Below, piece by piece: positions 1-40,443 of a DNA stretch of 40,443 bases (position 1 is the first letter of the stretch; every line of letters begins with the position of its first letter). Under the pieces are notes generated by a model. The model was given only the letters and a program-made list of their open reading frames with translations. It was not told the DNA's origin and did no database searches. This DNA is from Chitinophagaceae bacterium (GTDB lineage: Bacteria; Bacteroidota; Bacteroidia; Chitinophagales; Chitinophagaceae). A program made the translations under genes and the position numbers. The stretch spans positions 1-40,443 of the forward strand of contig CANGSR010000006.1 of NCBI GenBank assembly GCA_947456055.1, written 5' to 3'.

Positions 1-561
1 ACATTCATCGCTATTACAAGCCACTACGACCACCTGGGCATGATGGGCGACTCTGCCACATTTGCCGGGGCAAGCGACAATGCGAGTGGGGTAGCAATGA
101 TGCTATCGCTGGCCAATTATTTCTCTAAACACCCACAACATTACTCACTGTTATTCATAGCATTTGCAGGTGAAGAAGCAGGCTTGCTTGGTGCAGAATT
201 TTTCACGTGGCACCCAATGGTACCATTGAAAAGTATAAAATTCCTAACAAGCATAGGGGTGATGAGCGATGTAACGAATGGCATAACAGTGGTTAACTCT
301 ACAGACTACCCAATAGAACTGGAAAAACTGCAGGGGCTAAACACCAAAAGCAGCTATATGAAAGAAATACGTAGCAGGGGCCAGGCTGCCAACAGCAACC
401 ACTACTACTTCTCAAATAATGGCATACCTTCATTCTTCGTATATTCAAACGGCGGCAAGGAACACTACCATGATGTATTTGATGCACCAGAGCTCATTAA
501 CCTATCAAATGTAGGGGGAGCTACTCGCCTGCTGATGGATTTTATCAAAGTTCTCAATTAA
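1..561 (+). CDS. M28 family metallopeptidase, C-terminal part (5' end outside window)
   Basis: Frame 1 is open from base 1 (TFIAITSHYDHLGMMGDSATFAGASDNASGVAMML...); SHYDHLG, GASDNASGVA and FAGEEAGLLGAEFF are M28 aminopeptidase motifs. Confidence 0.85.
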   Translation, partial: TFIAITSHYDHLGMMGDSATFAGASDNASGVAMMLSLANYFSKHPQHYSLLFIAFAGEEAGLLGAEFFTWHPMVPLKSIKFLTSIGVMSDVTNGITVVNSTDYPIELEKLQGLNTKSSYMKEIRSRGQAANSNHYYFSNNGIPSFFVYSNGGKEHYHDVFDAPELINLSNVGGATRLLMDFIKVLN

Positions 562-729
562 GCCTTGCCCACACACTTAAAAACAAGCCCATTTAATCGA
601 GGGTTAATAGCCGAAAAACCAGAAAATGCCCAACGGCAAACTGGTTATGTATTTTTGATTTTTAAATTGTAATATTGGCGGGTATTTACTATTTTTGGCT
701 CTCTAAGGAACGAATATTAAATTTATTTT

Positions 730-1770
730 ATGAAGAATACATTATTGTTAACCGGATTATTAGCTATGCTATTGTCAGCAGGGGTTTTTTCCTGCAAAAA
801 AATTGAACATTCTACTAATCCTACACCTGCCAATACCAAAATTTTGAGTTTCACCAAGGTAACAACCATTGCCGGTGCTACTACTACCGACAATTACCGT
901 TTCTTTTATGATGGGCAGAGTCGCGTATCACAAATCCTGTACACATCTAACGATTCATTCCAGAAAAACACCAGTGCCACTTTTACCTATTCAAACGATA
1001 CTATTTATAAGGTAATTACACTTGTAAAAACAAATATTGTAATAGAGCGGGATACATTTATTACCAACACCTCTCACAAGATAACACATGCATATATGCT
1101 GAACAGGGAATATGACTATTCTTACTATGGGGTTCTTGTTTCACGAGAGACACAAATAGCCCGTGGCGATTCAGGAACAACCATATCAGCATCAAGAACT
1201 TATACCTCTAATAATAGCGACTGGCTTAAGCGCTCATTCGATGGCACACTAAGAGCTACTTTTGCTGATACAGGAATGCAGATTTACCCGGTAATGCACG
1301 ATACCGACCTGGTATTACCTGTTACCGTAACCTGGACTTCTTATGATAATTTAGCTGGTACGGCGGTAACTGTTTATACCCATTCTGATATCAATAGTTA
1401 TTCTGATGTACTTTCAGGCTATAATCTTGGCGGGCCTATTGAAATAACAGTGATGGATGGTTTGGGTGCGGTACTTAGGGATAAATGTGTATACCCTAAA
1501 GACCTGGCTACCGAAGAGTATTATGGTGTATGGCCTGCACAGGTGCTGCGCCCCGGTGATTACCTACAGCTGAGCTCAATGATTACCTATGGCCAAACCA
1601 TCTATAACAATACCCACCTGCTGAAATCTAAATACAATAAAACAGATACTACTGATATTGTGTATACCATAGATGCCAATAGCAAAATCACCCAGACATT
1701 TGCTACAACCAAGGATAACCAGCTAGGCTTTGTTACTGAGAATTACAAGATACAATACATGACTAACTAA
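730..1770 (+). CDS. Hypothetical lipoprotein
   Basis: 346-aa ORF with lipoprotein signal (LLSAGVFSCKK); no family recognised with confidence. Confidence 0.75.
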   Translation: MKNTLLLTGLLAMLLSAGVFSCKKIEHSTNPTPANTKILSFTKVTTIAGATTTDNYRFFYDGQSRVSQILYTSNDSFQKNTSATFTYSNDTIYKVITLVKTNIVIERDTFITNTSHKITHAYMLNREYDYSYYGVLVSRETQIARGDSGTTISASRTYTSNNSDWLKRSFDGTLRATFADTGMQIYPVMHDTDLVLPVTVTWTSYDNLAGTAVTVYTHSDINSYSDVLSGYNLGGPIEITVMDGLGAVLRDKCVYPKDLATEEYYGVWPAQVLRPGDYLQLSSMITYGQTIYNNTHLLKSKYNKTDTTDIVYTIDANSKITQTFATTKDNQLGFVTENYKIQYMTN

Positions 1771-1791
1771 GTCTTTGAGTATATTTTTTTG

Positions 1792-1819
1792 AAACCCGGT
1801 ACCTTATGGTGCCGGGTTT
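1792..1819 (+). terminator. Intrinsic terminator-like hairpin after CDS 730..1770
   Basis: AAACCCGGTACC TTAT GGTGCCGGGTTT followed by T-rich sequence. Confidence 0.65.
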
Positions 1820-1845
1820 TTAGTTTTTAGGGGATACCTCTTGGC

Positions 1846-1897
1846 TGGGCGTTAGTCTTCAGACTACGTCCTGGTGGTTGTCAGTCTCCCGACTGAC
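1846..1897 (+). repeat. REP-like 52-bp repeat, copy A
   Basis: TGGGCGTTAGTCTTCAGACTACGTCCTGGTGGTTGTCAGTCTCCCGACTGAC, identical to 3794..3845; contains hairpin GTCAGTC-TCCC-GACTGAC. Confidence 0.85.
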
Positions 1898-1919
1898 CAA
1901 CACGGACATCATTTGCTCC

Positions 1920-2208
1920 TTCGGATTTAAAATCCGAAAGTACATGGCAGGGGATTTTTAATCCCTGTGGCTTTATTTATGTTCATTTTGCACATATGGG
2001 GCTGCAAAACAGGCTTGATAAAGAATTTACTTATTATCTTACATGAAAACCCGGTAAGGGCTGAATTAGTTGCTGAACCTCATCATTATTTATATAGCTC
2101 TGCTATAGACTATTGCGGTGGGAAAGGGGTGATACCGGATGTTTTGGCTTGGTAGATATCGGGGATTAAAAATCCCTAACCATTGCGTTCGGATTTTAAA
2201 TCCGAACG
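1920..2208 (+). mobile_element. Internal-deletion (MITE-like) derivative of the adjacent RAYT-like element, bounded by inverted pairs of hairpins
   Basis: Left end TTCGGATTT-A-AAATCCGAA (1920..1938) plus GGGATT-TTT-AATCCC (1951..1965); right end GGGATT-AAA-AATCCC (2162..2176) plus CGTTCGGATTT-T-AAATCCGAACG (2186..2208). Interior matches the 5' and 3' ends of the transposase at 2315..2875. Confidence 0.75.
1981..2155 (+). pseudogene. Remnant of Y1/RAYT-like transposase (internal deletion plus frameshift)
   Basis: VHFAHMGLQNRLDKEFTYYLT reads in one frame, then jumps to HENPVRAELVAEPHHYLYSSAIDYCGGKGVIPDVLAW in another; 386 bp of copy 2 is absent. Confidence 0.8.
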
Positions 2209-2251
2209 AGCGAGCAAATTAGTTTCCATCAGAAGCTAGACTTACTCTGCT

Positions 2252-2300
2252 CTTTCGGATTTAAAATCCGAAAGCCCATGGCAGGGGATTTTTAATCCCC
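2252..2300 (+). repeat. Nested hairpins at left end of RAYT-like copy 2
   Basis: CTTTCGGATTT-A-AAATCCGAAAG (2252..2274) and GGGGATT-TTT-AATCCCC (2284..2300), same order as the left end of copy 1. Confidence 0.8.
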
Positions 2301-2314
2301 GGAGCAGTTATTTT

Positions 2315-2875
2315 GTGTATTTTGCACATATGGGGCTAAAAAACAGAATTGATAAAGACTTTGCTTATTATCTCACATTAACTGTTGTTGAATGGGTGGA
2401 CATTTTTACCCGGCCTATTTACAGACATATCATAACAGACTCGCTTTCCTACTGCATTCGGGAAAAAGGTCTGGAAATTAATGCATGGGTAATGATGAGC
2501 AACCATTTGCACCTGGTTGCATCTGCAAGGGGCAAAGACAGCCTTTCTGATATTTTTCGGGATATGAAAAAATTCACTAGCAAAAAAATTATCGAAACCA
2601 TTCAACTGGTGCCGGAAAGCCGCCGTGACTGGTTGCTATACCGGTTTGAATATGCAGGTAAATATGATCCTAAAATTAAAAACTATAAATTCTGGCAGGA
2701 TGGGAATGAGCCAAAAGAAATTCAGACATTTCCGTTTTTAAAACAAAAAGTTGATTATATACATGAAAACCCGGTAAGGGCTGAATTAGTGGCTGAACCT
2801 CATCATTATTTATATAGCTCTGCGATTGACTATTGCGGTGGGCAAGGGGTTTTACCAGTTGTTTTGGCTTGGTAG
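2315..2875 (+). CDS. REP-associated tyrosine transposase-like (Y1_Tnp / IS200-like superfamily) protein
   Basis: MMSNHLHLVASARGKDSLSDIFRDMKKFTSKKI (HUH motif HLH) and VDYIHENPVRAELVAEPHHYLYSSA (helix with candidate catalytic Tyr). Confidence 0.85.
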   Translation: MYFAHMGLKNRIDKDFAYYLTLTVVEWVDIFTRPIYRHIITDSLSYCIREKGLEINAWVMMSNHLHLVASARGKDSLSDIFRDMKKFTSKKIIETIQLVPESRRDWLLYRFEYAGKYDPKIKNYKFWQDGNEPKEIQTFPFLKQKVDYIHENPVRAELVAEPHHYLYSSAIDYCGGQGVLPVVLAW

Positions 2876-2930
2876 GCATTGGGGAGTCGGAGAACTAAAC
2901 AAGGTGTCCAAACAGGTTTTCAACTTTAGC

Positions 2931-3572
2931 TCAGTAGCATCTTGCGCAGCCATCTGTTGCCTTTGTTTTAATACATGCAGTGTTGTTCTCTACTTTTTCT
3001 TTATCACCCAGTTTGGCATCGGTTGTTGAGCTCTCGCCATAGTGTATATAGGTGATGGTTACATTGTCGCCTATACTATGGCTGGTAATGGTTTCCTTCA
3101 ATTCTTCGGTGCTATTGATTTTCGTGCTGTTTACTTTAGTAATTATATCACCTACTCTAAGTCCCGCTTTATCCGCCGGGCTACACGGAATAATCTGGTC
3201 AATTTTTGCACCACCATTGCAGTAGGTCGTATACACACCAAGCAACGCACTTCCGGTATTCGCCGTGTATTGTTTTGTCGGCATCGTGTAGGATGGGACT
3301 GGTTTCGTGTAATTTATTTTAACAGTATAATTGTCGGAATACGGGTGTTTAGCGGTTGCCACAACATTGTCATTTACGTATATCTTGCCTTTGGTGAACT
3401 GCACAACGGCGGGGCTTACAGCACTATTGACTTCAACGGTTTCGGAATGCGGCACAATGGGCTTGCGTGGCTTTACAGGAGGACATCCCTGAATTTCTTT
3501 TGTTTGGGCAATGCCCTCAAGGCTATTACACAATGAAAGCGCCATGAGTATTGTAAAAGTAAATTTGATCAT
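2931..3572 (-). CDS. Exported PDZ-domain protein
   Basis: N-terminal signal (MIKFTFTILMALSLCNSLEGIAQ); LLGVYTTYCNGGAKIDQIIPCSPADKAGLRVGDIITKVNSTKINSTEELKETI is a PDZ signature. Confidence 0.75.
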   Translation of the reverse strand: MIKFTFTILMALSLCNSLEGIAQTKEIQGCPPVKPRKPIVPHSETVEVNSAVSPAVVQFTKGKIYVNDNVVATAKHPYSDNYTVKINYTKPVPSYTMPTKQYTANTGSALLGVYTTYCNGGAKIDQIIPCSPADKAGLRVGDIITKVNSTKINSTEELKETITSHSIGDNVTITYIHYGESSTTDAKLGDKEKVENNTACIKTKATDGCARCY

Positions 3573-3793
3573 AAATAATTTATTTTTGAAGTGAGACTAA
3601 ACTGCTGAAAATCGAAAATGTGGTAATTTAGTTTTGCCACGGTAATCATCCGCCCACAAAGGTGAGATACCCTCACCCGGAAATTTTACACAATTGTAAA
3701 AATGAATTACATATTTCCTAAGTCTGTTCACGCCTTCTTTTAGCCAGTTTGTCTGGTATTAGTTTCTTTTGGGCTGCCGACTATAGGCTTAGT

Positions 3794-3845
3794 TGGGCGT
3801 TAGTCTTCAGACTACGTCCTGGTGGTTGTCAGTCTCCCGACTGAC
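3794..3845 (+). repeat. REP-like 52-bp repeat, copy B
   Basis: Identical to 1846..1897. Confidence 0.85.
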
Positions 3846-3867
3846 GAAAACAGACTTCTTATACTTC

Positions 3868-3917
3868 GCAATTCGGGAGAATTGCTGCCACTGCGACGTA
3901 GTCTGGAGACAAACGCC
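3868..3917 (-). repeat. REP-like repeat, diverged inverted copy C
   Basis: Reverse complement GGCGTTTGTCTCCAGACTACGTCGCAGTGGCAGCAATTCTCCCGAATTGC aligns to copies A/B; hairpin GCAATTC-TCCC-GAATTGC keeps the loop with compensatory stem changes. Confidence 0.75.
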
Positions 3918-4179
3918 GAACACTGGTCGGAGGAAATGAGGGTCGACCTTTTTCTGGCCCACATATTTTGAGGTTGCTTCAGCAGCAGAAAAAGCTACCT
4001 CGCAATGACGCACGGGGAGATTGCAGTATAGGGGTAAAGCCTAATAGCATTCCCACCCCTGAACGGTGCTAACGCCACTAGGCCCAATAGCATACCAATG
4101 CCGGGACAAAAAACCTTTTTATTTAGTGGTAATCATTGAAGTATAAGTGATTCTTAGCCCGATTATCTAAATTTGTTTC

Positions 4180-5334
4180 ATGGTGCAATCAGGATTTAGA
4201 TGGGTATTGGTGCGGTGCATAGTAGGTGTATTGTATGTAATGGCTATACCTACGGATTGCATTGGGCAGGAGGCTATACCTAAATGGACGGGTATAGGTA
4301 TTGAAGCCAACCTGATAGCTGGTAAGGTGATAAAACATGAGGCTAAGTTCACCCTGCCCATACCTGCATTGAGCACCGGACTTGACCTGAATCTGGTTTT
4401 TAAGACCCATGGAAAGAAAGCCTGGCAGCAGGGCAGGCACTACCCTACTTTGGGCTTGGGGTTTACCTACCTGCACTATGGCAATGATGCGGTCTATGGC
4501 AATTGCCTGGGTGTTTACCCTAATATTACCATACCCCTCTATACGGGCAAAAAACTGGCATTGAGCGTTAGGCTGGGTGATGGTTTAGGCTATGTAAATA
4601 AGACCTATAGCCGCACTGCACCTGTCGATACTATTAATGTTGCAATAGGGGCGCACATCAATGATTTTGCCATGATTGCCGGCTCATTAAGGTATACTAT
4701 TAACCGGCATTGGGATGTGGAACTGGGGGCGGATATGATACACATAAGCAACGCCACAAACGTGAAACCTAACCTGGGTATTAATATGATGGGGCTGACA
4801 ATGGGTGTTAGGTATTTCCCGGTATCATCGCACCCAATGCCCATATCGGTTGTAAGACCTGCATTGAAAAACCGGTGGCTGGTGCAACTGCACCATGGCA
4901 TGGCTATGGTGGCCAGTTATACCCCCGGCGGGCCTTCCTACCCTGTGTACCTGGGTTCGGCATATGCGGCGTATAGGTGGATGGGCAAAAACAAATTAAT
5001 GGCCGGATTGGATTATTCCTATCATTCCGACACTTATTATTTCCTGAGGAATACTTTATTAATTCCAGGCCAGGAAGCACAAAACTCATGGAAAAGCGGA
5101 CTAGTATTGGGCAATGAATTCCTGTATGGCCGGGTGGGCATTTTATTGCAACTCGGTTATTACCTGAAGCAATCTTATATAAGGAAGGATGATTTTTATG
5201 AGAAAATCGGGGTGAATTATTATCTGGTGCAAAAGGAGAAGGGGCCAATAAAAGAGATGTATTTATCGGCCCACCTTAAAAGCCATGGTACCGTGGCTGA
5301 ATTGGGGGAACTGGGAGTTGGGGTTGGATTTTGA
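4180..5334 (+). CDS. Acyloxyacyl hydrolase / lipid A deacylase (PagL-like) outer-membrane protein
   Basis: Beta-barrel pattern with WDVELGADMIHISNATNVKPNLGINMMGLTMGVRYF, resembling the PagL catalytic His-Ser region; start codon uncertain. Confidence 0.55.
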   Translation: MVQSGFRWVLVRCIVGVLYVMAIPTDCIGQEAIPKWTGIGIEANLIAGKVIKHEAKFTLPIPALSTGLDLNLVFKTHGKKAWQQGRHYPTLGLGFTYLHYGNDAVYGNCLGVYPNITIPLYTGKKLALSVRLGDGLGYVNKTYSRTAPVDTINVAIGAHINDFAMIAGSLRYTINRHWDVELGADMIHISNATNVKPNLGINMMGLTMGVRYFPVSSHPMPISVVRPALKNRWLVQLHHGMAMVASYTPGGPSYPVYLGSAYAAYRWMGKNKLMAGLDYSYHSDTYYFLRNTLLIPGQEAQNSWKSGLVLGNEFLYGRVGILLQLGYYLKQSYIRKDDFYEKIGVNYYLVQKEKGPIKEMYLSAHLKSHGTVAELGELGVGVGF

Positions 5335-5347
5335 GGCCCTTTCGTTT

Positions 5348-5461
5348 CGATGGGCGATGCCCATCGCTCTGGGATTTCGCCCTTTCAGGGATTACAAATC
5401 GTTGATAATCAAGCCATCCAGGGCGATCTCTGGGCTAGTATATTGAACCCGCCGCAGCGGG
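5348..5461. repeat. Cluster of short palindromes (intergenic repeat family)
   Basis: CGATGGGC-GAT-GCCCATCG (5348..5366), CCCT-TTC-AGGG (5380..5390), CCCGC-CGCA-GCGGG (5448..5461). Confidence 0.6.
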
Positions 5462-5913
5462 CACCAAACGTTGTCAATTCAAATTAGTAATATTGCGAGA
5501 TTTCTCGAACAATAGTCGAGTTTAATTGTTTTTGGATGTGTGGTATTGCTAGGCAAATTCACTAAAAGAAAGGATTGTTGGTGAAAACAGCAACAATGGT
5601 GAATAGGGGGAAATGCAATAACTAAAAAGACATCCCCCTCGCCCCCTTCACTGGCGCACAAGGCTAATTCACAAAGGGAGAATTGCCGCTATAAGAAGAT
5701 TGGGCAATTAATCTTCGATTAAGCTCTGATAGTAATACTATTAGAAGTACCAAGAAAAATACTCATTAAAACAAAAGTGGTTTATATTTTACCATCAAAT
5801 TGACAGCGAAATATAAACCACTTGAAAAATTACATATCGGATAAAAGCACTAGTTTCATCAAAACTAATTACCCGTAAAGGACTTTTTTACTTTTGAATT
5901 TTTACTTTTAACT

Positions 5914-6153
5914 TTAAAAACTGTGCATTGTTCTGAAATGTCCACGGTTTTTGTAAGGACGTGGGCCATATCTCTGCTTACCCCAGTACCTATGCCTACC
6001 ATTAGTTGAGGCTTTTGCACCCCAGTGCCTTTTGGTTTGTGAGGAATTATTCCAATAATGGAAACCAGCTCCACTAGGGTCACGCATCCTGCAACTGCTG
6101 AAATCAGCAAGCATAATTAAGAGGGCAATTACCAATACTATCTTATTTCTCAT
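5914..6153 (-). CDS. Small predicted lipoprotein
   Basis: 79 aa with hydrophobic signal and lipobox-like LADFSSC, then basic/aromatic C-terminus. Confidence 0.5.
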   Translation of the reverse strand: MRNKIVLVIALLIMLADFSSCRMRDPSGAGFHYWNNSSQTKRHWGAKASTNGRHRYWGKQRYGPRPYKNRGHFRTMHSF

Positions 6154-6235
6154 AACGGCACTAAGATAAAAAATTTATTTATTCGCACAATTAAAAAAGC
6201 ACGTAAATATTACAAACCGTTGCTAGCTTATGCAA

Positions 6236-6739
6236 TTATTCAGCTTTTGCGCTATCAGCTTCTTCATTAGCTTCGGCAGCAGGTGCATTAGTTTCGCTGT
6301 CTACAACTTCAGCCTCGGCAAATTCTTCTTCACCGCCCTCAGTTACCACCTCAAAATGCAATAAGTCATTACCCTTAAGTAATTCATACCACTTAAGCAT
6401 CTTTTTCATGTCGCTTACATACACACGGTCTTCGTCGAACTCAGGGAAAATGCTTTTGAAGTAAGCTTTAATGCCATCGTTATTTACAACTTTAGGGTCT
6501 ACTAATGGAATTGTTGCTTCATGTTCCTGCATTTTCTGAAAAACCTCATGCAAACGAACGTTTTCTCCGGTAGTATATACTTCAATACTCTCTAATGGAG
6601 TTACATTATGCTGACGTGCTGAAATAAACTTAGTTGATTTGTCAGCCACATTACGTACTATGGCACCATCGCTCTTAGTAGTTACTAATTGATAAAGTCC
6701 ACCCAGGCCGGTAACCGCTACTATTTCTCTATATTCCAT
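6236..6739 (-). CDS. DUF5606 domain-containing protein
   Basis: MEYREIVAVTGLGGLYQLVTTKSDGAIVRNVADKSTKFISARQHNVTPLESIEVYT matches the conserved N-terminus of this Bacteroidota family; acidic C-terminus. Confidence 0.75.
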   Translation of the reverse strand: MEYREIVAVTGLGGLYQLVTTKSDGAIVRNVADKSTKFISARQHNVTPLESIEVYTTGENVRLHEVFQKMQEHEATIPLVDPKVVNNDGIKAYFKSIFPEFDEDRVYVSDMKKMLKWYELLKGNDLLHFEVVTEGGEEEFAEAEVVDSETNAPAAEANEEADSAKAE

Positions 6740-6987
6740 AATATACATTAAAAGGGGTGCAAAAATATAATTTTTAGGGTAATAAACCCGTATTTTTTGA
6801 ATTTTATGAAAATATAGATTGGGGGTGGTTAATTAATCACTGTCGGTTAATAATTACAGACCTTAATGTTGCCTTAACATTGCAAAAGAGAATAGGAATA
6901 AGGGAAAGGGGCGCTGAATATGCGTGCCAAAATGCTGAATTTATTTCTGCCTCAGAAAATTACTTTACTTTAGTGCATCAAATATTT

Positions 6988-7899
6988 ATGGACGCCAATT
7001 TCTTAAGCCGCCTGGTACATCCCCTGCGGAAAACCCCGCTCAATTTTAATCAAGCTACAGGCCAACTAACAGACCTGGCTACTCATGAGGTATTTGAAAT
7101 AAAAAACAATGTACCTATACTATTGAGTCATGTAGTTCAGGAAGAACTAATGGCTACAGAACAGCATAAGGCTGCGGATAGTAAATTTCAATACAAGGAG
7201 CACTACCAGCAGGATGCTGAGACCTACGATTACTTTCAGGAAAATGAGAATGCCATAGAAAATACCGAGCATAACCGCCTGCACGAATATATACTAGCCC
7301 AAATACCTGCCAATGCCAACTGGATATTGGATACGGGTTGCGGTGGTGGCTGGCTGGCCAAATCGCAAACAGGCAAGGGCAGGAATGTAATATCAATGGA
7401 TATTTCTGACATTAACCCTATTAAGTCCACCAAAAATGTAGCCTACCCTACCCACTTTGGTTTGGTAGCCGATGTTTTTGAAATGCCTATCAAGGAAGGC
7501 AGTATTGACTGTATAGTAGCCTCTGAAATCATAGAGCATGTGCCGGACCCTAAGAGGTTTATTGGAGCTCTTTACGATGTGCTAAAACCAGGGGGTAAGA
7601 TTATTATAACCACGCCTTACAACGAAAAAATACTGTGTTCGCTCTGCATTCATTGTAATAAGCTTACTCCTGCCAATGCACACCTGCATTCCTTTACCCA
7701 GGAATCCATCAGGAAATTTATTCCGGCTGGGATTAGCAATATAAAGACCAACGTTTTTAACAATAAGGTTTTGGTAAGGCTGGGATTGCAAAGGATGCTT
7801 AGTTTTTTACCTCTGCCTATTTGGAAAGCAATTGACAACCTGGCTAATGCCGTAACTAAGAAAAGGGCATATCGGCTGATGTTGGTGATTGAGAAGTAG
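6988..7899 (+). CDS. Class I SAM-dependent methyltransferase with Trm112-like N-terminus
   Basis: ILDTGCGGGWLAKS, CIVASEIIEHVPDPKRFIGALYDVLKPGGKIIITTPYNE; ORF is open from 6880 but ATG at 6988 (MDANFLSRLVHPL) is the likely start. Confidence 0.8.
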   Translation: MDANFLSRLVHPLRKTPLNFNQATGQLTDLATHEVFEIKNNVPILLSHVVQEELMATEQHKAADSKFQYKEHYQQDAETYDYFQENENAIENTEHNRLHEYILAQIPANANWILDTGCGGGWLAKSQTGKGRNVISMDISDINPIKSTKNVAYPTHFGLVADVFEMPIKEGSIDCIVASEIIEHVPDPKRFIGALYDVLKPGGKIIITTPYNEKILCSLCIHCNKLTPANAHLHSFTQESIRKFIPAGISNIKTNVFNNKVLVRLGLQRMLSFLPLPIWKAIDNLANAVTKKRAYRLMLVIEK

Positions 7900-7933
7900 A
7901 GGTGCGGGAGATGAAAACCCAAAAACTATATTA

Positions 7934-8293
7934 TCATCCTGCCAATAGAATCTCTGCGGGTATACCCAATTCTCTATGGAAAATTTTTGCTAATTCAAGA
8001 TTTAGTGGCTTACGTCTATTAAGCAAAGCCGAAACGTAACCCTTAGACCCAACTTTCCCTACAAGATCCTTATTTTTTAATCCCTTATCCTCCATTTTTG
8101 ATTTTATTGCATCAATAGCATCAGGATATGGAATAGGATATACAGCATCTTCATATTGCTTAATTAGCAATAAAGCTACTTGTAAATCTTCCCCTTCAGG
8201 GCTATCAGGGCTAACTTTCATATCAAATAACCCATCTACCCAATTTAGGCATTCTAAATAATCATCCTCATTTTTAATAATCTTTAATTTCAT
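7934..8293 (-). CDS. higA: HigA-like XRE-family antitoxin
   Basis: C-terminal HTH (IKSKMEDKGLKNKDLVGKVGSKGYVSALLNRRKPLNLELAKIFHRELGIPAEILL); 4 bp downstream of HigB-like ORF. Confidence 0.8.
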   Translation of the reverse strand: MKLKIIKNEDDYLECLNWVDGLFDMKVSPDSPEGEDLQVALLLIKQYEDAVYPIPYPDAIDAIKSKMEDKGLKNKDLVGKVGSKGYVSALLNRRKPLNLELAKIFHRELGIPAEILLAG

Positions 8294-8297
8294 AGCG

Positions 8298-8606
8298 CTA
8301 TTTTTTGTGCTGAATTTTCAAAACATCGACTTTATCATATTCATTATGTGTTCCAAACCATTTAATTTGAACTGCTTTATATTCAAAAACAATTCTTACA
8401 ATCAGCCTGTATTTGTTTCCCATTATATTAAATATCACTCGGTCATCCCCTATTAAACTTGCATTGGCATAAATTTGTTTCAGCTCATTAAAATTCTTAA
8501 ATGAGTACTTACTAAATTCATGATACCATTCCAACAAAGCTATTTTAGCTTCAGGAAAATTTTCACAATAGAATATTAGAGTTGCTCTTGCAATAATATT
8601 AAACAC
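8298..8606 (-). CDS. higB: HigB-like mRNA interferase toxin
   Basis: MFNIIARATLIFYCENFPEAKIALLEWYHEF...GNKYRLIVRIVFEYKAVQIKWFGTHNEYDKVD is characteristic of the HigB family. Confidence 0.85.
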   Translation of the reverse strand: MFNIIARATLIFYCENFPEAKIALLEWYHEFSKYSFKNFNELKQIYANASLIGDDRVIFNIMGNKYRLIVRIVFEYKAVQIKWFGTHNEYDKVDVLKIQHKK

Positions 8607-8703
8607 AGCACAAAATTAAAAGTTTTCCATCAGAAAACCAATTTCAATTAACTGTTCCCTAATTCCTTAAATCTAGATAAGAACCACATTTTTCAGTTGT
8701 TTA

Positions 8704-10470
8704 TTACGCTTGGATAATTAACTTCTCAATCATTGTCTGAATACCGTTTATATAAATCTTACAATAGTATACACCAGCATTAAAACCCACCAAAGAAATA
8801 TTAACAACATTGCCAATTTTACTCTGAATCATTAATTTACCAGTGACCGAATAAATTTCAATAAATGAGCCCAATGGCAAATCGTCATTTATATGCAGTT
8901 CTTGCCCAATTCTTGCTGGGTTAGGAAAAATAGCAAACTCCTTTCCTGCTGATGCCTGCTTACTTTCAGCCAATGGTATATCAGGAGGGCAAACTATACT
9001 TTGGTAATTGTATCTGGCAATAAGCAATTCGGAATTACCGCCAGCGGCAAGCAAGGTATCTGGGCCAATTCTTAGTCCTGTTTTGTAATCGCTGCATAGG
9101 ATGAAGTTTCCTTTAGTATCTACATTTATACTATTGCCATAGTTATCACCACAGCTAGCTATAGCCATGCCTTCCTGATAGTTGCCTAGGGTATCATATT
9201 TTGCTAAAAAAAGTGGGTCTATTGCTGTGGTAGGGGCTGTAATGGTGTGTCCGGAAAAGCTAATTGCATAACCTGGTAGGGGACCAGCAGTAGCCCCATT
9301 GCCTACCCCAAACCATATATATCCGCAATGATCGAGTGACAGGCAATAACCATAATCGGTGGAGGTACCACTTGCGGTGCGGGTCCATATTGCGGTGCCT
9401 GTACTCGAATACTTAGCCAAAAAAGCATCACTGCCACCTAAGGAAGTAACCACATCAGAGCCTATTACCAAATCGGTATCGGTGGCGCAAGCCATATAAA
9501 TGTCCTCCTCCGTATCCAATATCATCTTATATACGTATGAGTGTTTGTTGAGGCCGTTCGCCCAAACCACATTACCACTGTTGTCTATTTTTGTGAGGAA
9601 TTTTTGAGGGGCACTGTATGATGTTGTTGAGTCGATATAAGGTGTTGTGCCTATTGTCATATAATGAGAGGCAATATTGCCAAATACATATAGATTGCCA
9701 CGTGGTGAAACTACCATATTATCAGGCCAGTCGGAATCTGCACCGCCGAATTTCCTGGCCCAGATAGCATTACCAGCTGTGTCGTATTTGGCCACAAACA
9801 AGTCGGTATTATGGCCAATGGTAGTTGTATTCACTAAGGTATCAGGGCCTATCACTGCCAAGGGTAGTGAAAAACCACCGGCTACATAAATATTTCCTGT
9901 GGCATCTAGACCAATGCCGCCTGTATTAGTTTGCAGTGGACCTGTACCTGAAAAAAGGCCCGGAGTTATGGTTCTGGCCCAGAGGACACTGCCTGAAGGG
10001 GATATTTTTGCCATAAAATAAACGGCTTCAGCCCATGGATTACGCAACATATATGGACCAACGGAACAGGAATCGGATGAATACTCGCCTAAAAAAAAGA
10101 GATTACCTGAACTATCAGCAATAAGACCAACAGGCCATGAATAGGAATGCTGGGTAGAAAATGACCACAAAAAATTGCCCGATGAATCGGCCCTGGCTAT
10201 AAATATTTGCAACATGTGGTCGGTGTTATAACTGATCTGTGAGCCAAACACTAAGGAATCGCCATACATTATGCCAGATGCCCAGGCACCATTCCCCCAT
10301 TTGTCGGCAATAGATTGGTAGACTATTGCCCTACTCTCCTGGTTTGTATTGGTAATACCCCATTGCCAACCTGATTGGGCGTTGATGTACCCAACTTTTA
10401 GAAGAAAAATCAAAAACATTAAAACAAATAGAACTGGTTTCATTATAGCCCTCTTACTTAAAACACTCAT
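8704..10470 (-). CDS. SBBP-like repeat protein with C-terminal T9SS type A sorting domain
   Basis: Repeated FLAKYDTLGN / FVAKYDTAGNAIWARKFGG units; FAIFPNPARIGQELHI...VYYCKIYINGIQTMIEKLIIQA is a T9SS CTD. Start may be the internal MKPVLFVLMFLIF. Confidence 0.85.
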   Translation of the reverse strand: MSVLSKRAIMKPVLFVLMFLIFLLKVGYINAQSGWQWGITNTNQESRAIVYQSIADKWGNGAWASGIMYGDSLVFGSQISYNTDHMLQIFIARADSSGNFLWSFSTQHSYSWPVGLIADSSGNLFFLGEYSSDSCSVGPYMLRNPWAEAVYFMAKISPSGSVLWARTITPGLFSGTGPLQTNTGGIGLDATGNIYVAGGFSLPLAVIGPDTLVNTTTIGHNTDLFVAKYDTAGNAIWARKFGGADSDWPDNMVVSPRGNLYVFGNIASHYMTIGTTPYIDSTTSYSAPQKFLTKIDNSGNVVWANGLNKHSYVYKMILDTEEDIYMACATDTDLVIGSDVVTSLGGSDAFLAKYSSTGTAIWTRTASGTSTDYGYCLSLDHCGYIWFGVGNGATAGPLPGYAISFSGHTITAPTTAIDPLFLAKYDTLGNYQEGMAIASCGDNYGNSINVDTKGNFILCSDYKTGLRIGPDTLLAAGGNSELLIARYNYQSIVCPPDIPLAESKQASAGKEFAIFPNPARIGQELHINDDLPLGSFIEIYSVTGKLMIQSKIGNVVNISLVGFNAGVYYCKIYINGIQTMIEKLIIQA

Positions 10471-10559
10471 TATTGTATCAAACTTACGGATTAATCTAAA
10501 TATTTCGTGGGATATTGGGGTATTGAATTTGATTAATGCCCATACCGGTCTAAAATATT

Positions 10560-10645
10560 GAACCCGCTTCGGGGTTCTTATATATGATGATTTTTAATTC
10601 CCCCGGTTTCACCGGGGGCTATTCACATATAAGCCCTATGGGCTT
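10560..10645. repeat. Cluster of three GC-rich hairpins
   Basis: GAACCCGCTTCGGGGTTC (10560..10577), CCCCCGGTTTCACCGGGGG (10600..10618), AAGCCCTATGGGCTT (10631..10645). Confidence 0.65.
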
Positions 10646-10738
10646 ATTTTGCTTTGTTAATGATTATCCACCTATGAGTATATTTCCAAAACTTATGCTG
10701 ATTCCTGTCAGTCTTTATTAACTAAATGCTTTTTTGAC

Positions 10739-10746
10739 TACTTTTG
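10739..10746 (+). promoter_or_regulatory. Bacteroidota -7 box upstream of etfB
   Basis: TACTTTTG fits TAnnTTTG. Confidence 0.4.
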
Positions 10747-10812
10747 CAGCCGGTTTCAGATTGAGTTCTGGAGCAATATTATTAGCTTATTTTTTTGACG
10801 AATTCTGAAAAT

Positions 10813-11556
10813 ATGAAAATACTCGTTTGTATTTGCCCCGTACCGGACACTACGACCAAAATCGCTTTCAGCGACAATAACACCACTTTTAATACACAGG
10901 GAGTTACTTTTATCATCAATCCATACGATGAGTGGTATGCCCTTGTTCGTGCATTGGAACTGAAAGAAGCCGGTGTAGCTACTGCCGTACATATGATAAC
11001 AGTTGGCAAAGCTGATGCCGAACCAACAATCCGCAAGGCCCTGGCCCTGGGTGGCGATGAGGCGGTGCGTATTGATACTGACAGCAATGATACCTATATG
11101 GTAGCTGCCCAGATAGCTGAATATGCTAAGGCCGGCAACTACGATTTAGTATTGTGTGGAAAAGAGTCTATTGATTATAATAATGGCTCAGTAGGTGCTA
11201 TGATTGCTGAATTGCTGGATATGAACTTCCTGGGTTTTGCATCTAAAATTGATGTGGCAGGAACTACAGTTACTGTGAACCGTGAAATAGAAGGTGGTGA
11301 AGAAACTGACGAATGTAGCTTACCTGTGGTTATAAGTTGCCAAAAAGGCGTTGCTGAAGCTCGTATACCAAATATGCGCGGGATTATGGCTGCACGCACA
11401 AGGCCACTAAAAGTGGTTGCACCAGCAGCTATTGCACCATTGAGTGCCATAGTAGGTTATGAAATGCCACCAGCAAAATCGGGTGTAAAGATGATTGCCG
11501 CTGATAATATGGATGAGCTTGTTGCACTGTTGCACAGTGAGGCGAAGGTTATCTAA
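10813..11556 (+). CDS. etfB: Electron transfer flavoprotein subunit beta
   Basis: MKILVCICPVPDTTTKIAF...NPYDEWYALVRALELKE...LCGKESIDYNNGSVGAMIAELLDM. Confidence 0.93.
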   Translation: MKILVCICPVPDTTTKIAFSDNNTTFNTQGVTFIINPYDEWYALVRALELKEAGVATAVHMITVGKADAEPTIRKALALGGDEAVRIDTDSNDTYMVAAQIAEYAKAGNYDLVLCGKESIDYNNGSVGAMIAELLDMNFLGFASKIDVAGTTVTVNREIEGGEETDECSLPVVISCQKGVAEARIPNMRGIMAARTRPLKVVAPAAIAPLSAIVGYEMPPAKSGVKMIAADNMDELVALLHSEAKVI

Positions 11557-11680
11557 GTCAAAAAGTAAAAGTTAAAAGTTAAAACAAGTTTTTTGACATG
11601 TTTTACCAATCTTATCTTTCGACTTTCTACTTACGACTTTATACTTTTTATTTTTAAACTTTTGAATTTTAACTTATATC

Positions 11681-12655
11681 ATGAGTGTCCTCGTTTTAGT
11701 TGAACATACAAATGGAGCTTTCAGGAAAAAATCACTGGAAGCCGTACAATATGCTGCCAATATTGCTAAACAAATGGGTACTACTGCAACTGCTGTAGCT
11801 ACAGGTAATATTGATAATGCTACATTGGCTACACTAGGCCAATATGGTGCACAAAAAGTATTGCATACAACAGATTCACGCCTGGAGAATTTCAATTCAC
11901 GTGCATATACCAAGGTTATGCTTGCTGCAGCACAAAAAGAAAATGCCAAAGTAATCATTGGTCTTCACGATACAGTAGGTAAGGCAGTATCGCCACGTAT
12001 TGCTGCCCGCCTAAATGCAGGTCTTGTATCAGGTGCTGTTTCTTATCCCGACCTGTCGAAAGGTTTTGTGGTAAAAAAGAACGTGTTTTCGGGTAAGGCA
12101 TTTGCTTATGTGAATATTACCAGCGATGTAAAGGTGATTACCCTGATGCCTAATACATTCCCTGTAGTAAAGGGAGATGGTAGCGCAACAGTTGAAAATC
12201 TGGATGTTGCTTTTGAAGACAGGGATTTCTCAATTAAGGTAAAGGAAGTGACCAAAACTTCTGGTACAATAGTACTTTCTGAAGCAGAACTGGTAGTATC
12301 TGGTGGCCGTGGTATGAAAGGCCCTGAAAACTGGCATGTACTTGAAGACCTTGCTAAGGAATTGGGTGCAGCCACTGCTTGTAGCCGTCCGGTGGCTGAT
12401 TCGCACTGGAGGCCGCATAACGAGCACGTTGGTCAGACTGGTGGTACCATCAGGCCCAATCTATATATAGCTGTTGGTATATCTGGTGCTATACAGCACC
12501 TGGCGGGTGTGAATGGTAGTAAGACTATTGTTGTTATCAATAAAGATGCTGAAGCTCCTTTCTTTAAGGCTGCTGACTATGGTGTGCTTGGTGATGCAAT
12601 GGAGATTGTACCTCAGCTTACTGCTGCTGTAAAGCGTTTCAAAGCGAATCATTAA
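11681..12655 (+). CDS. etfA: Electron transfer flavoprotein subunit alpha
   Basis: VVSGGRGMKGPENWHVLEDLAKELGAATACSRPVADSHWRPHNEHVGQTGGTIRPNLYIAVGISGAIQHLAGVNGSKTIVVINKD. Confidence 0.95.
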   Translation: MSVLVLVEHTNGAFRKKSLEAVQYAANIAKQMGTTATAVATGNIDNATLATLGQYGAQKVLHTTDSRLENFNSRAYTKVMLAAAQKENAKVIIGLHDTVGKAVSPRIAARLNAGLVSGAVSYPDLSKGFVVKKNVFSGKAFAYVNITSDVKVITLMPNTFPVVKGDGSATVENLDVAFEDRDFSIKVKEVTKTSGTIVLSEAELVVSGGRGMKGPENWHVLEDLAKELGAATACSRPVADSHWRPHNEHVGQTGGTIRPNLYIAVGISGAIQHLAGVNGSKTIVVINKDAEAPFFKAADYGVLGDAMEIVPQLTAAVKRFKANH

Positions 12656-12683
12656 TATTTGATCCTCAACAGGACTACATTTT

Positions 12684-12706
12684 AAACCCGGCTATATGCC
12701 GGGTTT
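12684..12706 (+). terminator. Intrinsic terminator after etfA
   Basis: AAACCCGGC-TATAT-GCCGGGTTT followed by ATTTTTTT. Confidence 0.8.
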
Positions 12707-13093
12707 ATTTTTTTGAAAGAGTACAAAATCCTGATTTTTTGCGAGTACTGCCATTGTTGCCATTGATCAGTTTCGTGTTTGGCGAGTGATTAAAAAAAAG
12801 ACAAAGCCTGGTGGCCTCACTCCGGCCCTCTCCGAATGGAGAGGGTGTGGTATCCTGACATTTCTGACAGTATTTTTTGAGATATGCAGGTATTGGGCAT
12901 ATCCTATTCCAAGATTTTTTGTTCAACAAATTGGGTAATGTCAAGGTCAGGTCTGTGGTACAAGGATCGGGCTGATGTTGCATTTTAGGCTTTGGCACTT
13001 TGAATACCAGTCACAGACTGGGTTATTTAGTAGACACGAGTGATCCTCCGGAACACTTGCGCCAGTGAGATATTCCAGGGTACATATATAATG

Positions 13094-13123
13094 ATGGTTT
13101 ATGATTCATGAATCATAAACCAT
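13094..13123. repeat. Perfect 30-bp palindrome upstream of blaI-like gene
   Basis: ATGGTTTATGATTCATGAATCATAAACCAT equals its own reverse complement. Confidence 0.9.
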
Positions 13124-13187
13124 GAATATTATTATTAGCGAAAGTGATTTTAAATATTTCCTAGAATTATTTGGTTTATCAGTTTTG

Positions 13188-13205
13188 TAACGTATATTTA
13201 CGTTA
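13188..13205 (+). promoter_or_regulatory. Candidate BlaI-type operator overlapping the start codon
   Basis: TAACGTA-TATT-TACGTTA perfect 7-bp inverted repeat ending on the A of the ATG. Confidence 0.55.
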
Positions 13206-13588
13206 TGAAACGCAACATTTCGTTACAGACATTAACTAAGGCAGAGGAAGAGGTAATGCATATAATATGGCAACTGGATAAATGCCTGGTAAGGGATATT
13301 ATAGACCAGCTTGGCGACCCCGATATGCCCCATAGTACCATATCGTCGGTTGTGCGCATACTGGAAAAGAAGGGATTTGTGAACCATAAAGCCTACGGCA
13401 AAACGCATGAGTACTTCCCCATTGTGACCAGGGAACAATATGCGCAACACGGTGTTAGCAGCCTGATGGAAAAATATTTTGGTGGCTCACCTAAGAAACT
13501 GGTCAGCTTCCTGGTGAAAAGCGAGAATATGAATTTGAAAGAGTTGAATGAACTAATGAAAACTATTGAGGATACTAAAACTGACTGA
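13205..13588 (+). CDS. BlaI/MecI/CopY family transcriptional repressor
   Basis: LTKAEEEVMHIIWQLDKCLVRDIIDQLGDPDMPHSTISSVVRILEKKGFVNHKAYGKTHEYFPIVTREQYA. Confidence 0.93.
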   Translation: MKRNISLQTLTKAEEEVMHIIWQLDKCLVRDIIDQLGDPDMPHSTISSVVRILEKKGFVNHKAYGKTHEYFPIVTREQYAQHGVSSLMEKYFGGSPKKLVSFLVKSENMNLKELNELMKTIEDTKTD

Positions 13589-14834
13589 TATGCTCCAATA
13601 CATCATCAACCTAAGTGCCATCTGGCTTTTTAGCTTTGCGATTTATGAAGTTTTTCTAAAGAAAGAGAACTATCATGGGTACAATCGGTTATACCTGATT
13701 GCTACCTTCCTGATGGGTATTGTTTTCCCATTGGTTCATTTGCCTACCAAACAGGCTGAATTTATTGCCCCACTCCAGCAGCCAATTGCAAAAATATTAG
13801 CACCCACAATTACTACTTCGGTAGTAACCAACCATTCCTTTTCATGGTACTCTTTGCTTATTTATGCCTATCTGGGCGGGGTTGTATTAGCCGCACTATT
13901 GATGTTGGTCGATATAGTTAAACTAGTTCTATTGTACTATAAATCCAATAGCTACAGGTCAGGTATATGGAATGTAGTTACTACTGGTGGTAATCATGCA
14001 CCCTTCTCATTCTTAAATACCTTATTCGCAGGCAATCCTGATAACTATACTCCAGAAGAATGGAGGATAATCCTGGCACATGAAGCTCGCCACTATCAAC
14101 TTGGTCATTTAGCTGATGTATTACTTATGCAAATAAGCAGGATTGTTTTTTGGTTTCATCCGTTGGTTTATGTCTTTCAAAACCGCCTGTTACTAGTACA
14201 CGAATTCCAAGCTGATAGTGTGGCGAATGAAAACCCGGTGGAGTACGGGCATTTTTTGATTGACCAGTCATTGCTAGCAGGAGGCCCATCTTTTGCACAT
14301 TCTTTTAATAGTTCACCCATAAAAAACAGAATTACTATGCTCTCAAAAACCAAAATCAAGGCCAGCAAATCAGCGAAAATGAAATTATTAATGGCAGTAC
14401 CGTTAATAGTATTCTGCCTGGTGTTTTGTACCCAAATTGCCTACTCGGGTAATAAGGACAAAAAAGACAATAAGACCACAACCAAAAGTGCAGTAAGGAA
14501 ATACAAGTACCATGCGAGGCTAGGCGATATAGACAGTATTAAAACTACATTTTCAAAAATATTGGCCAACCCAAGGTTAGTAAGTATCGAACCAGGTGGT
14601 GTAGTAAAAAGTTTTACCGTTATGTTTCTTCCAAAAGGGAAAGACCTGTTCGGACCATACTATCAAAGGGACAACAGAGATGGAAAACTCAATCAGAATG
14701 AAACAGAATTGATTAAAGGATTTATCGAGGCAAAGGAAATGAAGCTTAGACTGATTATTGAAGACATAATAGTGGAGCACAATAATGTAACTGATACAGC
14801 AGCACCTATAGTATTGTTTGTGGATACCGAATAA
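13566..14834 (+). CDS. M56 (BlaR1-like) membrane metallopeptidase with C-terminal extracytoplasmic domain type A
   Basis: Multi-TM N-terminus, ILAHEARHYQLGHLADVLLMQISRIVFWFHPLVYVFQNRLLLVHEFQAD (HExxH intact), then FKYHARLGD-like domain; overlaps the 3' end of the repressor gene. ATG at 13590 (MLQYIINLSAIWLF) is the likely start. Confidence 0.9.
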   Translation: MRILKLTDMLQYIINLSAIWLFSFAIYEVFLKKENYHGYNRLYLIATFLMGIVFPLVHLPTKQAEFIAPLQQPIAKILAPTITTSVVTNHSFSWYSLLIYAYLGGVVLAALLMLVDIVKLVLLYYKSNSYRSGIWNVVTTGGNHAPFSFLNTLFAGNPDNYTPEEWRIILAHEARHYQLGHLADVLLMQISRIVFWFHPLVYVFQNRLLLVHEFQADSVANENPVEYGHFLIDQSLLAGGPSFAHSFNSSPIKNRITMLSKTKIKASKSAKMKLLMAVPLIVFCLVFCTQIAYSGNKDKKDNKTTTKSAVRKYKYHARLGDIDSIKTTFSKILANPRLVSIEPGGVVKSFTVMFLPKGKDLFGPYYQRDNRDGKLNQNETELIKGFIEAKEMKLRLIIEDIIVEHNNVTDTAAPIVLFVDTE

Positions 14835-14892
14835 AAAACTACCTGATTGAAGGCTCAACACTGAATTTTAACCCATAAAAAACAGAATTGCA

Positions 14893-15585
14893 ATGCACTC
14901 AAAAACGACAACCAGTGGTGTAAAGATAGACAATAGGAAACTATTGATGCTGGCATCCCTTATGCTGTATTTTATGGTGATTAGCATACAGAATAACTAT
15001 GCAGGAACGCGGGTAAGGAAGGGGAATACTGTTATATTTAATGGGAATGCAATAAGGCTAAGTGCGAATGATGAGGCTGTTAATAGCAACCTTACTGCAG
15101 CCGAAAGCAGAGATGCTAAACCCATGCTACGCAGGAGTGCATATCCGCTAACACTCAATGACCAGCCCGTGTATGATGAAGATATTGTAAAAACAAAACC
15201 AAGCTTTATAAGCGGAGGTGATAGCCTGGATGCCTACGTGGTGGCTGGACTGAAGAAAGAACTTTCTAAACACCCGGAAAACGACTATTATTTATTTGTA
15301 TACAACATTATAGTAGACAAAACTGGCAAAATTGTCTATTATGACATACATGGACTGATGTATTGGGTAGATGACCCAAATAATAAAATGATCAAAAACC
15401 AGGCTTTTCTTAATGACCCCAAAATGATGAAAGCAATAGAAAACGTGATGGATAATATGCCACTGTTTAATCCGGCTACTATAGAGGGAAAACCAGTGGC
15501 TAGTTTTAGTGGCAGTACCCTTGTATTGGCATCGGGTAAAAAAATTAGCAACCGTAAAGGGAAGGTAAGTATTGTGAAATATTAA
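14893..15585 (+). CDS. Stand-alone exported protein with domain type B; probable truncated M56 paralogue
   Basis: TM/signal then VRKGNTVIFNGNAIRLS...YYLFVYNIIVDKTGKIVYYDIHG, similar to the C-terminus of 15606..17123; in-frame leader encodes PIKNRIA. Confidence 0.75.
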   Translation: MHSKTTTSGVKIDNRKLLMLASLMLYFMVISIQNNYAGTRVRKGNTVIFNGNAIRLSANDEAVNSNLTAAESRDAKPMLRRSAYPLTLNDQPVYDEDIVKTKPSFISGGDSLDAYVVAGLKKELSKHPENDYYLFVYNIIVDKTGKIVYYDIHGLMYWVDDPNNKMIKNQAFLNDPKMMKAIENVMDNMPLFNPATIEGKPVASFSGSTLVLASGKKISNRKGKVSIVKY

Positions 15586-15605
15586 TAAGGATAAAAAACA
15601 GGGTT

Positions 15606-17123
15606 ATGCTGCAATACCTCATTAATCTTAGTGCAATATGGCTTTTGAGCCTATTAGTCTATGAAGTTTTCCTAAAGAAGGAGACCTATCATAGATATAA
15701 TAGGTTTTATCTGCTCATCACATTTGCGGCTGGATTGGTATTGCCATTAATCCATTTGAATACCACTGAACAGATTTATACAGCAACTCATACAGCCCCC
15801 ATATACCATTTCATTGAAACAAAAGCATCCATCCAAACGCCCGATACACTTATTGTTACAAAATCAGCAAACAATATCAATTACCTATTACTAAGCTACC
15901 TGGCTGGCTGTGTTATAGTATTTATATTCTTCCTAAAGGATGCTTATCTTCTATGGCGTCTATTTAGGAAAGGCATACAACACAGTGTAGATGGATGGTG
16001 GATAATAGAAACAGGAAAAGCCCATGGACCGTTTTCCATGCTAAACACCCTCTATGTGAGCAACATTAAGGACTACAGTGAAACAGAGTGGGCTATGCTT
16101 TCAGAGCATGAATACCTGCACTACAAACACCTGCATTTTATAGACCTGGTAATGTTGCAAGTAGCCAAAATCATCTTCTGGTTCCATCCACTAGTCTATA
16201 TCTATAATTATCGGCTCGCAATAATTCATGAATTCCAGGCCGACTCTACTTCAAGAAATAACCTGAAAACGTATTGTCAATTCCTATTGGAACAATCGAT
16301 TTTGAGCAATGTCCCAACCCTGGCACATTGCCTTACCCGCTCCCCTTTGAGTACCAGATTCCACATGTTGGCCTCAAAATCTTCAAAACTGGCAAAAATG
16401 AAATCATTAATCTTAGCACCTATTTTATTAATATGCCTTCTTTGTTTTACCAAAACAATATTGGCAAGGGATAAAGTAATTAAAGGACATAAGGTATACT
16501 TCTGGGGGAATGAAATTGAAATAGCAGATTCGACCTGGCATACTATTTTCATCAATGATTCGGGTAAGGAGAGTGGCAATTACATAACAACGCCACAAAA
16601 ATGCCAATTCCCATATCCAGCCAAACTAAATGGGGACGATATAATTAATTACGAATATTACCGTGATAGTGAGAAATTGGCTAATACAGGGGAAACCAGC
16701 GAAAAATACTACCACCTTTCTGATGTATTTCTTATACAACAAGATATAATTAACCGTTCCCTAATTAAATACCTTTATGATAATTTGGAAAGTGATTTTG
16801 CTACCCTACCTGATGGCCGGTACAGGCTGTATGTTAGAAATATGGTTATCAACAAAATAGGCGAAATAGTGTACTTCGATGGTGCAGCTATTAATGATTC
16901 TAAATCTGACTATCACGGAATATATAATTATGCATTAATGAATAGTCCTGAGGCATTAGCTATTGTAAAAAAAGTAAGCTCCTTATTGAAGGATGCACCA
17001 GATTTTGGCCACTTTACTAATGTTGATGCTAAGCCGGCAATAGGGTTAATAAATACAATTATTACTGATGCCTCATTTACCATAAAAGATCATAAACTGA
17101 CAGTTAGATTTCCTAAGAAATAG
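15606..17123 (+). CDS. Second M56 (BlaR1-like) metallopeptidase with C-terminal domain type B
   Basis: MLQYLINLSAIWLLSLLVYEVFLKKETYHRYNR..., MLSEHEYLHYKHLHFIDLVMLQVAKIIFWFHPLVYIYNYRLAIIHEFQAD (HExxH intact). Confidence 0.9.
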   Translation: MLQYLINLSAIWLLSLLVYEVFLKKETYHRYNRFYLLITFAAGLVLPLIHLNTTEQIYTATHTAPIYHFIETKASIQTPDTLIVTKSANNINYLLLSYLAGCVIVFIFFLKDAYLLWRLFRKGIQHSVDGWWIIETGKAHGPFSMLNTLYVSNIKDYSETEWAMLSEHEYLHYKHLHFIDLVMLQVAKIIFWFHPLVYIYNYRLAIIHEFQADSTSRNNLKTYCQFLLEQSILSNVPTLAHCLTRSPLSTRFHMLASKSSKLAKMKSLILAPILLICLLCFTKTILARDKVIKGHKVYFWGNEIEIADSTWHTIFINDSGKESGNYITTPQKCQFPYPAKLNGDDIINYEYYRDSEKLANTGETSEKYYHLSDVFLIQQDIINRSLIKYLYDNLESDFATLPDGRYRLYVRNMVINKIGEIVYFDGAAINDSKSDYHGIYNYALMNSPEALAIVKKVSSLLKDAPDFGHFTNVDAKPAIGLINTIITDASFTIKDHKLTVRFPKK

Positions 17124-17163
17124 TATTATCTTTAATCTATCAACCACCTAAAAAAGAACCATA

Positions 17164-17601
17164 ATGAAAAAGAAAAGTTTAATAACAGCAATCGCACTAC
17201 TTATCATCTCCATTTCATTTATATGGAAGAACAGTGTTGCACAGAATGTGCCTGGTGCTGTAAGGCAATTCAAATACCATGCTCGGCTTGGTGATGTAGG
17301 AGGTAACAAAACTACTTTCTCCAAAATACTAGCAAACCCAAAGATTACCAGTATAGAACCTGGCGGTGTAGTAAAAAGTTTCACAGTAATGTTTCTTCCG
17401 AAAGGGAAAGACCTGCTAGGGCCTTACTCACAGAGGGATAACAATGAAGGAAAACTAAGCCAACGTGAAACTGAACTGATAAAAGGATTTATCGAGGCAA
17501 AGGAAATGAAGCTGAGGATGATTATTGAACACATAATAGTGGAGTACAATAATGTAACCGATACTGCCGCACCGATCGTATTGTTTGTGGATAATGAATA
17601 A
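17164..17601 (+). CDS. Stand-alone exported protein with domain type A (paralogue of the C-terminus of the first M56 protein)
   Basis: KYHARLGDVGGNKTTFSKILANPKITSIEPGGVVKSFTVMFLPKGKDLLGPYSQRDN...IVLFVDNE closely matches residues at the end of 13566..14834. Confidence 0.8.
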   Translation: MKKKSLITAIALLIISISFIWKNSVAQNVPGAVRQFKYHARLGDVGGNKTTFSKILANPKITSIEPGGVVKSFTVMFLPKGKDLLGPYSQRDNNEGKLSQRETELIKGFIEAKEMKLRMIIEHIIVEYNNVTDTAAPIVLFVDNE

Positions 17602-17636
17602 GAAGGCTATTTATGGTTCTAAATACATGCAACAAA

Positions 17637-18077
17637 ATGAGGTTAGTAGTGCGAATTCTGGTAAGCTTGCTTACCCTGATTTTTGTTGCACCAACTAATG
17701 CATGTTGCAAAATAGCTGTGACTTATGAAATAGCAGATAGCTCAAATAGTAAGCCACACTACAGAGGCATCCAATTCCATTTTGCTAATGACATGGGAGA
17801 TACCCTATCGGTTCAAGAGATATTGGGCAATCCTACTCTTGTTATGTATAGGGAGGATTATGCAGTGGGGGACTTTTATTTATACCTGATTACGAAAAAA
17901 GAGCAATACGGCCCCTATATTCACTATGGCAACAAACTCAATAAAAATGCCCAGATTATGATTAAACTGTTGAAGCATCAGGAGTTCAATTTGATCTTTG
18001 ACAGGGTTCATAATTATGATGAGGAAGGACTATTGAGGCGCTCACCAAAACGGGTGGTTCATTGCAAGCCAAAATAA
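17637..18077 (+). CDS. Stand-alone exported protein, diverged domain type A
   Basis: ORF open from 17613; MRLVVRILVSLLTLIFVAPTNACC signal; FYLYLITKKEQYGPYIHYGNKLNKNAQIMIKLLKHQEFNLIFDRV aligns with the domain A core. Confidence 0.65.
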   Translation: MRLVVRILVSLLTLIFVAPTNACCKIAVTYEIADSSNSKPHYRGIQFHFANDMGDTLSVQEILGNPTLVMYREDYAVGDFYLYLITKKEQYGPYIHYGNKLNKNAQIMIKLLKHQEFNLIFDRVHNYDEEGLLRRSPKRVVHCKPK

Positions 18078-18093
18078 TATTCCTCTAACATAA

Positions 18094-18138
18094 AGACCTA
18101 ATGGTGTAGTATATTTATCATGCAATAATCAGTTCTTA
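18094..18138 (+). repeat. 45-bp imperfect direct repeat, copy 1
   Basis: AGACCTAATGGTGTAGTATATTTATCATGCAATAATCAGTTCTTA; ungapped 35/45 match to 18880..18924. Confidence 0.65.
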
Positions 18139-18177
18139 ATGATTCATTCAATTGTTTGCCGGTAAAACAGAATATCT

Positions 18178-18834
18178 ATGCTAACACACCATACTCTCAC
18201 ATTTAGCCGGTTAAGGGTATTGCTTTTAGCATTGATTTCGGTTGTTGCATTTTCAATTACAGGGTTTTCGCAAAAAAAAATCGTTCAGAATGGGAGGATT
18301 CTATCCTTTAATGGTAATACTATGGAAATAAGTCCGGGCTATTGCGATTCTACTATGATTGTAAATCCTGTCACAGGAATGGAAAGCATATTGATTACCT
18401 TGTCAGCTCCCCATCCAATTAAATTAAATGGCAACAAAATTTATTATTCAGACGAACTAAATTCAAAAGTTTTATTCCAATCAAATGACAGTTTATTAGG
18501 ACAATTCCTGATAGAACAAATAACCACCTTCCTTATTAAGCTCAACGATGGTCATTACGACCTTAATTTAAACAATATCGTTATAGATGAAAAAGGCAAA
18601 CTAGTTTACTATGAATTTAATGGAATAATTGAAAATCGCAATCTAAATTCTCACCAAGATACAATACAACTAGAATTGAAAAATGAGATTGACAATAAGA
18701 TAAAATATATACTTAATAATACAGTCGTTACTCCTGCAAAATACCAAAATACAAATGTCCCTTCTCTTTTTTATTATGACGGTCTTTACCTAACAATCGT
18801 TATCAAAAACCACAAAATAGTACACTGGTGGTGA
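18178..18834 (+). CDS. Stand-alone exported protein with domain type B
   Basis: Signal peptide (LLLALISVVAFSITGFSQ), then KKIVQNGRILSFNGNTMEISPG...HYDLNLNNIVIDEKGKLVYYEFNGII resembling 14893..15585 and the end of 15606..17123. Confidence 0.75.
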   Translation: MLTHHTLTFSRLRVLLLALISVVAFSITGFSQKKIVQNGRILSFNGNTMEISPGYCDSTMIVNPVTGMESILITLSAPHPIKLNGNKIYYSDELNSKVLFQSNDSLLGQFLIEQITTFLIKLNDGHYDLNLNNIVIDEKGKLVYYEFNGIIENRNLNSHQDTIQLELKNEIDNKIKYILNNTVVTPAKYQNTNVPSLFYYDGLYLTIVIKNHKIVHWW

Positions 18835-18879
18835 TATAAATTGAATAAGCAATATTATGTGTGCGGCCATAATCTGGCT

Positions 18880-18924
18880 AGACCTATCAGTAATTTATAT
18901 TTAACATGCCATAATCAGTACTTA
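18880..18924 (+). repeat. 45-bp imperfect direct repeat, copy 2 (upstream of sod)
   Basis: AGACCTATCAGTAATTTATATTTAACATGCCATAATCAGTACTTA. Confidence 0.65.
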
Positions 18925-18959
18925 TACGTTTTTCAGGTGATTGCTCCTGACTTTTGACG

Positions 18960-18967
18960 TAACTTTG
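18960..18967 (+). promoter_or_regulatory. Bacteroidota -7 box upstream of superoxide dismutase
   Basis: TAACTTTG fits TAnnTTTG, 26 nt before the ATG. Confidence 0.45.
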
Positions 18968-18993
18968 GGTTCTAAATTTAAAAAATAAATACA

Positions 18994-19596
18994 ATGGCAT
19001 TTACTCTTCCGACACTTCCATATGCACATGATGCTTTGGAACCACATATTGACACTCTGACAATGCAAATTCATCACGGCAAGCACCATCAGGCTTATGT
19101 TGACAACCTCAACAAAGCACTTGCCGGTACTGAAAATGAAAATAATTCACTTGAAGAATTAATGGCTATTATGTCGACCTTACCTGCTGCAGTGCGCAAC
19201 AATGGTGGCGGACATTATAACCACTCTTTGTTTTGGACTGTACTTGGCCCTAATGGTGGTGAACCAACTGGTGCTTTGGCTGCTGCAATCAATGAAACAT
19301 TCGGTTCACTTGATAGTCTAAAGGAAAAAATGAGTACTGCGGGTGCTACACGTTTCGGTTCGGGATGGGCATGGTTGCTTGTTCAGGATGGCAAATTAGT
19401 AGTTAGTTCTACACCAAATCAAGACAACCCATTAATGGACCTTGCAGAAGTGAAAGGCACACCAATATTGGGTATTGACGTATGGGAACATGCTTATTAC
19501 CTGCACTACCAAAACAGGCGCCCTGATTACCTCAAGGCTATCTGGAATGTAATTAATTGGGAAGCAGTAGCTGCAAGATACCAGGCCGCACTTTAA
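18994..19596 (+). CDS. sod: Fe/Mn superoxide dismutase
   Basis: [43 protein letters not shown]...[13 protein letters not shown]...[31 protein letters not shown]. Confidence 0.97.
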
Positions 19597-19649
19597 TCAA
19601 TATTATATACAAATGGGTGGATACCAGTAATGGCAAATCCACCCATTTA

Positions 19650-20264
19650 TTATTTTATACCAAATGCAATACCTGTAGCTATAATCGGGCCACCTGGAGA
19701 GAATGCTTTTGTTATTGCAATGCCGTCGGCACTCATTGGCGTACCATCCAATTGTTCTAATATATCATTGGTAAAAGCAACTGAATAACCCAATTCTAAA
19801 TATATACGATTATAACCCTTACCCAATTTCCAATATTTATAAGCAGCAAAATAAGCATTCATCATAGGCTTCATATCTAGGAGCACCTTTTCCTGAGTTT
19901 TATATACTGTTTCTCGCTCGGCTACAAATTGGGATAAGCCCGAATTATAGGTAATACCCCCACCAAATGCCCAACCCATATGGCATGGATTAAGGAAGTA
20001 CTTACCACCTACAAAAAACTTATTACCCCATGTGCTTCTTCCAAAACCACCATCTACACTGATTTCTTTAGAAACAGGCACATCAATATTTAACCCTAAG
20101 GCACCAGTATTATTATTAAAACCAGTGCTAAAGGCCAGATAAACTCTGGCACACTTAAACCTTAATTCACCAGTTTGCACCTTAATATCTTTTCCTTCTT
20201 TATCCTGCCCATAAGTGCAGATAGAAGTAAATGCCAACAGTGAGGCAATGAGTAGTTTTTTCAT
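19650..20264 (-). CDS. Hypothetical exported/outer-membrane protein
   Basis: Signal peptide MKKLLIASLLAFTSICTYGQ at internal Met; beta-rich glycine-containing body. ORF extends to 20348 but this start is more likely. Confidence 0.65.
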   Translation of the reverse strand: MKKLLIASLLAFTSICTYGQDKEGKDIKVQTGELRFKCARVYLAFSTGFNNNTGALGLNIDVPVSKEISVDGGFGRSTWGNKFFVGGKYFLNPCHMGWAFGGGITYNSGLSQFVAERETVYKTQEKVLLDMKPMMNAYFAAYKYWKLGKGYNRIYLELGYSVAFTNDILEQLDGTPMSADGIAITKAFSPGGPIIATGIAFGIK

Positions 20265-20511
20265 ATGGGGAAATTTAGAACGAAAATAGGGTAATCCATT
20301 TAAAGCTGAGGTATGATTTAAGTCAGAATTGGGTAAAAGCGATAGCAATAATTAACTCCTGATTAAATTAATAATCCTTTGGTATCCTAACCTTATGGAT
20401 CACCTACAAAACCAATTTCTACACCTCTAACAAAAATAATCACTTAAAGTTTCATTTTTTTATATTTCAGTATACCATTTTTGAGTAATGAACAATTACT
20501 TTTGCCGCTGA

Positions 20512-21417
20512 ATGAAGGTAACAATACTTGGAAATAATTCCGCCCTTCCGGCATTCGGAAGGCACCCAACGGCACAGGCGGTTTCGGTATATGGCGATAT
20601 CATCCTCATTGATTGCGGGGAAGGTACCCAGATACAAATGCAGCGCTATGGACTAAGGTGGAGGAATGTGCACCATATCTTCATTAGCCATTTGCATGGC
20701 GACCATTATTTTGGGCTTCCTGGTCTTATCAACAGCATGAGCCTGCTAGGCAGGACTGCACCATTACATCTATATGCACCAGCAGAGTTGCAACCAATAC
20801 TTGATGCCATATTGTCGGTGGCTGATACTGTATTATGTTACCCCTTTTATTTCCACCCATTGCCTACCGAGGGTAATATGGTGCTGGTGGACGACCCATC
20901 ATTTTCTGTTACCTGCTTTCTTACCGAACACCGCATACAATGCCATGGTTTCCTGGTAGAGCGGAAAACAAGGGGGCGCAAGTTAATACCTGAAAAGTGC
21001 CGTGAATACGAAATACCTGCTGCCTACTACGAAATACTGAAACAAGGAAGGGATTATGAGCGCAAAGATGGGCTGCTTGTAAAAAATGAATGGGTAACTA
21101 CCGAAGGTCCATCACCAAAAAAGTATGCCTACTGTGCAGATACCCTGTTTACTGAAAGTTTTCTGCCCACTATAATGAATGCTGACACCATTTACCACGA
21201 ATGCACCTACCTGGAAAAAGATGCAGAGAAAGCCGCAGCGAGATTTCATAGCACGGCTACCCAGGCAGCACAAATAGCCAAGAAAGCAAATGCCAAACAA
21301 TTATTATTAGGTCATTTTTCTTCCAAGTACAAGGAGCTGGATCAGTTTAGGGAAGAGGCTGAGGCTATTTTCCCTAATGTTTTTGTAACTGTAGAAGGTA
21401 CATCTTATGAGGTTTAG
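20512..21417 (+). CDS. rnz: Ribonuclease Z
   Basis: MKVTILGNNSALPAFGRHPTAQAV...IDCGEGTQIQMQRYGLRWRNVHHIFISHLHGDHYFGLPGLINSM...LLLGHFSSKYK. Confidence 0.95.
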   Translation: MKVTILGNNSALPAFGRHPTAQAVSVYGDIILIDCGEGTQIQMQRYGLRWRNVHHIFISHLHGDHYFGLPGLINSMSLLGRTAPLHLYAPAELQPILDAILSVADTVLCYPFYFHPLPTEGNMVLVDDPSFSVTCFLTEHRIQCHGFLVERKTRGRKLIPEKCREYEIPAAYYEILKQGRDYERKDGLLVKNEWVTTEGPSPKKYAYCADTLFTESFLPTIMNADTIYHECTYLEKDAEKAAARFHSTATQAAQIAKKANAKQLLLGHFSSKYKELDQFREEAEAIFPNVFVTVEGTSYEV

Positions 21418-21461
21418 ACCTATTAAACCCCTAATTTTGCACAATATTTAATCCACAGAAC

Positions 21462-22178
21462 ATGGGGCTGCAATGGCAAACCGGAATAGTAAAAAAGATA
21501 GAACAAGCCACAGCTAATACACGCCGCTATTGGGTTGAATTACCACAATCCCCTGTTTTCGATTTTAAGCCCGGACAGTTTATTACACTCGACCTTCCTA
21601 TTAACGAACAACGTAATAAAAGGTGGCGCAGTTATAGTATAGCATCTGTGCCGGGGATTGATAATATTATTGAGCTGATAATAGTAAATGTACCAGGTGG
21701 TGTAGGCTCCCAATACATTTTCGACCATATAACAGAAGGAAGTATAATTACTCTCAGGGGACCACAGGGTGTCTTTGTGTTACCCAACCTAACTGAAAAA
21801 GACCTGTATTTCATTTGTACAGGCACGGGTATTGCCCCATTCAGGAGCATGCTTCAATATATCCACCACCATAACCTGCCCCACAAACAAATACACCTGA
21901 TATTTGGCACCCGCACCGAAGCTGACTTACTTTATGAGGATGAAATGCGGCAATTGGAGCAAACAATGCCGGGGTTTAGTTACCACCCTACCCTATCAAG
22001 ACAAACATGGATTGGAGCTACAGGTTATGTCCACCCAATTTATGAGGAACTATGTAATGACAAGCATCCGTCCCTTTTTATGCTTTGCGGCTGGCGAGCC
22101 ATGATTGATGAAGCCAAAGAACGCATCCTTAAAATGGGCTATGATAAGAAGGATATTGTGATGGAGTTGTATGGGTAG
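21462..22178 (+). CDS. Ferredoxin/flavodoxin-NADP reductase-like FAD-binding oxidoreductase
   Basis: RWRSYSIASVPG, YIFDHITEGSIITLRGPQGVFVL, YFICTGTGIAPFRSMLQYI, FMLCGWRAMIDEAKERI. Confidence 0.88.
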   Translation: MGLQWQTGIVKKIEQATANTRRYWVELPQSPVFDFKPGQFITLDLPINEQRNKRWRSYSIASVPGIDNIIELIIVNVPGGVGSQYIFDHITEGSIITLRGPQGVFVLPNLTEKDLYFICTGTGIAPFRSMLQYIHHHNLPHKQIHLIFGTRTEADLLYEDEMRQLEQTMPGFSYHPTLSRQTWIGATGYVHPIYEELCNDKHPSLFMLCGWRAMIDEAKERILKMGYDKKDIVMELYG

Positions 22179-22185
22179 TTTTCAA

Positions 22186-22370
22186 CAGTAGAAAGTCAAA
22201 AGTAGAAAGTAGAAAGACATTTCTTAGAGTACAAAGACAAAAGTAGAAAGACGTATCTTAAAGTACATAGACAAAAGTAGAAAGACGTTCGTAAATGTGC
22301 CATTTCAATATGGAGTACATTTCCCGAATATCTTTCTACGTTTGCCTTTATACTTTCTACTGACATACTC
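22186..22370. repeat. AAAGT-rich imperfect inverted repeat between convergent genes
   Basis: AGTAGAAAGTCAAAAGTAGAAAGTAGAAAG ... CTTTCTACGTTTGCCTTTATACTTTCTACT, with internal direct repeats AGTACAAAGACAAAAGTAGAAAGACG / AGTACATAGACAAAAGTAGAAAGACG. Confidence 0.75.
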
Positions 22371-23107
22371 TACAAAACCGACCACCAAATATTTCTTTCG
22401 GCCATTTTGCCCCAATCTTTAAAGCTTGATTTTATTGTTTCGTATAACTCCTTTTCGTTTACTTTTTTGCCTTTTTCAGAAACTGTAAAGTCAGTTTCTT
22501 TAGGTAAATCAATATCAACTTTTGTAGCTACCCAGGTGGTATGCAGACGTGGTATAGCCAACTCCATAATAACACCTGGCAAGCCACCAAACATTTCAGG
22601 GCCTCCGCTTACTACTATGTCTTCGGTGTAAAAGGCAACAACATAAACTGAATCACATATTCTACCCACTGCCTTATGGCATTTGAAATTGGCAATAGTG
22701 CGTATCTCGTCTTTAAGTTTCCAGTCTATCTTGCGCATGCTATCCTGAACCAGAAATTTTTGCTCGTAGACAGTTTTATTAGCCACCACCTTTTTAGTTC
22801 TAAAATCGGTAAGCACTACATTACTAGTAGCTGGCCCCCCTCCAAACATCTTAAATGCATTTGGGTTTTCCCTACCTGGTTTATAAATACAGCGTGCTGT
22901 ATCAAAAACCATATCAAAATAGGTAGATGAGAATTTTGGAATTTGCGACTTCATCCTGTCAAACCATTCGTTCTCGCCCATTTCTTCCATTTGTGCATAT
23001 ATATTCACCTTACGCTCATACTCTATTTTGGCATAGGTGGTATATTGTGCACTTGCTACTGTGGCGCAAATAAGGATAAAACTGAGTATAAAAGAGACTT
23101 TTTTCAT
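22370..23107 (-). CDS. GLPGLI family protein
   Basis: Signal peptide, YYFDMVFDTARCIYKPG-like region and signature VVSGGPEMFGGLPGVIMELAIP. Confidence 0.9.
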   Translation of the reverse strand: MKKVSFILSFILICATVASAQYTTYAKIEYERKVNIYAQMEEMGENEWFDRMKSQIPKFSSTYFDMVFDTARCIYKPGRENPNAFKMFGGGPATSNVVLTDFRTKKVVANKTVYEQKFLVQDSMRKIDWKLKDEIRTIANFKCHKAVGRICDSVYVVAFYTEDIVVSGGPEMFGGLPGVIMELAIPRLHTTWVATKVDIDLPKETDFTVSEKGKKVNEKELYETIKSSFKDWGKMAERNIWWSVL

Positions 23108-23164
23108 AACCTGATAAGCTTAGAATATTTTGCAAATAATTTAGTTTGATGTATGAAAGGTTTA

Positions 23165-25993
23165 CTATTGTTTAATTATTATGGTTTCACCTTGCTGCTT
23201 TGGGGCACCTGCTGGTGTGTGGGTGAAATTCCAGATTAGATTGACCATACCATAACGACGGATTGTGTTGTAATCATTTTGAGTAATAACCCCTGCATTG
23301 GCATAACGGCTGTAGCCAATGTTCTGATTTAGTATATCATATACAATCAGGCGCACTTCCAGTTGCCCCTTTTCCAGGAACTTTTTACCTACCCAGGCAT
23401 TCCACTTGATGATATTATTATTTTCGGTAAATACTGTTGTCTTCTGCCTAAATATAAAGTCAGCATTGGTACCTAAATCAAACTTTTTAGGTAGTTGAAA
23501 GGTTCCTGAAACCTCCAACTTACCATTCCAGTAGTTAGATGAGTAGGTACTAATAGTAGCCTTGTTGTCATTATAGGTTACAGAAGGATTAACACTAATG
23601 TCAAATTTCTCATCTTTATATCTGGTTACATCTAATCCTAAAGTATAGCTGTTATTATTACTCTCATTCTTTTGTCCGTTTACATAATTCACTACGTGGT
23701 TTACATTCAGGTTTAAATTACCACCCAGCCTTACATCCAGCTTCTTCAGTTTATAGCCATAACCCATATAGCTGTTGGCACTTTTGTTACCATCTACATT
23801 TATATATTGTGTGGTATTGATACCGTTAACTGTGGTACGGGCTGTGCTAATTGCATCGTTTGTGAATTGAATATTGCCCCCCATATAAAAATAGCGATTG
23901 GTAAGCACCTTGTAATCATTGGCCTGGAAATAGATATTATTATTAAATTCCTGACGCAGATTGGTATTGCCTTTAGTAATATTTGTAGGGTCGGTATTCT
24001 GGGCCAAAGGTGCTACTTGGTTTATTGTAGGTTGTTCTGTACTACCATTATAGGAAATATTAAAACTACTCTGGTTGCTAATTTTATATTTAAAAGATGC
24101 CTTAGGATAGAAATTTTGGTAGCCATATTTTCTGGTTGCATCTTTTAGTAAATAGTTTGTTTGCACATATTGGGCATCTGACACATCTGTACCGAATGAA
24201 AAATTTACTTTCTTGATTACAAACCTAAGGTTAGCACCTGCAGTATTTGAGAAGATATTATACTTATAGTTACTGCTAAATGTACTGTCAAGATTATCGT
24301 ACTTATTTGTACTTCCCAGATTGTAGGACAAATTGCTACTTTGGCTATTGTTTATAGTTGCGCCATAATCCAGTTCCAAAAATGTAATTTTCGATAGGGG
24401 CTCGGTATATGTAGCCTTACCAGAAAATGCAGTTGTGGTGCTCTTATTTATTTTTGATTGATTGATATAGGTGGTATCTCTGTTCCCAGTTTTTATGTCC
24501 TTGTAGATATCAGTCAAAGAGTTAAGATAACCATCACTATTGTTCTCCTTGTAATTCTCCTTCACATCAATAGACAGTGTCCTTCCTTTTTTGGCAAATT
24601 TCTTCCGGTATATCAGGTCTGAATTGAAGAACCTGCCATCGGTATTGCTGGTAATATGCCTTTTGTTACGGTTTAGAGTATCAATATAGTCACCATACAA
24701 TAAGGTAGAATTAGTAACATAGTCTGAAGCTGTTTGGTTGTTTTTTTGTCCTGCATCTACATTGATTTTTAGTGTAGATGAACTATCGAGCTTGCGTTCA
24801 TACATAAAATCAATAGCGTGCTTTTCACCCTTGCTGAATTGGTTTTTATGTTGCTGGTTTACATTACTAGTATCACCACTGCGGGTGTATTGTTGGATAT
24901 TATTACCATCAATTTCCACATTTTGCTGGGCATAGCGATAGTTGCCTGTAATATGGTTTTTATCGGCATCCCATTTATCAGCATAGTGTAGGCCTCCGGT
25001 CCAGGTTTTAGGGAGTCCTTCACCACTATATTTCCCGTCCCATCCACCAAAATCATTTTCTCCATTATCGGTATAGTAGGTCATCATACCACCATCCTCG
25101 GTAATTTCTGTGGTTCCATTACCACTGCTATACTTGTTTCTATCAGTCCATCCAAGGCCTACTTTGTCAGTATTAGAAGCGATACCGAAAGCAGACACCT
25201 GCCTTTTGGCTTTAAATGCATTAATCATTGCCTGCTCCTGAAAATAACCATCCGTACCTGCACCAGCATCAAGCTTACCAAAGTAACCCTTCTTCTTGTC
25301 TTCTTTTAGTTCCAGATTAATGGTTTTTGTCTTTAGCCCATCATCAATACCAGTAAATTCGGCCTGCTCGCTCTTCTTATTATAAACCTGCACTTTTTCT
25401 ACCGCATTGGCAGCAAGCCCTTTTGTCACCACCTTAGGGTCATCACTGAAAAACTCCTCGCCATCTACCAATACTTTCTGTACGGTCTCTCCTTGGGCTG
25501 TAATTTGTCCGTTTTTATCAACCTGAATACCCGGCAATTTCTTGAGCAGGTCCTCTACAGTGGCATTCTCCTTTACCTTAAAGCTATCTGCCATATACTC
25601 AGTAGTATCGCCCTTTATTTTTATGGCAGCTATGTTTTTGGTCAATACAAATTCCTGTAGCAGGTGTTCTTTAGACACCATAGCAACTGTACCCAAATCG
25701 GTAACCTGCTTTTTTACATTGATTACCTCTACATACTCAGCAAAGCTGGGAAAGGAAATCTGCAGTGTATACTTACCTGTCTTAGGCACCGCCAGTGAAA
25801 AACTACCGTCTGAGGCAGTTCGGGTAAAGGTTTCTATTACCGTATCAGTATTACGAACCAATACCACTGAGGCCCTATAAAGCCTGGCATTATTCAGCGT
25901 ATCTGTTACAGCTCCCTTTATGGTATAGGTCGTTTGTGCTTGTGCAGGCAGTAGGGCGCAAAATATGAGTAGGAATGAAAATAAGTATTTCAT
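23165..25993 (-). CDS. TonB-dependent-receptor-like outer-membrane beta-barrel protein with carboxypeptidase-regulatory-like N-domain
   Basis: TYTIKGAVTDTLNNARLYRASVVLVRNTDT...VEDLLKKLPGIQVDKNGQITAQGETVQKVLVDGEEFFSDDPKVVTKGLAANAVEKVQVYNKKSEQAEFTGIDDG. Confidence 0.9.
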   Translation of the reverse strand: MKYLFSFLLIFCALLPAQAQTTYTIKGAVTDTLNNARLYRASVVLVRNTDTVIETFTRTASDGSFSLAVPKTGKYTLQISFPSFAEYVEVINVKKQVTDLGTVAMVSKEHLLQEFVLTKNIAAIKIKGDTTEYMADSFKVKENATVEDLLKKLPGIQVDKNGQITAQGETVQKVLVDGEEFFSDDPKVVTKGLAANAVEKVQVYNKKSEQAEFTGIDDGLKTKTINLELKEDKKKGYFGKLDAGAGTDGYFQEQAMINAFKAKRQVSAFGIASNTDKVGLGWTDRNKYSSGNGTTEITEDGGMMTYYTDNGENDFGGWDGKYSGEGLPKTWTGGLHYADKWDADKNHITGNYRYAQQNVEIDGNNIQQYTRSGDTSNVNQQHKNQFSKGEKHAIDFMYERKLDSSSTLKINVDAGQKNNQTASDYVTNSTLLYGDYIDTLNRNKRHITSNTDGRFFNSDLIYRKKFAKKGRTLSIDVKENYKENNSDGYLNSLTDIYKDIKTGNRDTTYINQSKINKSTTTAFSGKATYTEPLSKITFLELDYGATINNSQSSNLSYNLGSTNKYDNLDSTFSSNYKYNIFSNTAGANLRFVIKKVNFSFGTDVSDAQYVQTNYLLKDATRKYGYQNFYPKASFKYKISNQSSFNISYNGSTEQPTINQVAPLAQNTDPTNITKGNTNLRQEFNNNIYFQANDYKVLTNRYFYMGGNIQFTNDAISTARTTVNGINTTQYINVDGNKSANSYMGYGYKLKKLDVRLGGNLNLNVNHVVNYVNGQKNESNNNSYTLGLDVTRYKDEKFDISVNPSVTYNDNKATISTYSSNYWNGKLEVSGTFQLPKKFDLGTNADFIFRQKTTVFTENNNIIKWNAWVGKKFLEKGQLEVRLIVYDILNQNIGYSRYANAGVITQNDYNTIRRYGMVNLIWNFTHTPAGAPKQQGETIIIKQ

Positions 25994-26288
25994 AAGCAGG
26001 CAATAAATGATTCAGGATTGTGTAATGATTGCATAAAAGAACAATAATTTCTGTTACCAAAATGTGTTAGGTAGGGTGAATTTGAGGGGGAACACCTGCG
26101 AATTAACATTGTTTTAATTTAATTTTAAGATGTTTTAACATTGTTGGATTAAACTTTCAGTGTTTCTTAGCGAAAACTACTAGAATTCGTATTTTTAATT
26201 GAGCACCAAAAAATATTTCTCCTTTTTTAAGTGTTTCGTGCAACCATTTTAAAACAGGCTTGTCCTTATAATAAACCAACTGCCTTAC

Positions 26289-26837
26289 TTGAGTTCCAGG
26301 TACATTGATATAAACAAAATTCTGGTTGACAGATGCCGCAAAGGTGATAGCAAGGCCCAATATGAGCTTTACCACCTGTATGCCCGGCAGATGTATAATG
26401 TGACCTTACGAATAGTAAATCATATAACTGATGCAGAGGATATTTTGCAGGATTCTTTTTTGGAGGCGTTTAATAATATTAATGAATACCGAGAAGAGGC
26501 AAGCTTTGGTGCCTGGCTAAAAAAAATAGTAGTGAACAGGTCTATCAATGCACTGAAAAAACGGAAGCTACTCCTTTTCGACCAGATACCAGGGGCAGAT
26601 GATTTGACAGACCATGGTGAAGGTATAGATATGGAAGACCTGCAACTAGAAGTAAAAAGGGTGAATAATTGTATGATGCAACTGCCCGTGGGATACAGGC
26701 TGGTGCTTAGTCTATACCTGCTAGAGGGGTATGACCATAGCGAAATAGGACAAATACTGAATATTACAGAATCAACATCGAAATCGCAATACAACCGTGG
26801 CAAGGAAAAATTGCGTGAATTACTTAAAGTGAAATAG
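26289..26837 (+). CDS. ECF-family RNA polymerase sigma-70 factor
   Basis: YHLYARQMYNVTLRIVNHITDAEDILQDSFLEAFNNINEYREEASFGAWLKKIVVNRSINALKKRK...LPVGYRLVLSLYLLEGYDHSEIGQILNITESTSKSQYNRGKEKLRELL; TTG start as called. Confidence 0.92.
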   Translation: MSSRYIDINKILVDRCRKGDSKAQYELYHLYARQMYNVTLRIVNHITDAEDILQDSFLEAFNNINEYREEASFGAWLKKIVVNRSINALKKRKLLLFDQIPGADDLTDHGEGIDMEDLQLEVKRVNNCMMQLPVGYRLVLSLYLLEGYDHSEIGQILNITESTSKSQYNRGKEKLRELLKVK

Positions 26838-26838
26838 T

Positions 26839-27387
26839 ATGGGGGACAGGCTAGAAAAATTTGTACAAGAACACAACGAGGAGTTTGATATTTACTCTCC
26901 TCCGGCAGGGACATGGAATAATATTGAGCGTAAGCTAAAAAAGAAAAAGAACCCGGTTATTCGGCCCTATTGGGCATGGGCGGCGGCTGTATTATTGATT
27001 GCAGTTTCATTTGCATGGTTTAATAATAGGCAGGCTACATCACATCCAGTATTACAAGAAATACAGGTAGTTACTTTAAATCCTGAGCTGGTTAATGCAG
27101 AGGTTTATTATGCCTCAATAGTTGAAACACAACACCAGGAAATTGCACAATTAGGCAAAGGCTACCCTGATGTGTGCAATGACCTTGACAAAGAACTACG
27201 CAGTATGGATACCCTTTATGGCCAATTGAAGAATGAATACCAGGTAAGTGGCGGAAATGAAGCAGTAATGCAGGCTATGGTGGAGAACTTACAGGCAAGA
27301 GTGCAGCTAATGAACCAACAATTGCAATTATTAAAAAGTATTATTGCCCAAAGATCAGCTAAGGGGCATCCATTAGAATCAATGTAA
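26839..27387 (+). CDS. Single-TM protein, probable anti-sigma factor
   Basis: Immediately downstream of sigma gene; FDIYSPPAGTWNNIERKLKKKK, one TM (YWAWAAAVLLIAVSFAWF), coiled-coil C-terminus. Confidence 0.65.
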   Translation: MGDRLEKFVQEHNEEFDIYSPPAGTWNNIERKLKKKKNPVIRPYWAWAAAVLLIAVSFAWFNNRQATSHPVLQEIQVVTLNPELVNAEVYYASIVETQHQEIAQLGKGYPDVCNDLDKELRSMDTLYGQLKNEYQVSGGNEAVMQAMVENLQARVQLMNQQLQLLKSIIAQRSAKGHPLESM

Positions 27388-27397
27388 ATCAAACTAT

Positions 27398-28471
27398 ATG
27401 AAACAGATAAGATTTTTAGTTTTCGTGGTCTCCATATTATTCGTGAGTTGTAATACAAGTTATGGGTTTTGGAATAACTCAGTGACCAAGGAGAAAAAAG
27501 TCATCAGGCATTATAATGTGCTAGTGGGCGATGTGTTATCTATCAATAACCAGTATGGCAAGGTGCACATTAATACCTGGGACAAGAACGAAATAAATGT
27601 AGAAGTAAAAATAGAGGTTACTGCCCGAAATGAGGACGTAGCTCAGGACAGGCTGGACGGCATAACCATAGATGAGGATGGTGCCAACAGTAAAGGCCAT
27701 GAAATAACATTGACCACCCAATTTGCCAACCTTAAATTCCTCACCTCTATGAATTTCAAAATAGAGTATACAATTTATATGCCGAGGAAAAATGGACTAA
27801 AAATCACCAACAAGTATGGCAATGTGTATCTGGGCGATTTTGATGGAAAACTAGACCTAAATATGTCCTATGGCGCATTAAAAACCCAAAATCTTACAGG
27901 CCCCTTAAAAGATATAAAGGTATCATTTGGGAGTATAGATGTTACTTCGGTTGATTTAGGAGATTTTACTACCTCTTATTCCGGGGTAAACATAGAGCAA
28001 GCGGGTAAAATTGATGTGATTAATAAGTTTGGCAAGTTTGCCGTTAACCATGTAACTGACCTGGATATTAGACAAAGTTATGGTGAGCTAGAAATAGGCA
28101 CAGCCGGAAAGGTGGAAGGGGATGTAAATTTTGCGGGTGTAACTATTGACAGGCTAAATAAAAGTATGAATATGCGGCTTAAATACTGTACCAAGACAAC
28201 CCTGGGCTCGGTAGGGGCTGGTGTAGAAAAAGTGGAAATGGACATTAGTTATGGGGCTTTGGCTTGCAAATTTGATGAAGGTGCCAATCTGGCACTTGAA
28301 ATAAGCACCTCTTATAGCTCACTCAAAAATCAGGTGGCATTACGCCCCTTTGAATTCGGAACTACCTTGACTGAATCAGGCACTAATAGCGCACTTTACC
28401 ATGGTAAACTTGGTGCAGGCAAAGGCACATTCGATATTCATATAAAATACGGAAGCATTACCCTAAAATAA
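27398..28471 (+). CDS. Exported beta-helix-like / DUF4097-like repeat protein
   Basis: Lipoprotein-like signal (FVVSILFVSCNTSYG) and recurrent [QKS][YF]G beta-strand motif. Confidence 0.7.
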   Translation: MKQIRFLVFVVSILFVSCNTSYGFWNNSVTKEKKVIRHYNVLVGDVLSINNQYGKVHINTWDKNEINVEVKIEVTARNEDVAQDRLDGITIDEDGANSKGHEITLTTQFANLKFLTSMNFKIEYTIYMPRKNGLKITNKYGNVYLGDFDGKLDLNMSYGALKTQNLTGPLKDIKVSFGSIDVTSVDLGDFTTSYSGVNIEQAGKIDVINKFGKFAVNHVTDLDIRQSYGELEIGTAGKVEGDVNFAGVTIDRLNKSMNMRLKYCTKTTLGSVGAGVEKVEMDISYGALACKFDEGANLALEISTSYSSLKNQVALRPFEFGTTLTESGTNSALYHGKLGAGKGTFDIHIKYGSITLK

Positions 28472-28505
28472 ACAAACGATATTCTTCAAACCTAAAAATT
28501 GATTT

Positions 28506-29234
28506 ATGAAACTCAATCCAATCTATTTTTTGCTTGCCATTGTCCTAATTGGTACTAGTCTAAATCCCGCCACGGCTTATTGTAAATCAGACTCAACAGT
28601 AGTATTGACCAACTTAAATGAATTTGAGGCCATTACTTTCTCATCACGGGTAAAAGCTCATATTACCATAAAGGAAGGGGCTAAACCAGAAGTAAAATTG
28701 AGAGGGAGCTATGAGGCATTTGATTACTACAGAATCGATGTAACCAATAAAATGCTCCATATAGAGCCAGAAAAAGAAAGGTACTCCTATCATAATGTTG
28801 CCATCTATGCAGACATTGTAATTCCCACTATAAATGATTTAGAACTGTCAGGTTCATCAGAAGTGAATATTGCTGGACTCTTGAATACCAACAAATTCAG
28901 TATTTCCAGCAGCGGGTCAACTAATGTGACTATTGGCAATATAAATACCGCCCATTTTGATGCAGCTTTATCCGGGGTGAGCAATGTTATTGTTAATAAT
29001 GGAACTGCAACTAAGGCAGCCTATGCCCTTTCTGGCTGTTCGGGGGTATCAGCTTATAATTTTGTATGCCAAACAGTAGGTATCCGTGCGTCCGGGACTT
29101 CAGTTTGTAAAGTAAACGCAACCAAGCTACTCGATGTAGCCCTTAGTGGAGCCTCAAAGACAAAATATAGGGGTCATCCTGAAAAGATAGAACAAAGCCT
29201 ATCAGGTAGTAGTAAATTGAGGCAGGAGGAGTAG
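28506..29234 (+). CDS. GIN domain-containing protein (DUF2807-like)
   Basis: FEAITFSSRVKAHITIKEGAKPEVKLRGSYEAFDYYRIDVTNKMLHIEPE...LELSGSSEVNIAGL...SISSSGSTNVTIGNI. Confidence 0.85.
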   Translation: MKLNPIYFLLAIVLIGTSLNPATAYCKSDSTVVLTNLNEFEAITFSSRVKAHITIKEGAKPEVKLRGSYEAFDYYRIDVTNKMLHIEPEKERYSYHNVAIYADIVIPTINDLELSGSSEVNIAGLLNTNKFSISSSGSTNVTIGNINTAHFDAALSGVSNVIVNNGTATKAAYALSGCSGVSAYNFVCQTVGIRASGTSVCKVNATKLLDVALSGASKTKYRGHPEKIEQSLSGSSKLRQEE

Positions 29235-29355
29235 GCGAAATCAATAAGCTATTCCTTAAGCATTATGCCAAATTACTTATCAATCGCTAATTGTTTATTA
29301 TAATTCAGCACCTCTACATATAAACTTAGCTAATTCAACCAATACCAAAAATCGC

Positions 29356-29363
29356 TATCTTTG
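29356..29363 (+). promoter_or_regulatory. Bacteroidota -7 box upstream of TA module
   Basis: TATCTTTG fits TAnnTTTG, 18 nt before the ATG at 29382. Confidence 0.45.
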
Positions 29364-29381
29364 GTAACAAAAGCCATCAAA

Positions 29382-29582
29382 ATGGAGATAATATTAGCAA
29401 GACCTGAAAATATTGAACAATTAAAAGCCATTAAAGCAGTCTTAAAAGCCCTAAATGTCGATTTCATTTCTAAGAAAGACGGTGAATACGATGCGGAATT
29501 TGTTAAAAAAATTCAAGAAAGCCGCAAGCAGGCGATGGAAGGAAAAGTGAGTACTATAACTGTAGAGAATTTATGGAATTAG
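29382..29582 (+). CDS. Antitoxin of a YoeB-type module (DUF2683-like)
   Basis: MEIILARPENIEQLKAIKAVLKALNVDFISKKDGEYDAEFVKKIQESRKQAMEGKVSTITVENLWN; overlaps toxin start (ATGGAATTAG). Confidence 0.75.
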   Translation: MEIILARPENIEQLKAIKAVLKALNVDFISKKDGEYDAEFVKKIQESRKQAMEGKVSTITVENLWN

Positions 29583-29830
29583 TAATCACTGATAAGGCAA
29601 AAGAAGATCTTAGATATTGGAAGAAAAGTGGCAATCTCCCAATCCAGAAAAAAATAAGCCAAATTCTAGAATCTATTCAGGAGACTCCTTTCGAGGGACA
29701 CGGTAAACCTGAGCCCTTAAAATATGAACTATCAGGCACATGGAGCAGAAGAATCAATAAAGAACATCGTGTTGTATATGAAGTTGCAGAGAACAAAATT
29801 GTAATCTATTCATTATTGGGGCATTATTAA
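29573..29830 (+). CDS. yoeB: Txe/YoeB family toxin
   Basis: MELVITDKAKEDLRYWKKSGNLPIQKKISQILESIQETPFEGHGKPEPLKYELSGTWSRRINKEHRVVYEV. Confidence 0.93.
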   Translation: MELVITDKAKEDLRYWKKSGNLPIQKKISQILESIQETPFEGHGKPEPLKYELSGTWSRRINKEHRVVYEVAENKIVIYSLLGHY

Positions 29831-29842
29831 AATAAGCTACTG

Positions 29843-30040
29843 CTATATTGCCTTTAGATACCCATCAAACATACCGGGATTACTACGATATAATTTAATA
29901 AGTTGTTGTTCTTTATCATTTAGTTTGCCTCTCTTTTTATTGGCTGCTTCAATTTCCAATTCAGCAATTTCCTTATTGGCAATTTTCACCGTTTCCAGAA
30001 TATGTTCTAATTCGCTTTTCTTATTCAAATTAGTTGCCAT
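29843..30040 (-). CDS. Small protein downstream of the frameshifted toxin
   Basis: 65 aa, charged helical MATNLNKKSELEHILETVKIANKEIAELEIEAANKKRGKLNDKEQQLIKLYRSNPGMFDGYLKAI; starts 2 bp after the toxin stop codon. Confidence 0.5.
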   Translation of the reverse strand: MATNLNKKSELEHILETVKIANKEIAELEIEAANKKRGKLNDKEQQLIKLYRSNPGMFDGYLKAI

Positions 30041-30042
30041 TT

Positions 30043-30362
30043 TTATGTATTTAACTTTCTGTATTTATTCTTTGCTGCCATTCTTTCATGTGGAATAGAA
30101 ATAACCAACACCCTGTTCATTTTTTTATAGACTTTATAGATAATCAAATAAGGAAACTCATTTATTGTTGCTTCACCATATCCAAGCCTTGATTTAACTC
30201 CAAATACTTCTGGGGAATGTTTTATTACATTTAATTTTTCCCTAACCCTAAATAAAAATCTATCACCTAGGCCTTCCTGTTGTTGTTCATACCAAAATAA
30301 GCATTGTTATAATCCACTTCAACATCAGGGTGGAATTCGATTATAAATTCCCCTAAATTCAT
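30043..30362 (-). pseudogene. RelE/ParE-like toxin with a 1-nt frameshift
   Basis: Minus strand: MNLGEFIIEFHPDVEVDYNNAYF [frame change] WYEQQQEGLGDRFLFRVREKLNVIKHSPEVFGVKSRLGYGEATINEFPYLIIYKVYKKMNRVLVISIPHERMAAKNKYRKLNT-stop; shift at the AAAA run near 30294..30297. ATGA overlap with antitoxin. Confidence 0.75.
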
Positions 30363-30616
30363 ATACCTGTTTGGATACGGTTATGATAGTTAGTCCTTAC
30401 TCTTTTTTCCATTTCGTCTAGTGAAACAGGTACGATTGCTCCCTGCTCATATTCATCTATGCGCTTTTGCATCTCCTTTTCAAAAGTTGTTTCGGCCTCA
30501 ACTTCTTGTTCCTCAACCTCAAGCAGAGCAAGGATCATTTTCACAGTGGTATCACCAGCCCTATCAATGCCATCCTTAGCTTTTTTTCGCAAATCAGTTC
30601 TTATTTGTGTATTCAT
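30359..30616 (-). CDS. Antitoxin/addiction-module-type protein upstream of the frameshifted toxin
   Basis: 85 aa, acidic; stop codon overlaps the toxin ATG (ATGA). Confidence 0.65.
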   Translation of the reverse strand: MNTQIRTDLRKKAKDGIDRAGDTTVKMILALLEVEEQEVEAETTFEKEMQKRIDEYEQGAIVPVSLDEMEKRVRTNYHNRIQTGI

Positions 30617-30797
30617 ATCGAAAATATCCCCTTACAAATATAGCCATTTCTTATCATTAGCATTCATAAAAAATAGTTCTTTTAACTCCTTGATTTGCCC
30701 AATAATTCATCTCACCATTTCAATCCGCACATTCCCATTCTCAATAAACCTGCCATCCATATCTCAAATAAATAGCCTCCAATATTACACTCTTCCT

Positions 30798-30805
30798 TAT
30801 TTTTG
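30798..30805 (+). promoter_or_regulatory. Bacteroidota -7 box upstream of CDS 30824
   Basis: TATTTTTG fits TAnnTTTG and supports 30824 rather than 30803 as start. Confidence 0.4.
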
Positions 30806-30823
30806 CATCTAAATAATACCCTT

Positions 30824-31525
30824 ATGTCTCCCAAAACCTACCTCATCGGCATTTTGTTGTTACTTCAATTTCATGGTTTGCAGGCTCAGTCTGGCATCAA
30901 GGATACTTATAGTGATGGCAGTACATGGACATTAAAAGGCAAGGTATTCCCTTGGATAGCCTTAGGTGGAGGTATAAATTATACTTTAGGTTTGGAATAT
31001 GGTTTCAGGAAATACCAATCGGTGGGTATAGATGTTTCTTATGATGATTATAGTTCAGAACATGAGGTATATGATGTGGGCAAACAACAATATGTATCTG
31101 GCCCCAGGGTATATACTGAATGGAGGGGTGTTTTTTTAAACTATCGCAGATATTTTGTCTGCAAGCATACCTTCATTGATTACACAAAGGGTAAAAATTA
31201 CAAAACCAGCTACCTACCCTACCTAAGTGCTTTTGGCAGATACGGCAAAACCGACCTGCACTATGAGAAAGGATATATTACCGACAATCTTAGTTACGAT
31301 GAATGGCAATATTCGGTAGGATGCTTATTGGGTGTAGTGACGGAAAGTTTCGATATCAATATCGGACCGTTTTATAAACAAAGGTATATTACCGATGTTG
31401 AAGAGGAATTTGGGAAAGCGGCATTTCACACACATATGCAACCCATATTCGGTATTAGACTTGGAGTGAATTTGATGTTGAACCTAAAACAGAGTGACCA
31501 TGTATTAGCTAAGTATCTAAATTAG
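30824..31525 (+). CDS. Hypothetical exported beta-rich protein
   Basis: Signal peptide MSPKTYLIGILLLLQFHGLQAQ; alternating aromatic beta-strand pattern. Confidence 0.65.
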   Translation: MSPKTYLIGILLLLQFHGLQAQSGIKDTYSDGSTWTLKGKVFPWIALGGGINYTLGLEYGFRKYQSVGIDVSYDDYSSEHEVYDVGKQQYVSGPRVYTEWRGVFLNYRRYFVCKHTFIDYTKGKNYKTSYLPYLSAFGRYGKTDLHYEKGYITDNLSYDEWQYSVGCLLGVVTESFDINIGPFYKQRYITDVEEEFGKAAFHTHMQPIFGIRLGVNLMLNLKQSDHVLAKYLN

Positions 31526-31570
31526 CGACAGACATACCTCCATTATGTTTTAACCTTTTACTTTTAACTT

Positions 31571-32218
31571 TTACCTTCTCCCAAACCAATACATAAACAC
31601 GCAGAGCACCAAAGTCACTACTATTATTATATACGGGAACATTGCCTCCTTTCGTGATTGTTTATTACGGTAATCAAGATTATCGGTAATTGCCTGTGTA
31701 CCATCATCAAAGTCTTCAGTAAGCACATACAATCTTGCGTTTATCTCATCAAGGTATTTGAGGGGGAGCAGTTGGCTGGCTTTAATTATTTCATTGACTA
31801 TCTGGATGATTGTAGCTTTATCTCCCTCTAATTGTAAAATAGCTATATGGGAATCAGAGAGTAGCATTAGGATATAAGTCTGCAGGGCACCATGGCTAAT
31901 GCGGTAGGTATCCATGCCGAGCAATTCCTTGTTCAGTTGCTGGTATGTATTAAGTAGCCATGCAGGCGTTGCCGCTTCTTTATAAGATGTACGGCTTCCT
32001 AAACCCGACAACCATCTTTCCTCATCGTATTTTGTCTTCTTTGCAGGAACAGATAAAACCGACCATGCTTCCTGCAACTCCTTGAAATGTGCCTCTGCCA
32101 GTGCATTATCCGGATTTTTATCTGGATGATACTTAAACGCCAATGCCCTATATGCCTTTTTTATTTCGGGCACATTGGCATTAGGTGATACACCAAGCGT
32201 TTTGTAGTAGTCCTTCAC
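31571..32218 (-). CDS. J-domain (DnaJ-like) membrane protein
   Basis: [56 protein letters not shown] (HPD motif); C-terminal TM. Confidence 0.9.
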
Positions 32219-32276
32219 TTTGTGGAGACAAAAGTAGTAAGTAGAAAGTAGAAAGATGGCATGGAATACTGGTTTG

Positions 32277-32304
32277 GTATTTAGTAGATAGTATTTAGTA
32301 GATA
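32277..32304 (+). repeat. 14-bp tandem duplication
   Basis: GTATTTAGTAGATA x2. Confidence 0.85.
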
Positions 32305-32354
32305 GTCAATTCCATTAAAAAATTTAGCTGATTCATATGCTAGGCCAATTAGGG

Positions 32355-32960
32355 TTATTTAGTATCCTTAAACTTCCAGAGGTAGAAACAAGCATAGGTG
32401 CGGTAGGGTGCCCATGCGGTGGAAATCTCCTGCATCTGCCTGCGAAATTCCTTTTTATTGGTAATATCCAAATTATAGACCCTGGCCATTGCCTGCTGTA
32501 TGCCAAGATCATCAATTGCAAACACATCTTCCCTGCCCAGGGTAAACATCAATAACATCTCCACCGTCCAGCGGCCTACACCTTTTATCTGGGTGAGAAA
32601 TTCAATTACTTCATCATTACTCATTTGGCGTATAGCCTCATCATCTGTATTATTTTCCAGCATGTAGCGGGCTACATTTTGAACATATCCTACCTTGGCA
32701 TTTGACAAGCCTATTCCTCTTAAAGTATCATATGGGGTATCCAAAATCTGGCGAGCATCTGGCTCATTACCTCCAAATAAATCAAGGAAACGCTTAAATA
32801 TCACATCAGCCACTTTAGTAGACAATTGCTGGCTCATGATGCTGGAACAAAGCCTCAGGCATATGTTCTGACGCTCCTGAAGCAGGTAGGGCTCTACTGA
32901 TTGTAGGACAGGTAGTAATTGTGCATCTTTTGACAAATGCTCCAGATGTGGTTTTGACAT
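32355..32960 (-). CDS. DNA-3-methyladenine glycosylase II-type (AlkA family, HhH-GPD)
   Basis: FLTQIKGVGRWTVEMLLMFTLGREDVFAIDDLGIQQAMARVY is an HhH-GPD motif with catalytic Asp; YRTYACFYLWKF. Confidence 0.9.
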   Translation of the reverse strand: MSKPHLEHLSKDAQLLPVLQSVEPYLLQERQNICLRLCSSIMSQQLSTKVADVIFKRFLDLFGGNEPDARQILDTPYDTLRGIGLSNAKVGYVQNVARYMLENNTDDEAIRQMSNDEVIEFLTQIKGVGRWTVEMLLMFTLGREDVFAIDDLGIQQAMARVYNLDITNKKEFRRQMQEISTAWAPYRTYACFYLWKFKDTK

Positions 32961-33143
32961 GGCGCTAAATTTCGATTATTAGATTAATGCCAAAATTAGG
33001 AATCAAAAAATAAGAGTGGACTATTTTTTGCTTTTCATGCAGTTTTCATTCAATTTATTGGACTATTTACCCGAAATCACCCATTTGCAACAAGATTACA
33101 CGTTTCCGCAACATACGTTAATGCCTTTCGGACTACCTTAATC

Positions 33144-33151
33144 TACTTTTG
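33144..33151 (+). promoter_or_regulatory. Bacteroidota -7 box upstream of CDS 33195
   Basis: TACTTTTG fits TAnnTTTG. Confidence 0.4.
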
Positions 33152-33194
33152 TATCGTTATTCACCATTACAAAAACAATTCAATTCGCAAAAAA

Positions 33195-34676
33195 ATGAAA
33201 AAGACACTAACTATTTTGGGCCTGTTATTACTAACAGCTACCACCACTACTCTATGGCAGAGTTGTAAAAAAAGTACATCAAACAACACATCCTCCTCGG
33301 GGGCTGTGGCATTGTCAATCCAAACCGGGGCTCAAACAATTCTGCCCGGTGGCACACTACCCTATAGTGCTGTGCTTGTAGACAAATCGGGTAAAACAAG
33401 TACACCATCCAGCATTACATGGAGTATTGCAAGTGCAGGTAGCACTTCTATAGGATCATTTAGCGGAGGCACTTTTACCGCTACAGGCACAGGTTATGGC
33501 ACCATAATGGCCAGTACTACCGTAAATGGCACTACTCTTACAGCATCCGTACCAGTGGGTATTTATGCACCTACAGTATTTGCAGTAGTGCCCAGTGCCG
33601 TTATCTGGACTACAGGCGCAGGTACAATTCCTTTAACACCTGTATATATTGGAACAGGTACCACATCTTACAGCTACTCATCAAGCGATGCTACAGTAGC
33701 TTCGGTAGATGGTTCGGGTGTTATTACTTTTAATAAAACTGGTTCATGTGTAATAACTGTAACTGCCAGTGGACTTACAGGTAGCCCAACTGTACAAGTG
33801 CCTGTACTAGTGGTGGGTATGCCATCTGTTTCATTACCTGTTGTCAGGGTAGCTGTTAATCCTGCTGCCGCACAAATCTTCCGTAATGACAATACTACTT
33901 TAACAGCAACCGCCTATGATGGCTCCGGAGCACAAGTTAGTGGTAGTGCCACATGGGCAATTCAGGACCCATCTATTGCATCGGTAGATCAAACTGGTAA
34001 GGTTACAGGCCTAAGCCTGGGTAAAACAGTTGTAACGGCCACAATTAGCGGCATTACTGGTCAAGCTGAGGTAGATGTACTACCTGATACCGCAATAATT
34101 GTTACCCCATTCTGGGCCAGTCTGGCACCATCTGCCACCAAGCAGTTTACAGCTACTACCTATAGGGTTAACCACTCTGATAAGTCATTGAGCATCATTA
34201 CCCCTAATCCTTCTCTTAGCTGGACAATTCCAACTTATGGCATACCAGTATTTGATATTGCAACCGTTAGTAGTACAGGTTTGGTGACAATGAAATCGAC
34301 AGCTACACTAGGGCTTGCCACCTTTGTAATGGCTGCTGCAAGTTCACCAACCATTGAACCGGGAGTTGCATTATTATCTGTTAGTGATTGCAATTGTGGA
34401 ACTACCACAGCCGGTGTAACCCATATTGGACTGACATCTCCAGCAACGGTTAACCTAAGCCTTATGACCAACCCAACAGCAAATATTATTGCAGCCGCTC
34501 TTGATGCCACTAATACACCTGTTATCGGTGCTACCTTAACCTATTGTACCGATAATATGGCTGCCTGTGCTGTAGATGCTTCTGGAACTATTACAGCAAC
34601 CGGCCCAGGTAGTGCCACTGTTACCATTTGTAATGGAGGGGTAAATACTACTATTACAGTAAATGTAACTTTATAA
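33195..34676 (+). CDS. Lipoprotein with bacterial Ig-like (Big_2-type) domains
   Basis: Lipobox-like LWQSCKKS; repeats such as SSSDATVASVDGSGVITFNKTGSCVITVTASGL and WAIQDPSIASVDQTGKVTGLSLGKTVVTATISGI. Confidence 0.85.
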   Translation: MKKTLTILGLLLLTATTTTLWQSCKKSTSNNTSSSGAVALSIQTGAQTILPGGTLPYSAVLVDKSGKTSTPSSITWSIASAGSTSIGSFSGGTFTATGTGYGTIMASTTVNGTTLTASVPVGIYAPTVFAVVPSAVIWTTGAGTIPLTPVYIGTGTTSYSYSSSDATVASVDGSGVITFNKTGSCVITVTASGLTGSPTVQVPVLVVGMPSVSLPVVRVAVNPAAAQIFRNDNTTLTATAYDGSGAQVSGSATWAIQDPSIASVDQTGKVTGLSLGKTVVTATISGITGQAEVDVLPDTAIIVTPFWASLAPSATKQFTATTYRVNHSDKSLSIITPNPSLSWTIPTYGIPVFDIATVSSTGLVTMKSTATLGLATFVMAAASSPTIEPGVALLSVSDCNCGTTTAGVTHIGLTSPATVNLSLMTNPTANIIAAALDATNTPVIGATLTYCTDNMAACAVDASGTITATGPGSATVTICNGGVNTTITVNVTL

Positions 34677-34758
34677 TGTCAAATGCATCACTATCATTAT
34701 AAAAGTAAAAGGCTACCGAAGTGGTAGCCTTTTACTTTTATGTAACGTTTGTTAATAA

Positions 34759-36144
34759 TTAATGATGATGGTGGTGTGCAGCATGTGCATCACCTAATTT
34801 GAAGAATTCTTCTTCACTTATTTCCTTAATTTCCACAGGGAATTGTTGCTCCAACATCCAGAACATCTTAGCAGTAAGTAACCTGCGGTATGTTTCATCC
34901 ATCATCTTTTCGTCATTGGAAATCTTAGACATATAGCCTTCCATCCATGGAGCCTCGTCTTCGTTCTCTAAAGTAAGACCGAAATAACGTAAAACATTAG
35001 CCTTAACATCCTGGTATACTTCCTCACGTGATACATGAACTCCTGATTCAGTAACTATTTGATCAGAAATTAACTGCCAACGCAATTGGTGCTCAAAACT
35101 GCTCCATTCATTTTCAACTTCTTTGGCTGTTTTTGGGTTTTCATTGTTCTCCATCATCCAGCGTTTCAGGAAGTTAACCGGAAGTTCTATTGGAGTTTGG
35201 TGAACCAAATATTCAAAGATTTCATTTTGCAGGCGTTCACTGGTAATACGGTTGAAATCCATACCCAACTCTTCCCTAATTTTCTCTCTAAATTCAGATT
35301 CAGTATTAATATCAAGATCTTTATAAACTGCTTTATAAAGCTCAGTACCCATTTCCAATGGTATGAGCCAACCTATCTTAGTCAAAGTCAATTTATAATA
35401 TTGCTCAGCTCCATTAGGACCAGCTTTAAGTGGGTCTTTGAGGAAAGCTTCAAGCTCATCGGCACTACAAACATCAACCGGGCGGAAAACCAATGTATCT
35501 TCTGGTTTCTTATCCATCAGTTGCTCTTGTAGTGCTGCTGGCATCTTATCCAGCACTTTGGTGTCTTCTACAGGCTCTGCGCTAGCTAAAACCTTACCAT
35601 CAGCATCACATTCTTCATATTTTGCATAGATAATATTTTCCTTGCTAGTTACCAGTTGCTGTGCATCTACATTGCCAAAACGGCGTTTCAGGCGCTCCAT
35701 TTCATCATCCATCATTTGGTCGGTGATGGTGATTTTATAACGAGGCAGGTGTGAATTTTTGATAACCGAACCGAGTTCTACTGCAGGCTTCAAACCTACT
35801 TCAAAATCGAAATCAATGTCGGAAGGTGAAGAGAAGTTAAGCGTCATGAAATGGTCATTAGCCATCATCATAGGCTGAGCAAAAATGCCCAACTTCTGCT
35901 CTTTCATATATGTTTCCAGCTTAGCAGCGGCATTACGCACCACTTCTTCTTTGATAACCGTAGGACCATACATTTTACGTACCAGACCAGACGGTACCAT
36001 ACCTTTACGGAATCCGGGGATATTGGCTTTCTTAGCATACTCCTTCATTGATTTCTCGAACGAGGGCATGTAATCTTCCTTGGCCAGTTTTACGGTGATT
36101 TTGTCGTGAAGGGTACCTATACTTTCGCGTGTTATTGTAGCCAT
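34759..36144 (-). CDS. tig: Trigger factor
   Basis: LHDKITVKLAKEDYMPSFEKSMKEYAKKANIPGFRKGMVPSGLVRKMYGPTVIKEEVV; C-terminus ends AHAAHHHHH. Confidence 0.9.
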   Translation of the reverse strand: MATITRESIGTLHDKITVKLAKEDYMPSFEKSMKEYAKKANIPGFRKGMVPSGLVRKMYGPTVIKEEVVRNAAAKLETYMKEQKLGIFAQPMMMANDHFMTLNFSSPSDIDFDFEVGLKPAVELGSVIKNSHLPRYKITITDQMMDDEMERLKRRFGNVDAQQLVTSKENIIYAKYEECDADGKVLASAEPVEDTKVLDKMPAALQEQLMDKKPEDTLVFRPVDVCSADELEAFLKDPLKAGPNGAEQYYKLTLTKIGWLIPLEMGTELYKAVYKDLDINTESEFREKIREELGMDFNRITSERLQNEIFEYLVHQTPIELPVNFLKRWMMENNENPKTAKEVENEWSSFEHQLRWQLISDQIVTESGVHVSREEVYQDVKANVLRYFGLTLENEDEAPWMEGYMSKISNDEKMMDETYRRLLTAKMFWMLEQQFPVEIKEISEEEFFKLGDAHAAHHHHH

Positions 36145-36170
36145 TGTATGTGTATTTTTAGATTTAAAAA

Positions 36171-36197
36171 ATGCAGCCGGAATAGTTCCGGCTGCAT
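36171..36197 (-). terminator. Terminator of tRNA-Leu transcript
   Basis: ATGCAGCCGGAA-TAG-TTCCGGCTGCAT; minus strand continues with TTTTT. Confidence 0.8.
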
Positions 36198-36205
36198 GAT
36201 ATTAG

Positions 36206-36286
36206 TGCGGGTGGAGGGACTCGAACCCCCATGCCTCACGGCACTAGATCCTAAGTCTAGTGTGTCTGCCATTTCACCACACCCGC
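36206..36286 (-). tRNA. tRNA-Leu (anticodon UAG)
   Basis: GCGGGTGTGGTGAAATGGCAGACACACTAGACTTAGGATCTAGTGCCGTGAGGCATGGGGGTTCGAGTCCCTCCACCCGCA; 7-bp acceptor stem, loop CTTAGGA, GGTTCGAGTCC T-loop, long variable arm; no encoded CCA. Confidence 0.95.
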
Positions 36287-36413
36287 TTTAGGGAGTGCGA
36301 AGGTAAGGAATTAGTTATTTAAAAAACAATTTTTTAGAGAATAGTTTTAAAATTTTAAACAAAAATTCTCCAGTACAATTTTCAAAATGTTATCTAGTAT
36401 TAAACATTACAAA

Positions 36414-36434
36414 AAGCCGCCCAACTAGAGCGGC
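36414..36434 (-). terminator. Terminator after cytochrome oxidase subunit I
   Basis: AAAGCCGC...GCGGCTTT hairpin with T run on the minus strand. Confidence 0.65.
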
Positions 36435-36463
36435 TTTAAAATATCATTAAGTCAAATAATCAA

Positions 36464-38293
36464 TTAATGCTCTTCCTCACCAGGAGCCAAAGGCCTTGTC
36501 TGTGGAATGAAGTCATTACCATGACCATCATCCTTGTAATCATATGCCCAACGGTATACTGTCGGTATTTCGCCAACCCAGTTACCATGACCCGGATTAA
36601 TTTCTGTAGTCCACTCCAGAGTTGGTGATCCCCATGGGTTCTTTTCAGTTACCTTACGGCCACGGAAAATACTCATAAAAAAGTTGAACACAAACAATAA
36701 CTGAGCAAAGAATACAACAGTAGCTACGATACTGATGAATGCATTTACACCCTGGAAATGTTTAAAAGATTCCCATGCTGAATAATCGTAGTAACGACGT
36801 GGCATACCAGCGATACCTTCATAGTGCATAGGCCAGAAGATCAAGTAAGCACCAATGAATGTAATAAAGAAGTGAATATAAGCCAATGTATTATTCAGGA
36901 AGCGTCCATACATCTTAGGGAACCAATGGTAGATACCAGCAAACATACCAAAGAACGCAGATACACCCATTACAATGTGGAAGTGAGCCACAACGAAGTA
37001 AGTATCGTGTAAGTGTATATCCAAAGCTGAGTTACCCAGGAAGATACCTGTAAGACCACCAGAGATGAATAATGAGACGAAACCTAATGCAAACAGCATT
37101 GGAGGATTGAAACGAATATTGCCTCTCCAGATAGTTGTTATCCAGTTGAACACCTTAACAGCTGATGGTACTGCAATCAACAATGTCAACAGTACGAATA
37201 TAGAACCCAGGAACGGACTCATACCTGTAACGAACATGTGGTGCGCCCATACAAGGAATGCAAGTAAAGTAATACCCACCAATGAGATAATCATTGCGAA
37301 GTAACCGAAGATTGGTTTACGACTGTGGTTAGAAAGCACCTCAGAAGCCATACCCATACCCGGAAGCATAATGATATACACCTCAGGATGACCTAAGAAC
37401 CAGAATAAGTGTTGGTAAAGGATAGCAGAACCGCCGATGTGTGGAAGTGCCTTACCACCTATAAAAATTTCAGAAAGATAGAAGCTGGTACCAAAATTAC
37501 GGTCGAATATCAACAATACGAAACCAGAGAATAATACAGGGAAAGATAATACACCCAATACAGCTGTAAAGAACAGCGCCCATATAGTCAATGGTAAACG
37601 TGTCATAGTCATACCCTTTGTACGCATATTCAGTACAGTTGAGATATAGTTTAGACCACCTAAAAGTGAAGATACAACGAAGGTAGCCATACTTAACAAC
37701 CACAAATCCATACCAACACCAGAACCTAAAGAAGCTTCCTTCAATGCACTTAATGGAGGATAAGTAGTCCAACCACCACTGGCAGGACCAGTCTCAACAA
37801 ACAAGGAAACAAACATTAAAATACTAGCCAGGAAGAAGAACCAATAAGATAACATGTTCATGAAAGGAGAGGCCATATCACGTGCACCAATCTGTAGTGG
37901 TATCAGGATGTTAGCAAAGGTTCCGCTCAATCCAGCTGTCAATACAAAGAATACAAGGATAGTTCCGTGCATGGTAACCAATGCATAATAGAACTCAGGA
38001 GATAATTTACCACCTTTAGCCCACTCGCCTAATACTTTTTCCATAATAGGAAAAGTACTATCAGGGAAACCCAATTGCAAACGGAAGAATACGGACATCA
38101 AGGCACCAATCATGGCCCAAATGATACCAGTAATCAAAAACTGCTTACCAATGACTTTATGATCCTGGCAGAAAATATATTTCCAGATAAAATGTTGCTC
38201 ATGATGGTCGTGCCCATGGTCATCGTGATGGCCGGCAGACTCAGCAGCATGTGATACGTTTGATCCCTGAATTATGATATGTTCGTTACTCAT
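36464..38293 (-). CDS. ctaD: Cytochrome c oxidase subunit I
   Basis: FWFLGHPEVYIIMLPGMGMASEVLSNHSRKPIFGY, WAHHMFVTGM, HDTYFVVAHFHIVMG. Confidence 0.95.
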   Translation of the reverse strand: MSNEHIIIQGSNVSHAAESAGHHDDHGHDHHEQHFIWKYIFCQDHKVIGKQFLITGIIWAMIGALMSVFFRLQLGFPDSTFPIMEKVLGEWAKGGKLSPEFYYALVTMHGTILVFFVLTAGLSGTFANILIPLQIGARDMASPFMNMLSYWFFFLASILMFVSLFVETGPASGGWTTYPPLSALKEASLGSGVGMDLWLLSMATFVVSSLLGGLNYISTVLNMRTKGMTMTRLPLTIWALFFTAVLGVLSFPVLFSGFVLLIFDRNFGTSFYLSEIFIGGKALPHIGGSAILYQHLFWFLGHPEVYIIMLPGMGMASEVLSNHSRKPIFGYFAMIISLVGITLLAFLVWAHHMFVTGMSPFLGSIFVLLTLLIAVPSAVKVFNWITTIWRGNIRFNPPMLFALGFVSLFISGGLTGIFLGNSALDIHLHDTYFVVAHFHIVMGVSAFFGMFAGIYHWFPKMYGRFLNNTLAYIHFFITFIGAYLIFWPMHYEGIAGMPRRYYDYSAWESFKHFQGVNAFISIVATVVFFAQLLFVFNFFMSIFRGRKVTEKNPWGSPTLEWTTEINPGHGNWVGEIPTVYRWAYDYKDDGHGNDFIPQTRPLAPGEEEH

Positions 38294-38344
38294 TTTAAAA
38301 CTCTTTTTGGCTAGATTCAGATTAATTGATTAATTAATAGCCGG

Positions 38345-39397
38345 TTAATTCTTTGTTACCGCTTTAACAGTGTCTGCTTTAGGTGCTTCAGTAGTAGCTG
38401 CTGGTTTAGCATCAGCAGGTGCACTATGATTCATTGCATAGTATGATTGCTGGCTTGCTAACCATTTATCATAATCAGCCTGAGATTGAACTACTACAGT
38501 TCCTCTCATTGCATAGTGACCTTTACCACATAACTGATCGCAGGCTATTTCATAAACGAAGTCAGGATTTTTGGTAATCAACTTCATTGAATCTGTAGTA
38601 ATGGTAGGTGTAAAACACAAAGTAGTAGTAATACCCGGAACAGCATCCATTTTCATACGGAAGTGTGGCAAACCAACATCATGAATTACATCACGAGAAC
38701 AAATAAGCAATTTCACAGGCTTGTTTACCACAACGTGCAATTCACCACTCTGAGAGATTATATCATCCATATTGTGCGGATCTGTCCAATCCATACCAAG
38801 GATATTAGTAGCATCATTAATAGAACGGAAATCACGCTTGCCTAACTCATTGTCTTTACCTGGGTATCTAACAATCCAGTTAAATTGTTTACCAACAACC
38901 TCAACAATTGTAGCATCAGCCGGAGCAGGGGCAGTAACATCATACCAGTTACGAAGACCGATTGCCACCAATATAGCCATTGCAATAGCAGGGATAGTAG
39001 TCCAGATTAACTCCAATTTGTTACTATGAGCGAAGAAAAAGGAAGGACGATTTTCAGAAGCACGGTATTTATAGCAGAACCAAAACAGAACCGCCTGAGT
39101 TGCAAAAAATACAATACCTGTTACAACGATGGTGTAATAGAACATATTGTCGTAATTAACCCCAGTACGGCAAGCCGCTACCGGAAGCATACGGTCAACA
39201 AATATGCTATGGCAAAACCATATTCCCCACATGCCCAATGCAAATACTACGAGCAGTAATACTGCCATAATATTGTTGGTTTGTGCTTTTACCTTCTCAC
39301 CTCCGCGCAACACTGCTGAGTGCTCGCTAGCCTTTCCAATCTGGTAGATAATGATAAATACCAGTATTATCAATGTTATTATTATAAATACCGACAT
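38345..39397 (-). CDS. ctaC: Cytochrome c oxidase subunit II
   Basis: KLELIWTTIPAIAMAILVAIGLRNWYDVT...VVGKQFNWIVRYPG...CSRDVIHDVGLPHFRMKMDAVPG...YEIACDQLCGKGHYAMRG (CuA site). Confidence 0.94.
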   Translation of the reverse strand: MSVFIIITLIILVFIIIYQIGKASEHSAVLRGGEKVKAQTNNIMAVLLLVVFALGMWGIWFCHSIFVDRMLPVAACRTGVNYDNMFYYTIVVTGIVFFATQAVLFWFCYKYRASENRPSFFFAHSNKLELIWTTIPAIAMAILVAIGLRNWYDVTAPAPADATIVEVVGKQFNWIVRYPGKDNELGKRDFRSINDATNILGMDWTDPHNMDDIISQSGELHVVVNKPVKLLICSRDVIHDVGLPHFRMKMDAVPGITTTLCFTPTITTDSMKLITKNPDFVYEIACDQLCGKGHYAMRGTVVVQSQADYDKWLASQQSYYAMNHSAPADAKPAATTEAPKADTVKAVTKN

Positions 39398-39481
39398 AGT
39401 CGCTCAGCTTATATTTACTTGTTAAAATTTAATCTTTAATGTTGTGTATTAATATTTGTGCTTTTAGGCACTAAACCAAAA

Positions 39482-40443
39482 CTATGGACTTACATGTATT
39501 ACAGCTTCCTTAAGCATAATATTGTTAGTAGGCACCAAATTTGATTTAGTTAATGTACGAGATACAGACATAATCAAGATACCTGCAAAGCCCATGAATA
39601 TTCCTATTTCATACCAGTTGATGTGCCAGTTTTCACCTAATGGACCAGGCATAATCATCTGGAAATAATCTAACCAATGACCGAAGATAATAATCATCGC
39701 CATGAAAGTAACAGTGAAGTAGTTACGTTTAGCAGGACGTGACATTAATATCAATATAGGCATACAGAAGTTGATAATGAAGTTAGCATAGAATATTACG
39801 CTATAAGGACCTTGCTGACGCAATTTGAAATAAACAGTTTCATCAGGTTGGTTGGAATACCATATCAACATGTACTGCGAGAACCACAAATATGTCCAAA
39901 ATACACTGATAGCAAACATGAATTTACCTAAGTCGTGGATGTGTTCCTTATTTACTAATTCAAGATTACCTTGATTCTTAAGGTAGATAACCCATAACAT
40001 AATCAATGAGAAACCGCTTACTAATGCACTAGCGAATGTATACCAGCTAAACAAAGTAGAATACCAATGAGCCTGAATACTCATGATCCAATACCAAGGC
40101 GCAGTACTCATTTGAGAAAGAGCGTATACAAAAAGAAACACGCCAGACATACGGAAAACTTTCCAGTAAATTTTTGTGTCATTCTTTGGTGCGGTTTCCT
40201 GGGCTATTGATTGTGCCCTGAAATAACGACCAAAATATGACCATAGACCAAGGAATACCACTGTAAACCCAACAAACATAGCAGGATTCAAGAAAGGTTT
40301 TTTGCCTAAGAGAATCTTATCCTCACCTGGGGTTACCCAAGGGAAAATGCTATTTAAGTGATGTGAATTCCTGAAACCAAATACTATGCAGAATAGTATT
40401 ACAGCCAGGATAGTAGCAAATATCCAAACATTAGCACCAATCG
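39482..40443 (-). CDS. Alternative complex III (ActF-like) membrane subunit, partial at window edge
   Basis: Multi-TM protein upstream of coxII/coxI; frame remains open past the called ATG (ILLGKKPFLNPAMFVGF) to the window end. Confidence 0.75.
   Translation of the reverse strand, partial: IGANVWIFATILAVILFCIVFGFRNSHHLNSIFPWVTPGEDKILLGKKPFLNPAMFVGFTVVFLGLWSYFGRYFRAQSIAQETAPKNDTKIYWKVFRMSGVFLFVYALSQMSTAPWYWIMSIQAHWYSTLFSWYTFASALVSGFSLIMLWVIYLKNQGNLELVNKEHIHDLGKFMFAISVFWTYLWFSQYMLIWYSNQPDETVYFKLRQQGPYSVIFYANFIINFCMPILILMSRPAKRNYFTVTFMAMIIIFGHWLDYFQMIMPGPLGENWHINWYEIGIFMGFAGILIMSVSRTLTKSNLVPTNNIMLKEAVIHVSP

Follow-up and report, generated by a model that had tools for sequence, protein, structure and literature searches.

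A BlaI/M56 operon from a Chitinophagaceae genome with GldM-D4-like and TonB-like modules on its receptors and as stand-alone genes

Introduction

BlaR1-type signalling is known chiefly from beta-lactam resistance. In the BlaI-BlaR1 and MecI-MecR1 systems, as in the locus described here, a repressor is paired with an M56 zinc-protease receptor that has membrane helices and an extracytoplasmic C-terminal domain, the genes are adjacent, and a dyad operator is located at the promoter. By analogy with these systems, the M56 protease of the present locus would cleave BlaI on signal.

We followed up a preliminary description of a 40,443-nucleotide stretch of a Chitinophagaceae genome (GCA_947456055.1, contig CANGSR010000006.1, positions 1 to 40,443; hereafter, the window), and found that it encodes a genuine, novel form of BlaI/M56 signalling with no beta-lactam connection. 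One of its two receptor domains resembles D4, the C-terminal domain of GldM, the shaft of the type IX secretion (T9SS)/gliding motor. In PorM, D4 is sufficient for the binding of PorN, the homologue of GldN (PMC5790014; PMC7463736).

Results

One repressor, two receptors and four stand-alone domain copies

Seven genes of the window make up the island. One encodes a BlaI-type repressor and two encode M56 receptors, while the remaining four encode exported proteins that repeat the receptor C-terminal domains on their own; an ORF check placed all seven on the + strand at the coordinates given below. The layout first described (BlaI, two M56 proteins with HEARH and HEYLH motifs, and four co-directional exported ORFs) is borne out by ORF positions, Pfam matches and HExxH motifs. 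The repressor (127 aa; 13205..13588) belongs to the BlaI/MecI family by its Pfam match to Penicillinase_R (E = 1.9e-30; 106 bits versus a cut-off of 22.6), and is preceded by an A+T-rich promoter/operator region (13150..13204) with TTTG near -35 to -32. M56-1 (13590..14834) ends in domain A (about 14478-14831); its full ORF spans 13566-14834 and encodes 422 aa, with HEARH at residue 172, but translation more probably begins at the ATG at 13590, as this one aligns with M56-2. The latter (15606..17123) carries HEYLH at residue 168 and ends in domain B (about 16458-17120). The stand-alone genes comprise B1 (14893..15585), A1 (17164..17601), A2 (17613..18077, with an inner ATG at 17637) and B2 (18178..18834). 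The only Rfam match in the window was a tRNA, and one of the proteins encoded in the window carries a T9SS sorting tail.

Both receptors exceeded the Pfam cut-off for Peptidase_M56 (43.8 and 47.4 bits versus 31) and, judged by hydropathy only, are predicted to have a BlaR1-like topology of membrane helices, a zinc domain, a last helix and then an extracytoplasmic domain. BLASTP among the seven window proteins connected the fused and stand-alone forms, as had been claimed for both domains, well beyond chance, with E-values from 4e-66 to 1e-6: 4e-66 for A1 and the M56-1 tail (66% amino acid identity), 1e-6 for A2 and M56-1, 2e-13 and 2e-10 for B1 and B2, respectively, against M56-2, and 8e-13 between B1 and B2. 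A1 nearly duplicates the M56-1 tail (81% DNA identity over 350 bp; 81% amino acid identity over 118 codons, dN/dS 0.11), and the diverged A2 matched the domain A profile, in which it is itself included, at about 1e-24. The copies are thus real, with one correction to the view of them as lone sensor domains: each, including the membrane-anchored or exported B1, also has a hydrophobic segment that lines up with the final membrane helix of the two receptors, and a stand-alone copy therefore corresponds to an M56 protein minus its peptidase part.

With BlaI and M56 homology established, and with a cell-wall amidase domain present on two further M56 proteins that are linked to BlaI elsewhere in the genome, the locus could be read as a BlaR1-like sensor of beta-lactams or cell-wall damage. 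We consider this highly improbable. Pfam detected no penicillin-binding sensor domain in any island protein, the blaR1_generic model scored 34.9 and 18.7 bits for the two receptors (peptidase part only) against a cut-off of 400, and the operon contains no beta-lactamase or PBP gene; since sensor domain and resistance genes are both missing, beta-lactam sensing was rejected.

Domains A and B resemble GldM D4 and the TonB C-terminus

As Pfam and NCBIfam were silent on domains A and B of single window proteins beyond chance-level matches, both had to be approached through family-level and profile comparison. A1, A2 and M56-1 gave no GldM_4th match in Pfam, the gathering score not being reached, and weak matches to this family occurred in 9 of 38 domain A members (best 0.0016). 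Profile comparison aligned domain A across the whole of D4 (GldM_4th, hhalign probability 97.4, score 63.7; shuffled and reversed controls ≤17.7), and the domain A profile recovered GldM C-termini in dozens of genera; a single-protein search had suggested confinement of domain A to one genus, which the profile search overturned. The AlphaFold model of A1 (pLDDT 91) has ten strands and helices ordered as in GldM D4. Foldseek with the domain A model gave weak Ig/FN3-like matches only and did not return GldM, and a PDB sequence search with the A and B profiles produced only chance-level or short matches (erbB-2, E = 1.8; penicillin G acylase, 0.003 over 48 residues). The domain search envisaged in the preliminary description yielded homology at the HMM level and, at the fold level, the same order of elements with no GldM hit from Foldseek. 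On profile evidence, domain A is homologous to GldM D4, a relationship newly described here.

Domain B is likewise newly assigned, by profile, as a diverged TonB-C-terminal-like domain. It aligned with TonB_C at probability 94 and score 45.9 (controls ≤14.7), and TonB-CTD structures topped its list of fold matches, but with E-values of 0.1 or worse; none of 24 domain B members matched TonB_C in Pfam. A GldN origin of its N-terminal part is no more than a lead, the resemblance being limited to a short DTxxxxDPVTGE-like motif of 32 columns (probability 53, score 34; shuffles ≤16.8).

A clade-associated candidate operator has a single perfect copy in the genome

The blaI gene is preceded by a near-invariant dyad, AACGTANNNNTACGTT, present here in perfect form as AACGTA-TATT-TACGTT (13189-13204) and ending at the blaI ATG. 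When at most one mismatch is allowed, 47 of the 48 loci of the clade have the dyad, and it exactly abuts the blaI ATG in 46 of 48 (≤2 mismatches), a conservation matched by 1 of 3650 shuffles. Outside the clade, almost every blaI gene has no such site or a poor match to it. At the sequence level, the repressor thus has the predicted operator at its own promoter that is typical of the BlaI/MecI family. Between this genome and the nearest relative, BlaI itself is 98% identical, with a dN/dS of 0.01.

The perfect site at blaI is the only one in the genome, so the regulon is likely the operon itself. This agrees with the earlier suggestion that the output may be the exported domains themselves, the operon being the probable output. 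An extended BlaI regulon was rejected: there is no other perfect operator, one-mismatch sites were more frequent for a reversed-pattern control than for the pattern, and three inspected one-mismatch sites (contigs C65, C3 and C131) all lay inside ORFs. Nor was the operator found before 13 domain A loci without BlaI.

Recurrence, turnover and selection

Stand-alone A or B genes accompany 32 of 50 in-clade M56 loci, and the anticipated recurrence of M56 plus satellite genes beside BlaI therefore describes a real unit. Their association with the sensors holds in part: it is recurrent, but more than half of the domain A loci lack M56, stand-alone A genes persist alone in many genomes, and five genomes have intact A/B genes with neither BlaI nor this M56 clade. 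M56 loci are not the only setting of domain A; since A occurs without M56, and A/B clusters occur without the M56 clade or the operator, the satellites are more than accessories of the sensors.

The stand-alone genes might mostly be by-products of M56 birth and death, having lost the peptidase part and sharing no role with the sensor. M56 remnants with a stop codon lie beside A and B in one genome (G012), M56 is split or interrupted in two others (G019 and G028), and the tree pairs B2 as sister with an M56-receptor tail from the nearest relative (SH-aLRT 95), all of which would fit such an origin. We nevertheless regard it as rather unlikely, because the stand-alone copies that entered the comparison are undamaged and evolve under purifying selection (dN/dS 0.09-0.32), in addition to their recurrence and solitary persistence.

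Quick turnover of island content, together with the use of envelope-machine mimics as sensor domains with free copies, could also point to immune-like decoys, i.e. mimics of machine parts attacked by phage, toxins or predators, with damage triggering the operon. Selection is purifying rather than diversifying across all copies compared (dN/dS 0.01-0.32, as gene-wide averages), leaving positive selection or an arms race, and with it an arms-race form of the decoy role first proposed, unsupported; we consider this reading very unlikely.

GldN modules in sister islands

A third T9SS module, GldN, is by its Pfam matches fused to M56 or encoded alone in sister islands, which is also new here. The M56-GldN fusions matched at E = 7e-36 and 1.7e-34 and the stand-alone GldN-like proteins at 4e-31; the module covers profile positions 3-180 of 228. 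The island of the window itself yielded no GldN module; the genome does have GldN-like genes, on contigs C319 and C4, but these are located outside the island. The genome has gldLMN, and GldN copies are raised in the host genus.

It is a serious, if doubtful, possibility that these are borrowed folds without a T9SS link, the islands being autoregulated envelope-stress sensors for a non-secretion ligand and the stand-alone domains induced ligand buffers or co-receptors. The tree, with its repeated interconversion of fused and stand-alone forms, is compatible with this, as are the pairwise comparison, in which the M56-1 tail is closer to A1 than to its own counterpart in the nearest relative, and the existence of the same plan elsewhere with plain TonB_C. 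However, D4 and GldN, which touch each other in the T9SS, are both used, and side by side: in both fusion islands a stand-alone A gene lies directly upstream of M56-GldN.

Discussion

We tentatively read the operon as a self-regulating proteolytic sensor: its periplasmic modules would dock on envelope machinery, probably T9SS-related, and its main output would be the stand-alone modules. The host is an uncultured Chitinophagaceae bacterium near Flavipsychrobacter/Taibaiella, which would use the operon for autoregulated BlaI/M56 proteolysis. BlaI would repress the operon via the dyad, and the periplasmic domains would serve as docking modules for cell-envelope partners, as in GldM-D4/GldN and TonB/outer-membrane receptors. 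The sequences of the modules suggest a T9SS link, the most likely partner being the T9SS/gliding machinery or its GldN/GldM-like paralogues, expanded in this lineage. Altered docking would switch on the M56 protease, leading to BlaI cleavage and operon induction; the stand-alone modules, as the main product, would sit on the same partner and thereby both exert an effect on it and provide feedback to the sensor. Against this count the many A genes and the five A+B clusters that occur without BlaI or M56, the failure of Foldseek to retrieve GldM with the domain A model, the position of this genome's GldN-like genes outside the island, and the fact that a shared fold is no proof of a shared partner.

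A more specific and less probable proposal is proteolytic surveillance of the T9SS/gliding machinery, in which receptors bearing copies of docking modules from the machinery itself (GldM-D4, GldN) would sense occupancy of the partner site and respond by inducing free modules, which would then seize or obstruct it. If true, this would be a new layer of T9SS control besides PorXY/SigP. More generally, a BlaR1 chassis here bears secretion/motility-motor and TonB modules along with free copies of them, and would become a proteolytic sensor tied to the T9SS if the ectodomains bind T9SS parts. With operator, repressor, receptor and ligand-like domains in one place, the locus offers a test system for the ligands of non-beta-lactam M56 receptors in Bacteroidota. 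A literature search, whose limited coverage leaves novelty unproven, found no publication connecting M56/BlaI with GldM or GldN.

Compared with BlaI-BlaR1 and MecI-MecR1, the island has GldM-D4-like and TonB-CTD-like ectodomains instead of penicillin-binding ones, two receptors per repressor, stand-alone ectodomain copies, and neither a beta-lactamase nor a PBP gene. Domain A shares with D4 of GldM/PorM the full-length alignment and, in the predicted model, the order of strands and helices, but lacks D1-D3 and the GldL-binding helix bundle, is diverged in sequence, and occurs on M56 or alone. GldN/PorN, the T9SS ring protein, is represented in sister islands by a domain above the Pfam cut-off, after the M56 part or alone, in a version shorter than true GldN. 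The same plan is seen, for example, in Flexithrix dorotheae (L147), where BlaI, an M56-TonB_C receptor and stand-alone TonB_C copies downstream repeat the arrangement of repressor, receptor and domain copies; in loci of this type, by contrast, TonB_C is canonical and GldM-D4-like or GldN modules were not seen, and the dyad, as before nearly all blaI genes beyond the clade, is missing or poorly kept.

Architecture of the operon

Seven co-directional genes occupy positions 13205-18834 of the window: one BlaI repressor (13205-13588), two M56 receptors (M56-1, 13590-14834; M56-2, 15606-17123), and four stand-alone proteins (B1, 14893-15585; A1, 17164-17601; A2, 17613-18077; B2, 18178-18834). The intergenic gaps measure, in order, 1, 58, 20, 40, 11, and 100 bases, with M56-1 probably starting at ATG 13590, 1 base past the BlaI stop codon, and a Fe/Mn superoxide dismutase gene lies 159 bases beyond B2. 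This bears out the preliminary description of a BlaI gene, two M56 genes with intact HExxH, and four co-directional exported ORFs. Based on hydropathy, both receptors consist of N-terminal helices, a zinc domain, a last helix, and a C-terminal domain (domain A in M56-1, domain B in M56-2). BlaR1 has the same layout, its N-terminal helices, zinc domain, and last helix preceding the C-terminal domain. Since A1, A2, B1, and B2 all start with a hydrophobic segment aligning to the last M56 helix, they represent receptors minus the peptidase.

Two other features were observed in the window. A near-perfect palindrome (13088-13129, ~30-42 bases, stem poor in G+C), ~80 bases upstream of blaI, coincides with the island start previously placed at 13094 and is a candidate terminator, operator, or element end. 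An IS200-like Y1 transposase ORF (2315-2875; Pfam, 1.4e-6) has DNA repeats on both sides, spread over 1840-3921 in direct and inverted orientation and reaching 91% over 126 bp; the whole may be a REP-associated transposase element.

Homology of domains A and B

Profile and structure searches had been proposed earlier for both domains; profile comparison relates domain A to the C-terminal domain of GldM. A single-protein search found domain A relatives in 34/35 genomes of the genus (own genome counted) and also reached the C-terminus of GldM-sized ORFs, the one matched in the own genome sitting in a gldL-gldM-gldN locus. A domain A profile built without GldM recovered GldM at 3e-8 (small database) and, across 299 genomes of the family, matched the C-termini of GldM-size ORFs in dozens of genera. 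Profile-profile comparison aligned the whole domain over 97 columns (probability 97.4, score 63.7; 39 column-shuffled controls and one reversed control all ≤17.7), and 9/38 stand-alone members gave weak Pfam GldM_4th matches. The predicted fold (pLDDT 91.3) follows the element order of GldM D4, b-b-a-b-b-b-a-b-b-b (Leone et al., PMC5790014); a Foldseek search with this model did not return GldM. The own genome also carries a second gldL-gldM pair (contig C154; 4157-6601 of locus L208), with no adjoining gldN.

No domain B member reached the Pfam TonB_C threshold. The C-terminal half of domain B aligned with own-genome TonB_C (probability 94, score 45.9; shuffles ≤14.7), and TonB-CTD structures topped the list of fold matches, none significant alone.

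Operator conservation and predicted regulon

The predicted operator AACGTANNNNTACGTT (13189-13204) directly precedes the blaI ATG. Across 48 clade loci, those whose M56 falls in the same clade as the window's receptors, it was perfect in 41 and carried one mismatch in six; with ≤2 mismatches, it sat exactly at the ATG in 46/48 (≤1 mismatch in 1/3650 control shuffles). Judging from this placement, the blaI transcript may be leaderless, with BlaI covering its promoter. The own genome (4.97 Mb, ~83% complete) has a single perfect copy of the site, one-mismatch matches (6 per strand) were rarer than with the reversed pattern as control (16 per strand), and the three such sites examined all lay inside ORFs; the simplest predicted BlaI regulon is therefore this operon alone, in line with the earlier idea that the exported domains are themselves the output.

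Recurrence and evolution of the satellites

Scanning genome contigs with an M56 alignment yielded 77 loci, 50 assigned to the window's M56 clade and 27 more distant. The clade loci contained BlaI (47/50), M56-B (46/50), M56-A (5/50), stand-alone A (15/50), and stand-alone B (27/50), a few counts being affected by contig ends. The expected recurrence of satellites beside BlaI and M56 held in part: 32/50 clade loci have a stand-alone A or B, but by hand count ~22 domain A loci of the genus lack BlaI and M56 nearby, against ~15 that have either. The satellites are thus not bound to M56. Five of the ~22 consist of A plus B only (G006, G009, G012, G021, and G034); these five genomes hold no intact member of the window's M56 clade, and no BlaI operator was found ahead of the clusters. 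In G012, M56 remnants with a stop codon still adjoin A and B, suggestive of a receptor that degenerates and leaves free-standing domains. Among the distant loci, 7/27 have an unfused classical TonB_C next to BlaI and M56, the M56 receptor in most cases carrying TonB_C itself.

Separately, tandem stand-alone domain A genes without BlaI or M56 were seen in three genus genomes (loci L043, L051, and L053), adjoining a ~960-990-aa ORF, seemingly uvrA (by eye in L043 and L051). Several island M56 genes are split or stop-interrupted (G019, contig C214; G028, contig C140; locus L153 of G031), through decay or assembly error.

Trees placed switches between fused and stand-alone states on well-supported branches, at least three for A and at least seven for B, where six is safer as one row is a contig-truncated M56. 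B2 is sister to an M56 tail of the nearest relative (G023). The M56-1 tail shares 81% aa identity with A1, against 69% with its G023 counterpart, consistent with late copying between the fused and free forms or with gene conversion. Low dN/dS (0.09-0.32 for exported domains, 0.01 for BlaI) argues for maintained function, with no sign of diversifying selection in either.

GldN modules and other C-terminal domains

In two islands, L133 (Flavipsychrobacter sp., in-clade) and L153 (M56 split between two frames), a GldN domain follows the M56 peptidase part (Pfam, 7e-36 and 1.7e-34), with a stand-alone domain A gene directly upstream of the M56-GldN receptor. Loci L104 and L124 contain stand-alone GldN-like proteins alongside BlaI, M56, and domain B. 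The nine own-genus genomes sampled have 3-8 GldN copies each; counts are also high in a few other genera but fall to one per genome across most of the family. Neither of the own genome's two extra GldN-like genes adjoins BlaI or M56. PorN, the GldN homologue, is bound by PorM D4 alone (PMC5790014; PMC7463736).

Other BlaI-linked M56 proteins were also noted. Two in the own genome (contig C8, 997-2460 of locus L003; contig C141, 592-2292 of locus L002) end in an N-acetylmuramoyl-L-alanine amidase domain (Amidase_3, 1.3e-38 and 2.4e-29), joining M56 receptor and cell-wall enzyme. Those of loci L149-L171 (Winogradskyella and others; 670-1184 aa) have long C-terminal parts of other kinds, with a weak ExbD match (1.7e-4) in L149.

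Proposed mechanism and relation to known systems

Anatomy, homologies, operator conservation, and recurrence form the established part of our reading. Beyond these, BlaI would repress the operon, receptor ectodomains docking to an envelope partner would provide the signal, M56 would cleave BlaI, and the induced stand-alone domains could act at the same partner, closing a feedback loop. The best candidate partner is the type IX secretion/gliding machinery, or its lineage-specific paralogues, because the two modules employed are known to contact each other in that machinery. We hold this scheme as a whole tentatively, at somewhat less than even chances; simple co-option of the folds for a different ligand is nearly as likely.

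The system belongs to both the BlaI and the M56 families. Identity as a BlaR1 beta-lactam sensor was ruled out, the sensor domain having been tested for and not found, as was identity as GldM or TonB, with each of which the operon proteins share a single, diverged domain. The operon is a new form of BlaI/M56 signalling.
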